Assembly: GCA_026400375.1 (NCBI GenBank)
Contig: JAPLPG010000235.1
Span: 20,248-84,247, forward strand
Direction of reading: 5' to 3'
Length of the DNA: 64,000 nucleotides
Origin: Novosphingobium sp.
GTDB taxonomy: Bacteria > Pseudomonadota > Alphaproteobacteria > Sphingomonadales > Sphingomonadaceae
Positions 1 through 64,000 of this stretch are shown here, piece after piece. A program made the position numbers and the translations under genes. Under the pieces are notes generated by a model. It was not told the DNA's origin, ran no database searches, and worked only from the letters and a program-made list of their open reading frames with translations. Numbering within the stretch: position 1 is the first letter of the stretch; each line of letters starts with the position of its first letter.

Positions 1-72
1 GATGGTATCCCCGCCGCTGTCGCGCTTGCGGAACACCGCTGCATATCCGGCAAACCTGATCGGCGCCTTCAT
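1..72 (-). CDS. HK97-family prohead protease, N-terminal fragment (GTA-like), cut by window edge
   Basis: Reverse complement reads MKAPIRFAGYAAVFRKRDSGGDTI from ATG at 72, typical of the prohead protease N-terminus. Start overlaps the stop of the next ORF (ATGA). Sits downstream of portal. Confidence 0.7.
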   Translation of the reverse strand, partial: MKAPIRFAGYAAVFRKRDSGGDTI

Positions 73-377
73 CGCACCAGCTCCGCCGATCCCAGCCGCA
101 CCGCAATGGCAAACAGCAGCAGCGCCAGCACCGCCCGCACCACCCAGCCGATTGCCGCCTTCCACGCGCTCGCCTTGGCGTCGCGCCAGGCACCCAGCAG
201 CTGGCGCAGTTCCGCCAGATCGCTGTGCGCATCATCGTCGCCAAGGCCCATGCGGTTCAGGGCCCGCCCCGCGCCGATGTCGGATGCTTCCTCCACGATC
301 GCCCGCAAGGTCACCAGGTCGGTGCCCTCGTCACCGGCTTGCGCAATCAGCCGCGCCAGCATGTCCTCGCGGGTCAT
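69..377 (-). CDS. small protein with C-terminal TM helix in GTA-like cluster (DUF6127-like)
   Basis: 102 aa ORF, hydrophobic C-terminus, overlaps portal stop (377/374) and protease start. Confidence 0.6.
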   Translation of the reverse strand: MTREDMLARLIAQAGDEGTDLVTLRAIVEEASDIGAGRALNRMGLGDDDAHSDLAELRQLLGAWRDAKASAWKAAIGWVVRAVLALLLFAIAVRLGSAELVR

Positions 378-1537
378 GCCTGCACCTGATCAAGGCCCAG
401 CAGGCCGCGCTTCTCGTCGGAAGACAGGAAATCGGCCGCCGCTACTTGCGCCCACAACCGCTCCCGGTCCTCGGCCAGTGCAGGCACTCCGTCCAAGTCG
501 ACCGCCAGCTTCGCCCCGGCAAACCAAGGCTCCAGTCCCTCGGCCAGCGCGTTCAGGATCTTGCCCGCCACCGGCAGCAGCGTCAGCCGCCACAGTGCCC
601 GGTTGGCCTCGCGGTAATTGGCATACGTGTTATCGCCCGGAATCCCCAGCAACATCGGCGGCACCCCGAAGGCCAGTGCAATGTCTCGCGCTGCGGCCGA
701 TTTCAGCGTGGCAAAGTCCATGTCCGCAGGCGTCAACGCCAGTGCTTGCCAGCGCAAGCCACCCTCCAGCAGCATCGGCCGCCCGGCATTGCCCATCCCC
801 GAATAGGCGGTGGTCAGTTCCGCCTTGATCCGCTCGAACTGCTCGGTCGTCAGCGCCGCTCCCGGATCGCCCGGATCATAGACCAGCGCACCCGATGGCC
901 GCGCCGCATTCTCCAGCAGCGATCGGTTCCACCGCGCGGCAGCATTGTGGATCGCCACGGCTTCTTCCGCCGCTTCCAGGCAACCCGCACCGTAATGATC
1001 GTCCACCGGGTGAAAGTGCTTCACGTGGATCAGGTTCGGCCGCCCGAAATCGTCCACCGCCTCGATCCGCATCGCTTTCTCGCCCACCTTGTAGGCAAAG
1101 GCGGCGGGCCAGCCCCCGGCGTCGGGGATCACCGTCACTCGCTCGGGTCGCAGCGCAAACAGCTCCACCGGCACGCCATCGGCATCGCGCAGCACCTGCA
1201 CGTACCCATTGCCATGCAGCATCAGGTGCGCCGCCAGCGTCTCCAGCAGCGGCTGCCCGGCACTCGTCTCGCTGGCCAGCGCCAGCAAGGCCGGGTCCGA
1301 AGCCTTGACCGGCGCCCCGCCGATGCCCTCGGCCACCAGCCGCACCGCGCGCTGCGCCACCGGGTTGCGCAAGTACGCCTCCCGGATCGCCACAGGATAG
1401 TTGATCGGCCCGCGCACAGGCTCTCCGCGCCAGTCCGATGCGGCAATCCATGGCGAAACGAAGCTGCGCCCCAGCGGCGCACGCGGCGTCACCACCTCGC
1501 CCTTGAAGGCAGCGGCAAGCGATTGAAAGAACGACAT
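374..1537 (-). CDS. HK97-family phage portal protein (GTA-like)
   Basis: 387 aa with portal-like features (HVKHFHPVDDHYGAGCLEAAEEAV..., AFGVPPMLLGIPGDNTYANYREANRALWR). Confidence 0.85.
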   Translation of the reverse strand: MSFFQSLAAAFKGEVVTPRAPLGRSFVSPWIAASDWRGEPVRGPINYPVAIREAYLRNPVAQRAVRLVAEGIGGAPVKASDPALLALASETSAGQPLLETLAAHLMLHGNGYVQVLRDADGVPVELFALRPERVTVIPDAGGWPAAFAYKVGEKAMRIEAVDDFGRPNLIHVKHFHPVDDHYGAGCLEAAEEAVAIHNAAARWNRSLLENAARPSGALVYDPGDPGAALTTEQFERIKAELTTAYSGMGNAGRPMLLEGGLRWQALALTPADMDFATLKSAAARDIALAFGVPPMLLGIPGDNTYANYREANRALWRLTLLPVAGKILNALAEGLEPWFAGAKLAVDLDGVPALAEDRERLWAQVAAADFLSSDEKRGLLGLDQVQA

Positions 1538-1570
1538 GATGTCCCTTTCGTGATGTCATTTGAAAATTCT

Positions 1571-1590
1571 CCCCTCCCGTGAGGGAGGGG
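1571..1590. repeat. short perfect palindrome cccctcccgtgagggagggg
   Basis: 8 bp inverted arms around gtga, between terminase and portal genes. Confidence 0.7.
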
Positions 1591-1631
1591 CCGGGGGAGG
1601 GTGTTCGACCTTTGCCGTTCACCCACTCCCT

Positions 1632-2954
1632 TCAATCAAACCAGATGCGCGGTTCCGCCTGTTGCCCCAGCATCAGCTCGGTCATCGCCCAGACGCAGGC
1701 ATCGGCCCGGTCGGGGGATCGCCCCGGCCCCTGGTATTCGCCGCCCGGCATCAGGCCGCACAACTCGTCCTCCAGCTTGGGGAACATCCCCGCATGGCGC
1801 ACGCGCCCTGCTTCATAGAGCGCCGCCACCGGCTCGGCCCGCGCCGTCTTGCCGCGGCTCGCATGGACCAGGCGCACAGGCAGCGTCGCTTCGGCCGCGC
1901 GCAACACCGCGCCGACCATCTCGCCTCCCTGATTGGCCTCGGCCACGACCCGGTCGGCTGACCAGGCGCGGGCGGCATTTGCAACGGCGCGGGCCCATTG
2001 CTCGGGGCTGGCCTGTTCCACCGAACAGTCGGCCAGCATCCGTGCAATGCGGTCATCCCCGATCCCGCACACCACGATCCCGCAGGCATCGCCATGGGCG
2101 CTGGCCGGCGGATCGACCCCCACCACCACGCGGGTGCAAGGCGGTGCGGTTTCCTCGCGCGCCCCTTCGATCAGGCTGCGGCTCCACAGGGCGCCGGCCA
2201 GATCCTCGATCATCTCGCCCAGCAGTTCCTGCCGGCCCAGCGTGGTCCCGCCAAAATTGCGGCGCATCGCCTGCACGAACCGCTCCGGCAGGTTGCGGGC
2301 ATTGTCGAACGTGCTGCCGCGCGTCACCACCACGTCATCGCCTTCGCCGATCACCCGCGTCACCAGCGGCACCGGGCGCGGCGTCGTGGTGGCGACCAGC
2401 TTCGGATCGTCGCCCAGGCGCAGCCCCATCAGCAGGTTGTCCCACATCGCCGTCGCGCGGTTGGAACTGTTGTCCCACTTGGCGATCTCGTCGCACCAGG
2501 CGTGGCTGTGCTGCGGCCCGCGCAGGCTTTCAGGCTCGCCTGCCGAATAGAGATAGGCCTGCGCTCCGTTGGGCCACACCAGCCGCCGGACCGAACTTGC
2601 AAACGTCGGCCGCATCCACGGCGCCCCGATCGACAGCAGCCCGCTTTCGCCTTCCACCATCACGCTGCGCGCCTCGTGCAGCGATGCCCCCACCAGCGCG
2701 ATGCGCGCATCGGGGTCGCTTTCGGCTACCTTGCGCACCCATTCGGCCCCCAGCCGGGTCTTGCCAAACCCGCGCCCGGCCATGACCAGCCACACGCGCC
2801 AGTCTCCCGGCGGCGCCTGCTGGCTCTCACGCCCCCAGACCTTCCAGTCATAGGGCCAAAGTGCGATCTCCTCTTCGGGAATGCGCTTCATCAGCGCTGC
2901 AATCTGCTCGTCGCTCGCCTCTGCCAGCCAGTTCAGGAAGCCATCACTCACCAC
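1632..2954 (-). CDS. terminase large subunit / DNA packaging protein (GTA-like)
   Basis: Walker A VMAGRGFGKTRLGAEW; probable GTG start at 2954 overlapping the upstream ORF stop. The longer ATG ORF to 3221 overlaps another CDS. Confidence 0.85.
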   Translation of the reverse strand: MVSDGFLNWLAEASDEQIAALMKRIPEEEIALWPYDWKVWGRESQQAPPGDWRVWLVMAGRGFGKTRLGAEWVRKVAESDPDARIALVGASLHEARSVMVEGESGLLSIGAPWMRPTFASSVRRLVWPNGAQAYLYSAGEPESLRGPQHSHAWCDEIAKWDNSSNRATAMWDNLLMGLRLGDDPKLVATTTPRPVPLVTRVIGEGDDVVVTRGSTFDNARNLPERFVQAMRRNFGGTTLGRQELLGEMIEDLAGALWSRSLIEGAREETAPPCTRVVVGVDPPASAHGDACGIVVCGIGDDRIARMLADCSVEQASPEQWARAVANAARAWSADRVVAEANQGGEMVGAVLRAAEATLPVRLVHASRGKTARAEPVAALYEAGRVRHAGMFPKLEDELCGLMPGGEYQGPGRSPDRADACVWAMTELMLGQQAEPRIWFD

Positions 2955-3462
2955 AAGCGGCCTTGCGGCTCGCCAGCACTTCGTCGCGCATATCCAGCAG
3001 CCGCTTGTGCAGCGATGCGCGCACCTCTTCGACATCGGCATTGTCGCGGATCGCCCGCTCCTTCGCCACCGTTTCGCGGTGCTGCGAAAGCAGCCGCAGC
3101 GCGGTTGCATTGTCGAACTTGGCGTCGCCATCCTTGGGCTCGCCAAAGCGCAGACGGTGCAGCACTTCCATTTCCAGCAGGTCGTATCCTTCGCACAGGG
3201 CCCCCCGCCACTGCGCGGCAAAGGTGTGCTCGGTGCGCTTCACCTTGTAGGCGTGGCTGGGATCGATCTTCGCCTTGCGCGCCGCGGCGCTCACGTTCGA
3301 AGTCTCGGCCAGGGCCGCCAGGAAGTGCTTGCGCCAATGGCGGTTGTTCGGCTTGCCTGATGTCCTGTGCGCAGCAGAAATCCGCGTCCGGCGCGTGCCG
3401 GACGTGGACGGAGTCGATCCGGCCATGCGTGCCCATCCTTGGTTGTGAGGTGTATCTGTCAA
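2944..3462 (-). CDS. terminase small subunit-like / packaging-associated protein
   Basis: HTH-like segment HFLAALAETSNVSAAARKAKIDPSHAYKVKRTE, directly upstream of TerL. Confidence 0.6.
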   Translation of the reverse strand: MTDTPHNQGWARMAGSTPSTSGTRRTRISAAHRTSGKPNNRHWRKHFLAALAETSNVSAAARKAKIDPSHAYKVKRTEHTFAAQWRGALCEGYDLLEMEVLHRLRFGEPKDGDAKFDNATALRLLSQHRETVAKERAIRDNADVEEVRASLHKRLLDMRDEVLASRKAACGE

Positions 3463-3645
3463 AAGGCACTTCGCGGCCCGGCTCCCCTCCTGCGGGAGCG
3501 ACTCGGTCTTTCGCGATGTTCTTGTTATGTACCGAATGAGCGTGACGATGTCAACCTAAAAGTGCCAATATGGTTCGCGGCAATTGTGCTGGCAGAATTG
3601 TGCGTGCTCGCTTAATGCCGCGCTGCAACAACGATCAGGTGTCTG

Positions 3646-4287
3646 ATGCTCCGCCGCCTCTACGAATGGACCATGGCCAAGGCCGCGCACCCCCATGCCG
3701 AATGGTGGCTGGCGCTGTTCGCGTTCATGGAAGCGAGCTTCTTCCCCATCCCGCCGCACCCGCTGCTCGGGCTGATGTGCCTGGCCGAACCCCGCAAGGC
3801 CGTGCGCTTTGCCGCCATCGCTACGGTTGCATCGGTCATCGGCGGCATGCTCGGCTATGCCATCGGCTATGGCCTCTACGATACTGTCGGCACCCAGATC
3901 CTCGCCGCGCTCGGTCTTTCGGAAAGCTTCCCCAAGGCCGCGTGTTACTTGCGCGAATACGGGGTAGAGATCATCATGCTCAAGGGCGCCACGCCCATCC
4001 CGTTCAAGCTGCTGACGATCACCGCAGGCTTCATCCAGATGCCGCTGGTGCCATTCATCCTCGCCAGCGTGGTCAGCCGCTCGATCAGCTTCATGATCGT
4101 GGGCGTGCTGTTCCGCCTGTTCGGCGCCCCGATCAAGCGCTTCATCGACAAGTACCTGGGCCTTGTCACCGTGGGCTTCGTCGTCCTCGTGGTCGGCGGC
4201 TTCCTTGCCGTGACCATGCTCGGCGGCGGAGAGACTGCTGAAGCCAAGGCCAAGTGCGAACAGGCCGCGCCGGTTACGCCCGCTTGA
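3646..4287 (+). CDS. YqaA/DedA-family (SNARE-associated) inner membrane protein
   Basis: Multi-TM ORF with EASFFPIPPHPLLGLM, GYAIGYGLYDTVG and KGATPIPFKLLTITAG motifs. Confidence 0.75.
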   Translation: MLRRLYEWTMAKAAHPHAEWWLALFAFMEASFFPIPPHPLLGLMCLAEPRKAVRFAAIATVASVIGGMLGYAIGYGLYDTVGTQILAALGLSESFPKAACYLREYGVEIIMLKGATPIPFKLLTITAGFIQMPLVPFILASVVSRSISFMIVGVLFRLFGAPIKRFIDKYLGLVTVGFVVLVVGGFLAVTMLGGGETAEAKAKCEQAAPVTPA

Positions 4288-4297
4288 TCATCCAGGC

Positions 4298-5173
4298 CTA
4301 AAGCCCGAAGCGGAAGCCATAGCCCAGCCCGACGGTGAACTGCGTGCGCTGCCCGCGTTCGCGGATCAGGGCCGAACCGGCAGGCTCGCCGCCCAACCGG
4401 TCCACCCCGGCAAACAGCGTCACCACCCGCCGCCGGTCGAGCGGCCGGATCAGGTTGGCGCCCATGCCATAGGACACGAGCCCGCCATCCGGGCGTGACA
4501 CGGCAAGGCCGGTCCGCGCAGATTGTCCGGCATCCACCCCGAAATAGGTCTGCATGAAATCGGCGCTGGCAAACGTCGCACGCGGCCCCACCGAATAGAG
4601 CACCTTGCCCGTGCGCCCGGAATAGGCCGCCTGCACATCGCCGACCACGCCCTGATGCGCGCCAAAGCCCTGCCGCACCTCGGCCCGCGCGCGCCACTGC
4701 TTCTTCGCACCAAAGCGTTTTTCGACAAAGCCGCCGGCCTCGCCACCCACGCCGATATCGCCCATGCCGATCAGCGCATCGCTGCCCCCGGCGATCTGGA
4801 AGGGCGATCCGCCGTTGCTTTCATTGCGGCCAAAGCGCAGCTTCACCAGCGGCCCGGCTTTCCAGCCATCGGCATTCACCGCGTTCCAGCCCAGCCCATC
4901 GGGCACGGACAGGAACAGCGTGTCCTTGTAGTTCACGCGCAAGTCCGGGAAGATCGACAGCGCGGTGTCCTTCGATCCCTGCCACGCCATCCCGAACACC
5001 GGCGCCACGCCCACGGTCATCGTCCAGCCCTGCGGCTGCATCGGCGGCCCGGCTGGCCGGGCGCCGGTCGCGGCAGGTGCGCCTGCTGGCAGGGCAGGCG
5101 CCACTTGCGCCAGCACCGGATGCGCGGTGGCCAATGCCAGCATCGGCCCAATCGCTGCCCGAACCAACCGCAT
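4298..5173 (-). CDS. MipA/OmpV family outer membrane protein
   Basis: Signal peptide MRLVRAAIGPMLALATAHPVLAQ; beta-barrel-like alternation ending YGFRFGL. Start reassigned to the ATG before the signal peptide. Confidence 0.65.
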   Translation of the reverse strand: MRLVRAAIGPMLALATAHPVLAQVAPALPAGAPAATGARPAGPPMQPQGWTMTVGVAPVFGMAWQGSKDTALSIFPDLRVNYKDTLFLSVPDGLGWNAVNADGWKAGPLVKLRFGRNESNGGSPFQIAGGSDALIGMGDIGVGGEAGGFVEKRFGAKKQWRARAEVRQGFGAHQGVVGDVQAAYSGRTGKVLYSVGPRATFASADFMQTYFGVDAGQSARTGLAVSRPDGGLVSYGMGANLIRPLDRRRVVTLFAGVDRLGGEPAGSALIRERGQRTQFTVGLGYGFRFGL

Positions 5174-5330
5174 GCTTATTCTCCCTGATGTCAGTAACGA
5201 CGTGAAGCGCGCTATGCACCCGTCCGCCTGAACCGGGCTTTTCGCCCCTGTATCGAAACGTGGCCGCATGGAGTGATCGGCCATGACCTGCCCCTTGCGC
5301 CACGCCGCCGGGCGGGCAATCGTTGCGGCT

Positions 5331-5951
5331 ATGCTCACGCTCTATCATTGTCACAACGCCCGTTCCTTCCGCGCGCTCTGGGCGCTGGAGGAAATGGGCC
5401 TGCCCTATGCGCTCCACGTCCTGCCGTTCCCCCCGCGCAAACGGCACGAAGGCATGCACGATCTGAACCCGCTCGGCACGATTCCGGTCCTGTTCGATGA
5501 TGATGTGCGGATGACCGAAAGCGTCGCCATCCCGCACTACCTCGCCACGAAATACGGACCCACCGATCTCGCCGTTGCCCCGCACGAGCCAGCCTACGCC
5601 GACTATCTCAACTTCCTCGTCATGGGCGAGGCGACGCTGACGTTCCCGCAGACCATTCACTTGCGCTACGCCGTCTTCGCCCGGCCCGAAGATCGCCGCC
5701 CGGAAATCGCCCGCGATTATGCCGAATGGTTCGGCTCGCGCCTGCGCAATGCCGAATCCCTGCTCGGCACGGAGTTTGCCGCCGCCGATCGCTTCACCAT
5801 GGCTGATATCTCGGTAGGCTACGCGCTGATGCTGGCCCTTTCGGTCGGCCTTGAGGAGTTCGTGTCAGACCCGATGCGCGCCTATTTCGCCCGCCTGCAA
5901 CAGCGCCCCGCCTTCCAGCGCGCGATTGCCGCCCAGGGCCGGGCCGCCTAA
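5331..5951 (+). CDS. glutathione S-transferase family protein
   Basis: [26 protein letters not shown]...[27 protein letters not shown], the GST N-domain pattern. Confidence 0.85.
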
Positions 5952-5959
5952 GCAGGCCC

Positions 5960-6523
5960 ATGACCCTCATCGCCTTCAACAAGCCTTTCGGCGTCCTGTG
6001 CCAGTTCACCGATGAACGCACCGGCCCCCCGCGCCCCACGCTCGCGGCGTTCATCGACCGCCCGGGCGTCTACCCGGCGGGCAGGCTCGACCATGACAGC
6101 GAAGGCCTGTTGCTGCTCACCGATGATGGCCGTTTGCAGGCGCGCATCGCCGATCCGCGCTTCAAGCTGGCCAAGACCTATCTGGCCCAGGTCGAAGGCA
6201 TTCCCGATGAAGCCGCACTCGCCGCCTTGCGCAAGGGCGTCCGCCTGAAGGACGGCCTGACGCTTCCGGCTGGCGCCGAAATGGTCGAAGACCCCGCCCT
6301 GTGGCCCCGCGATCCCCCGATCCGGGTGCGCAAGTCGATCCCCGACACCTGGCTGCGCCTCACCATCCGCGAAGGCCGCAACCGCCAGATCCGCCGCATG
6401 ACCGCCGCCATCGGCCACCCCACGCTGCGCCTCGTCCGCTGGCAGATCGGCGATTGGTCGCTCGAAGGCCTCGCCCCCGGCGAATGGCGCGAGGTATCGG
6501 AAGCGCCTGGAATGCCAAGGTAA
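5960..6523 (+). CDS. pseudouridine synthase (RluE/RsuA family)
   Basis: [12 protein letters not shown]...[19 protein letters not shown]...[24 protein letters not shown]. Confidence 0.88.
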
Positions 6524-6563
6524 ACGTCAGGCCGTCACCGCCTCCGCCAAACAGCAAACGTCA

Positions 6564-6582
6564 GCCCGGGCTTGACCCGGGC
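6564..6582. terminator. GC-rich hairpin gcccgggcttgacccgggc between convergent genes
   Basis: Perfect 7 bp arms, followed by ctaggcttttctttctt. Lies between two convergent CDSs. Confidence 0.5.
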
Positions 6583-6659
6583 CTAGGCTTTTCTTTCTTG
6601 CGCACCGCTATGCCGTGCCAAACCAGGCCCTCCCCGGACCCCGACCGGCACAAGAAACC

Positions 6660-7442
6660 TCAGCGCTTTTTCGCGCCCAGCTTTTCCGCCTCGGCAATCG
6701 CCGCGCGGGCAATCGGCTCCATCACCGCATACCCCTTGGCGTTGGGATGGATTCCATCCGGCGCCACGTCGGGGTTCATGCCCCCATCGGCGTTGACCAG
6801 TGCCGCGTGATAATCGGCAAACGCCGCGCCGCGCGCCTTGGCAAAGTCCTTCAGCCACGCGTTCAGCGTCACCACCTGCCGGGCCGGAGCGAGCAGCGGC
6901 TTCCACGGAAACTTCGCCGCCGGCAGGATGCTGCCGATGACCACGGCAATGCCGTTTGCCCGCGCCAGATCGACCATGGCGGCGATGTGGTTGGTATACA
7001 TCTCCGGGCTGTTCGGGCCGGTATTGCCCGCCAGATCGTTGGTGCCGATCATGATGTGCACCACGCGCGGCCGCAACCGCACCACGTCCTGATAGAAGCG
7101 CACCAGGATCTGCGGGCTGGTCTGCCCGCTGATCCCGCGTCCCACCGCACCGCTGACGAACAGCGATGGCGCAAGGCCCACCCAGTTCTCGGTGATCGAA
7201 TCGCCGATGAACACCACGCGCGGGGCCTGGGCCAGCTGCTTGTCGGCCTCGGCAAAGCGGCACTGCCACGCCCAGTCGTACTGGCGCACATAGGGATGGG
7301 CAAAGTTCAGCCCGCGCTGGTCGGCCGGGCAGGGCTTGTCCAGCATCCCGTCGCCGGGCGGCGTGACCGTTGCGGGCGGGGCATTCTGCGCCAGCACCGG
7401 CGTTGCCGCCAGGGCCAGCACCGCCGCCAATACGTGCCGCAT
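6660..7442 (-). CDS. SGNH/GDSL-type hydrolase with signal peptide
   Basis: MRHVLAAVLALAATPVLAQ signal; VFIGDSITENW, GRGISGQTSPQ, IMIGTNDL and DGIHPNAKGY blocks. Start overlaps the SPT stop (ATGA). Confidence 0.85.
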   Translation of the reverse strand: MRHVLAAVLALAATPVLAQNAPPATVTPPGDGMLDKPCPADQRGLNFAHPYVRQYDWAWQCRFAEADKQLAQAPRVVFIGDSITENWVGLAPSLFVSGAVGRGISGQTSPQILVRFYQDVVRLRPRVVHIMIGTNDLAGNTGPNSPEMYTNHIAAMVDLARANGIAVVIGSILPAAKFPWKPLLAPARQVVTLNAWLKDFAKARGAAFADYHAALVNADGGMNPDVAPDGIHPNAKGYAVMEPIARAAIAEAEKLGAKKR

Positions 7443-8641
7443 CAGATGATCCCCACGGCCTTCCCGGCGCGTTCGAACATGCCGATGATCGTCTGCACCT
7501 GATCGGCGGTATGTTCGGCGCAAAGCGAACAGCGCAGCAGCGTCATCCCGGCAGGCGTTGCCGGCGGGCGGGCAAGGTTCACGTAGAGCCCTTCGTGCAG
7601 GAGCGCCTCCCACATCGCCGCACCGCGCTCCAGATCGGGCATGATCACCGCGATGATCGCGCTCTGCGCCTCGGGCGTGCCCAGCGAAAAGCCCTTGTCG
7701 CGCAAACCCTGATGCAGTGTGCGCGAATTTGCCCACAGATGCGCGCGCTTGTCCGCGCCGTGCATCAGTTTGCGGATGCTGGTGGTGGCCGTGTGCATCA
7801 CGCTTGGCGGCAGCGAAGCGGTGAACACGTACGGGCGGCACACCAGCCGCAGGATCTCGAACTTGGGGTGGTTGGAAACGCAGAAGCCGCCGACCGTGCC
7901 GACCGACTTGGAGAACGTGCCGATCACGAAGTCCACGTCGTCAAGGCAGCCCTGATCCTCGGCCACGCCGCGTCCGTTGGGGCCGATGAAGCCCATCGAA
8001 TGGGCCTCGTCGACCAGCACCATCGCGCCGTGGTCCTTGGCCACGCGGATCATCTCCTTCAGCGGCGCAATATCGCCCAGCATCGAATAGACGCCTTCGA
8101 GGATCACCAGCTTGCCTGCACCCTCGGGCACGCGCTTCAGGCGCTTTTCCATCGCCACGATGTCGTTGTGCTTGAACGGCACCACTTCGGCATCGCCCAT
8201 CTTGCAGCCGTCCCAGATGGAGGCGTGGCTGTCGATGTCGAGGATGATGTAATCGCCCTTGCCGGCCATCGTGCTGATGATGCCAAGGTTGGCCTGGTAG
8301 CCGGTGGAAAAGACCATCGCGTGGTCCATTCCATAGAAGTCCTTGAGCGCCTGTTCGCAGGCCTTGTGCCCGGCATAGGTTCCGTTCAGCACGCGGCTGC
8401 CGGTGGTGCCCGATCCGTAATCGTCGAGCGCCTGCTTGCCCGCCGCGATCACATCGGGGTCAAAGGTCATGCCCATGTAGTTGTAGGTGCCAAGCAGGAT
8501 CGTCTCGCGCCCGTTGCACACCGCCACGGTGGGCGAAATCACCCGCTCCATCACCAGGTTGAACGGGTCTTCCACCCCGCCCGCCAGCAGCGCGCGGCGC
8601 TGTTCGATCAGCGGGTCGAACTTTGAAAAAAGGTCGGTCAT
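7442..8641 (-). CDS. spt: serine palmitoyltransferase (alpha-oxoamine synthase family)
   Basis: YNYMGMTFDP, DYGSGTTGSRVLNGTY, VDEAHSMGFIGPNGRGVAE and GTFSKSVGTVGG motifs; adjacent ACP gene. Confidence 0.85.
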   Translation of the reverse strand: MTDLFSKFDPLIEQRRALLAGGVEDPFNLVMERVISPTVAVCNGRETILLGTYNYMGMTFDPDVIAAGKQALDDYGSGTTGSRVLNGTYAGHKACEQALKDFYGMDHAMVFSTGYQANLGIISTMAGKGDYIILDIDSHASIWDGCKMGDAEVVPFKHNDIVAMEKRLKRVPEGAGKLVILEGVYSMLGDIAPLKEMIRVAKDHGAMVLVDEAHSMGFIGPNGRGVAEDQGCLDDVDFVIGTFSKSVGTVGGFCVSNHPKFEILRLVCRPYVFTASLPPSVMHTATTSIRKLMHGADKRAHLWANSRTLHQGLRDKGFSLGTPEAQSAIIAVIMPDLERGAAMWEALLHEGLYVNLARPPATPAGMTLLRCSLCAEHTADQVQTIIGMFERAGKAVGII

Positions 8642-8675
8642 TTAAGATCTCGTTTCCTGAAACCTACCCCGGATT

Positions 8676-8746
8676 CCGCTCGTCCTGAGCCTGTCGAAGG
8701 ACACTTTGGCAGCGCCGGATGCTTCGACAAGCTCAGCATGAGCGGG
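8676..8746. repeat. REP-like inverted repeat (ccgctcgtcctgagcctgtcgaag / cttcgacaagctcagcatgagcgg)
   Basis: About 24 bp imperfect inverted arms between spt and acp; same family at 22606-22814 and 27573-27684. Confidence 0.8.
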
Positions 8747-8766
8747 ATTGGGGAGCCGTTATCGCC

Positions 8767-9009
8767 TCAACCCTGAAGCTTCGTCACGGCATCGATCAAC
8801 TGGCCGTAATTCTCGATCTCGGCCTGCTGGTTCATGCTGATGATGATATCGAATTCGTCCTCGATAGCCGCCACGAAGTCCATCACGGTCAGGCTGTCCC
8901 ATTCAAGGTCGCCGGCAAACGTGGTCGCATCGGTCACCTCGATGCCCTTCTTGTTGAAGGGGCCGATCAGGTCGGCGATCTTTTCGGCGGTTGCGGCGCG
9001 ATCCATCAC
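8767..9009 (-). CDS. acyl carrier protein (SPT-associated)
   Basis: 80 aa with DLEWDSLTVMDFVAAIEDEFDI phosphopantetheine-site motif. Confidence 0.85.
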   Translation of the reverse strand: MMDRAATAEKIADLIGPFNKKGIEVTDATTFAGDLEWDSLTVMDFVAAIEDEFDIIISMNQQAEIENYGQLIDAVTKLQG

Positions 9010-9145
9010 TTGTTCTCCATCGGGCGATCAAACGCGCCCCTGCCAGACGATTGAGGCCGAAAAGCGGCGATTGCGCGCGCTTGTCAAGCGCTCGCCCCTT
9101 GTGTCATGCCGTTTATCCGCGAAAGATGCGCGTGTTGGGGGAATC

Positions 9146-9757
9146 ATGGCAGACACTGGAACGCAGCCTGAACAGCCGCCCGCGCCGCCGATGGGCACGG
9201 CCATCGCTGCGCCCCGGGCCATGCCATCGGTCCCTTCGCCCTCGGGCTATTCCAATCACGCCATCCATCTTGTCCGCACCAGCCAGCAGATCACTCTCTC
9301 GCTCAGCCAGATGGCCGATGCCAAGGCCTCGATCCTGATGGGCGCAACGTTCGTCGTGTTCACCATTTCGGTGGGGCAGGCAAAGACCGGGGCGATGCCG
9401 TGGTCGCTCGGCGTTCTGGCCATTTTCGCCTTTATTTCAGCGATGTGCGCGGTGTTCACGGTGCTTCCGTCGATCAGCGGGCCAAGTTCGGCAAAGCTGA
9501 ACGATGGCAAGTCGAACAAGCTGTTCTTCGGCTTCTTCACGCACATGGATGAAGAGGAATGGACCCTGTCGATCCTCGACGACCTGCGCAGCGATGAAGC
9601 CATCTTCCGCTCGATGCTGCATGATATCTACCAGAACGGGCAGGTCCTGCAGCGCAAGAAATACCGCTATCTCTCGATCGCGTATCGCAGCTTCATGGTC
9701 GGCCTGTGCCTGACCGCGGTAACCTTCATCATCGAATATGCGATCAGGTATTCCTAG
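9146..9757 (+). CDS. two-TM membrane protein resembling the Pycsar effector TM domain (PycTM, formerly DUF5706)
   Basis: LSLSQMADAKASILMGATFVVFTISV plus DLRSDEAIFRSMLHDIYQNGQVLQRKKYRYLSIAYRSFMVGL pattern; TM pair and C-terminal TM. Confidence 0.6.
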   Translation: MADTGTQPEQPPAPPMGTAIAAPRAMPSVPSPSGYSNHAIHLVRTSQQITLSLSQMADAKASILMGATFVVFTISVGQAKTGAMPWSLGVLAIFAFISAMCAVFTVLPSISGPSSAKLNDGKSNKLFFGFFTHMDEEEWTLSILDDLRSDEAIFRSMLHDIYQNGQVLQRKKYRYLSIAYRSFMVGLCLTAVTFIIEYAIRYS

Positions 9758-10122
9758 ACCAGCGCATTCACCGCCACCATGAAGGGTGCGATCGATACCG
9801 GCTTGGCCAGATAGCCTTCCGCCCCGGCCTCGCGGATCGCCTCTTCATCGCCCTTGCCGGCATAGGCGGTGACGGCAAGGATGGGGATGCCCTTCAGGTC
9901 CTCGTCCGCCTTCAGCGCTTCGATCAGGTCCATGCCGGAAATGTCGGGCAACTGGATGTCCATGATCACCAGATGCGGCATGAACAGGCGCGTGCGCTCA
10001 ATCGCCACGCGCCCGTCGGCCACCGGTTCCACCTCGAACCCCTTGGCGCGCAGCAGGTCGCAGAACAGCTTGCGGTTGAGGTCGTTATCCTCGACAACCA
10101 GAATTCTTTTTGCCACTGACAC
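9754..10122 (-). CDS. divK: single-domain response regulator, DivK-like
   Basis: KRILVVEDNDLNRKLFCDLLRAKGFEV...HLVIMDIQLPDISGMDLI...AVTAYAGKGDEE; non-ATG start assumed. Confidence 0.8.
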   Translation of the reverse strand: MSVAKRILVVEDNDLNRKLFCDLLRAKGFEVEPVADGRVAIERTRLFMPHLVIMDIQLPDISGMDLIEALKADEDLKGIPILAVTAYAGKGDEEAIREAGAEGYLAKPVSIAPFMVAVNALV

Positions 10123-10182
10123 GCCTGTTTCCCGAACTGCACCTAGGAGCACCTAGATGCCCCTTATGCCCCGCGAAAGGCC

Positions 10183-10458
10183 CTGACAATCATCCGCGAG
10201 CCTTCCTCCACGCCCGATGCCGCAGCGATTGCGCTGCAGGCGCTCGGCTGGGTCCTGTCCGATGGCCCCCGCGCCGAACGCTTCCTCGGATTGACCGGCC
10301 TCAGCCCGGATGACCTGCGCGCCGGGCTGGGAGATCCCGCCATTCTGGGTGCAGTTCTCGAATTTCTCGCCAATCACGAAGCGGACCTTGTCAACGCGGC
10401 CTTCGCGCTCGACATGTCGCCAGCGGCCATCATCGCCGCGCGAAAGGAACTGTCATGA
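10183..10458 (+). CDS. DUF3572-like protein with no ATG or GTG start
   Basis: Open frame ending TGA 10456-10458 reads LTIIREPSSTPDAAAIALQALGWVLSDGPRAERFLGLTGLSPDDLRAGLGDPAILGAVLEFLANHEADLVNAAFALDMSPAAIIAARKELS. Absent from the ATG-only ORF track. CTG at 10183 is a candidate start. Confidence 0.6.
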   Translation: MTIIREPSSTPDAAAIALQALGWVLSDGPRAERFLGLTGLSPDDLRAGLGDPAILGAVLEFLANHEADLVNAAFALDMSPAAIIAARKELS

Positions 10459-11099
10459 GCCGCCCCCTGATCGTCAGCGATTGTGACGAGGTGCTGCTGC
10501 ACATGGTCGCCCCGTTCCGTGACTGGCTGGGCCAAAAGGAAGGCGTGACCTTCAAGATGGACAGCGCCGATTTTTCAAAGGCGATGCGCTATGCCAAGGA
10601 CGGCAGCCTGGTCCCGCCCGAACAGATATGGAGCCTGCTCAACAAGTTCTTCGACACGGAAATGCACCGCCAGCAGGCGATTGCCGGGGCCGTAGCCGGG
10701 ATCAACAAGGTTGCCGAAAACGCCGATGTGGTGATCCTCACCAACCTCAACGATCACCGCCGCGAAACCCGTGCGCGGCAACTGGCCGATGTCGGCATCA
10801 ACGCCCGCGTGTTCACCAACCAGGGGCCGAAAGGCCCGGCTCTGAAGGCGATCCTCGATGAATACAATCCCAGCCGCGCGCTGTTCATCGACGATCTGCC
10901 GCAGCACCACGATTCGGTGTCGCAGTTGACTCCGCAAGTGATCCGCCTGCACCTTTGTGGCGAACCGCTGCTTGCCCCGCACATCGATTGCGCGCATCAG
11001 GCGGGCCATGCGCACGCCCGGATCGACGATTGGGAAACGGCGCTGCCCTGGATCATCGACCAGATTCATCTTGAAAATACCTCTGGAGACGCCGCGTGA
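10455..11099 (+). CDS. HAD-like phosphatase family protein
   Basis: IVSDCDEVLLHM motif and ALFIDDLPQHHDSV acidic motif; overlaps previous ORF (ATGA). Confidence 0.65.
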   Translation: MSRPLIVSDCDEVLLHMVAPFRDWLGQKEGVTFKMDSADFSKAMRYAKDGSLVPPEQIWSLLNKFFDTEMHRQQAIAGAVAGINKVAENADVVILTNLNDHRRETRARQLADVGINARVFTNQGPKGPALKAILDEYNPSRALFIDDLPQHHDSVSQLTPQVIRLHLCGEPLLAPHIDCAHQAGHAHARIDDWETALPWIIDQIHLENTSGDAA

Positions 11100-11563
11100 C
11101 CGATAGCGTAGAAGCCCGGCTGGCCGACCTTGGCCACACCCTGCCTGCCGCAGCCGCGCCCGTGGCCGCCTATGTGCCAACCGTTCTGGCAGGCGGCCTG
11201 CTCCACGTTTCGGGCCAATTGCCGTTCATCGATGGCAAGCTGGTGACGGGGCGTCTGGGCGAGGACGTGAGCCTTGAGCAGGGCACCGCTGCCGCACAAG
11301 CCTGCGCGCTGATGATCCTGGCACAGGTCAAGGCCGCGCTCGGTTCGCTCGACCGGGTGGAGCGCGTGGTCAAGCTGGGCGCGTTCATCTCCTCGACCGG
11401 CACCTTCACCGATCAGCCAAAGGTCGCCAACGGCGCATCCGAACTGATGGTGGCCGCATTCGGCGATGCCGGAAAGCATGCCCGCAGCGCAGTGGGCGTG
11501 CCGGTGCTGCCCTTGGGCGCTGCGGTGGAAGTCGATGCTATCCTTGCCATTCGCGCTGCTTGA
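11096..11563 (+). CDS. RidA family protein
   Basis: YVPTVLAGGLLHVSGQLPF...RVVKLGAFISSTGTFTDQPKVANGAS...HARSAVGVPVLPLGAAVEVDAI. Confidence 0.85.
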   Translation: MTDSVEARLADLGHTLPAAAAPVAAYVPTVLAGGLLHVSGQLPFIDGKLVTGRLGEDVSLEQGTAAAQACALMILAQVKAALGSLDRVERVVKLGAFISSTGTFTDQPKVANGASELMVAAFGDAGKHARSAVGVPVLPLGAAVEVDAILAIRAA

Positions 11564-12311
11564 CCGCTTTCTGGTCCCCGCGCCGAAGGAGGCGCGGGTC
11601 GGCTGGCTGAGAGGGCGCAGCTATGCCCATCGCGGGCTGCACGGCCCCGGCGTGCCGGAAAATTCGCCATCTGCCTTTGCGCTCGCCATCCAGCGCGGCA
11701 TGGGCATCGAATGCGATGTGCAGCGCACCGCCGACGGGCAGGCGATGGTCTTCCACGATTGGGAGCTTGACCGGCTGACAGCCCAAGGCGGCGCGGTGAT
11801 CGATCGCCGCGCCGATGAACTGGCCCGGCTGCCACTGACCGGCAGCAGCGATTGCATCCCCACCTTGCGCATGTTCCTCGATCAGGTGGCCGGCCAGGTT
11901 CCGGTGCTGATCGAACTGAAATCCAGGGCAGACATCCGCGTCGCGCCGTTGTGCCTTGCGGTGCGCCGCGCGCTCGAAGGCTATCCGGGCCAGGCGGCAG
12001 TGATGAGCTTCGATCCGCGCGTCAGCCGCTGGTTCGCGCGCCATTCGCCGCACATCCCCCACGGCCTTGTCGTCACCGAAAACGGCAGCCGCACGCTGCC
12101 TGCCACCATCAAGCTGCACATGGCCTTCTGGCAGGCCCGCCCGCTGTTCCTGGCGTGGGACGTGCGCGATCTGCCGAGCAAGTTCGTGGCCACGCAGCGC
12201 TGGCGCGGGTTCCCGGTGCTGACATGGACGGTGCGCTCTGCCGAACATGCCGCCCGCGCTGCCGAATGTGCCGATGGACCTATTGCCGAAGGGGCAGGCA
12301 TCGGGGCATGA
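11535..12311 (+). CDS. glycerophosphodiester phosphodiesterase family protein
   Basis: AHRGLHGPGVPENSPSAFALAI...IECDVQRTADGQAMVFHDWELDRLT. Confidence 0.88.
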   Translation: MLSLPFALLDRFLVPAPKEARVGWLRGRSYAHRGLHGPGVPENSPSAFALAIQRGMGIECDVQRTADGQAMVFHDWELDRLTAQGGAVIDRRADELARLPLTGSSDCIPTLRMFLDQVAGQVPVLIELKSRADIRVAPLCLAVRRALEGYPGQAAVMSFDPRVSRWFARHSPHIPHGLVVTENGSRTLPATIKLHMAFWQARPLFLAWDVRDLPSKFVATQRWRGFPVLTWTVRSAEHAARAAECADGPIAEGAGIGA

Positions 12312-12318
12312 CGCGCGG

Positions 12319-13449
12319 GTGACCTACACCGCGCGCATCCACAAATCCGTTTCGGAAATCGCAGCCGCCGATTGGGACCGGCTGGCAGGCGAAGGCAACC
12401 CCTTCGTTTCCCATGCTTTCCTGAAGCTGCTGGAGGATTCGGGATCGGTCGGCGGCCGCTCCGGCTGGTCCCCGCTGCCCATCGTGATCGAGGGCGAAGG
12501 GGGCCGCCCCGCCGCCGCGCTGCCGGCCTATCTGAAGACCCACAGCCAGGGCGAATATGTGTTCGACCACGCCTGGGCCGATGCCTGGCACCGCGCCGGC
12601 GGCGACTATTACCCCAAGCTCCAGATCGCCGCGCCCTTCACCCCCGCCACCGGCCCGCGCCTGCTGCTGGGCGAGCGCGAGGACCTTGCCACGCCCTTGC
12701 TGCGCGCGGTGGAGCAATTGTGCGACAGCAACGGCCTGTCATCGGCCCACGCCACGTTCGTCACGCCCGAACAGATGCCGCTGTTCGAAGCCGCCGGCTG
12801 GCTGCCGCGCAGCGATATCCAGTTCCACTGGGAAAACCGCGGCTACGCAAGCTTCGCCGATTTCCTGGCGGTCCTGTCCTCGGACAAGCGCAAGAACCTG
12901 CGCAAGGAACGCGCCAAGGCGCAGGACGGCGTCGAGATCCGCCAGCTGACCGGCGACATGATCCGCCCCGAACACTGGGACGCGTTCTGGCTGTTCTATC
13001 AGGACACCGGCATGCGCAAATGGGGCCGCCCCTACCTGACGCGCGAAGCGTTCGACCTGATCGGGCAGCGCATGGCCGACAAGGTGCTGCTGGTGCTGGC
13101 CTTCCTCGATGATCAGCCGGTCGCGGGCGCGATAAACTTCATCGGCGGCGATGCACTCTACGGCCGCTACTGGGGCGCGCTGGTGGAAAAGCCCTTCCTC
13201 CATTTCGAGCTGTGCTATTATCAGGCGATAGACGCCGCCATCGCGCTGGGCCTGTCGCGCGTGGAAGCCGGCGCCCAAGGCGGGCACAAGCTGGCGCGCG
13301 GCTATGAACCGGTCCAGACCCTATCGGCCCACTACATCGCCGACCCGGGCTTCCGCCGCGCCGTGGCCGATTTTCTGGAACGCGAACGGGCAGGGGTGGC
13401 GCAGGACCAGCTGGTGCTGGGCACGCGGACGCCGTTCAGGAAGGGGTGA
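12319..13449 (+). CDS. GNAT/peptidogalycan-biosynthesis-like family protein (DUF482)
   Basis: NPFVSHAFLKLLEDSG...YVFDHAWADAWHRAGGDYYPKLQIAAPFTPATGPRLL...EAGAQGGHKLARGYEP; GTG start at 12319. Confidence 0.8.
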   Translation: MTYTARIHKSVSEIAAADWDRLAGEGNPFVSHAFLKLLEDSGSVGGRSGWSPLPIVIEGEGGRPAAALPAYLKTHSQGEYVFDHAWADAWHRAGGDYYPKLQIAAPFTPATGPRLLLGEREDLATPLLRAVEQLCDSNGLSSAHATFVTPEQMPLFEAAGWLPRSDIQFHWENRGYASFADFLAVLSSDKRKNLRKERAKAQDGVEIRQLTGDMIRPEHWDAFWLFYQDTGMRKWGRPYLTREAFDLIGQRMADKVLLVLAFLDDQPVAGAINFIGGDALYGRYWGALVEKPFLHFELCYYQAIDAAIALGLSRVEAGAQGGHKLARGYEPVQTLSAHYIADPGFRRAVADFLERERAGVAQDQLVLGTRTPFRKG

Positions 13450-13533
13450 GGGGGCGTGGTCTCACCAGCTCAAAACCTCGCCACACCGGGGTGATGGCAG
13501 TCTTTATGGCAAGCTGAAACGGGCCGAGGTCCG

Positions 13534-13938
13534 TCAGTCCAGCTTGGCGGACAGCAGGTTGGGGTTCCGAAGGACGACCTCAGATTTCTTTCGCCAGAAT
13601 GGCGCGAAGTAGCGTGTCAATGCTAAGCTCGTCCAAGATCCATCTTCGAGGCCTTCAAGGATCGACTTTTGAAGCACTTGCCCGCGATAAATCTCGCGGA
13701 CTCGAGCATTTCCGGAAAAGCACCACGCAACGAGGTCTAACGCTTCCGTTGCCTCATCGAAGTGCTGGTGCCAGCCACCGCTGCCTAAAAATACGGTCCA
13801 TTCATCTCCGTCGCGGCGTAGCTCGACCGCGAAACCGCCAGAGCGGGGCGCAGCAATGCTGACCCATTGATCGCCTTTCGACCAATTCAATTCCGGGTGC
13901 TTCGCAAGCTTGTCAGCTAACGCGGCTAATGCGTCCAT
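13534..13938 (-). CDS. hypothetical protein
   Basis: ORF MDALAALADKLAKHPELNWSKGDQWVSIAAPRS...; no family recognised. Confidence 0.55.
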   Translation of the reverse strand: MDALAALADKLAKHPELNWSKGDQWVSIAAPRSGGFAVELRRDGDEWTVFLGSGGWHQHFDEATEALDLVAWCFSGNARVREIYRGQVLQKSILEGLEDGSWTSLALTRYFAPFWRKKSEVVLRNPNLLSAKLD

Positions 13939-13946
13939 TTCATTCA

Positions 13947-14306
13947 CTAAGCCGCCGCCCGACCGCTGCGCAGCCATTCGCGGGCGCGGCGCTGGGCTTC
14001 GGCGATCTCGCGCGCGGTCATTTCGTCGGCCACGTCGGCGCGGCAGTAGGCGGCTTCCTCGTGTCCGCCCACAGCGGCCAGGTTGAACCACTTGTGGGCC
14101 TCGATCATGTCGCAAGGCACGCCGTTGCTGCCGGTCGAATAGGCCACCCCCAGATCGAACAGCGCATTGCCATCGCCGTTGGCGGCGGCTGCCAGGCAGG
14201 TGGCGACAAGCAGGTCGCCTGCCGCTGTTGCCTGAGCCTTGGCCGATTGTGCCGAAATGCTTGCCGAATCATCCGGCGAGACGAGCTTGATCCATCCCTG
14301 AGCCAT
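13947..14306 (-). CDS. Sel1-repeat-containing protein
   Basis: GNALFDLGVAYSTGSNGVPCDMIEAHKWFNLAAVGGHEEA. Confidence 0.7.
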   Translation of the reverse strand: MAQGWIKLVSPDDSASISAQSAKAQATAAGDLLVATCLAAAANGDGNALFDLGVAYSTGSNGVPCDMIEAHKWFNLAAVGGHEEAAYCRADVADEMTAREIAEAQRRAREWLRSGRAAA

Positions 14307-14620
14307 TAACCATACCCCCTTCGAAGAAAGCTGGCCCCAAGCCTTCAGGGGTGCTTCCGATGGGGTGAAAGTCACAATTCTTGGTCAATAAATGGTTAAC
14401 GCCGAAATTCTTGTGTTTTCGGTTGAAACAGATTGGGAAAACCACGGGTGATCCCTGACACTTCACGCCGCCTTAATGCACTGTATGCGCCTAATCGCTT
14501 GTGCGGGTCACAGGCCAATCCTATAGGCGCGGCAGCACAGAGTCTGCGCGCCCGCCGGGGAAACGAGGGGGGAAGAATGCAGGCCGGGAGGGGCGGATAG
14601 CTTGTTATGCGGAGGGCCGA

Positions 14621-15079
14621 ATGGCTGGGGTTTTGAGTGACGAGATTGACGTTCTTGCCAAGGCACGGCGCGCTCTTCCGGGCGACTATGTGCCAAGCGA
14701 TGACGAACAGTACATGAACGAAGCGCAGCAGGATTATTTCCGCCGCCTGTTGCTGGAATGGAAGAAGTCGATCCTGTCGGCGGCGGCCGGAACGCTTTCC
14801 GCGCTGCAGGACGGTCCCATTCGCGAACCAGACCTCAACGATCGCGCATCGAGCGAGACCGACTGGGGCATCGAACTGCGCACGCGCGATCGCCAGCGCA
14901 AGCTGATCGCCAAGATCGATTCTGCGATGCGCCGCATCGATGAAGGCGAATATGGTTACTGCGAAGTGACCGGCGAGCCGATCGGCCTTGGCCGGCTGAT
15001 TGCGCGGCCCATCGCCACGATGACCGTCGAAGCGCAGGAAGCGCATGAACGCAGAGAGAAAATTTCGCGCGACATGTGA
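14621..15079 (+). CDS. dksA: DksA/TraR family RNA polymerase-binding transcription factor
   Basis: FRRLLLEWKKSILSAA...IDSAMRRIDEGEYGYCEVTGEPIGLGRLIARPIATMTVEAQEAHERRE. Confidence 0.88.
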   Translation: MAGVLSDEIDVLAKARRALPGDYVPSDDEQYMNEAQQDYFRRLLLEWKKSILSAAAGTLSALQDGPIREPDLNDRASSETDWGIELRTRDRQRKLIAKIDSAMRRIDEGEYGYCEVTGEPIGLGRLIARPIATMTVEAQEAHERREKISRDM

Positions 15080-15228
15080 TTTGTGCACCGCCGCAAAGCC
15101 GGGTCGCTTCCGGTCATGCGGCGGTTAACAAAGGCGCGAGGTAACCGGATATTAACCGTGCCCGTTTAGAAGGCGGGGAGAAATACATGCGATAGCTTTT
15201 CCTGCGGGTATCGTTGTACCCTGCGGGC

Positions 15229-15618
15229 ATGGCATTCACGGGATTGGCAGGACCTCTGGTGACTGAGATCGACCATCGGCATATCGGGCGCGACAGCCTG
15301 TTCCTCATGGCGGAGGTACGCATGCCCGGTTCGGATGCCGAACACAGGGTGAAGGTGCGCAACCTGTCTGCCGGCGGCATAATGGCCGAAGGCGCGGTGA
15401 AGGTCCTGCGCGGCACCCAGATCGAAATCAGCCTGCGCAACATCGGCTGGGTCGAAGGCGTCGTTGCCTGGGTGCAGGACAACCGCTTTGGCATCGCATT
15501 CCACAAGGAAATTGATCCCAAGCTGGCGCGCGAACCGGTGGGCATGGGGGAATCGACCCCGCGCTTCGTCAAGCCGCCGATCCTTTCGGCGCCGATCGGT
15601 CCGCTCCGAAAGATCTGA
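15229..15618 (+). CDS. PilZ domain protein
   Basis: HRVKVRNLSAGGIMAEGAVKVLRGTQIEISLRNIGWVEGVVAWVQDNRFGIAF. Confidence 0.7.
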   Translation: MAFTGLAGPLVTEIDHRHIGRDSLFLMAEVRMPGSDAEHRVKVRNLSAGGIMAEGAVKVLRGTQIEISLRNIGWVEGVVAWVQDNRFGIAFHKEIDPKLAREPVGMGESTPRFVKPPILSAPIGPLRKI

Positions 15619-15710
15619 TTTCGGCCGATATCCGACTTTTCCCGCCAAATTCAAACGCCATCCCGGGTGCGTTCTGGACGGCTGGCCCCCGCTCGCCTAG
15701 GCTGGCGCGA

Positions 15711-17192
15711 ATGGCTGGCTGGCGTGCCTCAATCCCCCTTCTGGCGTTGCTGCTGTCCTCCTGCGGGCAGGGCGGTGACGGCACGCTGGGCGTGGCCGTG
15801 ATGGGCGATGCCACGGCATTGAAAGAGCGCGGCGTCCGCCTCTCCCCATCCGCACAGCTTGCCCGCGCCGCCACGTACGAAGGCCTGGTCGGGTTTGATG
15901 AAGCCGGGCGGGTGGTTCCGGCTCTGGCCGACCGCTGGATCGTGACCGACAACGGCCAGAGCTATATCTTCCGCCTGCGCGATGGCACCTGGCCCGATGG
16001 CAAGCGAATCGGTGCCGACGCCGCGGTCGCCCTGCTGCGCAAGGCCATCGGTGGGCTCAAGGGCACGGCACTTGGCCTCGATCTTGCGGCGATCGACGAA
16101 GTGCGCGTGATGGCTGACCGGGTGATCGAGATCGATCTGGTCGCGCCCGTGCCCGAACTGCTGATCCTGCTGGCCCAGCCGGAACTGGCGCTGTCATGGC
16201 AATCGGCCAAGGGCAGGCAGATCGGCACCGGGCCGATGGCGGTCACCCGAACGGATAAGGCATCCAGCATCTTCCGGCTGATTCCGCCGGCCCAGCGCGG
16301 CCTGCCCGAACAGGCCGACTTTGCCCGGCGGGCGCGGCCGCTGACGGTTACCTTCGCCACGCCTGCCAATGCGGTGGCGATGTTCGATGCAGGCGATATC
16401 GATGTGCTGCTGGGCGGACGCATCGATACCGTGCCGCTGGCCGGGCGCATCGGGCTGACGCGCGGCAACGTCCAACTCGATCCGGTCACCGGGCTGTTCG
16501 GGCTGCTCGTCACCCGCACCGAAGGCTTTCTGGGCGATTCGGCCAACCGTGAAGCGCTGGCCATGGCGATCGATCGCGATGCCTTGCTCGGCAGCTTCAA
16601 CATCGGCGGCTGGCAGCCGACCACGCGCATCGTCTCGCCCGATGCCGAAGACGATCTGGGCACCATTGGCGAACGCTGGCAGGGGATGAGCGCCGAGGAT
16701 CGGCAGGCACAGGCCGCCTCGCGCGTTGCCGCGTGGAAAGGGGCGGGCCGCGATCTGCCCACGTTCAACATCGCCATGCCCGATGGCGCGGGATCGTCGC
16801 TGGTGTTCGATGCGCTCCGGCGGGACTTTTCGCGGATCGGCATTGCCGTGCGCCGGGTCCCCGAAACGGACCGGGGCGATCTGCGGCTGGTCGATGTCGC
16901 CGCGCGCTATGGCCGCGCCACGTGGTTCCTCAACCAGCTGTCGTGCACCGTGCAGAAAGCGGTGTGCAGCCCGGCCGGGGATGAACGCGTGGCCGAGGCG
17001 CGGCGCGCGCTCGATCCCGCCGCGCGCGCGGCCTTGCTGGCCGAGGCCGAGGCCGAGATTACCGCCGCCAACGGGTTCATCCCCATCGCCCGCCCGCTGC
17101 GCTGGTCGATGGTGCGCAGCGGCACCACCGGCTTTGCGCAGAACCCATGGGGCTGGCATCCCTTGCCGCCGCTGGCGTGGCTCCCCAGATAG
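15711..17192 (+). CDS. ABC-type extracellular solute-binding protein family 5, lipoprotein
   Basis: Lipobox LLLSSC; YEGLVGFDEAGRVVPALADRWIVTDNGQSYIFRLRDGTWPDG. Confidence 0.8.
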   Translation: MAGWRASIPLLALLLSSCGQGGDGTLGVAVMGDATALKERGVRLSPSAQLARAATYEGLVGFDEAGRVVPALADRWIVTDNGQSYIFRLRDGTWPDGKRIGADAAVALLRKAIGGLKGTALGLDLAAIDEVRVMADRVIEIDLVAPVPELLILLAQPELALSWQSAKGRQIGTGPMAVTRTDKASSIFRLIPPAQRGLPEQADFARRARPLTVTFATPANAVAMFDAGDIDVLLGGRIDTVPLAGRIGLTRGNVQLDPVTGLFGLLVTRTEGFLGDSANREALAMAIDRDALLGSFNIGGWQPTTRIVSPDAEDDLGTIGERWQGMSAEDRQAQAASRVAAWKGAGRDLPTFNIAMPDGAGSSLVFDALRRDFSRIGIAVRRVPETDRGDLRLVDVAARYGRATWFLNQLSCTVQKAVCSPAGDERVAEARRALDPAARAALLAEAEAEITAANGFIPIARPLRWSMVRSGTTGFAQNPWGWHPLPPLAWLPR

Positions 17193-17197
17193 GCGGG

Positions 17198-17638
17198 ATG
17201 GACAAGCCCCACATCGCGCCGCCACACATCAACCGGGCGCAGCCCCTGCGCGCGGAAATTCCCGGTTTCGGCAAGGATGCGGCATCGGTGCTCCAGCGCA
17301 TCGAGCTGATGGAGCGCCTGCTCGAACGCAGCTTCACCATCCCCGGCATCCGCCGCGATGTCGGGCTCGATGCGATTGCCGGGCTGGTGCCGGTACTGGG
17401 CGATGTGCTGACCGCCGCGATGGGCGCCTATATCGTGTGGGAGGCGCGCAATCTTGGCCTGCCGAAGTGGAAGCTGTGGCGCATGGGTGCGAATGTCGCT
17501 TTCGATACGGCGATCGGCGCGGTGCCGCTGGTGGGCGATGCCTTCGACCTGTTCTTCCGCTCGAACTCGCGCAACCTGAAGATCCTGCGCAAGCATCTCG
17601 ACCGGCACCACCCGCAGGCGCGCGTGATCGAGGGGTGA
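17198..17638 (+). CDS. DUF4112-like membrane protein
   Basis: IPGIRRDVGLDAIAGLVPVLGDVLTAAMGAYIVWEA...AIGAVPLVGDAFDLFFRSNSRNLKILRKHL. Confidence 0.75.
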   Translation: MDKPHIAPPHINRAQPLRAEIPGFGKDAASVLQRIELMERLLERSFTIPGIRRDVGLDAIAGLVPVLGDVLTAAMGAYIVWEARNLGLPKWKLWRMGANVAFDTAIGAVPLVGDAFDLFFRSNSRNLKILRKHLDRHHPQARVIEG

Positions 17639-17678
17639 TTTTCAGAGCGGTCCCGGCGCTGCAGGTGCCCGATACTGC

Positions 17679-17885
17679 TCAGAAATCGATGGCAATCCCG
17701 TTCTTTTCCCAATCGCCAAAGCGCGTGGGGTCGATGCCATCGGGATCGTCACCGCGTTCGATCGGCTTGGGCGCGGGCGCGGGATCGGTGGTCCAGTGCG
17801 CGGGACGCGTGAAGCCTGCCGGACGTTCGGTGGCACGGGGGGTGGCGGGTGGCTGGGGCTGGGGCTGGGGCTGGGGCTGGTCCAT
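17679..17885 (-). CDS. DUF1674 / succinate dehydrogenase assembly factor 4-like small protein
   Basis: C-terminal PTRFGDWEKNGIAIDF signature; N-terminal QPQPQPQPQP. Confidence 0.75.
   Translation of the reverse strand: MDQPQPQPQPQPPATPRATERPAGFTRPAHWTTDPAPAPKPIERGDDPDGIDPTRFGDWEKNGIAIDF
17851..17880. repeat. 5 perfect copies of the hexamer GGCTGG
   Basis: ggctggggctggggctggggctggggctgg; encodes the QP repeat on the minus strand. Confidence 0.9.
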
Positions 17886-17958
17886 GGTCTTGCAAATGGG
17901 CCGTGGCGCGCACGGTTGCAATTGCATAATTGGGCACAAGCGCCGATAGGCCGCAGCC

Positions 17959-19221
17959 ATGGCCCGTTCCACCGCTCCTGACGATGAAATTCCCGGCGTT
18001 CCCGCCCGCCGCGCCGCGCTGCGCCTGCTCGATGCCGTGCTGCGCCGGGGTGACCCGCTTGATCAGGCCGCGCCGCCGATCCTGCGCGGCATCGAACGCG
18101 GCGATGATCGCGCGCTGGCGCTGGCCATCGCGCACGAGGCGCTGCGTTGGATGGCCGATCTCGATGCGCTGATCGATGGCGCGACAAGGCAGGTCCTGCC
18201 CGATGATGCCAAGGCCCGCGCAGTGCTGCGCATCATGCTCGCACAGGCGCTGCGGCTGAACCTGCCCGGCCACGCGGTGGTCGCCACCGGCCTGCCGTTG
18301 CTCACCGGTGGTCCGCGCCGCCTGGCGCACGGCGTGTTCTCCGCGGTGACCAAGGGGGGCGCCGGCCTGCCCGAAACGCCCACGCTTCCCGCCGCTGCCG
18401 CCATGCGCTGGCAGGCGTCCTGGCCCGGCCGGGTCGAGGCGATTGCCGCCGGTCTTGCCGTGCCGCCGCCGCTTGACCTGACCTTGCGCGATGCGTCGCA
18501 AACCGCGCTCTGGGCCGAGCGGCTGGGCGGCCACTCGCTCGCCCCCGGCCACGTGCGTCTTGCCCGTGCCGGCGCGATCGAGGCGCTCGAAGGCTTCAGC
18601 GAAGGCGCCTGGTGGGTGCAGGACCTTGCCGCAAGCGTTCCGGCCCGCCTGCTCGGCGCTGGAAACGGCCGCCGCGCGCTCGATCTCTGCGCGGCGCCGG
18701 GGGGCAAGACGCTGCAACTCGCAGCAGCAGGCTGGAGCGTCACCGCGCTCGACAAGTCCGCCCGCCGCAACGAACGGCTGGCCGAGAACCTTGAACGCAG
18801 CGGCCTGTCCGCCAATGTCGTGGCGGCCGATGTGTTGGCCTGGACGCCCGATGCCCCGTTCGATGCGATCCTGCTCGATGCCCCGTGCAGCGCCACCGGC
18901 ACCTGCCGCCGCCATCCCGACGTGCTGCACCGCCACGCCGCCATGGCCGATCTCACGGCGCTCCAGTCCGCCATGCTCGAACGTGCCGCGGCGTGGCTCG
19001 CCCCGGGCGGCACGCTGGTCTACGCGGTCTGCTCGCTCGAACGCGAGGAGGGCGAGGCTCAGGCAGCGGCTTTCACCGGCCTGACGCCGCATCCCGTTGC
19101 CGATGCAGATCTGCCCGAAGGCCTTGCCGCGCGCGATGGCCACTTCCGTTCGGACCCCGGCATGCTGGCCGAACACGGCGGCATCGACGGCTTCTTCGCC
19201 GCGCGCTGGACCAAGCCTTGA
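17959..19221 (+). CDS. rsmB: 16S rRNA m5C methyltransferase RsmB (NusB-like domain plus MTase)
   Basis: ALDLCAAPGGKTLQLAAAGWSVTALDKS...FDAILLDAPCSATGTCRRHPDVLHR. Confidence 0.85.
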   Translation: MARSTAPDDEIPGVPARRAALRLLDAVLRRGDPLDQAAPPILRGIERGDDRALALAIAHEALRWMADLDALIDGATRQVLPDDAKARAVLRIMLAQALRLNLPGHAVVATGLPLLTGGPRRLAHGVFSAVTKGGAGLPETPTLPAAAAMRWQASWPGRVEAIAAGLAVPPPLDLTLRDASQTALWAERLGGHSLAPGHVRLARAGAIEALEGFSEGAWWVQDLAASVPARLLGAGNGRRALDLCAAPGGKTLQLAAAGWSVTALDKSARRNERLAENLERSGLSANVVAADVLAWTPDAPFDAILLDAPCSATGTCRRHPDVLHRHAAMADLTALQSAMLERAAAWLAPGGTLVYAVCSLEREEGEAQAAAFTGLTPHPVADADLPEGLAARDGHFRSDPGMLAEHGGIDGFFAARWTKP

Positions 19222-19233
19222 GACTATCCAGCC

Positions 19234-19818
19234 CTAGCGCAGCCGTTTCAGGATGATGTAGACCGCGCCGGCGCCGCCGTGGCGGGGCTGGGCCGGGCGC
19301 ACCGCCGCGATCCGGCTGGCATGCGCGCTGTGCGCCAGCCAATCGAGCAACCGCGCCCGGATCACGCCGCGCTGGTTGCCCCGGGCATCTGTCGCATCGT
19401 GCGGGCGCGGCTTTCCCGCAATCAGCAGCATCACCCGCGAACCCATCGCCAGCGCCTGGGCGATCCCGCCATTGAGCCGGGCATGCGCCGCATCGAGCCC
19501 CATGCCATGCAGATCGATCGTCACGTCCGGGGCAATCGCCCCGCGCGCCACCAGCTTGCGCTCCCAGCTCGAATCAAGCCCATGCGCTTCCAGCGGTCGC
19601 TTGGCTGCCGTGGGCGAAGGGGCTGCAACCGGCATCGGCGGGGGGACGCGACCCTTGGCCCGCTTCGCTGCGGGCACCGGCATCGGCTGGGGCGCAGCAA
19701 GAGCGGCGGCATCTGCCGGTTTCGCTTTCGGCCGCACCGGATGGATCGGGGTGATCGTTGCGGCAACCTTCTGCCACAGCTCCGCCTCGTCAGGGGACAA
19801 GCCACGTGGCGCGCGCAT
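19234..19818 (-). CDS. Smr/MutS2 C-terminal domain protein
   Basis: TIDLHGMGLDAAHARLNGGIAQAL...LLIAGKPRPHD...GVIRARLLDWL...GGAGAVYIILKR. Confidence 0.85.
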   Translation of the reverse strand: MRAPRGLSPDEAELWQKVAATITPIHPVRPKAKPADAAALAAPQPMPVPAAKRAKGRVPPPMPVAAPSPTAAKRPLEAHGLDSSWERKLVARGAIAPDVTIDLHGMGLDAAHARLNGGIAQALAMGSRVMLLIAGKPRPHDATDARGNQRGVIRARLLDWLAHSAHASRIAAVRPAQPRHGGAGAVYIILKRLR

Positions 19819-21041
19819 CAGCGGCGTTCCGGCCCGGTCAGCCGTGCCAGCACGCCCTTGGGCAGGAGGATCAGTGCCCGCCCACGCGCGCTCATGCCCC
19901 CGGCAATGCGCCGCGCATCGGCCCCTGCGCCCCAGAACGTATCGAACCGGTTGCTGCCCTTGATCGCCCCGCCGGTGTCCTGCGCCACCCACAGCCCGCT
20001 GGCCTCGGCCCGGTCCAATTGCAGCCACACCGGCGCGCCCAGCGGCACGAAGGCGGGGTCTACCGCCACCGTCGATTGCCCGGTTACCGGCACGTTCAGC
20101 GCGCCCACCGGCCCCGGCCCGGTCAGTTCGCGGAAGAACACGTAGCTGCGGTTCTGCTGCATCAGGCGGCGCCCGGCATCGGGAAAATCGCGCAAGTAGC
20201 GCTGGATGCCCTGCAGCGATCCATCATACTGCCCCGGCCCCGATCCGATCAGTCCGCGATCCCGCATCAGCGAACCGATCCCCGAATAGGTATAGCCATT
20301 CTGCCCGGCATAGCCGATGCGGATCACGCTGCCATCGGGCGCGCGCAACCGGCCCGAGCCCTGGATCTGCAGGAAGAACACCTCCACCGGATCGGCGGCC
20401 CAGCCAATTTCCAGCCCCTTGCCGGCCAGCGCCCCGGCCTCGATCTGGGCGCGGTCCCAATAGGCGGTGAACACGCCCGCTTCGTCATAGCGGCCCAATG
20501 GCATGCGGCCATCGGGCAGGGGTTGCGCATCGCCGGGCCGCGCGCGCACCAGATCGGGCGGCAAGGCATAGACCGGCACGTCAAAGCCCGGCTGGCGCGC
20601 GCGGACCCCGGCAATCTCCGGCTCGAAGTAACCGGTAACGAAGGCATCGCCGCCCGCCACCTCGGCGCTCTCGAAATAGGTGGCGAAGAAGCGCGCAGCG
20701 TCGGCCGCCGGCCAGGCGGCGGCAGCGCTGCAGGCGGCGGTCCAGTCAGACGGCTGGGTCAGGCCGGAATTGTCGGTGCGCCGGGTCAGCCGTGGGCACG
20801 AGATGATGAAGCTGCGCAGCGCCACGGCGGCATTTGCGCCCTTGAAGCCCAGCCCGGCCACCACCGGGCCGCGCGATACGCCGGCGAGCGCTGCGCTCGG
20901 CGCGGACGTGGCAGGGCGTGGGGGCGGAACGGGCCGTGGCCCTTGCGTTTCCGGCACCAACCGCACGCACCCGCCAAGCAGAAAGAGCGCCACGATGATC
21001 GCGGCGCTCCTGTGATTGAAAAGTCTATGTAAAACGGTCAC
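19818..21041 (-). CDS. mltA: membrane-bound lytic murein transglycosylase A, lipoprotein
   Basis: ALFLLGGC lipobox; FVTGYFEPEIAGVRA, FFLQIQGSGRLRAPDG and AQDTGGAIKGSNRFDTFWGAGADA. GTG start inferred. Confidence 0.85.
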   Translation of the reverse strand: MTVLHRLFNHRSAAIIVALFLLGGCVRLVPETQGPRPVPPPRPATSAPSAALAGVSRGPVVAGLGFKGANAAVALRSFIISCPRLTRRTDNSGLTQPSDWTAACSAAAAWPAADAARFFATYFESAEVAGGDAFVTGYFEPEIAGVRARQPGFDVPVYALPPDLVRARPGDAQPLPDGRMPLGRYDEAGVFTAYWDRAQIEAGALAGKGLEIGWAADPVEVFFLQIQGSGRLRAPDGSVIRIGYAGQNGYTYSGIGSLMRDRGLIGSGPGQYDGSLQGIQRYLRDFPDAGRRLMQQNRSYVFFRELTGPGPVGALNVPVTGQSTVAVDPAFVPLGAPVWLQLDRAEASGLWVAQDTGGAIKGSNRFDTFWGAGADARRIAGGMSARGRALILLPKGVLARLTGPERR

Positions 21042-21087
21042 GGAGACTGGACCCGGCGGGATCAGGTCCGCGGACCTTGGCAAAGCA

Positions 21088-21771
21088 TCATGCTTCGTCG
21101 GTCTCGTCGAGCAGCCAATCGGGATCGCGCGCGGTGATATCGCGGCGGAATGTCCACAGGTCACGCGTCTCGACCGCGTCGTCAAGCGATCCGGCAACCA
21201 CGTGCCCTTCGGCATCCCGCGTTACCGATGCGACGTCTGCCAGGAAGCGCACGGTGATGCGCGCGGTCTTCGCTTCGATTGAAGCGGCAACGATGCGCGC
21301 TTCCTCGATGCGGATCACCCGGGCCACGATCGTCTCGCCCGCGGCGATGCGGGCATCGATGGCCGCTTCGAAACCGGCGAACACATCGTCGTCACACAGC
21401 TGGCGCAGTTCGTCCTTGTCGCCGCGCCAGAACGCTTCGAGCACCATGGCATAGGCAGCCTTCGATCCGGCGAGGAACTGGGCCAGGTCAAACCGGCGGT
21501 CGGCGGCGATGATCGCGCGCACGCCGGCTTCGGCGCTGTTGTCGAACGTGTTGGGTTCAGGCTGGGCCATTTCACGCGGGCGGGGCGCCAGCTGGCCGCC
21601 TTCGGACCCGCGCGAAACCGGTGGCTGGCGATTCTGCGACGAAGGATCGGGCTGTTCGATCCGGCGGCGCATCGGCTCCTCGTCATGCTCGGGCCGGCGG
21701 CCGAGGACGGAGTAGAGGCGCAAGCCCAAAAAGGCCGCAATCATCGCCAGGATCACAATCTGAACAATCAC
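21088..21771 (-). CDS. Tim44-like domain protein with N-terminal TM anchor
   Basis: IVQIVILAMIAAFLGLRLYSVLGRR; FLAGSKAAYAMVLEAFWRGDKDELRQLCDDDVFAGFEAAI. Confidence 0.8.
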   Translation of the reverse strand: MIVQIVILAMIAAFLGLRLYSVLGRRPEHDEEPMRRRIEQPDPSSQNRQPPVSRGSEGGQLAPRPREMAQPEPNTFDNSAEAGVRAIIAADRRFDLAQFLAGSKAAYAMVLEAFWRGDKDELRQLCDDDVFAGFEAAIDARIAAGETIVARVIRIEEARIVAASIEAKTARITVRFLADVASVTRDAEGHVVAGSLDDAVETRDLWTFRRDITARDPDWLLDETDEA

Positions 21772-22076
21772 GCGCAAGTTCCCGATACTGCCCGCGCACC
21801 CGCTGGGGGCGAGCGGCGTCATGCCAACCTGCCTCAAATAGTTACGGATTACAAATGAACAACGGGTGCATGGCCCTTTGGGCGGATCACGTGGGCGAAA
21901 ATCCGGTTCGACTGTTGAATTTAGGCTGGCAACAAGGGTGGCGGCACTGCGGCACTGCGGCACTGCCAGGCCGCGATCGCGCGGCCCGGCCGATTGCGCA
22001 AAGGCGGATTGCGAGGGAAACGCCACGGTGCTAGGCGCGCTGCCTTGAGGAAAACCCGTTCAGAAAGACGTCTCAC

Positions 22077-22595
22077 ATGGCCGACGAAGGCAACATCATC
22101 TCGAATCTCAACCTTGATGGCCCCGTTCCGAACGGGGAAGATACCTCGCCAGCGATCGGCCTGATCTCGCAGTACGTCAAGGACCTCTCGGTCGAGAACC
22201 CGAATGCGCCTGAATCGTATCAGTGGACAGATGTTCCTGAAATGGCGGTGGATTTCAACATCTCGGCACGCGTGATCCAGCCCGAGATCCACGAGATCGA
22301 ACTGAAGATCAACATCACCTCGAAGGGTCCGCAGGGCACCGCGTTCATCGTCGAACTGGCCTATTGCGGATTGATCGGCATGCGCAACGTGCCCGAAGAA
22401 CAGGCCCATCCGTTCCTGTTCGCCGAAGGCCCGCGCATCCTGTTCCCCTTCGCCCGCCGCGTCATTGCCGATGCCGTGCGCGATCTGGGCTACCCGCCGC
22501 TGCTGCTGGAACCCATCGATTTCAACGGCTTGTACATGCAGCAACTGGCGCAAGCACAAGCCACCGCCGAAGCCACCCCGGCAGGCCAGGCCTGA
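22077..22595 (+). CDS. secB: protein-export chaperone SecB
   Basis: SQYVKDLSVENPNAP...ELAYCGLIGMRNVPEEQAHPFLFAEGPRILFPFARRVIADAVRDLGYPPLLLEPIDF. Confidence 0.93.
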   Translation: MADEGNIISNLNLDGPVPNGEDTSPAIGLISQYVKDLSVENPNAPESYQWTDVPEMAVDFNISARVIQPEIHEIELKINITSKGPQGTAFIVELAYCGLIGMRNVPEEQAHPFLFAEGPRILFPFARRVIADAVRDLGYPPLLLEPIDFNGLYMQQLAQAQATAEATPAGQA

Positions 22596-22605
22596 TCCCG
22601 TCCCG

Positions 22606-22814
22606 AACCCGCTCATGCTGAGCCAGAACCCGCTCATGCTGAGCTTGTCGAAGCACTCGCCGCACCAGCGCTCCGGACGTTGCGCTGGGCCAGCGCCCTT
22701 CGACAGGCTCAGGGCGAGCGGGGTTGGGGGGATTGCCCAACGTCGGTGTGGCGCCAGCCGACGCCCGCTCATCCTGAGCTTGTCGAAGGATCATGCCGAG
22801 CCTGTCGAAGGATG
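22606..22814. repeat. REP-like cluster, direct and inverted copies of cccgctcatcctgagcttgtcgaagga
   Basis: Copies at about 22629-22654 (+), 22698-22721 (inverted), 22763-22789 (+), 22793-22813 (+), and a truncated copy near 22608. Confidence 0.85.
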
Positions 22815-22847
22815 CGCCCCACAGCGCCAGGCTTGCAGGCAAGCGCC

Positions 22848-24419
22848 ATGAACCTCCTCAAGGCTACCGGCTCCATCGGCGGGCTGACCCTGCTCAGCCG
22901 CATCCTCGGGCTGGTGCGCGACAGCCTGTTTGCCCGATTTGTCGGCGCGGGCTTCGCTTCGGACGCCTTCCTCGTCGCCTTCCGCCTGCCCAAAATGTTC
23001 CGCGCGCTCTTTGCCGAAGGCGCGTTTTCCGCAGCCTTCATCCCGATGTTCAACAAGCGCGTGGCCGACCCTGAAGGCCGGGGCCTGCGCGATGGGCTGG
23101 ATTTTGCCGAAGCCGCGCTGGCCGTGCTCCTGCCCGTGCTGCTGGCGATGACCATCCTGCTCGAGGTCTTTGCCTGGCCGGTCACGCTGGTGCTGTCGGG
23201 CCGCTTCAACGGGGTCAGCGACGCGCAGTTTGCCTATGCGGTGGAACTGTCGCGCTGGACCATACCCTACCTGATGCTGATCAGCCTCGTGTCGTTGCTG
23301 GGCGGCATCTTGAATTCATTGCAGAAATTCTGGGTCAATGCCGCAGCGCCGATCCTGCTCAACGTCACGCTGATCGTGGCACTGCTCGGTTTCCATTCCG
23401 ACGATCCGCTGCTGACGGCGCGCAACCAGGCGATTGCGGTTTCGGTATCGGGCGCCTTGCAACTGGCGTGGCTGGCGCTGGCCTGCCGCCAGAACGGCGT
23501 CAGCCTGAAGTGGCGGCGCCCGCGCCTTTCGCCCGAAGTGCGCGCCTTGCTCAGGCTGATCCTGCCCGCGGCCGCAGGGGCAGGCGCGGTGCAGATCAAC
23601 CTCGTCATCTCCACGGCGCTGGCCGCATCGCTGCTCGATGCCGGATCGGTGACCTATATCTACATGGCCGACCGGTTGAACCAGCTGCCGCTCGGCCTGA
23701 TCGGCATCGGCCTTGGCACCGTGCTCCTGCCCACGATCTCGCGCCAGCTGGGCGGCGGGGAAGAGGCGGCGGCGATGGAGACGCAGAACCGCGGGATGGA
23801 ACTGGCACTTCTGCTGACCTTGCCCGCCACGATGGCGCTGGTGCTGTGCGGAGAGCCGATTGCCGCCGCGCTGTTCGGCTATGGCAAGTTCGATGCGACC
23901 GACACGCATTTCACCGCGCAGGCGCTGGCCGCGTTCTCTATCGGCCTGCCCAGCTACATCCTGGTCAAGGTGCTGACGCCGGGCTTCTATGCGCGGCAGG
24001 ACACGAAAACGCCGTTGCGCTTTGCGATGATCTCGATGGGCGTGAACCTCGTCGGCAATCTTCTGCTGATCGTGCCGCTGCGCCACATGGGGCCCCCGCT
24101 GGCAACGGCACTGGCCTCCACCGTCAATGTCGCGCTGCTCTATGTCACGCTGGCACGGCGCGGCCATTTCGTCGCCGATGCGCGGCTGAAGCGCCGGGTC
24201 TGGCGGCTCGCGCTGGCCGCCGTGGCGATGGGCGCGGTGCTGTGGGCAGGGCAGGGGCTGGTCATGCCCTATGTTCATGGCACCTGGACGATCCGCGTTG
24301 CTGCCATGGCCGCTCTGGTCACGTCCGGGGTCGTGGTCTATGGCCTCGCCGCCGTCCTCACCGGGGCTTTCCGGGTGAGCGACCTCAAACTGCTCCTGCG
24401 GCGTCGCCGCTCCAACTGA
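22848..24419 (+). CDS. murJ: lipid II flippase MurJ
   Basis: [63 protein letters not shown]; multi-TM. Confidence 0.92.
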
Positions 24420-24429
24420 AGGCCCAGCC

Positions 24430-25449
24430 ATGCGTATCGTTTCCGGCATCCAGCCCACCGGCAATCTCCACCTCGGCAATTATCTGGGTGCGATCCGGAA
24501 CTGGGTGCGCATGCAGGACGAATGGTCGGCCAAGGGCGCGCAGTGCCTCTATTTCCTCGCCGATCTGCATGCCATCTCGATGCCGCACGATCCGGTGGAA
24601 CTGGCCGCCAACACGCGTGAAATGGTTGCGGCGCTGGTGTCCTGCGGGATCGATCCCGACAAGTCGATCCTGTTCAACCAGGCGCAGGTGCCGGCCCATG
24701 TCGAACTGCAGTGGCTGCTCAATGGCACCGCGCGGATGGGCTGGCTGAACCGGATGACGCAGTGGAAGGACAAGGCCGGCAAGAACCGCGAAGGCGCCTC
24801 GGTCGCGCTGTTCACCTATCCGGTGCTGCAGGCCGCCGACGTGCTGCTCTATCAGGCCACGCACGTTCCGGTGGGCGAGGACCAGAAGCAGCATCTGGAA
24901 CTGGCGCGCGACATCGCGCAGAAGTTCAACAACGATTTCTGCGCCGAAGGTGCGCCGCTGTTCACCCTGCCCGATCCGATCATCCCGCCTGAAGCGGCGC
25001 GGATCATGTCGTTGCGCGATGGCTCGGCCAAGATGAGCAAGTCCGATCCTTCGGACATGAGCCGCATCAACCTGACCGACGATGCCGATGCGATCATGCA
25101 GAAGGTGAAGAAGGCCCGCACCGATCCCGAACCGCTGCCCGCAACGGTCGAGGGACTGGCGGGCCGCCCGGAAGCCAACAATCTCGTCGGCATTTATGCG
25201 GCCATGGCAGGAACTTCGCCCGCCGATGTGCTGGCGCAGTTCGAAGGCAAGGGCTTTGGCCAGTTCAAGCCGGCTCTTGGCGAACTGCTGGTCGAAACGC
25301 TGTCGCCAATGGCGGCCCGCTATCGCGAATTGCGCCAGGATGGCGAGGCGCTTGATGCGATTCTGGCCAAGGGCGCGTTGAAGGCGCGCGATCTTGCCGC
25401 TCCCACTCTGGCACGCACCTACCAGGCGTTGGGGCTGGTCAGGGGTTGA
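24430..25449 (+). CDS. trpS: tryptophanyl-tRNA synthetase
   Basis: [21 protein letters not shown]...[17 protein letters not shown]...[13 protein letters not shown]. Confidence 0.95.
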
Positions 25450-25639
25450 TTTTGCGGCAGAATGTTGCGGAAGATTACGCGCCTGCAACATATGTTACAG
25501 ACTCCATTCAACGTGCATTCAGCACTTCCTGTCCAGAAAGGCGGCATGCTAAGCAGAGATGCGTCCGGCATGTTCGTTGGCAGGCCAAGGGGTCCGCAGC
25601 GAGCCATGGGGCGGCGGACGGCACGATAGGAGTCGCAGG

Positions 25640-26407
25640 ATGAAAATGCCTTTGCCAAACAATCCGAGTTCGCGCGCCCAACGTTCGCCTTTGCAGCGTC
25701 GGCTTCTCGGCCTTTCGGCGGTGTCGCTGATGCTGGTCACGCTGTCCGGCTGCGCCACCCCGTTCAAGGCCGACGTGAAGCGCTTCCAGACCCAGCTTCC
25801 GGCGCCGACCGGGCAGTCCTTCGCGGTGGTTGCCGATGATCCGCGCGATGCCGGCGGGCTCGAATTCGCGCAATATGCCACGCTGGTCGGACGGCAGATG
25901 GAAAAGCTGGGCTATCGCCCGGCCAATGCCGATGTCGCCGACCTGATCGTGAAGTTTGATTACGGCATCGATGGCGGGCGCGATCGCGTGCGCTCCACCG
26001 GTTTCAACGACCCGTTCTGGGGCGGTTGGGGTGGCTGGGGCGGCTGGGGTCCGGGCTGGGGCCCTGCCTATGGCCGAGGCTGGGGCCGTCGCGGCTTTGC
26101 CGGTGGCTTTGGCGGCGGCTGGGGCTGGGGCTGGAACGATCCGTTCTTCTTCGGCGGCAACGGCTGGGGCGGCGGAGTCGATGTGGTCACCGTCTACACT
26201 TCGGGCATCGACCTGAAGATCGATCGCCGCGCCGATGGCCAGCGCCTGTTCGAAGGCAAGGCCGAGGCTGCGTCGCAGTCCAACCGCCTGTCCTACGTGG
26301 TGCCCAACCTGGTCGAGGCGATGTTCACCGATTTCCCCGGAAACAACGGGGAAACCGTCAGGATTTCCATCGCTCCTGAAAAGAAGACGGTGAAGCGGGT
26401 CAACTGA
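25640..26407 (+). CDS. DUF4136 lipoprotein with Gly/Trp-rich insert
   Basis: LVTLSGCATPF lipobox; WGGWGGWGGWGPGWGPAYGRGWGRRGFAGGFGGGWGWGWNDPFFFGG. Confidence 0.75.
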   Translation: MKMPLPNNPSSRAQRSPLQRRLLGLSAVSLMLVTLSGCATPFKADVKRFQTQLPAPTGQSFAVVADDPRDAGGLEFAQYATLVGRQMEKLGYRPANADVADLIVKFDYGIDGGRDRVRSTGFNDPFWGGWGGWGGWGPGWGPAYGRGWGRRGFAGGFGGGWGWGWNDPFFFGGNGWGGGVDVVTVYTSGIDLKIDRRADGQRLFEGKAEAASQSNRLSYVVPNLVEAMFTDFPGNNGETVRISIAPEKKTVKRVN

Positions 26408-26443
26408 TCCTGAAGTGCACCTAACTGCACCTAGCAGCACCAA

Positions 26444-26477
26444 GAGGGGCCTTGCAGCGATGCGAGGCCCCTTTTTC
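26444..26477. terminator. Rho-independent terminator-like hairpin with T-run
   Basis: gaggggcct tgcagcgatgcg aggcccctttttc, after the DUF4136 gene. Confidence 0.75.
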
Positions 26478-26949
26478 AGCCCTTCAGCGCGGCCAGTCCG
26501 CCGGTCGATCCGAACCCGCCTTCGCCACGCGCGGTGGCTTCGAGTTCGGTGACCTCGACCCAGGTCCCGCGCGTGACCGGCGCGACGACCAGTTGCGCCA
26601 CGCGGTCGCCCCGGCGGATCGAGAAGCTCTCGGTGCCGAGGTTGATCATGATCACTTTCAGCTCGCCGCGATAATCGCTGTCGATCGTGCCCGGTGTGTT
26701 GGGAACGGTGACGCCGTGCTTTAGTGCAAGGCCCGAGCGGGGGCGCACCTGGATTTCGTAACCTGCTGGAATCGCGATGGAAAGTCCGGTCGCCACGGCA
26801 TGACGCGCGCCGGGGACAAGGTCGAGGTCCTCGGCCGCGACCACGTCCATCCCGGCAGCACCATCGGTGGCGTAGGCAGGAAGGGGCAGGCCCTCGCCGT
26901 GGGGCAGGCGCTTTACGAGGACGGGGACTTCAGGCGATGGCATCAGCAA
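26476..26949 (-). CDS. dut: dUTP diphosphatase
   Basis: [11 protein letters not shown]...[31 protein letters not shown]...[13 protein letters not shown]. Confidence 0.93.
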
Positions 26950-28228
26950 TTCTTTCGATCAAAGCGGCGGCGGCGGCGGCCTTGGGCAGTTCGGGCAGGC
27001 TTTCCACGCCAGCGGCGGTGACGATGTGCAAGCCATTGATTTCCCCGCCCATTGCATGGGTGGCAACATCGTTGGCGACGATCCAGTCGGCCCCCTTGCG
27101 CAGCAGTTTGGCGCGGGCGTGGTCGAGCACGTCGTTGGTTTCCGCGGCAAAGCCGACGACCAGCGCAGGGCGGCGGTCAGACTGGCAGAGCGAGGCCAGA
27201 ATATCGGGATTTTCAACCAGTTGCAGCGGCGGGACTTGGCCGGACCCGTCCTTCTTGATCTTCTGCGCGGCTTCCCCGGCGCTGCGCCAATCGGCCACCG
27301 CGGCAACCATGATCGCGACATCGGCGGGCAGGGCGGCCTCGACCGCCGCCGACATCTGCCGCGCCGTTTCCACATCGATCCGCGTAACCCCTTGCGGCGT
27401 ATCGAGATTTACGGGGCCTGCGATCAGCGTGACCCTGGCACCGGCCCGCGCGGCGGCGGCGGCGATGGCAAAGCCCTGCTTCCCGCTCGACCGGTTGGCG
27501 ATGTAGCGCACCGGGTCGATCGGTTCGTGCGTGGGGCCCGCGGTGATCAGCACGTGCTTGCCGGCGAGGCATCCTTCGACAGGCTCAGCCCCTTCGACAG
27601 GCTCAGCCCCTTCGACAGGCTCAGGACGGGCGGGGTCGTGGTCGGTACTTTCTCCAGACCCCGATCGTGCTGAGCTTGTCGAAGCACAAAGCCCCAACAT
27701 CCGCGCAATTTCTTCAACGATCGCAATGGGTTCCGGCAGCCGCCCGGGGCCGAATTCGCCACACGCCATCGCGCCGTCATCCGGCTCCATAACGCTCACG
27801 CCATCGCCGCGCAGCGTGGCGATGTTGCGGACCGTGGCCGGGTGATGCCACATGCGCACGTTCATCGCGGGCACGGCCAGCACCGGCTTGTCGGTGGCGA
27901 GCAGCAGCGTGGTGGCAAGATCGTTGGCAATGCCGCCTGCCATCCGCGCCATCAGGTCTGCCGTGGCCGGGCACACGACCACAAGATCGGCCTGCCGCGA
28001 CAGCTGGATGTGGCCCATCTCGACCTCGTTCTTGAGGTCCCACAGCGTTGTATGGACGGGATTTTCGCTGAGCGCGGCCAGCGTCATCGCGGTAACGAAG
28101 TGCGCGCCGCCTTCTGTCAGCACGCAGGTGACATCGGCCCCCTGCTTGCGCAGCAGGCGCACCAGTTCGCAGGCCTTGTAGGCCGCGATGCCGCCGCCGA
28201 TGATGAGCAGGATGCGCCGACTGTTCAT
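26930..28228 (-). CDS. coaBC: bifunctional CoaBC (phosphopantothenoylcysteine decarboxylase / phosphopantothenate-cysteine ligase)
   Basis: [25 protein letters not shown]...[16 protein letters not shown]...[32 protein letters not shown]. Confidence 0.92.
27573..27684. repeat. REP-family copies inside coaBC: three 18-bp-spaced ccttcgacaggctcag units plus inverted ctgagcttgtcgaag
   Basis: Units start at 27573, 27591 and 27609; inverted arm 27670-27684. Encodes [18 protein letters not shown]. Confidence 0.9.
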
Positions 28229-28341
28229 GGTGCCGTTCATGGCCGCGCTTGTGCATTGGCCTGCGGCTGGGCGCAATCCTTTTGCGTGTGCGGCGCGGTT
28301 GGGGCAGTGTCGGGCAGGACTTCACGATTGAGGAATGGCCG

Positions 28342-28740
28342 ATGCGACTGATCCTTACGGCGCTGGTGTTTCTGGCCGGACTGTTCGACCTGTTCCTTGC
28401 CATCAGCTTTCTGACCGGCCCCGAACAGGCGGCGCGGGGGTTTGGCATTGCGGCGACCGGAATCGGTGGAATATCGACAATCCGGGCAGACTTTACCGCA
28501 TTCTTCGGCGTGGCGGCGGTGTGCATGATGTGGGGCGCGTGGCGGCGCAATGCCGATCTGCTGCTGGTGCCCGCGCTGCTGTTCGGCACGTCTTTCGTCG
28601 GCCGGGCGATCAATCTTGGCGTGACCGGCGCCCATCCCGGCTGGCCGGTGCCGATGGCGGTGGAAGCAGCGCACGTGCTGCTGATGCTGGCGGCCTGGCG
28701 GATGCTGCCGCATCACAAGCTTGACGAGATTGCAGGGTGA
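28342..28740 (+). CDS. small multi-TM membrane protein (possibly DUF4345-like)
   Basis: MRLILTALVFLAGLFDLFLAISFLTGPEQAARGFGI...; about four hydrophobic segments. Confidence 0.55.
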   Translation: MRLILTALVFLAGLFDLFLAISFLTGPEQAARGFGIAATGIGGISTIRADFTAFFGVAAVCMMWGAWRRNADLLLVPALLFGTSFVGRAINLGVTGAHPGWPVPMAVEAAHVLLMLAAWRMLPHHKLDEIAG

Positions 28741-29117
28741 GCGCGCGGGCATATCCGCTGGGGCCGTGGTTCGCGCATCTGACAGGTGGCGCGCAGTGCC
28801 TGCCCGTGGAGGTCGATGCCGCGTTCTGGGAAACCGGCGTCGGGGCCCTTCCTCCCGGCCGCCTGGTCAGCATGTTCGAGAGTGCCGAGGATTGGAAGGT
28901 GTGGGAATGCCACCCATCGGGCGAGGAACTGATCATCCAGATCGACGGGGGGATGGTGCTGGTGCTGGATCGGGGCAGTAGCCTTGAGCGTGTGCCTTTG
29001 CAGGCAGGCGAGTTCGCCATCGTGCCGCAAGGGGTGTGGCATACCGCTGATGTGATTGCGCCGGGCAGGGCGATCTACATCACGCCGGGCGAAGGCACCC
29101 AAAGCCGCGAGCGCTAG
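28737..29117 (+). CDS. cupin-fold protein
   Basis: WECHPSGEELIIQIDGGMVLVLDRG...LQAGEFAIVPQGVWHTADV. Confidence 0.75.
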   Translation: MSARAYPLGPWFAHLTGGAQCLPVEVDAAFWETGVGALPPGRLVSMFESAEDWKVWECHPSGEELIIQIDGGMVLVLDRGSSLERVPLQAGEFAIVPQGVWHTADVIAPGRAIYITPGEGTQSRER

Positions 29118-30214
29118 GCCCGGCGCGCTTTCCATTGTGCCCATAGCGTCAACACCGCGCGCTGGGCGGGGCGTTCGAAGCGGGCGTGGCTGATGAAGCC
29201 TGCGGCGATCGCCAGGCTGACATAGAACACCAGGAACCAGGGCTGGCGCGCAATGTCGCGGCTGGTGCCGGTGGCATCGATCAGCAGGACCAGCGCAAGC
29301 TGGATCGGGATGTGCCAGAGGTAGATGCCATAGGAGGCATCGCCCAGTTTCTGGCCAAATTTCAGGCGGCCCTGTTCGTCCCCCAGATCGGCGGCAAGCA
29401 TCAGGAACAGGACGGCAAACGTGCCGGCGATGGTGGCGGCATCGCCCTCGGGGAAGGTCGCCTTGAACCAGAAGGCGCCGACCAGCAGCGCCATGCCCAG
29501 CGGCAGCAGCGTGGCCGGGCGCAGCCAGCCCTTCAGCAGCGCGCCATAGGCCGCGCAACCGAGGAAGAAGTAGCCAAGGCAGGACAGGACGTCCTTGTTC
29601 GGCGCTTCGATCAGCATCACCCACAGGAAGACCGTGCCCAGCACCGCCGCCAGCACCAGCGGCGCGCGGCGCAGCACGGGGATCAGGAAGAAGAACGCGA
29701 GGTAGGCGAGAATTTCGGTGGAGAGCGACCACGAGGGGCCGTTGAACGACTGGTTTTCCTGCCAGCCCCAATAGTGCATCAACGGGATCGACAGGAGGAA
29801 GTGCTTGATATCGTTGGTGTGGTAGATGAACTCCGTGCCACTGCGGGCAAAATAGAGGCTTTGCAGCACGGCCATCAGGCCCAGCGTCAGCAGGTGCAGC
29901 GGCCACAGCCGCGCCATGCGCGCGGGCCAGAAGCGGGCCTTGTAGCTGGCGTCGGCAAGATAGACGTGGGCGAAGACGAAGCCCGACACCGCCCAGAAAT
30001 ACTGCACGGCAGTGTGGCCGTGATTGTAGAACCAGCTGAGCCATTCGTACCAAGGCTGGATCGCGCGGTTGACGTTCACATGGTACGGCACCGGCGGCAC
30101 GAAAATGTGCTGGTAGTGCCAGAAAAGCACCATGATCGCCGCCAGCAGGCGCGACAGATCGAGCGCGTGGAAATGGCGCTTGGGCGCGCGCAGGTGCGAG
30201 AGGTCTTGAGCCAA
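29114..30214 (-). CDS. acyltransferase 3 (OafA-type) family membrane protein
   Basis: RHFHALDLSRLLAAIMVLFWHYQH...FWAVSGFVFAHVYL...GDASYGIYLWHIPIQ. Confidence 0.9.
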   Translation of the reverse strand: MAQDLSHLRAPKRHFHALDLSRLLAAIMVLFWHYQHIFVPPVPYHVNVNRAIQPWYEWLSWFYNHGHTAVQYFWAVSGFVFAHVYLADASYKARFWPARMARLWPLHLLTLGLMAVLQSLYFARSGTEFIYHTNDIKHFLLSIPLMHYWGWQENQSFNGPSWSLSTEILAYLAFFFLIPVLRRAPLVLAAVLGTVFLWVMLIEAPNKDVLSCLGYFFLGCAAYGALLKGWLRPATLLPLGMALLVGAFWFKATFPEGDAATIAGTFAVLFLMLAADLGDEQGRLKFGQKLGDASYGIYLWHIPIQLALVLLIDATGTSRDIARQPWFLVFYVSLAIAAGFISHARFERPAQRAVLTLWAQWKARRA

Positions 30215-30227
30215 GGGGCGGGCTTCT

Positions 30228-31790
30228 TCAGCCCCACCAGCCGAGGGCGTGGGTGCCGATCACGGCCGCGCCGCCTGCGAGGAACGTGGCGATCTGGCCG
30301 AGCAGGCCGGGGCCGCGCCTGCGGCGCTTGCGCTGCCACATCAGTTCGACCTTGGGCAGCGGTGCGGCTTCGGGCGCGCCGCCCTTGGGGGGGAAGCGGT
30401 CCTCGATGCGGCGGATCAGGTCGGGGATGCGCAGCAGGGTCTGGGTGTCTTCGCGGATGCGGTCCGAGATGGCGGCTTCCGGGCCGAGTTCGTCGCGCAC
30501 CCAGGCACGGACGAAGGGCGCGGCGGTTTCCCACATGTTGATCGCCGGATCGAGCTGCGTGGCGATGCCTTCGACCATGACCATGGTTTTCTGCAGAAGC
30601 AGCAGGTGCGGCTGGGTCTGCATGTCGAAATCGCGGGTGATCGCAAACAGCCCGTCGAGCATCTGGCCGACCGAGAGTTCGGAAACGGGCTTGCCACGCA
30701 TCGGTTCTCCGACTGCGCGCAGGGCCGTGGCGAATTCGTCGACCGAATGGAAGCTGGGCACGTATTGCGCCTCGAAATGGATCTCGGCGACGCGGCGGTA
30801 GTTGCCCGTGGTCAGGCCATAGAGAATCTCGGCGAGCCATTGGCGGGCGCGGCGATCGATCCGCCCCATGATGCCGAAATCGATGGCCACGATGGTGCCG
30901 TCCTTGTCGACGAACAGGTTGCCCTGATGCATGTCGGCGTGGAAATAACCGCCGTTGATGGCCTGGGTGAGGAAGGCCAGGACGAGCCGCTGGGCAAGTT
31001 CGCGGCGATCGTGCCCTGCGGCATCGAGCGCGGCTGTATCGCTGATCTTGACCCCATCGATCCAGTCGAGGGTCATGATCCGGCCGTTGGTGCGGTCCCA
31101 ATCGATGGCCGGGATGCGGTATCCGGCGTGGGCGCGCATCGTGTCGGCGAGTTCCGAGGCCGAGGCGGCCTCGCGCCGCAGATCGAGTTCGCGCACTGTC
31201 CAGCGCTTGAAATTGGCGATGACCATGCGCGGGCGCAGGCGGCTGACTTCGGCCCCGCCCAGCGCCTCGAGGTGGGCGGCGGCCCATTCGTAGGTCTCGA
31301 TATCGCGCGTGAATTTCTCGCGCACGCCCGGGCGCAGGATCTTGACCGCGACCTTGCGGCCTTCGGTGGTGACCGCGCTGTGGACCTGCGCGACCGAGGC
31401 CGCGCCGATGGGATCGGGATCGAACGCGGAAAACAGCGATTCGAGCGGCTTGCCGAAAGTGCTTTCGATCTCGCGGCGGATCAGCGCGAAATCGATGGCG
31501 GGTAGCTTGTCCTGCAATTCCAGCAGGTTGTGCGCGGCTTCCTCGCCCACAAGATCGGGGCGGGTGGCCAGCGTCTGGCCCAGCTTGATCGCGGCAGGGC
31601 CGATGGCGCGGAAGGCTCCGGCGTAATCGGGCGTTTTCGGCTGGATCGTCCCGAAACGCGCGATCTTGCACAGCGTGCGCACCGGGCCGGGGGTGTTGGG
31701 ATCATTCTCGATCCCGCGCAGCGCGCCGTGGCGGGCAAGCGTGCGGCCCCAGCCGAGCAGGCGGCGGATATGCGTGGCGGGGAGAGTCAT
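30228..31790 (-). CDS. ubiB: UbiB/ABC1-family ubiquinone biosynthesis protein
   Basis: AIKLGQTLATRPDLVG...PIGAASVAQVHSAVTTEGRKVAVKILRPGV...FHADMHQGNLFVDKDGTIVAIDFGIMGR. Confidence 0.93.
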   Translation of the reverse strand: MTLPATHIRRLLGWGRTLARHGALRGIENDPNTPGPVRTLCKIARFGTIQPKTPDYAGAFRAIGPAAIKLGQTLATRPDLVGEEAAHNLLELQDKLPAIDFALIRREIESTFGKPLESLFSAFDPDPIGAASVAQVHSAVTTEGRKVAVKILRPGVREKFTRDIETYEWAAAHLEALGGAEVSRLRPRMVIANFKRWTVRELDLRREAASASELADTMRAHAGYRIPAIDWDRTNGRIMTLDWIDGVKISDTAALDAAGHDRRELAQRLVLAFLTQAINGGYFHADMHQGNLFVDKDGTIVAIDFGIMGRIDRRARQWLAEILYGLTTGNYRRVAEIHFEAQYVPSFHSVDEFATALRAVGEPMRGKPVSELSVGQMLDGLFAITRDFDMQTQPHLLLLQKTMVMVEGIATQLDPAINMWETAAPFVRAWVRDELGPEAAISDRIREDTQTLLRIPDLIRRIEDRFPPKGGAPEAAPLPKVELMWQRKRRRRGPGLLGQIATFLAGGAAVIGTHALGWWG

Positions 31791-31810
31791 GCCGTGGCGA
31801 AGCGCTTAAG

Positions 31811-31916
31811 CCCCATCCTCTTCAGAGGAGGGGGTTTGGGGGTGGTGTGGTTTGGGCGAGGTGGTTTGGCGGAACGCACCACCCCCCGGCCCCCTCCTCT
31901 GAAGAGGAGGGGGAGG
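31811..31916. repeat. long inverted repeat, about 31 bp arms
   Basis: cctcttcagaggagggggtttgggggtggtg (31817-31847) versus caccaccccccggccccctcctctgaagagg (31877-31907), few mismatches, 29 nt loop. Confidence 0.85.
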
Positions 31917-31935
31917 AGATAAGTAGAAGGCACCG

Positions 31936-32673
31936 TCACACCTTCCACCCCGAATGGATGGCGACGAGGCCGCCGAGTATCGGTTCCACCTTGGTGCGCT
32001 TGAACCCGGCGGTGCGGATCATCGCTTCGAATTCGGGCATGGCGGGGAAGCGGCGGATCGATTCGATCAGGTAGCGGTAGGATTCGGCATCGCCCGCGAT
32101 CATCTGGCCCAGCCTTGGCACCAGCTTGTGCGAATAGGCATCGTAGATCTCGGAGAAGCCGGGCCACTGCGTGGTCGAGAATTCGAGGCAGAAGAAGCGG
32201 CCGCCGAACTTCAGCACGCGGTGCGCCTCGGCCAGGGCGCGGTCGATGTGCGTCACGTTGCGGATGCCGAAAGCGATGGTGTAGGCATCGAAGCTGCGAT
32301 CGGGAAAGCTGAGTTCCTCGGCGTTCTGGCGCGACCATTCGAGGCCTTCCAGCCCGCGCTTGGCGGCGCGTTCGATGCCGACATCGAGCATGTCCTGGTT
32401 GATGTCCGACACGGTGATCGCCGCGCCCGATGGCGCCATGCGAAACGCGATGTCGCCGGTGCCGCCGGCCATGTCGAGGATCGTCTCCCCGCTCTGCGGG
32501 CGCACACGGCGGACGAACTTGTCCTTCCACAAGCGGTGCATGCCGACCGACATGGCATCGTTCATCACATCATACTTGCGGGCGACCCCGGAAAAGATCG
32601 CGCCGACGCGGTCTTCCTTCTGGTCTGCGGGAATGTCTTCGTAGCCGAACGATGCGGTTTCAGGAGTCGTCAT
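31936..32673 (-). CDS. ubiE: UbiE/MenG-type methyltransferase
   Basis: FSGVARKYDVMNDAMSVGMHRLWKDKFV...ILDMAGGTGDIAFRMA...IAFGIRNVTHIDRALAEAHRVLKFGGRFFCLEFS. Confidence 0.93.
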   Translation of the reverse strand: MTTPETASFGYEDIPADQKEDRVGAIFSGVARKYDVMNDAMSVGMHRLWKDKFVRRVRPQSGETILDMAGGTGDIAFRMAPSGAAITVSDINQDMLDVGIERAAKRGLEGLEWSRQNAEELSFPDRSFDAYTIAFGIRNVTHIDRALAEAHRVLKFGGRFFCLEFSTTQWPGFSEIYDAYSHKLVPRLGQMIAGDAESYRYLIESIRRFPAMPEFEAMIRTAGFKRTKVEPILGGLVAIHSGWKV

Positions 32674-32799
32674 GTCAGTGCCTCTACCGGAGAGGCTAGT
32701 CTGTCGCAAATGGCAATCAGGGTAAAAGCTTTTAGCAAAAATCATTTTGCATAAAGCACGGATGATAGTATGACGGATTGATCAAAAGGAGATTGAACC

Positions 32800-33039
32800 A
32801 TGAAGGTGACAGAGGTTTTTGCACTCATTCGGAATTCTATCAACGCAGCCCCGCGCAATGCTTACGTCGCCGAGCTGCATTTGCAGTGTTTGAAGTATAT
32901 GGATGCTTTGGAGGGCGTTTCTGGCCGAGAGTTTTGCGAAGGAGTGGGATTGAAGCCTGCTTGGGGAACGGAGTTTGTAAAGATGCGCAAGATTGCGCCC
33001 CGGCTAAAGGAAGCGGGCATGAGGGTAGAGCTCATTTAA
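32800..33039 (+). CDS. 79 aa putative HTH-like small protein
   Basis: MKVTEVFALIRNSINAAPRNAYVAELHLQCLKYMDALEGVSGREFCEGVGLKPAWGTEFVKMRKIAPRLKEAGMRVELI; stop overlaps mutM start (TAATG). Confidence 0.55.
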   Translation: MKVTEVFALIRNSINAAPRNAYVAELHLQCLKYMDALEGVSGREFCEGVGLKPAWGTEFVKMRKIAPRLKEAGMRVELI

Positions 33040-33851
33040 TGCCCGAGTTACCAGAGGTAGAGACGACCGTTCGCGGTCTTGCAACCGTGCTTGACGGGCA
33101 GGTCATTGCCCGCGTGGCGGTGAACCGCGCCGATCTGCGGCGGCCGTTTCCGGTTGACCTGGCACAGGCGCTGACCGGGGCGCGGGTCACCGGGCTATCG
33201 CGGCGGGCGAAGTATGGGTTGATCCATACCGACCGCGACCGGGCGATGGTGTTCCACCTCGGCATGTCGGGGCGCTGGCGGATCGATCCGGACGATATCG
33301 GCAAGCACGATCACCTTGTTCTGGAAACGCGCGAGGGGCGCGTCCTTTCGCTAAACGACGCGCGGCGGTTCGGTTCCGTGGATCTGGTTGACGAGGCTGC
33401 GCTGCAGCAGTGGCCCGCCTTTGCCGCGCTGGGGCCGGAGCCGCTGGGGCCGGGGCTGAATGCCGGCCATCTGGCCGCCGCCTTCAAGAACCGGATCGCG
33501 GCGGTGAAGCTGCTCCTGCTCGACCAGCGGATCGTGGCGGGGCTTGGCAATATCTATGTGTGCGAGGCGCTGTACCGGGCGCACATTCATCCCGCGCGCG
33601 CGGCGGGCAAGGTATCGCGCAAGGCACTGGGCCTGCTGGTGCCGGCGATCCGCGCGGTGCTGGAGGAATCGATCGCGGCGGGGGGATCGACCTTGCGAGA
33701 TTATGCCCGGCCCGACGGCGAGCTTGGCTACTTTGCCAAGGACTTCAATGTCTATGGCCGCGAGGGCGAGGCTTGCGCCTGTGGCGGCACGGTGGAGCGC
33801 ATCGTCCAGGGCGGGCGATCGACCTTCTTCTGTGCAAAGTGCCAGAAGTAG
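33039..33851 (+). CDS. mutM: formamidopyrimidine-DNA glycosylase
   Basis: MPELPEVETTVRGL...LDQRIVAGLGNIYVCEALYRAHIHP; C-terminal zinc finger CACGGTVERIVQGGRSTFFCAKCQK. Confidence 0.95.
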   Translation: MPELPEVETTVRGLATVLDGQVIARVAVNRADLRRPFPVDLAQALTGARVTGLSRRAKYGLIHTDRDRAMVFHLGMSGRWRIDPDDIGKHDHLVLETREGRVLSLNDARRFGSVDLVDEAALQQWPAFAALGPEPLGPGLNAGHLAAAFKNRIAAVKLLLLDQRIVAGLGNIYVCEALYRAHIHPARAAGKVSRKALGLLVPAIRAVLEESIAAGGSTLRDYARPDGELGYFAKDFNVYGREGEACACGGTVERIVQGGRSTFFCAKCQK

Positions 33852-33885
33852 GGCTCAGCGCTCGACCACGTCCCTTTCGAACGCT

Positions 33886-34434
33886 TCAGCGTTCGACAAC
33901 ATCCTTGTCCATCGGCGCGAGCCTTGACAGCAGGCGGTTCTGCGCGGCGAAGGGCACCTTGTGTTCGCGCATGGCCTGCTGCAGATTTTCGACCAGCGCG
34001 TTGAGATCGGCGCGGGTGGTGCCAAGGTCCTTGTGCGAGGATTTCATGTCGCGCCCGGTGTAGCTGCAGCCCGCGCCGACGATGAAGCAGATCTGTTCGA
34101 ACAGGGTGCGGCGCAGGCGGACCGTGTCCTGGTTCCTGAAGATATCGGCGATGCGCGGGTCCTTGACGTTCAGGTCCACCAGGCGATCGACGATGCTGCG
34201 GATGCCGTCCTGCCCGCCGAACGCCCGGGCCATGCCATCGCCGGCGAACGGTCTGGCGCCCGCGTTGGCAGGGTCCTGCGCATAGGGATCGACCGGGAAT
34301 TCGCCCGTCACCGGATCGCGGACCTTCTTTTCGATGCCGAATTCCTTTTCCCAGTCCACGGCGGCGGGATCTTCCGGTGGCGCATCGACCACGGGCTGGG
34401 CGGCAAGCAGGGCAAGGGCGAGGGAGAAGGGCAT
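33886..34434 (-). CDS. truncated haemoglobin (group I-like) with signal-like N-terminus
   Basis: MPFSLALALLAAQPVVD; FGGQDGIRSIVDRLVDLNVKDPRIADIF...RRTLFEQICFIVGAGCSYTGRDMKSSHKDLGTT. Confidence 0.8.
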   Translation of the reverse strand: MPFSLALALLAAQPVVDAPPEDPAAVDWEKEFGIEKKVRDPVTGEFPVDPYAQDPANAGARPFAGDGMARAFGGQDGIRSIVDRLVDLNVKDPRIADIFRNQDTVRLRRTLFEQICFIVGAGCSYTGRDMKSSHKDLGTTRADLNALVENLQQAMREHKVPFAAQNRLLSRLAPMDKDVVER

Positions 34435-34444
34435 CGGGCTTCCT

Positions 34445-35392
34445 TCAGAATGCAAACTGGAGCGAGACGAGGCCGCCGCGCTGGCCATCGAACGTGGCGA
34501 CCGAACCGACATCGGCATAGGCGGCGGTGAGCGTGGCGTTCCGGGTCACCGCCCAGGCGACGAACAGGTCGTGTGCGTCATCCTCGCGCGCGATCGCCAG
34601 ATTGCTGGGGCGCGTGCGATATTCGCCGCCGACGACCAGGCGCGGCGTGAGCATCCACGCAAGCGAGCCTTCGAACTGCACGGTGCGGCCGGTCTGGTTG
34701 GGGCCACCAAAGCCGAGCAGCCCGAACTGGTTGGCATTGGTCAGCCGGGCGGTGGCGTTGATCAGCACGCTTTTCGACAGGACCAGCTTGGTCGCGCTGG
34801 CGGTGAAATCGGTGCCATCGGCAGCCGCAGCGCCGACGGCCTTGACGATGGCGCCATCGAGGCTGCGCTTGTGTTGCACGCCCACGCTGATCTGCGGCAG
34901 CCACGGCGAACCATAGACGGTATCGCCCACCAGCCGCAGCTTTGCGCCGAAGATGTCCTGATTGAAGCGGAACCCCTTGCCAAGACCCAGCGCCGCGCCG
35001 ACGTTGCGCGTATCGAAGTTCTGGCGGGCCCAGGACAGTTCGACGCGGTCCCTTATGCCGACAGACAGGCCGTGGCTTTGCCAGCCGTAGTCGGCCAGTT
35101 CGATGCCGGTGACATGGGCGGAGATGCCGATGCCACGATCGGTTTCCATGCCCGCAATCGTCGCCCAGGTGGCCAGCCCGCCGCCGCTAGCGCCTTCGAC
35201 GGTGGAGATGCCGTTGGTAAGCACCAGCTTGCCGCCATCCATCAGCGGTTCGGCGTGGGCCGCACTTGTCAGCGCAAGGGCGGCAATAGCGGCAAACGGC
35301 GCAAGGCTGCGTGAAGACCGGCAGGCGCGGCCGACCTGCCTTTGGCGCGGACTGATCGGATCGGGGGCTTTGTGCGCAAGGTGGGCAGGCAT
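34445..35392 (-). CDS. DUF3034 family exported protein
   Basis: Signal LAPFAAIAALALTSAAHAEP; GGKLVLTNGISTVEGASGGGLATWATIAGMETDRGIG; C-terminal F as in beta-barrels. Confidence 0.75.
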   Translation of the reverse strand: MPAHLAHKAPDPISPRQRQVGRACRSSRSLAPFAAIAALALTSAAHAEPLMDGGKLVLTNGISTVEGASGGGLATWATIAGMETDRGIGISAHVTGIELADYGWQSHGLSVGIRDRVELSWARQNFDTRNVGAALGLGKGFRFNQDIFGAKLRLVGDTVYGSPWLPQISVGVQHKRSLDGAIVKAVGAAAADGTDFTASATKLVLSKSVLINATARLTNANQFGLLGFGGPNQTGRTVQFEGSLAWMLTPRLVVGGEYRTRPSNLAIAREDDAHDLFVAWAVTRNATLTAAYADVGSVATFDGQRGGLVSLQFAF

Positions 35393-35437
35393 GGAGTTGC
35401 ACCGGAATTGAAAGACTTGCGGCGACGTTAACCTTGA

Positions 35438-36169
35438 TTGGTTGAGAAAATGCTGCGCCGCTTTGCGAGTTTTTCACAGGTGATGATTCTGATTTTCTTA
35501 GGAAACATCGGGCATGACGGTGGAATGCTACGCGCGTTCCCTTGGCGATACCCCAGTGTGATGCTGACATCCGGCCTGTTGATTGCGGCACCCATGATGC
35601 TGTCGGCCACGCCCCGTGCCGCGCTGCCGGTGCAAGTGGTCGATCAGGCTGGCATGCCGCTGCGCGATGCCGTTATCGAGATTGCCGCTCCGGCAGGCGA
35701 TGCGCGGCGCCCAGCCTTTCCGTGGCGCAATGCCATGGCCCAGAAGAACCAGGCCTTCGTGCCCGGCACGCTGATCGTGGCCAGGGGCGCAGTCGTGGCC
35801 TTTCCCAACTTCGACAACGTGCGCCACTCGCTCTACAGTTTTTCCAAGCCCGGCCCGTTCAAGATCGACCTCTACGGGCAGGATCAGACCCGGACCCAGC
35901 AATTCAAGGTGGCCGGCACCATCGCTCTGGGCTGCAATATCCACGACCGGATGCAGGGCTATATCCGCGTGACCGACACGCCCTATGCCGCACGCACCGA
36001 TCTGAACGGCCTTGCCGATGTCGAAGGCCTTGCGCGGGGCAGCTATGACGTGGTGGTCTGGCATCCGCGCATTCGCGGCGTTGGCGGCGAATGGCGCGGC
36101 AAGCTGGTGCTGGATCCGGGCAAGCGCCTGCGCGTGACCGTGGCCGTGCGTCCGGACGCCGGCAAGTGA
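35438..36169 (+). CDS. exported cupredoxin-like (methylamine utilization-type) protein with type 1 Cu ligand pattern
   Basis: NFDNVRHSLYSFS plus GCNIHDRMQGYI (H...C-x2-H-x2-M), N-terminal hydrophobic segment. Confidence 0.75.
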   Translation: MVEKMLRRFASFSQVMILIFLGNIGHDGGMLRAFPWRYPSVMLTSGLLIAAPMMLSATPRAALPVQVVDQAGMPLRDAVIEIAAPAGDARRPAFPWRNAMAQKNQAFVPGTLIVARGAVVAFPNFDNVRHSLYSFSKPGPFKIDLYGQDQTRTQQFKVAGTIALGCNIHDRMQGYIRVTDTPYAARTDLNGLADVEGLARGSYDVVVWHPRIRGVGGEWRGKLVLDPGKRLRVTVAVRPDAGK

Positions 36170-38529
36170 CAGCACCGGGCGTGACTGCGTGGCAACGTCT
36201 GGTACGCAAGGCGCGCATCGTCGTGGGCTTGCGCGCGCGCACGCTCGGCAGCCGGATCGCCCTGCTCTATGTCGTGCTGCTGACGCTGGTGATGGCAGCG
36301 ACAATCGTCGTCGCAGGGTCGGGCATCAACCTGTTCGCCCGCGAAACCGCCGAACGCGATCTTGCCGCCAATGCCCGCGTGTTCGACAAGATCATCGACA
36401 CCCGCCAGAACCAGATGGCCGATGCCGGCGAGGTGGTGGCGCGCGACTTCGGCTTCCGCGAGGCCTTTGCCGTCGGCGATGCACCCACGCTGGCTTCGGC
36501 GCTGCAAAGCCTGCGCGATCGGGCACGGGTGAGCGAAGCGGCGATCGTGCACCTGGATGGCAGCGTGATCGCATCGGGTGGAACACAAGCAGGCAACGGC
36601 ACGACGATCGATGGCGCGGCCATGCTTTCGCGGCTGGAAGAGGGGCAGGATCGCGGCGTCGTGACTCTGGACGGGGCCGAGGCGCTGGCCGCTGCGGTGC
36701 CGATAGAGCTGCCCGATCTGGCCGGCTGGCTGGTCCTCGTCAACCGGCTTGGCCCCGAAGACATGGCGCAGCTGTCGCGGCTTTCGGCCGTGGCGGTCGA
36801 GGCGCGGGTGGTCGACAGGGCCGGCCTTGGCAAGAAGCTGGCGAATGTCGCGCTGGGCAAGATCACCGAACTCGATGGCAGCAAGGGCGAACGGCTGGTG
36901 CGCGTTTCGGCCATCGCCAGCCTGCAGGACGGGCGTGAACCGCGGCTGGTCCTGGCCCATTCGTTGAGCGCGGCACTGGCCCGCTATGCCAAATTGCGCA
37001 TGGTTCTGCTGTTGATCAGCGGGATCGGGGTGCTGGCCGGTGCCTGGGCGGCTGTCCGCCTGTCACGAGGCATTGCCCTGCCATTGCAATCGCTGGCGCA
37101 GGCGGCGCGGGCCTATGGCAATGGGGCGGTAGCCAAGGTCAAGGTCGAAGGTGCCATCGAGGTGCGTTCGCTGGCGGACAGCTTCAACGCGATGGTCGAT
37201 GCGGTGGAAGAGCGCGAACAGCAGATCATGCACGCCTCACTCCACGATGCGCTGACCGCGCTGCCCAACCGGCGGTTCTTCATCGAAAAGCTGGACCGGG
37301 CCGTGGCGCGGCAGAGCGAAAACCACCGCACGATGGTGGCGTTCATCGATATCGACGATTTCAAGGCGATCAACGATGCCATGGGCCATCCCTTTGGCGA
37401 TGAACTGTTGCGCAGCGTGGGCCGCAGTCTGCAGGAACAGTTTGCCGACGCGATGATCGCCAGGTTCGGCGGCGATGAATTCGGCCTGCTGCTCGACGGG
37501 CTGGACCCAAGGACCGACCTGACGGCGCTGGCGCGATCGCTCGAAGCCACGCTGAACCGGGAAATGACGATCGATGGGCGCAGCCTGCTGGTTTCGGCCA
37601 GCGTGGGCATTGCCATCGGTCCCAGCGATGCCGACACATCGGACGCGCTGCTTAAAAGTGCCGACCTTGCGCTCTACCGCGCCAAGAGCGAGGGCAAGGG
37701 CGCCTATCACTTCTTCGAACCCGAACTCGATGCCGAGGCAAGCCGCCGCCGCCGCATGGAGATCGACATGCGCCGCGCCATCCGCGACGGTGATTTCGAA
37801 CTCCACTTCCAGCCGCTGTTCTCGATCTCGGAAAACCGGGTGAAAGGCTTCGAGGCACTGATGCGCTGGCCGCACAAGGAGCACGGGATGATTCCGCCGG
37901 TGACCTTCATCCCGATTGCCGAGGAATCAGGGATGATCGTGCAGCTGGGCGAATGGGCGGTGCGCGAGGCGTGCCGCCAGGCCGCACTGTGGCCGAGCGA
38001 CATATCGGTGGCGGTCAATATCTCGCCCCGGCAATTGGTGGCCGATGGGCTGGCGACGTGCGTCGCCCAGGCGCTGGCGCAAACCGGGCTCCCGGCAGAG
38101 CGGCTGGAACTGGAAATCACCGAAAGCGTGTTCATCGGCAATGTCGAGCGGACGCTGAAGATCCTCCATTCGCTGCAGACGCTGAGCGTGCGCGTGGCGC
38201 TGGACGATTTCGGCACGGGCTATTCCTCGCTCAGCTATCTGCGGTCGTTCCCGTTCGACAAGATCAAGATCGACCAGAGCTTCGTGCGCGCGCTGGAAGA
38301 AGGCGGCAGCGCCCACGCCATCATTCGCGCGATCACCACGCTGGCCGATGCGCTGGGCATGGACACGCTGGCAGAAGGCGTGGAAACGCAGGAACTTTCC
38401 GATGCGCTGAAAGCCGAGGGCTGCGACATGATCCAGGGCTATCTGATCAGCCGCCCGGTTCCCGGTGACGACGTGCAGCGCCTGCTATCGACGCTTCACC
38501 CGCATGAAGCTGCGGAAATCGCGGCCTAG
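36166..38529 (+). CDS. membrane-bound GGDEF-EAL protein with periplasmic sensor and HAMP region
   Basis: ARFGGDEFGLLLDG; GFEALMRWPHKEHGMIPPVTFIPIAEESG; two TM segments flanking the sensor. GTG start overlaps upstream stop. Confidence 0.92.
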   Translation: MTAPGVTAWQRLVRKARIVVGLRARTLGSRIALLYVVLLTLVMAATIVVAGSGINLFARETAERDLAANARVFDKIIDTRQNQMADAGEVVARDFGFREAFAVGDAPTLASALQSLRDRARVSEAAIVHLDGSVIASGGTQAGNGTTIDGAAMLSRLEEGQDRGVVTLDGAEALAAAVPIELPDLAGWLVLVNRLGPEDMAQLSRLSAVAVEARVVDRAGLGKKLANVALGKITELDGSKGERLVRVSAIASLQDGREPRLVLAHSLSAALARYAKLRMVLLLISGIGVLAGAWAAVRLSRGIALPLQSLAQAARAYGNGAVAKVKVEGAIEVRSLADSFNAMVDAVEEREQQIMHASLHDALTALPNRRFFIEKLDRAVARQSENHRTMVAFIDIDDFKAINDAMGHPFGDELLRSVGRSLQEQFADAMIARFGGDEFGLLLDGLDPRTDLTALARSLEATLNREMTIDGRSLLVSASVGIAIGPSDADTSDALLKSADLALYRAKSEGKGAYHFFEPELDAEASRRRRMEIDMRRAIRDGDFELHFQPLFSISENRVKGFEALMRWPHKEHGMIPPVTFIPIAEESGMIVQLGEWAVREACRQAALWPSDISVAVNISPRQLVADGLATCVAQALAQTGLPAERLELEITESVFIGNVERTLKILHSLQTLSVRVALDDFGTGYSSLSYLRSFPFDKIKIDQSFVRALEEGGSAHAIIRAITTLADALGMDTLAEGVETQELSDALKAEGCDMIQGYLISRPVPGDDVQRLLSTLHPHEAAEIAA

Positions 38530-38561
38530 CGCAGGGTGCTGGCGGCTGCACGAGGTGGGGA

Positions 38562-39350
38562 TCAGCCCGGCTGCTGATCGGCGATCAGCACCATGACCCC
38601 CTGGTCCGCCAGCCGCTGCTTCAGGTCTGCCGGAATTGCGCTGTCGGTGATGACCGTGTCGATCTCGTCCAGCCCGCAGACGATGGTTCCGGACTGGGTG
38701 CGGAACTTGCTGCTGTCTACCAGCAGGATCACGTCTTCGGCGCGGTCGATCAGCCGCCGTTCGGCAGCGACCAGTACGGGATCTGCTTGCATGACGCCCT
38801 GTGGCCCGATAGCGGCGGCGCCCATGAACAGGCGCGGGGCATGGAAGCGGGGCATCGATTCCTCACCCGCCGGGGCCAGGATGATGTTCTGTTCGCGAAA
38901 GACGGCGCCCGATGGCAGCAGGATGCGCGTGCCCGCCTGCGGCAGCAGCGCGTTGACGATATGCAGCGAATTGGTCAGGACCTGAAGGTCGAGGCCTTCG
39001 AGATGCGGGCACATCTGCAAGGTGGTGGTGCCGCCGTCGATCATCACCCCTTCGCCCGGCTGGCACAGCGCGGCCGCGGCCTTGCCGATGGCCTGCTTGG
39101 CGGCAAGGTTCAGCGTGATGTTCTGCTCGAACGGCGTGCCAAGTAGACGCGAACCGCTGCTGTCCTCGGCTTCGGGCAGCTTGGCGCCGCCGTGGACGCG
39201 GACGATCTGGGCGGATTCCTCCAGCCGCGTCAGATCGCGCCGGATCGTGGCGGGCGAGGCATCGAGCAGCACTTCGAGATCGCGGTAGCTGACGAATCCC
39301 GTTGGCCGCAGCGCTTCGAAAATGCGTCTTTCCCGTTCTGCTGCATGCAT
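38562..39350 (-). CDS. DeoR/GlpR-type transcriptional regulator
   Basis: GFVSYRDLEVLLDASPATIRRDLTRLEESAQIVRVHGGAKL; MIDGGTTTLQMCPHL. Confidence 0.9.
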   Translation of the reverse strand: MHAAERERRIFEALRPTGFVSYRDLEVLLDASPATIRRDLTRLEESAQIVRVHGGAKLPEAEDSSGSRLLGTPFEQNITLNLAAKQAIGKAAAALCQPGEGVMIDGGTTTLQMCPHLEGLDLQVLTNSLHIVNALLPQAGTRILLPSGAVFREQNIILAPAGEESMPRFHAPRLFMGAAAIGPQGVMQADPVLVAAERRLIDRAEDVILLVDSSKFRTQSGTIVCGLDEIDTVITDSAIPADLKQRLADQGVMVLIADQQPG

Positions 39351-39376
39351 CCGCTACGATCCCCTTTGGCGCGTGC

Positions 39377-40450
39377 TTATGCGCTGGCCTGCAGCATGTT
39401 GCCAAGGCCGATCACCACCGTCGACCCGACCAGCAGGCCGATGCCGCTCCACACCATCGTGCGGGTGCGGGGCGATGCGCCCTTCCATTCCTTCAGCGCA
39501 AAGCCCCACAGCGTCGAGAACAGGATGATCGAGGCCATGTGCAGCGTCCACGAAGAAAAGCCGTATTCGCCCATATGGCTTTCGCCCATCGTGTAGAAGA
39601 AGAACTGGCCGTACCACAGCGTGCCGCCCAGTGCCGCCAGCAGCCAGTTGGCCAGAATGTTCGGACGTTCACCCGCCGCAGCCTGTGCCGGGGCAGCGCC
39701 GAAGAACTGGCCGAAGCTGCGGTTCTTCACGATCAGCCAGGCACACCACAGCGCATTGGTGGTAAGGCCCCCCGCCAGCACCACGCACAGCACCGGCAGG
39801 CCCTGGGAAAGCGGATCGGTTCCGGCGGCCAGCGTCAGGTCGCGGATCGGTTGTCCGGCCGCCAGCCCCCAGGCAAAGCAGCCCGACATCACGCCCGAGA
39901 ACGTGGCGATAGCCAGTCCCTTGCGCAGATCGAACTCGGCCACGCCTTCGGACTGCGCGCCGGCAAGATCAGCCTCCTTGGCATTGCCTGCACGGGCGAC
40001 GACGACGATGCCGACAAGCGTGATCGCAATGCCCAGCAGGGTCAACTGGCCGCTGGTGGTGGCGGCGATCTGGCCCAGCGTGCCGGCAAAGATCGGCGGC
40101 CCCATCGTGCCGATCACCGTTGTCAGCCCCAGCGCCACCGCCATGCCGAGCGACAGGCCAAGGTAGCGCATGGTCAGCCCGAAGGTCAGTCCGCCAAAGC
40201 CCCACATCGCGCCCCAGAACCAGCACCACAGCAGAGTCTCGCGCGGGGTGGCCGACAGGACGCCCAACAGGTTTTCGGTCTGGAGCGAGGCGAAGAACCA
40301 TGGTGCGATCAACCACGAGAACAGGCCGCCCGCCAGCCAGAACACCTCCCACGACCACAGCTTGATGCGCTTGTACGGCACATAGAAACTGGCCGAGGAA
40401 AAGCCCCCGATCCAGTGAAAGATTACGCCCAGCAGCGGGTTTGCGCCCAT
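39377..40450 (-). CDS. rhaT: L-rhamnose/proton symporter RhaT
   Basis: MGANPLLGVIFHWIGGFSSASFYVPYKRIKLWSWEVFWLAGG...; multi-TM; rhamnose gene context. Confidence 0.9.
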   Translation of the reverse strand: MGANPLLGVIFHWIGGFSSASFYVPYKRIKLWSWEVFWLAGGLFSWLIAPWFFASLQTENLLGVLSATPRETLLWCWFWGAMWGFGGLTFGLTMRYLGLSLGMAVALGLTTVIGTMGPPIFAGTLGQIAATTSGQLTLLGIAITLVGIVVVARAGNAKEADLAGAQSEGVAEFDLRKGLAIATFSGVMSGCFAWGLAAGQPIRDLTLAAGTDPLSQGLPVLCVVLAGGLTTNALWCAWLIVKNRSFGQFFGAAPAQAAAGERPNILANWLLAALGGTLWYGQFFFYTMGESHMGEYGFSSWTLHMASIILFSTLWGFALKEWKGASPRTRTMVWSGIGLLVGSTVVIGLGNMLQASA

Positions 40451-40469
40451 CGATCCTGTCCCTTTTTCG

Positions 40470-41615
40470 TTATGTCCTGACGAGGATCGAGCGGTCGATC
40501 TCGCTGATGCTCTTCACCCCGGTCAGAGTCATCGCCACGCGCATTTCGGCCTCGATCAGCCGCAGCATGTGTTCGACGCCGGCCTGGCCGCCCGCCGCCA
40601 GCGCAAAGACCCACGCACGGCCGAGCAGCACGCCCTTGGCCCCCAGCGCGAGCAGGCGGACCACATCAAGGCCCGACCGGACGCCGCCATCGGCCAGCAC
40701 GGTCAGCCGGTCACCCACCGCATCGGCGATGGCGGGCAGGGCGCGGGCGGCGGAGGGCACGCCATCCAGTTGCCGCCCGCCGTGGTTCGAAACGACGATC
40801 CCGTCGGCGCCAAGGTTTGCGGCTTCCACCGCGTCCTCGGCATCGAGCAGGCCCTTGATCACCAGCGGCCCGTTCCATTCCGACCGGATGAAATCGAGGT
40901 CCTTCCACGCAATCGAGCTGTCGAAGTTCTCGCGCATCCACGCAAAGAAGTCCTCGATCCCGGTCTTGCCCTCAAGCTTGCGGATCACGTTGCCGAGGCC
41001 ATGGGGGCGGCCCATGACCCCGACATCCCACGCCCATGCAGGCTTCATCGCGCCTTGCAGCGTGCGGCGGATCGCGCCGGTCATGCCCGCAGCTCCGGCA
41101 AGGCCCGAATGGTAATCGCGATAACGACTGCCGGGTACGGGCATGTCGACGGTGAAGACCAGCGTCGAGCACTTCAGTTCGACCGCTTCCTGCAGCAGTT
41201 CGCGCACGAAGCCGCGGTCGCGGGTCATGTAGAGCTGGAACCAGAAGGGCTTGCTGGCGGCCTTGGCAACCTCGGTCAGAGCGCAGGCCGATACGGTGGA
41301 GAGCGTGAACGGCACGCCTGCCGTTTCTGCCGCGCGCACCGCCTGGCATTCGCCGCGCCGGGCGTTCATTCCGGCAAGGCCGATGGGCGCGAGCGCCACC
41401 GGCAGGCGCAGCGTCTGGCCGAACAGTTCGGTCGAAAGGTCCAGCGCGGACACGTCGCGCAATACGCGCTGGCGCAGGGCGATGTCGCGTAAGTCCTCCA
41501 CGTTGCGGCGCAGCGTCGTCTCGCTGTAGGATCCACCGTCGATGTATTCGAACAGGAAGTGCGGCAGGCGGCGGCGGGCGAGTTCGCGGAAATCGGGGAT
41601 CGAGGCGGCAATCAT
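40470..41615 (-). CDS. lldD: FMN-dependent alpha-hydroxy-acid dehydrogenase (L-lactate dehydrogenase type)
   Basis: [75 protein letters not shown]. Confidence 0.9.
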
Positions 41616-43042
41616 GCGGCGGTTCTTTCGGCAGAGGCGGCAACCTCGGCCTGCCAGCGGTTGCGATAGGTGTCGAGATCGGCGTCGAGCGGTTCGACGC
41701 GGACAAGCGCACCTTGCGGCTTCAGCGTCGGGTCGATCAGGCGCAGGGCACCGAACGACACGTCGTTGTGCGCGTTGGCGGTGTAGACGGCGGTATCGGG
41801 ACGCAGCGATGCCAGCGCCCGGACAAAGACCTCGGCTTCGGCAAAGCGGCCCTCGACCAGCAGCCGTTCGGACGACCCGATCAGATCGAGCGCGGCATCG
41901 GCCACCAGCGCGGCATAGAGGCACGCGGCGGCGCGGCGCTGATACCAGTCCTCGGGCCGGTTGATCCAGCCGAAGCGCCCTTGCGCAAAAGGGCCAAAGC
42001 CGCGCATCAGCGTGGGCAGGATCATGCGCGGGGTGCGCAGCACTTCGGGCACGGCGGCGAGCAGGGCCGGCTGATCCGGCCTGATATCGACGCGGCGGGT
42101 ATCGATCTCGATCAGCGTCTCGATCTCGCGCCCGCCCATGAACCGGGCCGATGGCACGGCGCGGCCATGAACGTCGACATTGACCAGGCAATCGCGCGCT
42201 TCGGGCAGGGTGGCGGTGTCGACCGGCGTTGCGGGCAGGCGCATGGCGATGAACCACGTGCCGGTGGACAGGACGGTGGCCTCGTTCCCGGCAATCTCGG
42301 CAAAGCCACGCGCGGCAAGCAGCGCGGCGTTGGAATCGTGCAGCCCGGCCAGTACCTCGACCTGCGGGGAAAGGCCGGTGGCGGCCGCGATTTCGGGCCT
42401 GAGAGTCCCCACCACATCGCCCGCGCGCCTGACCTGCGCAAAGCGGGCGGCCCAGCCCTGGCGCTTTGCCATGGGTGAAAAGTCCGCCCCTTGCGGGCAC
42501 CACAGATCGGAATGGCAGCCCAGACTGGTCACTTCGCTCACCGCGTTGCCGGTGAGGAACCATGCCCAGTATTGCGCCCACGGCAGCAGCTTTGCGCGGG
42601 CCATTGCATCGCCATGCAATTGCTGGAGCCAGAACAGCTGGCTGCCGAAGTTCAACCCATCGGGCAGGGCGGGCGATCCGGTGAGCGCAAAGGGATCACG
42701 CTGCGCGCGATAGGCCGCCATCACTGCTTCGGGGAGCGGTTGTTCGTAATCGAGCGGCGGGAACGCCAGCGCGCCATCCACCAGCGCGCAAACCCCGGCG
42801 CCGTGGCCGACCGGCACGATCCGCGCCACCGGCACATCGGCAAAGCGCTTGAGCGTCTCGATCAGCCATGCGCCGATTGCCGGCGCATCGAGGCGACGCA
42901 ACCCGCCCGCCTCCAGCGGCATGTTGGCGCGCACCTGACGGTCGAGCATCAGCCCGCCTGCATCCCACAGGCTGACCTTGCTCAGCGTCTTGCCGAGATC
43001 GATGACGACAGTCGCGCCCGCTGTTGTTGCGCCCGATGCCAA
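41612..43042 (-). CDS. FGGY-family carbohydrate kinase, probable L-rhamnulokinase
   Basis: [39 protein letters not shown] start inferred because the upstream ATG lies inside the operator palindromes. Confidence 0.8.
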
Positions 43043-43067
43043 GCGCTTTCTCCCACTCCCTGAGTAC

Positions 43068-43099
43068 AATTGATCAATAACAATCATTCTTGATCAATT
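43068..43099. promoter_or_regulatory. candidate operator, two TTGATCAA palindromes in AATTGATCAA-N12-TTGATCAATT
   Basis: Centres 22 bp apart; divergent intergenic region between FGGY kinase (-) and rhaD (+). Confidence 0.7.
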
Positions 43100-43163
43100 A
43101 CAACAGGAATGTTAGCAGCCTTGGCCAGCGGCACAATGCCGACATGCAACGCACAGGGATGCC

Positions 43164-45272
43164 ATGAACGCCCACACCCCGATCTCCGCAGCTCTTCCCT
43201 TTGCCGTTCCTGCCAGCCGCTGGGACGATGCGGTGGCGGCAACGCTCAGCCCGGCAGAACTGCTGCTCTATCGCTCGAACCTGCTGGGGGGCGACCTGAC
43301 CGTGACCAACTTTGGCGGCGGCAACACGTCGGCCAAGCTGGAGGAGGTCGACCCGCTGACCGGTGAGAAAGTGGAAGTGCTGTGGGTCAAGGGTTCGGGC
43401 GGCGATATCGGCTCGATGAAGCTCGATGGTTTTGCCACGCTGTATCAGGCAAAGCTGCTCGGCCTCGAAGCGCACTATGCCGGGCCCGATGATGACGACA
43501 AGATGGTCGGGTTCCTGCCGCACTGCACCTTCAACCTAAACGGCCGCGCCGCCAGCATCGACACGCCGCTGCATTCGATCTTGCCCTTCGCGCATGTCGA
43601 TCACGTCCACCCCGATGCGATCATCGCGCTGGCGGCGTCATCGGGCGGCGAGGCGGCGACGCAGGAAATCTGGGGCGGCAGGATCGGCTGGCTGCCATGG
43701 AAGCGCCCCGGCTACACGCTCGGCGTGATGCTGCGCGATTACGTGGCGGCCAACCCGGGCGTCGCAGGCGTGATGCTGGCCGGACATGGCATCATCTGCT
43801 GGGCCGACAGCGCCAAGGCCTGCTATGAACACACCGTGCGCCTGATTGCAGATGCGGCCAACTATCTGAACGGCAAGCTGGCGGGCAAGCCGGCCTTCGG
43901 AGGCCAGGCCGTTGCGCCCAATCCCGATCGCGCTGCCATCGCCGCCGATCTGATGCCCCGCCTGCGCGGCTTCATGACCGGGGCGCGCGCCAAGCTTGGC
44001 CACTTCTCCGACGATGCCGAAGCGCTGGAATTCACCGGCTCGGTAGATTTCGAACGTCTCGCGGCGCTGGGCACGTCCTGCCCGGACCACTTCCTGCGCA
44101 CCAAGATCGCGCCGCTCACGCTCGATCCGGCGCGGCTGCAGGACGATGCCTATCTGGCGCAGAAGATCGGCGAATACCGCGACATGTATGCGGCCTATTA
44201 TGCGCGCTGCAAGCGGCCCAATTCGCCCGCCATGCGCGATGCGAATCCGGTCGTCGTGCTGGTGCCGGGCGTGGGCCGCATCACCTTTGCCACCGACAAG
44301 ACCACCGCGCGCCTTGCCGGTGAATTCTATGGCAACGCCATCAACGTGATGCGCGGGGCCGAGGCGATTGGCGAATACATCGCGCTGGACGAACAGGAAG
44401 CCTTCGACATCGAATACTGGCTGCTCGAGGAAGCCAAGCTGCAACGCATGCCCGCACCCCGGCCGCTGGTCGGCAAGATCGCGCTCGTCACCGGCGGGGC
44501 CGGCGGCATCGGTGCCGCCTCGGCCGCGCGGCTCCTGCGCGAAGGCGCCTGCGTGGTGCTGGCCGATCGCGATGCCGCGTCGGTGGAGGACGTGCGCGCA
44601 GGGTTCGCCCGGCAGTTCGGCAAGGATGTGGTCCGCGCCGCCGTGTGCGACGTGACCGACGAGCGCCAGGTCCAGGCCGCGTTCGATCTTGCGGCGCGCG
44701 AATTCGGCGGGCTGGATATCCTCGTGGCCAATGCCGGCATCGCCAGTTCCGCCCCGCTCGAAGAAACCACGATCGAGCTGTGGAACCGCAACTACGATGT
44801 GCTGGCGCAAGGCTACTTCCTCACCGCCCGTGCCGCCTGGCCGCTGCTCCGGCGGATGAAGGACCAGGGCGGTTCGTCGGTCGTGTTCATCGGATCGAAG
44901 AACGGCGTGGCCGCTGCCACCAACGCCAGCGCCTATGCCTCGGCCAAGGCGGCCGCCAACCATCTGGCGCGCTGCCTCGCGCTTGAAGGGGCGCCGCATG
45001 GCATCCGCGTCAACACCGTCAATCCCGATGCGGTGATCAAGGGCAGCAAGATCTGGGATGGCGACTGGCGCACCGAACGCGCCGGCGCACACGGCATCGA
45101 TGCGGGCATGGAACTGGAAGAGCACTACCGCAAGCCCTCCATGCTGGGGCGTGACGTCCTTCCCGAAGATATTGCCGAAGCCGTCTATTTCCTCGGCTCG
45201 GACATGAGCGCAAAGTCGACCGGCAACATGATCAACGTCGATGCGGGCAACGCACAGGCCTTCACGCGATAA
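43164..45272 (+). CDS. rhaD: bifunctional rhamnulose-1-phosphate aldolase / short-chain dehydrogenase
   Basis: Class II aldolase N-terminal domain (HPDAIIALAAS, GHGIICWAD) plus SDR C-terminal domain (ALVTGGAGGIGAASAARLL, YASAKAAANHLAR). Confidence 0.92.
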   Translation: MNAHTPISAALPFAVPASRWDDAVAATLSPAELLLYRSNLLGGDLTVTNFGGGNTSAKLEEVDPLTGEKVEVLWVKGSGGDIGSMKLDGFATLYQAKLLGLEAHYAGPDDDDKMVGFLPHCTFNLNGRAASIDTPLHSILPFAHVDHVHPDAIIALAASSGGEAATQEIWGGRIGWLPWKRPGYTLGVMLRDYVAANPGVAGVMLAGHGIICWADSAKACYEHTVRLIADAANYLNGKLAGKPAFGGQAVAPNPDRAAIAADLMPRLRGFMTGARAKLGHFSDDAEALEFTGSVDFERLAALGTSCPDHFLRTKIAPLTLDPARLQDDAYLAQKIGEYRDMYAAYYARCKRPNSPAMRDANPVVVLVPGVGRITFATDKTTARLAGEFYGNAINVMRGAEAIGEYIALDEQEAFDIEYWLLEEAKLQRMPAPRPLVGKIALVTGGAGGIGAASAARLLREGACVVLADRDAASVEDVRAGFARQFGKDVVRAAVCDVTDERQVQAAFDLAAREFGGLDILVANAGIASSAPLEETTIELWNRNYDVLAQGYFLTARAAWPLLRRMKDQGGSSVVFIGSKNGVAAATNASAYASAKAAANHLARCLALEGAPHGIRVNTVNPDAVIKGSKIWDGDWRTERAGAHGIDAGMELEEHYRKPSMLGRDVLPEDIAEAVYFLGSDMSAKSTGNMINVDAGNAQAFTR

Positions 45273-45295
45273 GCGCAGGGGAGAGGACAAGAACA

Positions 45296-46588
45296 ATGAC
45301 CCAACTGCCCATTTCCGCCGACCTGATCGCGACACGCAATGCCGTGCACGCCGATGCGCTGGAGGACGATTACGCCTCGCTCGGCCGCAAGCTTTCGCGC
45401 ACGGGCATCGACATCGATGCGATTCTGGACCGCGTGGCCGGGTTCTCGGTCGCCGTGCCATCGTGGGGCGCGGGGCGCGGCGGCACGCGCTTTGCCAAGT
45501 TCCCGATCCCGGGCGAGCCGACCAATATTCACGAGAAGCTTGAGGATTGCGCGGTGATCCAGCAGCTCGGCCGGGTCACGCCACGCGTGTCTCCGCACTT
45601 TCCGTGGGACAAGGTCAGCGATTACAAGGCGCTGCGTGAAGAGGCGGCGACGCTTGGCCTCGGCTTCGATGCGGTCAATTCGAACACCTTTCAGGACCAG
45701 CCGGGGCAGGTGCACACCTATGCCAACGGCTCGCTCGCCGCACAGGATGCCGCCACGCGCCAGCAGGCTGTGGATCACAACATCGAATGCATCGAGATCG
45801 GCGTGCAGCTTGGCTCTACTGACCTGACGGTGTGGGTGGGCGATGGCACGAATTTCCCCGGCCAGCAGGATCTCGGCCGCAGCCTCGACCGCTATCTGGA
45901 AGCGGCCTCGAAGATCTACGCCGCGCTGCCCGATGACTGGCGGATGCTGCTGGAACACAAGATGTTCGAGCCTGCGTTCTATTCGACCGTGATCAGCGAT
46001 TGGGGCAGTTCGATCCTTGCCGCGCAGGAACTGGGCCCCAAGGCCAAGTGCCTGGTCGATCTGGGCCATCATGCGCCCAACGTGAACATCGAACAGATCG
46101 TGGCGCGGCTGCACCGCTTCGGCAAGCTGGGCGGCTTCCACTTCAACGACAGCAAATATGGCGACGACGATCTCGACAGCGGATCGATCAACCCGCACCA
46201 GCTGTTCCTGGTATTCAACGAGCTGGTCGAGGCCGAACTGAACCCGCAAGACGGCTTCAACCCCAGCTACATGATCGATCAGTCGCACAACGTCACCGAC
46301 CCGATCGAATCAATGCTGTCGAGCGCCGAGACGATCACCCAGTGCTTTGCCAAGGCACAGTTGGTGGACCGCGCAGCGCTTCACGCCGCGCAAGAGGCCA
46401 ACGACACGATGATGGCGTTCCAGGCGCTGCGCCGGGCCTACAACATCGATGTTGCGCCGATTCTGGCCAAGGCGCGGGCCGAAGCCGGCGGCGCGATCGA
46501 CGTGCTCGAAGCCTATCGTCTCAGCCAGTATCGCAGCCGCAAGGCGCAGGAACGCAAGGCCGTGGGGCTGGGTGCTGGCATCGTCTAA
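45296..46588 (+). CDS. rhaI: L-rhamnose isomerase
   Basis: AVPSWGAGRGGTRFAKFPIPGEPTNIHEKLEDCAVI; LVDLGHHAPNVNIEQIVARL; GGFHFNDSKYGDDDLDSGSINP. Confidence 0.92.
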   Translation: MTQLPISADLIATRNAVHADALEDDYASLGRKLSRTGIDIDAILDRVAGFSVAVPSWGAGRGGTRFAKFPIPGEPTNIHEKLEDCAVIQQLGRVTPRVSPHFPWDKVSDYKALREEAATLGLGFDAVNSNTFQDQPGQVHTYANGSLAAQDAATRQQAVDHNIECIEIGVQLGSTDLTVWVGDGTNFPGQQDLGRSLDRYLEAASKIYAALPDDWRMLLEHKMFEPAFYSTVISDWGSSILAAQELGPKAKCLVDLGHHAPNVNIEQIVARLHRFGKLGGFHFNDSKYGDDDLDSGSINPHQLFLVFNELVEAELNPQDGFNPSYMIDQSHNVTDPIESMLSSAETITQCFAKAQLVDRAALHAAQEANDTMMAFQALRRAYNIDVAPILAKARAEAGGAIDVLEAYRLSQYRSRKAQERKAVGLGAGIV

Positions 46589-46631
46589 GCGTCTGAACAT
46601 CTGAAAATACAAGAAAATCGGAGAGAGCAGC

Positions 46632-49600
46632 ATGACCATTCGCCGGGGCCTCATGGCCGCCACCATTCTCGCCACGACCATGTCGCTGGCTCCGGCTGCG
46701 CTCGCTCGGAATGCTGCCCCATCCTCGGCATCATGCTCGGCATCATCCTCGCCGCCAGCCTCGGCAACGGCCGCTGCCGACACGCTGGCCCAGCAGTTCC
46801 AGGACCCACCGTCTGAAGCGCGCCCGCGCGTGTGGTGGCACTGGATGAACGGCAATGTCACCAAGGACGGCATCGCCAAGGATCTGGCGTGGATGAAGCG
46901 GGTGGGCATCGGCGGCCTGCAGAACTTCGATGCCAATCTCGACACCCCGCAAGTGGTCGACAAGCGGCTGGTCTACATGACGCCCGAATGGAAGGACGCC
47001 TTCCGCTTTGCCGCGACCGAGGCGGACCGGCTGGGCCTGGAACTGGCCATCGCGGCATCGCCCGGCTGGTCGGAAACCGGCGGGCCGTGGGTGAAGCCCG
47101 AAGATGGCATGAAGAAGCTGGTCTGGTCGGAACGGACCGTGGCCGGGGGCAAGCCCGTGCGCGGGGCTTTGCCGCCCTTGCCGCAGGTGGTCGGCCCGTT
47201 CCAGACCGCCCCGCTGGTGGAGAACATGCCCGGACAGTCCGTCAAGGCAGGGCCACAGCCCAACGCATCTGGCGAAGTTGCCGTGCTGGCCGTGCGCGTG
47301 GCCGAACCGGCACTGCCCGCCCCGGCCTTCACGCTCGGCGATGGCACGAAGCTTAACGCAACCGGTCTTGCCGATGCCGACTTGCGCAGCGCGGTAAAGG
47401 TGCCTCTCAATTCCGGCTTGGCCGGTGCGATGATGGTGCGCTTCCCCCGCGCCGTCACCGTGCGTTCGCTTCGCCTGTTCCTGCCGGGGGTGAAGCTGCC
47501 CTTCCGGGGCGTACCGATCAAGGCCACGCTGGAGGTCCGCGAAGGCGCAGGCTGGCGCGCGGTGACCGACATTCCGCTTGGCGGCGTGCCCACCACGCGC
47601 ACCTTCCCGGCCACGACCGGGCAGGAATTCCGCCTTGCCCTGGCCGACAGTAGCAACCGCGGCAATCTCGACATGCTCAACGCCGCCCCGGGCGCGGTCT
47701 CGATCAACTTCTTCGATACCGGGCCGATGACATCGGTCAACGTGGCGGATTTCCAGCTTGTCGCCGATGCGCGGGTCGACCGGGCAGAAGAAAAGGCCGG
47801 ATACGATACCGTGCTCGATTATCATGCCCTTGCCAGCGGTGATGGCGATGCAGGCGGTGCGACGCCAAACCCCGATGCCGTAATCGATCTCACCAACCGT
47901 GTTCGCCCCGATGGCTCGCTCGACTGGACGCCGCCCAAGGGCAGCGACTGGCGCATCATGCGCTTCGGCTGGTCCTTGACTGGCAAGACCAACCATCCCG
48001 CCCCGCCCGAGGCTACCGGGCTCGAGGTCGACAAGCTCGATGGCGCTGCCGTGCGCCGCTATCTTGAGCATTACCTTGGCATGTATCGCGAAGCGGTTGG
48101 CCCTGACCTGATCGGCAAGCGCGGCGTGCAGGCGCTGCTGACCGATTCGATCGAGGTGGGCAACGCCAACTGGACCGCGGCGATGGAGGCGGAATTTGCC
48201 GCGCGGCGCGGCTATGCCCTGCGCCCGTGGCTGCCGGTGCTGGCCGGAACCGTGATCGGATCGCCCGCGCAGTCCGACCGTTTCCTGTTCGATTTCCGCG
48301 CCACGCTGGCCGAACTCATCGCCGACAAGCATTATGGCACGGTGGCCAATGTGGCGCACGAACAGGGCCTGAAGGTCTATGGCGAGGCGCTGGAGGACAA
48401 GCGCCCGATGCTGGGCGATGACCTGGCCATGCGCGCCCACGCCGACGTGCCGATGGCCGCGCTCTGGACCTTTGCCGACCAGGGCAAGCTGCGCACCACG
48501 CTGCTGGGCGACATGCGCGGCGCGGCATCGGTCGCGCATGTCTATGGCAAGCCCTACGTGGCGGCGGAATCGATGACTTCGGTCAATGCGCCGTGGGACT
48601 TTGCCCCGTCGAATCTCAAGAAGGTGATCGATCTGGAATTTGCCAGCGGCATCAACCGCCCGGTCATCCACACCTCGGTCCACCAGCCATCGGACGACAA
48701 GCAGCCGGGCCTTTCGCTGGCGATCTTCGGCCAGTATTTCAACCGGCACGAGGCCTGGGCCGAACTGGCCAAGCCCTGGGTCGATTACCTCGCGCGCACG
48801 TCGCTGATGCTGCAGCAGGGGCGCAACGTGGCCGACGTGGCGTGGTTCATCGGCGAGGATTCGCCCGTCACCGCGCTCTATGCCGAAAAGGCCCCGGCCA
48901 ACCTTCCGACCGCCCATGCCTGGGACTTCGTCAACGCCGCGATGCTGGCCAGTGCCCTGTCCAATGATGGAACAGAGGTCGTCTCCTCGGGCGGCGCCCA
49001 CTACCGCGCGATCTATCTTGGCGGCACTTCGCAGGCGATGACCTTGCCCACGCTGGAGCGCCTTGCCGCACTGGTGCGCGGCGGGGCCACGTTGATCGGC
49101 GAAAAGCCGCGCGCCACGCCCAGCAACGCCGATGACATGGCGCGCTTTGCAGCACTGGCCGATGCCTTGTGGGCAGGAGCTGCCGGCAAGGGCCGGGTCA
49201 TTGCCACGCAGACGATCGATGCCGGGCTGCAGCAGGCCGGGATCGCGCCCGACTTCACCCTTTCGGGTGCGGCAAACGGCGATGTGCTGTTCGTGCATCG
49301 CAAGCTTGCCGATGGCGAGGCCTGGTTCCTCAACAACCGCCGCCAGGCCCCGCTTGCGGGCGAGGCGCGCTTCCGCGTCACCGGCCTCCAGCCCGAACTG
49401 TGGCGCGCCGAAACCGGCAAGGCAGAACCGCTGTCCTACCGCATCGAAGGTGGGCAGACCGTGGTGCCGCTGTCGCTCCTGCCCGAAGACGCGGTCTTCG
49501 TGGTGTTCCGCAAACCCGCCACCGCCACCGCCAGCGCCGTAACCGTGGCGGCGCCGGTGCTGTCGACCGTGGCCAAGCTGGACGGCGCCTGGACCGTGGC

Positions 49601-50051
49601 GTTCCAGCCCGGCCGCGGGGCGCCTGCGTCGATCACCTTGCCCAATCTCGCCCCGCTGGAACAGCATGCCGATCCGGGCGTGCGCTACTTCTCGGGCATC
49701 GCCACCTATTCGACCGCGTTCACCCTGCCCAAGGCGGCAAAGCCGGGCCAGGCGCTGTGGCTCGATCTGGGCGATGTTGGCGAAATTGCCGAAGTGACCG
49801 TCAACGGCAGGCCTGCGGGCAGCGTCTGGCACAAGCCGTTTCGCGTGGACATCTCCGGCACCGCCCAGCGCGGACGCAACACGCTGCAGGTGCGCGTGGC
49901 CAACCTCTGGGTCAATCGCCTGATCGGTGATGCCCAGCCGGATGCGCAGAAGATCACCTTCACAACCGTCCCGACCTACCGCCCCGACGCCCCGCTGCGT
50001 CCTTCGGGCATTGCCGGGCCGGTCGTGATCGAGGCTGCCGGCAGGCCGTGA
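46632..50051 (+). CDS. exported alpha-L-rhamnosidase-like glycosyl hydrolase (GH106 type)
   Basis: FQDPPSEARPRVWWHWMNGNVTKDGIAKDLAWMKRVGIGGLQNFD...; signal peptide; rhamnose operon context; C-terminal beta-sandwich-like end. Confidence 0.88.
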   Translation: MTIRRGLMAATILATTMSLAPAALARNAAPSSASCSASSSPPASATAAADTLAQQFQDPPSEARPRVWWHWMNGNVTKDGIAKDLAWMKRVGIGGLQNFDANLDTPQVVDKRLVYMTPEWKDAFRFAATEADRLGLELAIAASPGWSETGGPWVKPEDGMKKLVWSERTVAGGKPVRGALPPLPQVVGPFQTAPLVENMPGQSVKAGPQPNASGEVAVLAVRVAEPALPAPAFTLGDGTKLNATGLADADLRSAVKVPLNSGLAGAMMVRFPRAVTVRSLRLFLPGVKLPFRGVPIKATLEVREGAGWRAVTDIPLGGVPTTRTFPATTGQEFRLALADSSNRGNLDMLNAAPGAVSINFFDTGPMTSVNVADFQLVADARVDRAEEKAGYDTVLDYHALASGDGDAGGATPNPDAVIDLTNRVRPDGSLDWTPPKGSDWRIMRFGWSLTGKTNHPAPPEATGLEVDKLDGAAVRRYLEHYLGMYREAVGPDLIGKRGVQALLTDSIEVGNANWTAAMEAEFAARRGYALRPWLPVLAGTVIGSPAQSDRFLFDFRATLAELIADKHYGTVANVAHEQGLKVYGEALEDKRPMLGDDLAMRAHADVPMAALWTFADQGKLRTTLLGDMRGAASVAHVYGKPYVAAESMTSVNAPWDFAPSNLKKVIDLEFASGINRPVIHTSVHQPSDDKQPGLSLAIFGQYFNRHEAWAELAKPWVDYLARTSLMLQQGRNVADVAWFIGEDSPVTALYAEKAPANLPTAHAWDFVNAAMLASALSNDGTEVVSSGGAHYRAIYLGGTSQAMTLPTLERLAALVRGGATLIGEKPRATPSNADDMARFAALADALWAGAAGKGRVIATQTIDAGLQQAGIAPDFTLSGAANGDVLFVHRKLADGEAWFLNNRRQAPLAGEARFRVTGLQPELWRAETGKAEPLSYRIEGGQTVVPLSLLPEDAVFVVFRKPATATASAVTVAAPVLSTVAKLDGAWTVAFQPGRGAPASITLPNLAPLEQHADPGVRYFSGIATYSTAFTLPKAAKPGQALWLDLGDVGEIAEVTVNGRPAGSVWHKPFRVDISGTAQRGRNTLQVRVANLWVNRLIGDAQPDAQKITFTTVPTYRPDAPLRPSGIAGPVVIEAAGRP

Positions 50052-50094
50052 TGCGGCTTGAGCAACGTCCACCCCATCGGCTACCACGGCGGGG

Positions 50095-51006
50095 ATGACC
50101 GCGCCCCCGTACCGCAACCGCATCGATCCCCGCGCCGCCGCGGTGTTCTGGCGCGTGTGCGAGACCGGGTCGATCAGTGCGGCGGCGCGGGCGCTGAACC
50201 TGTCGCAGCCTTCCGTGTCGAACACCGTGGCACTGCTCGAACAGCGGCTCGGCGCCACGCTGTTCACGCGTTCACGCAATGGCATTGTCCTGACGCGCGA
50301 GGGTGAGGCGCTGCGCGACCGGGCCGAAGCCATGGTCAACCTGCTGGAAAGCGCCGCGATCGAGGTGGATCACGCCGCGCGCGCCATCGCCGGGCCGCTG
50401 AAAGTCGGCGGTACGCCCGGTGCGCTGGTCAGCCTGCTGCCACGGGCCGTGGCGCGGCTCGAACAGAAAGTCGGCCACTTCGCGCTGAGCGTGGTCGAAC
50501 GGCCCGATGCCGAACTGGCCGACCTGCTGCGCACCGGCGCACTCGATCTGGCAGTGCTGACCACCGAGATCGTCGAATGCCCGCCCGATCTGGTCGAGGT
50601 CACCCTCGCCCGCGATCCCTTTGGCCTGATCGTCGGCCGCGCCCACGATGCCCTGGCCGAAAGGGTTTCGCTGCGCGATCTGACCGCGCTGCCATGGGTT
50701 CTGCCCGCCGCGCAAGGTGCGTTCCGGCGGCAGGTCGATGCACTGTTCCTCAATGCCGGGGTGCCGGTCCCGCAAAACGTGATCCGCTGCGATTCGCTGC
50801 TGACCACCAAGGCCATCGTGCGTGAAACCGATCGCATCACCGTCCTGCCGCGCACCGTGGCCGGAACCGAACTGTCGATCGGCAAGCTGCGCGCCATCAC
50901 CATTGTCGAGGCCGCCTTCGAACGCAGCATCGGCGTGCGCTATCTGGCCGATCGCAAGCTGCCGGTCCTGGCGCGCGCCTTGCTGGAAGTTCTGTCCGAG
51001 GCATAG
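50095..51006 (+). CDS. LysR family transcriptional regulator
   Basis: FWRVCETGSISAAARALNLSQPSVSNTVALLEQRLGATLFTRSRNGIVLTREGEAL. Confidence 0.93.
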   Translation: MTAPPYRNRIDPRAAAVFWRVCETGSISAAARALNLSQPSVSNTVALLEQRLGATLFTRSRNGIVLTREGEALRDRAEAMVNLLESAAIEVDHAARAIAGPLKVGGTPGALVSLLPRAVARLEQKVGHFALSVVERPDAELADLLRTGALDLAVLTTEIVECPPDLVEVTLARDPFGLIVGRAHDALAERVSLRDLTALPWVLPAAQGAFRRQVDALFLNAGVPVPQNVIRCDSLLTTKAIVRETDRITVLPRTVAGTELSIGKLRAITIVEAAFERSIGVRYLADRKLPVLARALLEVLSEA

Positions 51007-51102
51007 GCTCAGGCTATCGATCCCCCCGAAATTGCTATTTTGGCAAAAGACGCCAAGTCTGTAGCCGGAGCCAAAGCAAAGCAAAGCCTTGGGGGATAGA
51101 GC

Positions 51103-52461
51103 ATGTTTGATCGCCGCACGCTGTTGGCCAGGGGCATCGCCGGAGGAATCGTGTCCGGGCTCGCTTCCGGCGCAATGCTCTCATCCGGCGCGGCGCTTGC
51201 CCCAAAGCCGCGCCGCGCGCCTGCCAGTCCCGCCTTTCCGGCCGGCTTCCTGTGGGGCGCATCCACCGCGCCGCATCAGATCGAAGGCAACAACACCGCG
51301 TCCGATCTGTGGTTCATCGAACATCAGCAGCCGACCATCTTTGCCGAACCTTCGGGCGATGCGGCAAACAGCCTGCTGCTGTGGGAACGCGATCTGGATC
51401 TGGCCAAGGCCATCGGGCTCAATTGCTATCGCTTCGGTGTGGAATGGGCGCGAATCGAACCGGAAAAGGGCCAGTTCAGCCGCGCGATGCTCGATCACTA
51501 TCGCCGCGTGATCGAAGGCTGTCACGCGCGCGGACTCGCCCCGGTCGTCACTTACAGCCACTTTTCCGCGCCCCGCTGGTTCAGCGCGCAGGGCGGCTGG
51601 ACCAATCCTGAAAGCGCCGGGCTTTTCGCGCGATACTGCACCCGCGTCACCCAGGCGCTGGGCGATGCGATCCGGTCGGTGATCACGCTCAACGAACCCA
51701 ACATCCTGCTGATCCTGAAGCCGATGCTGCCCCTGCCGGTGTGGGACATGCAGAAGCGCACCAACGAGGCCGCCGCGCGCCGTCTTGGCGTAGACCGATT
51801 CGTCTGCGCCAACGTGGCCGGGATCGAGGATCTGCCCGCGCTGCAACAGGGCCTGCTCGCCGCCCATGCCGCCGCGCGCGCCGCGATCAAGGCGGAACGC
51901 GCCGCGCTGCCGGTGGGCGTCTCGCTTGCCATGCTCGATGATCAGGCGGTGGGGAAAGGATCGATCCGGGATCGCGTGCGTGGCGAACTCTATGGCGCAT
52001 GGCTCGATCTGGCCAAGGGCGATGATTTCATCGGCGTGCAGAACTATGAGCGGGCGATGTGGGACAGCAAGGGCCGTGTCCCGCCACCGCCGGGTGGCGC
52101 GGTCAACTGGTCGGGCGGGGAAGTCTGGCCCGGGTCGCTGGCAGGGGCGGTGCGCCATGCCCATGCGGTCACCGGACGCCCGGTGCTGGTCTCGGAACAT
52201 GGCGTGGGAACCGATGCCGATGCGGTGCGCGCCGCGTTCATTCCGGCCGCGCTCGCCGGATTGAAGCAGGTGATCGATGATGGCGTGCCGGTGCTCGGCT
52301 ATTGCCACTGGTCGCTGATCGACAATTTCGAATGGATCTTCGGCTACAAGCCCAAATTCGGCCTCGCCAGCGTCGATCCGGTGACCTTCGTGCGCACGCC
52401 AAAGCCCAGCGCTGCGGTCTATGGCGCTATTGCCCGGGCCAACGCGCTTACAGCGTCCTGA
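51103..52461 (+). CDS. GH1-family glycosidase with Tat-like signal
   Basis: FPAGFLWGASTAPHQIEGNN, NCYRFGVEWARIEPEKG, TLNEPN and LVSEHGVGT motifs; MFDRRTLLARG N-terminus. Confidence 0.85.
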   Translation: MFDRRTLLARGIAGGIVSGLASGAMLSSGAALAPKPRRAPASPAFPAGFLWGASTAPHQIEGNNTASDLWFIEHQQPTIFAEPSGDAANSLLLWERDLDLAKAIGLNCYRFGVEWARIEPEKGQFSRAMLDHYRRVIEGCHARGLAPVVTYSHFSAPRWFSAQGGWTNPESAGLFARYCTRVTQALGDAIRSVITLNEPNILLILKPMLPLPVWDMQKRTNEAAARRLGVDRFVCANVAGIEDLPALQQGLLAAHAAARAAIKAERAALPVGVSLAMLDDQAVGKGSIRDRVRGELYGAWLDLAKGDDFIGVQNYERAMWDSKGRVPPPPGGAVNWSGGEVWPGSLAGAVRHAHAVTGRPVLVSEHGVGTDADAVRAAFIPAALAGLKQVIDDGVPVLGYCHWSLIDNFEWIFGYKPKFGLASVDPVTFVRTPKPSAAVYGAIARANALTAS

Positions 52462-53311
52462 TGAAGCGCACGATCTCGTCGGTCAGGCGGTGGTCGGCGC
52501 TGCCGATGTGCATGGCCAGCGAATAGTGGTTGTGGCCGGGCACGATCGTGCCTGTCGGCATCGTGCCATGGGCGGCCAGCCGATCGCGCATCAGGCCGAG
52601 GAACTCGGCCTGGAAGCGCGGCGGATCGAACTGCGCACAGGCCACGAACAGCGGGATCGCGGTCTGCGCCACCGCATCGCGCGGCATGCGTTGCGGATAA
52701 AGCGCATCCGGCCCGTAATAAGGCTCGTCCCGCTCATCCAGCGGGGTATGGCCGTACAGGCCGGACAGCAGCACCGCGCCTGCCAGGGGCAGGTCGGGCC
52801 GCAAACGCAGCGCCGTGGCAATGTGGACCGCCCCGGCAGAGGTGCCCACCACCACGATGCGGGCAGGATCGCCGCCATGGGCAGCGGCATGGGCGCGCAG
52901 CCACTCCACCGCCAGCACCACGTCTTCGCCGCCTTCGGGCCAGCGGGCATCGGGCAGCAGCCGGTAATTCATGGCGGCCCCAAGGAATCCGGCCTGCGCC
53001 ATCGCGCGCGCCACGTTGGCGCCGCCCGTCTTGTCGCCCACCCGGAACCCGCCGCCGTGCACGAACAGGACGATCGGCAATCGCTCCGCCGTGGCCGTGC
53101 GATAGAGGTCCAGCTGCTGCCGCTCGTGCTGGCCATAGGCGCAATCTGCCGCCAGCACGGGCACGCGCGCGGCCAGCGCGGCATGGTCCGGGGCATAGAG
53201 CGCGCGGCAGGTTGCGACCACCTCGGGTCCCAGCGCGGTGCCCATGGCGGCGATGGCCGCAACGGCGGGATCGGCGGGATCGGCAGGGACCGGTCTGGCC
53301 GTGGTCATCAC
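52448..53311 (-). CDS. alpha/beta hydrolase (esterase/HSL-like)
   Basis: LFVHGGGFRVGDKTGG and VVVGTSAGAVHIA nucleophile elbow. Confidence 0.88.
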   Translation of the reverse strand: MMTTARPVPADPADPAVAAIAAMGTALGPEVVATCRALYAPDHAALAARVPVLAADCAYGQHERQQLDLYRTATAERLPIVLFVHGGGFRVGDKTGGANVARAMAQAGFLGAAMNYRLLPDARWPEGGEDVVLAVEWLRAHAAAHGGDPARIVVVGTSAGAVHIATALRLRPDLPLAGAVLLSGLYGHTPLDERDEPYYGPDALYPQRMPRDAVAQTAIPLFVACAQFDPPRFQAEFLGLMRDRLAAHGTMPTGTIVPGHNHYSLAMHIGSADHRLTDEIVRFIRTL

Positions 53312-54141
53312 GCCTCGTCGATGACCGGGTTGGCGAGGGTGCCGATGGCGCCCAGCGAGATTTCGCAGATGTCGCCGGCTTTCATGTAGAGCGGGGGATT
53401 GCGCTTGTCGCCGACGCCGCCGGGGGTGCCGGTGACGATGACGTCGCCGGGGGCGAGCGGGGTGAAGGTGGAGCAGTATTCGATGACGAAGGCGATGTCC
53501 CAGATCATGTCGGAGATCGGCTGGTCCTGCACCAGTTGGCCGTTGAGGCGGGTCTGCACGCGCTGGCTGCCAAGATCGGCCACGGCATCGCGCGGGATCA
53601 GCGCGGGGCCGAATGCGCCGGTGCCGGGAAAGGTCTTGCCCGGGGTGAACTGGATGTTGTGGCGCTGCCAGTCGCGCACCGAGCCATCGTTGAACACCGA
53701 ATAGCCGGCAATGTGCTCGTGCGCCTTGTCGCGCGCAATGCGGCGGCCGCCCATGCCGATGACCACGGCGAGTTCGCCTTCGTAATCGAAGCGGGTGGTC
53801 TCGCGCGGGCGCACCAGCGGCTCGCCATGGGCGATCAGGCTGTCGGCCCAGCGGGTGAAGATCGCCGGATAGTCCTTCTGGTCACGGCCGGTCTCGGCGA
53901 CGTGGGTGGCGTAGTTGAGCCCGACGCACAGGATCTTGCCCGGATCGGGCACCACCGGCAGCAGCTTCACCTCGGCACGGGCCAGCGTGCCGGTTGCCAC
54001 GAGCGCGGCCAGATCGCCGTCCAGCACATGGCGCAGCCAGGCATCCTGCCCCGGCGTGCCAAGATCGTGGACGGTCTCGCCATCGAGGCGGCCGAAGCTG
54101 GCGGTGCCGTCGGGGCGGCGGAAGCTGATGTACTGCGTCAT
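53308..54141 (-). CDS. fumarylacetoacetate hydrolase family protein
   Basis: ILCVGLNYATHVAETGRD, DYEGELAVVIG and DVIVTGTPGGVGDKRNPPLYMKAGD. Confidence 0.92.
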   Translation of the reverse strand: MTQYISFRRPDGTASFGRLDGETVHDLGTPGQDAWLRHVLDGDLAALVATGTLARAEVKLLPVVPDPGKILCVGLNYATHVAETGRDQKDYPAIFTRWADSLIAHGEPLVRPRETTRFDYEGELAVVIGMGGRRIARDKAHEHIAGYSVFNDGSVRDWQRHNIQFTPGKTFPGTGAFGPALIPRDAVADLGSQRVQTRLNGQLVQDQPISDMIWDIAFVIEYCSTFTPLAPGDVIVTGTPGGVGDKRNPPLYMKAGDICEISLGAIGTLANPVIDEA

Positions 54142-54232
54142 TCTCGTGTCTCCCCCGGGCCGTGCCGCCGCCCTGCCGCCATGCGCTCGGGCAAGGAGCG
54201 CGGCGGCCGATGCGCCGACAAAGGCCCGTCGA

Positions 54233-55141
54233 TCAAAGTGCAAGCTCTTGGGCGTCCCAGTCGCGGCGGCAGCGGAAGCGTTCCTCGGCCACGCGCAATC
54301 CGGCAAAGTCCTTGTCGGAAACGCCCCACTGGTCAATCCGCTGTTCGGGCCAGGTCCAGTCATCCGGTTCGCCGGTGCGGTAGTCTGCCGGGACCTTCTC
54401 CACCGGCGTCGAATATTCGATCACCGGGCCGAACGGGGCGATGTAATAGGCATAGACGTTGTCGCCCGGCCCGTGGCGTCCCGGACCCCACGCTGGCGCA
54501 AAGCCATGGTCGCGCATCCAGCCGATGCCGCGCATCACCGCATCGAGATCGTCCATCTCGAAGGCCACGTGGTTGAGGCTGGCAAAGCCGGCGCGGGCAA
54601 AGGCGGTGGAATGGTGGCTGTCGTTGCAGCGCACGAAGACCATGCCCTTGGTGCGGTCCGATACGCGAAAGTCCAGCACGTCCTCCACCGCAGCCCCCAG
54701 CAGTTCGGCATCGGCGGAATTGAACACCACGTGCGTCAGCTTGACCGGGGCCACGCGCTTGCTGGCCTTGGTGAAGCCGTCGATCGGCGCAACTTCGGAT
54801 GCGCCTGCCAGGAAGCGCAGGATCGTGCCTTCGGGCAGTTCGACGAGCAGTCCGGCACCGTCACCCGGATCGGCCGAGGTCACAGGCTTTGCCGCCCAGC
54901 CGCGTTCGGCCACCTTGCGCGTGATCGCGGCCAGTTCCGCAGCGGAGCAGGTGAAGGTGGTCGAGCGCACGAACTCCTCGTCCGACTGTTCGAACGCCAC
55001 GAGGTAGGGGAAGCTGCCGGTGCCGCGCAGATACTGCGTCGTGCCCCGGACAGCGGCCGGGAACAGCCCCCAGACATCGACCATCCACGCTGCGGCGCCA
55101 GCCGGATCGGGCAGGGCCAGTTCGATGCTGCGCAGCTTCAC
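54233..55141 (-). CDS. VOC-family ring-cleavage dioxygenase-like protein
   Basis: Two-module glyoxalase/VOC pattern (KLRSIELALPDPAGAAAWMVDVWG; KLTHVVFNSAD; LNHVAFEMDDLDAVMRG; PFGPVIEYST). GTG start overlaps upstream stop. Confidence 0.82.
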   Translation of the reverse strand: MKLRSIELALPDPAGAAAWMVDVWGLFPAAVRGTTQYLRGTGSFPYLVAFEQSDEEFVRSTTFTCSAAELAAITRKVAERGWAAKPVTSADPGDGAGLLVELPEGTILRFLAGASEVAPIDGFTKASKRVAPVKLTHVVFNSADAELLGAAVEDVLDFRVSDRTKGMVFVRCNDSHHSTAFARAGFASLNHVAFEMDDLDAVMRGIGWMRDHGFAPAWGPGRHGPGDNVYAYYIAPFGPVIEYSTPVEKVPADYRTGEPDDWTWPEQRIDQWGVSDKDFAGLRVAEERFRCRRDWDAQELAL

Positions 55142-55566
55142 GCGCCTGCCTCCGGTGCGAACCCGGCGGCCTTGATCCCGGCAAAGGCGCAGGCCTCGTC
55201 GCAGTCGCCGGTGTCGCCGCTCACGCCCACGGCGCCGACGATCGCGCCACTGTCCCGGATCACCACGCCGCCTGGCGAAAAGGCGATGTTGCCGCCCACG
55301 GTCACGCTCAGCCCCTGGTAGAACGCCGGGTTGCCCTTGGCACGCTCGGCGGTCGCGCGGGTATCGCTGCCCAGGCCGATCGCGCCCACCGCCTTGGCGC
55401 GGGCGATGTCGTGGCGGAAGATGGTTGCGCCATCCTCGCGGGCAAAGGCCACCGGATGGCCGCCTGCATCGAGCACGACCACCGCCAGCGGCTTTGCCTC
55501 GCGGCGGCGCGCTTCGGCCAGCGCCGTGGCGATGATCGTCTGGGCCCGGGCAAGTGTCACGCTCAT
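55138..55566 (-). CDS. GlcG/HbpS family haem-binding-like protein
   Basis: AVVVLDAGGHPVAFAREDGA...VGGNIAFSPGGVVIRDSGAIVGAVGVSGDTGDCDEACA. Confidence 0.85.
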   Translation of the reverse strand: MSVTLARAQTIIATALAEARRREAKPLAVVVLDAGGHPVAFAREDGATIFRHDIARAKAVGAIGLGSDTRATAERAKGNPAFYQGLSVTVGGNIAFSPGGVVIRDSGAIVGAVGVSGDTGDCDEACAFAGIKAAGFAPEAGA

Positions 55567-57089
55567 GCTGCAATCTCCTGGCGCAGACCCAGCAAGCGGT
55601 CTCGCGCGGCGACAAGGTCTGTGGCACTTCCCGTGCCGAAAACATAGTGGTCGGGCCGCACCAGCACGGCCTCGGCGCGGTGGGCGTCAAGCCACGCCGC
55701 CACCGCCCCGCCATCGGGCAGATCGCCGGCCACGATGCCGCCGTCTGTCCCGGCGCTGCGCACGAACAGGCGCCAGCCTTGCCCGGTCAGGTCATCCAGC
55801 CTGCGCCCGTCGTCCAGCACCGGCTGCACGAAGCGCACCCCGGCGCCAGGCGTGCCGGATACGACAAGGCCCGCGGAAATCGCGGGGATCAGGTCCGCCG
55901 CCGTCTCGCCCGCCTTCTGTGCGGCGGCCTTGCGGATGGTCGCATCGCGCACCGCCGCCCTGGCCGGATCAAGCTCGCAGATATAGCGGCCTGCCGCCAC
56001 CGCCGCGCCGATCACCCCGCGCACGTGCGGATCGCGTTCGGGCTGGTAGGTGGCAAGGATCGCCTCGTCCGCGCCGTCATTGACGATTGCGGCCATCTTC
56101 CAGGCAAGGTTCGCCACATCGCGCAGGCCATGGCACATGCCCTGGCCGAAGAACGGCGGCGTCTGGTGCGCGGCATCGCCCGCCAGGAACACCCGGCCCA
56201 CCTGCCACTGCTCGGCCACCAGACCGTGAAAGCGATAGGTGGCGGCGCGCACGATCGTGTGGGGAACATCCTTCATCCACGCGCCGACAAGCGCGGCGAC
56301 GTTATCGGGCTGCATCATCACCGCATCGTCTTCACCGGGCAGCAGCATGAACTCCCAGCGGCGATGGTTGCGCCGCCCCGGCACCACGGTGGCCGGGCGG
56401 GCAGGATCGCACATCATCACCGACAGGCGCTGCAGATCGGCGCCTTCGGGCACGCCGGCAAGGGGCGGGAAGGTGACCGGGCCTTCGACTTCGGCATCGA
56501 CCACCAGCCACGGTTCCTCGAAATCCAGATCGTCGAGCGTGACGCCCAGCGCCTTGCGCACCGGGCTGCGCGAACCGTCCGCCGCGATCACCCAGCGCGC
56601 ATCCAGGTGCTGCTCTGTGCGCTCCAGGTGCATCTTGGTGTCGTTCAGGAAATAGTGCACCCGGACATGGGTATCATGCTGTTCCAGCGCGGAAAACTCG
56701 GCCCCGGTGAGCAGTTCTATGCCGTTGTTGGCGTCAAACGCCGCGCGCAGGTGGGCTTCGAACTCGGGCTGGTAGAAGAAGTAATCGTTGGCCCACCCGA
56801 ACGGGCGCGGCTTGCCCACCGTGCCCATGTAGCGGATCACGCCATGATCGGCGCCGACGTGCAGATGCCCGTCAGTCGCGATCATGTCGGGCAGGACGCG
56901 GTCGATCACGCCCGCGCTCTGGAACAGGCGCATCATCTCGTGATCGAGGTGCACCGCGCGGGGCAGCGGGTAGTGGTCGGTCTCCTTCTCCAGAACCACC
57001 ACCGAAAGCCCCTGCCGGGCCAGCAGGTTGGCGGCCATCGCGCCGACCGGGCCACAACCGATCACGGCAACATCGAACATCGCGGGCAT
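55563..57089 (-). CDS. FAD-dependent aromatic monooxygenase (MhpA-like)
   Basis: DVAVIGCGPVGAMAANLLARQGLSVVVLEKE; VFLAGDAAHQTPPFFGQGMCHGLRDVANLAWK. Confidence 0.9.
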   Translation of the reverse strand: MPAMFDVAVIGCGPVGAMAANLLARQGLSVVVLEKETDHYPLPRAVHLDHEMMRLFQSAGVIDRVLPDMIATDGHLHVGADHGVIRYMGTVGKPRPFGWANDYFFYQPEFEAHLRAAFDANNGIELLTGAEFSALEQHDTHVRVHYFLNDTKMHLERTEQHLDARWVIAADGSRSPVRKALGVTLDDLDFEEPWLVVDAEVEGPVTFPPLAGVPEGADLQRLSVMMCDPARPATVVPGRRNHRRWEFMLLPGEDDAVMMQPDNVAALVGAWMKDVPHTIVRAATYRFHGLVAEQWQVGRVFLAGDAAHQTPPFFGQGMCHGLRDVANLAWKMAAIVNDGADEAILATYQPERDPHVRGVIGAAVAAGRYICELDPARAAVRDATIRKAAAQKAGETAADLIPAISAGLVVSGTPGAGVRFVQPVLDDGRRLDDLTGQGWRLFVRSAGTDGGIVAGDLPDGGAVAAWLDAHRAEAVLVRPDHYVFGTGSATDLVAARDRLLGLRQEIAA

Positions 57090-58318
57090 CAGGCGGCAGC
57101 TCCCTCGGGAGCCTTGTGCAGCGCGCCGCCCTTCATGATCATCGCGATGCGGTTCTTGTCCTGCAGGATCGCGACGTCCTGCGTCGGATCGCCGTCGACC
57201 AGCAGCAGGTCGGCGAGCCAGCCGGCCTGCACCCGGCCTACCTTGAGCCCCATCAGTTCGCCGCCCAGCGCGGTTGCGGCGGTCAGCGCCTCGGCAGGGG
57301 TATAGCCGAAGTGGTCGACGAAGATCTGCAGGTCGCGGGCGTTGCGGCCATTGGGATTGAACGGAAAGCCATAGTCGCCGCCGATCAGGATGCGCATGCC
57401 GCGGGCCTTGAGCGCAGGCACCAGCTTGCTCTCCAGCGCCATGCGCTCGGCCGCGCTGGCCTTCATGTGGCTCATGTCGATGTGCGGCGGCGGCGTGGCT
57501 TCGAGCGCGGCGATCGAGACGCCGGGCGAGGGGGCGTAGAAGGTCTTGTCCCTGGCCGCGATCATCGCGTCGGCGGCGGCTTCATCGGCATAGGAGGCGT
57601 GGTAGATGATCCGCGCCCCGGCCTTCAGCGCCAGGTCGATGGCCTTGGGGTAATAGGCATGCGTGGCGATCCACAGACCCGCCGCGCGCGCCGCCTCGCC
57701 CGCCGCTGCCATCTCCTCGTCGGTATAGAGCACGTCCTGCGCCGAGCCGGGCTTGAGCGCGTCTTCGCCCGAGACGACGAGCTTGAGCGAGCCGACGCCC
57801 TGGTCCTTGCAATAGGCCACGAAGCTGCGGATCGCGTCCGGCCCGCGCCCGTTGAACACATCGCCGGTATCGACCCCTTCGGCGCCTTCGGGGCTGCGCT
57901 CCAGCGTCGATGGCACAAGCCGCGGACCGGGCGTCTCACCCGCCTCGATCGCACGCGCCAGCTCCACCTCGACGCCATCGCCCAGCGCGCCTGCCGAATA
58001 GGCGCTGGTGAACCCGTGATCGAGCAACACCCGCGCATTGCGCCACGCAGCAACCTTCAGCTCGTCGGCAGGCAGGATGAACTGGTGATAGATCTTCTCG
58101 ACCGAGGAACCCCACGTCAGATGCGCATGCGATTCGACCATGCCCGGCATCAGGATGCGGCCATCGCCATCGATCACCACATCGGCGTCTTGCGCGCCCG
58201 GTGCCGATCCGGCGGGCATGATTGCGGCGATCCGGTCACCTTCGACCAGCACGCTGTGCGCACCTTCAAGCAGGCTTTCGCCATCAAAGATCCTGACGTT
58301 GCGTATCAGCGTTGCCAT
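57089..58318 (-). CDS. metal-dependent amidohydrolase family protein
   Basis: GRILMPGMVESHAHLTWG; ILIGGDYGFPFNPNGRNARDLQIFVDHFGYTPAEALTAATALGGELMGL. Confidence 0.88.
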   Translation of the reverse strand: MATLIRNVRIFDGESLLEGAHSVLVEGDRIAAIMPAGSAPGAQDADVVIDGDGRILMPGMVESHAHLTWGSSVEKIYHQFILPADELKVAAWRNARVLLDHGFTSAYSAGALGDGVEVELARAIEAGETPGPRLVPSTLERSPEGAEGVDTGDVFNGRGPDAIRSFVAYCKDQGVGSLKLVVSGEDALKPGSAQDVLYTDEEMAAAGEAARAAGLWIATHAYYPKAIDLALKAGARIIYHASYADEAAADAMIAARDKTFYAPSPGVSIAALEATPPPHIDMSHMKASAAERMALESKLVPALKARGMRILIGGDYGFPFNPNGRNARDLQIFVDHFGYTPAEALTAATALGGELMGLKVGRVQAGWLADLLLVDGDPTQDVAILQDKNRIAMIMKGGALHKAPEGAAA

Positions 58319-58399
58319 GTATCACTCCGGCTGGATGATGGTGCGGCACCGTAGCAACGATACCGCAGCGGGGCAGCCCGATGCCGCCCCGCCACTGTT

Positions 58400-60706
58400 T
58401 CAGAAGCTTGCGTCGAACGACAGGCCGACCACGCGTGCGGTCAGCCCGCCTACTGGCCATGCCCGGATGCCGCCGTCAATCGAACCGGCAAACGAATTGG
58501 CAAGGTAGGCGGTGGGTTCGCGCTGCTTGGTCAGGTTGCGCACGAAGATCGAGGCGCGCCAGGCGCTGTCTTCATCGCGCACGCCGATCGCGCCGCCGAT
58601 GGTCGCGTGGGCCGGGAAGCGATAGCGCGGATCGGCACGGGCGGCGAGCAGGGTCGCGCTCTTGTAGACGACGTTGGCGTTGAGGAAGCCCAGTACATCG
58701 CCAAACACCGCGCGCGAATATTCGCCCGAAAGCGAGGCCTTGTGGCGCGGGGCGAAGACCAGCTGCTGGCCGCCGATGTTCACGCCATCGTCCGACAGGA
58801 AGCCGGTGGGGTACTTGACCACGTTGAACTGATAGCCCGCATTGAAGGTCAGGTTGTCGCTGACCTTGCCGAAGGCGCTCAGTTCGAACCCGCGCGAGAC
58901 GACCGAGGGGATGTTGTTGGCGACCGACACCAGTTGGGTGTTGATCAGCAGCTGGGTCTGGCTCTGGAAGTTGCGCGTCTTGTTGTAATAGGCGTTGGCT
59001 TCCAGCTGGACGCCCGGGGCGACCGCATACTTGACGCCCAGTTCGAAGGCGTCGGCCAGTTCGGGCTTGAGGTTGACCGTGGCCACGCTGGGATCGGCAT
59101 TCACCACCAGCGCAGGCGTCTTGTAGCCGCGCGCATAGGAGGCATAGACGTTGAGATCGCTGTTGGGCTGGTAGCGCAGGCCAATGCGGCCCGACACGTT
59201 CTCGTCCTTGATCGAGGAGCGGTTGGTGGTGGTGACCCGGTTCAGCCCAAGGCCGAGCGAAGTCGAGAAATCGGTGTAGCGCAGCCCGCCGAAGAGATCG
59301 ATCTGGTCCGACAGGTTGACCGTGACATCGGCAAAGGCGGCGTAAGTCCGGCTTTGCGTATCTTCGCGGGTGAACGTGGGAACCCCGGCGCCGGGGATGC
59401 AGAACGTGCCGGCCGCGGTGCAGATGCTGAAGCCGACGCGATCGGCAGGCGTGCGCGCACCAAACGTGCCGCCGAGTGGCAGCTGATCGTAGTTGTACTT
59501 GGCATAGAACAGCCCGCTGACCACGTCGAAGCCGCTGCCGCTGTAGTTGGCGCGCAGTTCCTGGGTGAACTGGTTGACCTTGTTCAGCAGGTTTTCGCTG
59601 CGGGCCGACGCCGCGCCTGCCAGGCGGGTAAAGTCCTGCCGGGCCACTTCACGCTGAAGCTTGCGATACGACGTGATCGAGGTCAGCGTGACATCGCCAA
59701 GGTCGAGATCGACCATGCCCGAAAGGCTCAGCACTTCGCTCTGCTGGGCAGGTTCGAGTTCGGAGCAATACTGTTCGGCGCGGGCGCTGATGGTCATGCC
59801 GCAGTTGCCGGCAGGATTGGTGAAGGCGTTGTTCGATGCGGCGCTGTTGGGCCGCCCGGTGGGCGCAATGGCAAGAACGAAGAAGTTCGTGCCGCGCGAG
59901 CGGTTATTGTTGTATTCGGCGGTCAGGTTCAACGTCAGCGTCTCGGTCGGCTTGGCCAGGATGCGGCCGCGCACGCCGATATCGCGGATGTTCGAATCAT
60001 TTCCGAGCTTGACGTTGCGCTGCAGGCCCTTTTCCTGGCGGAGCTGGCTGGCCACGCGCACCGCTATCTTGTCGGACAGGGGGGCATTGATCGCGCCGCG
60101 CAGGACGAGCAGGCCATATTCCGCACCGGCCGTGCCCTTGTCGGCAAAGTCTGCACCGAACTGGGCGCTGTAGCCATCGAGGCTGGGCGCGACCGAGCGG
60201 ACATTGACCACGCCAGCCGAGGCCGATTGGCCGAACAGCGTGCCCTGCGGGCCGCGCAGAACTTCGACTTGGCCCATGTCGAACAGTTGCGGGAAGGCAA
60301 GGTTGCCCTGCGGCACGTCATCGACGACAAAGGCCACCGACGGGGTGACCGAGGAATTGAACACCGCGGTGCCGAGGCCGCGCAGGCGGGCACCACCGTT
60401 GTTTTCGCCGCCCGAAGTCTGGCTGACTTCAAGCGCGGGGGTGATGCGCTGCAGATCGGTCAGGGTGTAGATCTGGTCGCGCGCCAGCTGTTCTGTGGTG
60501 GCAACCGACACCGAAACCGGCACTTCCAGCAGGGTTTCCACGCGGCGGCGCGCAGTGACGACGATGGCGGAATCATCGCTGGCAGCGGTTTCGTCGGCGC
60601 TTTGCGGCGCGGCTGTGGTCTGCGCTTGCGCGGCTGTGGCCAGCGCCAGCAGTGATACCGTGCAAATGTGTGCTGTCGTGATCGCAAGCGATTTCAGGCT
60701 GATCAT
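58400..60706 (-). CDS. TonB-dependent receptor
   Basis: AIVVTARRRVETLLEVPVSVSVAT plug; GQVEVLRGPQGTLFGQSASAGVVNV; C-terminal LSFDASF. Confidence 0.92.
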   Translation of the reverse strand: MISLKSLAITTAHICTVSLLALATAAQAQTTAAPQSADETAASDDSAIVVTARRRVETLLEVPVSVSVATTEQLARDQIYTLTDLQRITPALEVSQTSGGENNGGARLRGLGTAVFNSSVTPSVAFVVDDVPQGNLAFPQLFDMGQVEVLRGPQGTLFGQSASAGVVNVRSVAPSLDGYSAQFGADFADKGTAGAEYGLLVLRGAINAPLSDKIAVRVASQLRQEKGLQRNVKLGNDSNIRDIGVRGRILAKPTETLTLNLTAEYNNNRSRGTNFFVLAIAPTGRPNSAASNNAFTNPAGNCGMTISARAEQYCSELEPAQQSEVLSLSGMVDLDLGDVTLTSITSYRKLQREVARQDFTRLAGAASARSENLLNKVNQFTQELRANYSGSGFDVVSGLFYAKYNYDQLPLGGTFGARTPADRVGFSICTAAGTFCIPGAGVPTFTREDTQSRTYAAFADVTVNLSDQIDLFGGLRYTDFSTSLGLGLNRVTTTNRSSIKDENVSGRIGLRYQPNSDLNVYASYARGYKTPALVVNADPSVATVNLKPELADAFELGVKYAVAPGVQLEANAYYNKTRNFQSQTQLLINTQLVSVANNIPSVVSRGFELSAFGKVSDNLTFNAGYQFNVVKYPTGFLSDDGVNIGGQQLVFAPRHKASLSGEYSRAVFGDVLGFLNANVVYKSATLLAARADPRYRFPAHATIGGAIGVRDEDSAWRASIFVRNLTKQREPTAYLANSFAGSIDGGIRAWPVGGLTARVVGLSFDASF

Positions 60707-60987
60707 TGTCTGTCCCTCCCTGTGGTGGCGTTCATTCGCGCTTTGACGCATTGAATTGGCGCTGACAGATAGACCGGCGATCCAATTGGAAAAGCCGCTA
60801 ATATCCTATGTATGTATAATGCTGGATTATGGGATGCGCTGACGGCTGTGCTGTGGTCCGGTGCGATGTCCGGTCGCGACCGCCGCACGACGCCTGGCTT
60901 GCGGGCGGATCGTTACGCAGCGGGCGCCAAGAATCGCCTATTTTCAAGGGGATTTTCGCCTCCGCGGCGGAGAGTGCCAAGGGAGGC

Positions 60988-61061
60988 TGGAGCGGGTAGC
61001 GGGAATCGAACCCGCCTAGCTAGCTTGGAAGGCTAGTGCATTACCACTATGCTATACCCGC
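60988..61061 (-). tRNA. tRNA-Gly (anticodon TCC), CCA encoded
   Basis: GCGGGTA TA GCAT AGTGGTA ATGC A CTAGC CTTCCAA GCTAG CTAG GCGGG TTCGATT CCCGC TACCCGC T CCA folds as a 74 nt cloverleaf. Confidence 0.95.
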
Positions 61062-61176
61062 CTGGCGCATGAGGTCCGCTGTCGGACCGGAGTGCAGGGG
61101 GCGCTTGCCATGACGGGGGCGGGCTCGTCAACCTTGCATTGACGCGAACGGCGACGGGACTTGACGGAACCGATTC

Positions 61177-61195
61177 AAGATATATCTTATATCTT
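61177..61195. promoter_or_regulatory. AT-rich palindrome aagatata-tct-tatatctt upstream of the DUF2218 gene
   Basis: Perfect 8-3-8 inverted repeat immediately before the DUF2218 start. Confidence 0.5.
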
Positions 61196-61203
61196 ACTTG
61201 AAC

Positions 61204-61512
61204 ATGTCGAAAGATCCGCAAATGCCAGCCAGCCAAGCCATTGTCCCGACCGCCAGCGCCAGCCGCTACCTCCAGCAGCTGTGCAAGCACTGGGGCCACA
61301 AGTTCGAAGTTGCCTTCGATCCGCAGCACGGGCGCGTTGCCTTGCCGTTCGGGCCGGTGGAACTGAACGCCAGCGAAACCGCGCTCGAAGTGACCTGCCG
61401 GATCGAAGGCGAAGGCGATCTGGCCCGCATGCAGCAGGTCGTGGCAGATCACCTCAACCGCTTTGCCCACCGCGAAGGTGAACTGGCCTTCGACTGGAAG
61501 CCTCTTTCCTGA
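61204..61512 (+). CDS. DUF2218 family protein
   Basis: SRYLQQLCKHWGHKFEVAFDPQHGRVALPFGPVELNASETALEVTCRIEGEGDLARMQQVVADHLNRFAHREGELAFDW. Confidence 0.8.
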   Translation: MSKDPQMPASQAIVPTASASRYLQQLCKHWGHKFEVAFDPQHGRVALPFGPVELNASETALEVTCRIEGEGDLARMQQVVADHLNRFAHREGELAFDWKPLS

Positions 61513-61695
61513 AGATACGCCGGAAAGGGTCGGCCTGAAATCTTGCGCAGGTGTCGGGGCCGATGTGAGTCGGTGTCTGGCGCCCGCCCATGGCAGGCAC
61601 GGCCTTCACCAAAGGGTGGCCCTCATCCCGCCCGACGACACTTGCCCTTCCTCCGATAATTGTTATAGCGCATAGCGAAATCGGAGGATGCCGCA

Positions 61696-63828
61696 ATGTC
61701 TGAAGCTGGTCTGCCACATCGCACCCTGGCGCACGCCGCGCTCGATCGTTTCCTGCGCCCGAAGTCTGTCGCCGTCGTCGGTGCATCGGACAAGCCCGGT
61801 GCGCTGGGTGCGACGATTCTGACCAACCTCGATCGCAACGGCTATGCTGGCGCGATCTATCCGGTGAATCCGAAGCGCGAAGAGATCATGGGCAAGCGCT
61901 GCTATGCCTCGGTCGATGCCCTGCCCGAGGGCGTGGACGTGGCCGTTCTGGCGATCCCCCGCGCCGGCGTGCTCGACGCGGTCAAGGGCCTGGCCGCGCG
62001 CAAGTGTGGCGGCGTGGTGATCTTCGCCGCCGGGTTTGCCGAAGGAGGCGACGAGGGCCTGGCCGAACAGCGCGAGATCGCCAGAATCGCGCAAGAGGCG
62101 GGCATGGTCGTCGAAGGGCCGAACTGCCTGGGCCTGGTCAACTACGTCGATCGCATTCCGCTGACCTTCGTGGAAACCACGGCGGTGCCGCCTGCGGGCA
62201 AGCGCGCCATCGGCATCGTATCGCAATCGGGCGCGATGGCGGCGGTGCTGGGCACCATCCTGTTGGCGCGCGATGCAGGCGTATCGTACACGGTTTCGAC
62301 CGGCAACGAGGCCGCCAGCGGCGTCGAAGACTATGTCGATTGGCTGGTCGATCAGGACGATACGCACGTGATCGCGATGATCGTGGAGCAGTTCCGCAAG
62401 CCGCAGGTGTTCCTGGCGGCAGCGCGGCGGGCCAAGGCGGCGGGCAAGCCGATCGTGCTGCTGCATCCCGGCAAATCGAGCGCGGCGCGCGAATCGGCGG
62501 CTACCCATACCGGGGCAATGGCGGGCGATTACAAGCTGATGCGGGCGATGGTCGCGCGGGCAGGGGTCATCTTTGCCGAAACGCTGGAAGAACTGGGCGA
62601 CATCGCCGAGATCGCCGTGCGCTGTGCCGCGCTGCCTTCGGGCAACACCGCCGTGCTGGGCGAATCGGGTGCGTTCAAGGCGCTGACGCTGGATCTTGCC
62701 GAGGAACTCGACCTGCCGCTGGCCGATCTGCACGATGACGATTCGCCCGCGCTGCGCGTGGCGCTGCCGCCGTTCGTGCCGGTTTCGAACCCGCTCGACA
62801 TCACCGCACAGGGCCTGTCCGAACCTGCCATCTACACCCGCTGCATCGAGGCCTTGCTGGACGATGACCGCGTGGGCACGGTCCTGGCCGGGATCATCCA
62901 GGCCGAGCCGATCACCTGCGCGATCAAGTTTCCGGCAGTGCTTGCCGCGGTAGAAGGCAAGACCCTGGCCAAGCCGGTCATTTTCGCAGGGCTCGATGAA
63001 GGCGCCGATGTGCCGGCCGAGCGCGTCGCCGCGTTGCGCGCCGCCGGGCTGCCGTGGTTCCCGACCACCGAGCGGGCCTTGCGGGCGATCACCCGGCTGA
63101 CGCACTGGTCGGCGCAGGACCTGACGACCAACGATCTTCCGGCAACGCCACTGGCCGGGCTGGACGTGGTTTCGGGCGTCATCCCGGAATACAAGTCGAA
63201 GGAACTGCTTGGCCCGTTGGGCATCTCGTTCCCCAAGGGCGGCTTTGCCGACAGCGCGGAGGCGGCAGTCGCCGCGGCAGACGCGGTCGGCTATCCGGTG
63301 GCGATGAAGGCGCAGGCCGCGGCGCTGGGCCACAAGAGCGATGCCGGTGGCGTCATCCTCAACCTTGCCGATGGCGCAGCCGTGCGCGCGGCGTGGGAGC
63401 GCATTCACGCCAACGTTTCGGCCTATTCATCGGCCATCACGCTCGACGGGGTGCTGATCGAGGCGATGGGCAAGCGCGGCATGGAAATGATCGTTGGCGC
63501 CAGGAACGACCCTGAATGGGGGCCGGTGGTGCTGGCGGGCTTTGGCGGCGTGACGGCGGAGATCCTGCAGGATGTGCGGCTGCTGACCGCCGATCTGACG
63601 CAATCGGCGGTCGAGGCCGAACTGATGAAGCTGAAAAGTGCCGCGCTGCTTTCCGGATATCGCGGATCACCCGCGTTGGACGTGCCGGCACTGGCAGCGC
63701 TGATCGTCCGCATCGCCCAGGTCCTGCGCGCCGAACCCTCGATCCGCGAGATCGACCTCAACCCGGTGATCCTGCATCCGCTGGGCGAAGGCGTGGTGGC
63801 GCTGGATGCCCTGATGCTGGTGGACTAG
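61696..63828 (+). CDS. NDP-forming acyl-CoA synthetase / acetate-CoA ligase family protein
   Basis: CoA-binding N-domain SVAVVGASDKPGALGATILTNLDRNGYAGAIYPVNPKR; GIVSQSGAMAAVLG; ATP-grasp-like C-domain ending EIDLNPVILHPLGEGVVALDA. Confidence 0.9.
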   Translation: MSEAGLPHRTLAHAALDRFLRPKSVAVVGASDKPGALGATILTNLDRNGYAGAIYPVNPKREEIMGKRCYASVDALPEGVDVAVLAIPRAGVLDAVKGLAARKCGGVVIFAAGFAEGGDEGLAEQREIARIAQEAGMVVEGPNCLGLVNYVDRIPLTFVETTAVPPAGKRAIGIVSQSGAMAAVLGTILLARDAGVSYTVSTGNEAASGVEDYVDWLVDQDDTHVIAMIVEQFRKPQVFLAAARRAKAAGKPIVLLHPGKSSAARESAATHTGAMAGDYKLMRAMVARAGVIFAETLEELGDIAEIAVRCAALPSGNTAVLGESGAFKALTLDLAEELDLPLADLHDDDSPALRVALPPFVPVSNPLDITAQGLSEPAIYTRCIEALLDDDRVGTVLAGIIQAEPITCAIKFPAVLAAVEGKTLAKPVIFAGLDEGADVPAERVAALRAAGLPWFPTTERALRAITRLTHWSAQDLTTNDLPATPLAGLDVVSGVIPEYKSKELLGPLGISFPKGGFADSAEAAVAAADAVGYPVAMKAQAAALGHKSDAGGVILNLADGAAVRAAWERIHANVSAYSSAITLDGVLIEAMGKRGMEMIVGARNDPEWGPVVLAGFGGVTAEILQDVRLLTADLTQSAVEAELMKLKSAALLSGYRGSPALDVPALAALIVRIAQVLRAEPSIREIDLNPVILHPLGEGVVALDALMLVD

Positions 63829-63840
63829 GCTTTTCGGGTG

Positions 63841-64000
63841 CTAGGGTCAGGACCTATTAATCGCGCCTTCGAGGCGCTGGAATGGCTAACATATCGGGCG
63901 GAAATTCGCGCCGGGAAGGCTGGTTGCCTTTCCAAGCGGATTTCGGTTCGAGATGGAAGCCATTCCAGCGTCCCAAGGGGATTTGACCAAAATGGCCCAT
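63841..64000. other. highly structured non-coding segment, possible insertion-element end or repeat running off the window
   Basis: gcgcc-ttcga-ggcgc hairpin, cgctggaatggct (63875-63887) / agccattccagcg (63958-63970) inverted repeat, gggtcaggacctattaat at the edge. Confidence 0.35.

Follow-up and report, generated by a model that had tools for sequence, protein, structure and literature searches.

A DUF3034 protein, an exported truncated haemoglobin, a cupredoxin and a GGDEF-EAL protein very probably form a conserved cell-envelope system in Proteobacteria

Introduction

H-NOX is a cytoplasmic haem protein. In the H-NOX/c-di-GMP pairs, its gene lies beside genes for GGDEF/EAL enzymes, and a diatomic gas signal is converted into a change in c-di-GMP (PMC8738867). 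The locus described here, from Novosphingobium sp., resembles these pairs in that a haem protein is encoded next to a c-di-GMP enzyme. However, the haem protein of this locus is a globin, a fold unrelated to H-NOX, and no HNOB-type haem sensor adjoins the enzyme. The module also adds export of the globin, a predicted outer-membrane barrel and a putative copper protein. The Novosphingobium genome does have HNOB (H-NOX) genes, located on another contig.

A second comparison is offered by cable bacteria, in which exported truncated haemoglobin domains fused to multihaem cytochromes have been proposed to act as a terminal oxidase (PMC11976967). While these lPHCtX proteins share a truncated haemoglobin outside the cytoplasm with the present module, theirs is joined to a pentahaem cytochrome as a fusion domain and the module protein is a stand-alone globin tied to DUF3034. 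A literature search found no paper describing the four-gene module, nothing joining a group 1 truncated haemoglobin with a diguanylate cyclase in an operon, and nothing joining a truncated haemoglobin or GGDEF protein with a methylamine utilization protein.

Results and Discussion

Organization of the locus

Within the window, a 64,000-nucleotide stretch of Novosphingobium DNA, the module occupies positions 33886–38529 as two divergent pairs. On the reverse strand, the gene of the DUF3034 protein (34445–35392, 315 aa with a signal sequence) is followed by that of the truncated haemoglobin (trHb or HB; 33886–34434, 182 aa). On the forward strand, the gene of the cupredoxin (CUP; 35525–36169, 214 aa, predicted to be exported) is followed by that of the GGDEF-EAL protein (GE; 36166–38529, 787 aa), a predicted inner-membrane sensor with a GTG start. 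Pfam, PDB and family-profile matches agree with the strands and families assigned in an earlier note made from the DNA alone, and the GTGA overlap between the cupredoxin stop and the GGDEF-EAL start is indeed present at 36166–36169.

The divergent arrangement given in that note stands, but its 45-bp gap (35393–35437) does not. The cupredoxin begins at a conserved ATG at 35525 in place of a TTG at 35438, and the intergenic region therefore spans 132 bp (35393–35524). An open reading frame for the haemoglobin that extends to 34518 was set aside as overlong; an ATG at 34434 with AAGGA upstream fits, and the N-terminus then reads MPFSLALALLAA. The intergenic region contains a TTTTCTTAGGAAA dyad at approximately 35493–35505 that is mostly kept among Novosphingobium and is a possible operator candidate. 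No match to the sigma-70 consensus was identified in this region, and inspection by eye for an FNR/NnrR-type site gave no FNR-like box, only the TTTCTTAGGAAA dyad.

Conservation of the four genes

A survey of 399 Pseudomonadota genomes identified DUF3034 in 39. In all 61 intact DUF3034 loci that were read (60 distinct DUF3034 sequences), a truncated haemoglobin of one type directly follows, and all four genes are present in 50 of them, in several orders and several proteobacterial families. The divergent order is the most frequent (n = 27), followed by CUP-GE-DUF3034-HB (n = 22, three with an extra GE) and a single DUF3034-HB-CUP-GE. With these counts, the grouping of the four genes is not due to chance. 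Co-conservation of the four families, which the earlier note had put forward as a check on its grouping, thus extends well beyond the genus. The association also holds in reverse: haemoglobins scoring at least about 128 bits occur in 41 genomes, namely the 39 with DUF3034 and two others, and the highest score below these is 85 bits. Across families, the flanks contain no recurrent fifth gene.

The loci do not always hold the full set. The DUF3034-HB pair lacks a local CUP or GE in seven loci, and CUP-GE or CUP alone occurs elsewhere, as would be expected if two independent pairs were brought together by co-regulation, DUF3034-HB having its own envelope role and CUP-GE being a separate sensor with no contact between them. 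This explanation is unlikely given the varied orders and the several families in which the pairs occur together. Pairwise identities of the four proteins are also correlated (Spearman 0.67–0.80), although shared ancestry alone could produce the same values. In addition, where a cupredoxin locus lacks DUF3034, a different barrel-like protein of about 410 aa usually adjoins the cupredoxin (12 of 18 loci); this protein was never found in DUF3034 loci. Since Proteobacteria of very different kinds share the set, in several gene orders, the four genes very probably represent one undescribed cell-envelope system.

The DUF3034 protein

The DUF3034 protein, for which the earlier note gave no interpretation, matches PF11231 over profile positions 1–255 with 300.8 bits (cut-off 25). 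A stretch near the N-terminus, LTNG..T.EG.SGGGLA.W, is highly conserved. Structure models of DUF3034 and the cupredoxin drew on 13 close relatives and have mean pLDDT values of 71 and 78, respectively; the AlphaFold2 model of DUF3034 is a 12-strand β-barrel with fold matches to FapF (E = 5e-11) and OmpG (E = 1e-8). The protein has a signal sequence, the model has closing strands, and most members, including the Novosphingobium protein, end in a Phe. From the model, DUF3034 looks like an outer-membrane β-barrel. The likeness to FapF/OmpG-type barrels is one of predicted fold, with TM-scores of only about 0.5–0.6 and about 10% identity, and function is not transferable from them.

No paper on the function of DUF3034 was found, the text matches being a retron figure legend and an actinobacterial membrane protein. 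The retron legend elsewhere reads DUF3037.

The truncated haemoglobin

The globin domain (residues ~66–182) matches the bacterial globin family PF01152 with 33.7 bits (cut-off 21). Its best PDB matches are group 1 truncated haemoglobins, with a profile match to HbN at E = 6e-23. The signal-like N-terminus remarked upon in the earlier note proved to be a family-wide feature: an export-type N-terminus, either signal-peptide-like or a lipobox, was called in 61 of 61 DUF3034-linked haemoglobins by a hydrophobicity heuristic and not by SignalP. The signal sequence of the Novosphingobium protein is without a basic n-region or a clear AXA site.

Like the HbN-type proteins of group 1 (PDB: 1idr, 2gl3, 5ab8), which share its family profile, the module haemoglobin has the proximal His F8 and the CD1 Phe (54/54 aligned sequences). 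It differs from them in being exported, in its N-terminal extension, in a pair of Cys residues, one at E16 and one in the EF loop, and in its distal pocket. The Cys pair, conserved in 54/54, does not occur as a pair in canonical controls and is found in another exported group. Position B10 is Val, Leu, Ile or Met in 52/54 and never Tyr, and E7 and E11 are aliphatic or Phe in 54/54, with E11 never Gln. The polar network of B10 Tyr and E7/E11 Gln, common though not universal in group 1, is therefore absent, while most canonical controls have Tyr/Gln in the distal pocket. Truncated haemoglobins otherwise retain at least one residue that can hydrogen bond the ligand, and Leu at E7, E11 or G8 is associated with low O2 affinity (PMC4720485). 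As judged from these positions, the module haemoglobins make up an exported subfamily of their own, apolar in the distal pocket and divergent within the fold, and are not canonical HbN-type NO dioxygenases.

These features bear on an enzymatic explanation in which the cupredoxin would pass electrons to the exported haemoglobin, which in turn would act in the envelope to reduce or scavenge NO, peroxide or O2. The c-di-GMP enzyme would then be no more than co-regulated. A type 1 copper electron carrier and an adjoining haem protein are a sensible donor/acceptor pair, some DUF3034-HB loci are without GE, and the terminal oxidase proposed for cable bacteria offers a precedent. On the other hand, the pocket is without the network that holds O2 in canonical proteins, the cupredoxin is locally missing from the seven loci with DUF3034-HB alone, and a soluble enzyme has no obvious need of a barrel partner. 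Redox detoxification is thus considered improbable.

The cupredoxin

As a single sequence, the cupredoxin gave no Pfam cupredoxin match and no identity from a PDB search. Its family profile matches the type 1 copper domains of amicyanin, pseudoazurin and CuNiR, and fold matches agree. The type 1 copper pattern of the earlier note is confirmed, as the four ligands (H73, C109, H112 and M115) are invariant in 46 sequences. The ligand set, His followed by Cys-x2-His-x2-Met, has the loop spacing of amicyanin and the ligand types of both amicyanin and pseudoazurin. In contrast to those proteins, the module cupredoxin is larger, with a carboxypeptidase-regulatory-like β domain C-terminal to the ligand set, and its partners are the barrel and the GGDEF-EAL protein, not a dehydrogenase or nitrite reductase. 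It is a predicted type 1 copper protein.

The invariant ligands would also suit a role in the handling of copper, or of haem or another metal. In that case the barrel would provide passage across the outer membrane, copper in the periplasm would be carried or buffered by the cupredoxin, and copper status would be reported by the GGDEF-EAL protein, with the haemoglobin guarding against reactive species or carrying haem. The pairing of the cupredoxin with either of two outer-membrane barrel-like families, sometimes without GE, is in keeping with such a role. However, copper-resistance genes are not recurrent in the module flanks, the obligate haemoglobin partner is left unexplained, and the Cys-x2-His-x2-Met site is of the amicyanin-like electron-transfer type and not a typical transport chaperone site. 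Copper handling is therefore a doubtful account of the module.

The GGDEF-EAL protein

The periplasmic sensor ascribed to this protein was recovered as a dCache_3 domain (31.7 bits) lying between transmembrane segments near residues 30–49 and 279–297, followed by HAMP (29.9 bits), GGDEF (135.5 bits) and EAL (244.8 bits) domains, all scoring above their cut-offs. The EAL site of the window protein is complete (EAL, N, ExTE, DD, K, E and Q residues), as expected of a phosphodiesterase, and the sequence RFGGDEF conforms to the GG(D/E)EF motif. Among 55 relatives, the full EAL catalytic set is present in 51 and the EAL Glu in all; at least three of the four incomplete sets lie in frames cut or disrupted near a contig end. 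The GGDEF motif is intact in 29 and degenerate in 26. Because the EAL residues are kept and GGDEF is so often degenerate, a phosphodiesterase output is likelier than a cyclase output. A c-di-GMP output is plausible from the EAL site, although it would not be universal to the DUF3034-HB pair since seven loci have that pair alone locally.

A model for the module

The preferred reading is a gas or redox relay in the envelope, in which haem and copper proteins control c-di-GMP through the GGDEF-EAL receptor. It is held tentatively, as a serious possibility that falls short of probable. The earlier note had suggested an extracytoplasmic circuit sensing redox state, NO, O2 or copper; its gene grouping, haemoglobin export and copper ligands are borne out, and the circuit itself is a hypothesis. 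DUF3034 would form a small outer-membrane β-barrel, and the haemoglobin would adjoin its periplasmic face, in many relatives probably as a lipoprotein. The cupredoxin would be a redox-active periplasmic copper protein, and the dCache-HAMP-GGDEF-EAL protein co-translated with it the inner-membrane receptor. Within the envelope, the haem and copper proteins would detect a small diatomic ligand or a redox condition and pass their state to the periplasmic sensor domain. A shift in c-di-GMP hydrolysis by the EAL domain would then affect the choice between sessile and motile growth. The relay draws on the conserved linkage, export features, cofactor-ligand conservation and intact EAL site seen in the sequences, together with the predicted barrel fold; from these we infer haem and copper loading, physical contact, the identity of the signal and the direction of the c-di-GMP change.

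NO would be the preferred ligand because the residues by which O2 is normally held are missing from the haemoglobin pocket. Genome content was considered as further support for NO and rejected. NO-forming nitrite reductases (NirK/NirS) are not enriched in module genomes (8/39 versus 7/33, p = 1), and H-NOX is neither lacking nor replaced there (9/39 versus 12/33, p = 0.30). NO is thus without genomic support.

In a broader form, a barrel, an apolar-pocket globin and a copper protein would make up a trans-envelope system that reports a gas or redox condition beyond the inner membrane to a c-di-GMP phosphodiesterase, with DUF3034 and the ~410-aa barrels as interchangeable outer-membrane inputs on one cupredoxin/GGDEF-EAL core. 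This form is a real possibility, though less likely than not.

Conclusions

The module provides a context for a large domain of unknown function, DUF3034, and for a distinct class of haemoglobin that appears to be active outside the cytoplasm. It also raises the testable question of whether bacteria read the gas or redox state of the envelope with a haem/copper pair and convert it into c-di-GMP. Since the DUF3034-haemoglobin pair is found in about one tenth of the sampled Pseudomonadota genomes, a function found in one strain would apply widely.

Gene Layout and Conservation

Within an incomplete Novosphingobium assembly (3.7 Mb in 338 contigs), whose 12 named relatives are 11 Novosphingobium and 1 Altererythrobacter, the window carries a reverse-strand DUF3034 gene (34445–35392, PF11231 score above the cut-off) followed after 10 bp by a truncated haemoglobin (trHb) gene (33886–34434, Bac_globin score above the cut-off). 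On the forward strand, a cupredoxin gene (35525–36169, family profile match) precedes a GGDEF-EAL gene (36166–38529) whose dCache_3, HAMP, GGDEF and EAL scores all exceed the cut-off. These coordinates bear out the GTGA overlap between the latter two genes that an earlier note had read from the sequence. The two divergent pairs it described also stand; however, its short intergenic region (35393–35437) becomes wider (35393–35524) with the reassignment of the haemoglobin start to 34434 and the cupredoxin start to 35525. A TTTCTTAGGAAA dyad lies in this region and is largely kept in Novosphingobium.

A PF11231 search placed DUF3034 in 11/61 relatives and 39/399 Pseudomonadota genomes. The loci read were the surroundings of these matches, with one contig-end match in genome G003 omitted, and 12 named loci. 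The neighbourhood is conserved: in each of the 61 intact loci, which hold 60 distinct DUF3034 sequences, the next gene after DUF3034 is a haemoglobin of the same type, and 50 of these loci have all four genes. The arrangement is divergent in 27 of the 50, the window included; in 22, the cupredoxin, GGDEF-EAL, DUF3034 and haemoglobin genes follow one another on a single strand, three with an additional GGDEF-EAL gene, and one locus has the order DUF3034, haemoglobin, cupredoxin, GGDEF-EAL. At loci L064, L065 and L071 a second GGDEF-EAL gene lies immediately upstream of the cupredoxin. The same content in differing orders is strong evidence for a functional link. No fifth gene recurring across families was found in the flanks of the loci read.

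A reverse search with the haemoglobin alignment returned 41 genomes scoring roughly 128 bits or higher, the next score being 85 bits. These are the 39 DUF3034 genomes and two orphans (G214, G386), which indicates that this haemoglobin type and DUF3034 are near-obligate partners. Two copies are decaying: L050 (9183–10422, genome G138), a locus additional to the 61, where both genes are broken and stop-interrupted, and L051 (9938–10516, genome G321), where DUF3034 is N-terminally truncated and the haemoglobin intact.

The Haemoglobin and Its Probable Export

By profile, the haemoglobin is a relative of group-1 trHbs (HbN, E 6e-23). An alignment of 54 members shows no variation at the CD1 Phe, the proximal His or two Cys (E16 and EF loop) that lie seven residues apart. 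The export proposed by the earlier note is supported across the family, since all 61 haemoglobins have a signal-like or lipobox N-terminus by a hydrophobicity heuristic (not SignalP) and 25 score as lipoproteins by our own pattern; in Novosphingobium itself the signal is weak. Other trHbs of the same genome set serve as the best controls. In canonical trHbs the N-terminus lies close to the globin domain and the Cys pair is missing; most carry B10 Tyr and E7/E11 Gln. There is also a second group of exported trHbs (L187, L188 and L189, in G146, G442 and G420, genomes with no DUF3034 match), whose members combine a signal peptide with this Cys pair and have Arg at CD1. The pair thus tracks with export, as would an envelope disulfide.

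Apolar residues line the distal pocket (B10 V/L/I/M in 52/54; E7 L/F/V/I; E11 L/F/I; G8 mostly L/V). According to a family survey, trHbs retain one or more residues able to hydrogen-bond the ligand, and Leu at E7/E11/G8 accompanies low O2 affinity (PMC4720485). Weak O2 binding is therefore predicted, and a preference for NO or CO may be inferred from analogy.

The Predicted DUF3034 Barrel and the Cupredoxin

The AlphaFold2 model of DUF3034 (13 sequences, pLDDT 71, pTM 0.75) is a β-barrel of about 12 strands, closest in fold to FapF, OmpG and COG4313 channels. Most members end in Phe, and the protein is read as a putative outer-membrane barrel. A conserved N-terminal stretch was poorly modelled and may be a plug.

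The single cupredoxin sequence of the window gave no match to a cupredoxin family in Pfam. The family profile matches the type-1 domains of CuNiR, amicyanin and pseudoazurin, and His73, Cys109, His112 and Met115 (aligned-segment numbering) are invariant in 46 diverse sequences, in agreement with the type 1 copper pattern noted earlier. Over some 90 residues the modelled fold is similar to pseudoazurin; an additional β domain keeps the global TM low.

The same cupredoxin family also occurs at loci without DUF3034. In 12 of the 18 that were read (L164, L166–L172, L176, L178, L179, L181) it adjoins a barrel-like family of ~410 aa with a weak Porin_4 match and, in most, a C-terminal aromatic residue, often with a GGDEF-EAL gene. 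This family was never found in DUF3034 loci, so the cupredoxin seems to pair with one of two outer-membrane partners, the ~410-aa protein being a possible alternative.

The GGDEF-EAL Protein and a Proposed Envelope Relay

The GGDEF-EAL protein has a periplasmic dCache domain between two transmembrane segments. Its EAL catalytic residues are complete in 51/55 relatives, and of the four exceptions at least three are in cut or disrupted frames. Only 29/55 keep an intact GGDEF motif. Hydrolysis of c-di-GMP is thus the more likely common output, even though the window protein seems to have both sites intact.

The best-supported reading of the module is an envelope relay. Linkage, export features, ligand conservation and the EAL site are evident in the sequences and the barrel fold is predicted; we infer the cofactor loading, contacts, ligand and output direction. 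A prediction of the NO version was tested: NirK/NirS were not enriched in DUF3034 genomes (8/39 vs 7/33), nor was H-NOX depleted, relative to control genomes that were partly drawn from cupredoxin-positive genomes and are not a clean sample. Pocket chemistry is thus what is left to argue for NO. The window's genome also has two tandem HNOB-domain matches (contig C146:3389–4574, reverse strand), possibly a separate NO/O2 sensor. Copper handling, in line with the invariant type-1 ligands, enzymatic detoxification by the haemoglobin, and two independent gene pairs that are only co-located are all live rivals to the relay.

No paper on DUF3034 function or the four-gene set was found in the open-access literature searched. 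Exported trHb domains have a precedent in cable bacteria (PMC11976967), and haem sensors paired with c-di-GMP enzymes have one in H-NOX (PMC8738867); within that literature, the combination of exported globin, barrel, copper protein and c-di-GMP enzyme appears undescribed. In the proposed relay, an outer-membrane barrel with its associated globin would form the outer part, a periplasmic copper protein the middle component, and an inner-membrane c-di-GMP enzyme the output.
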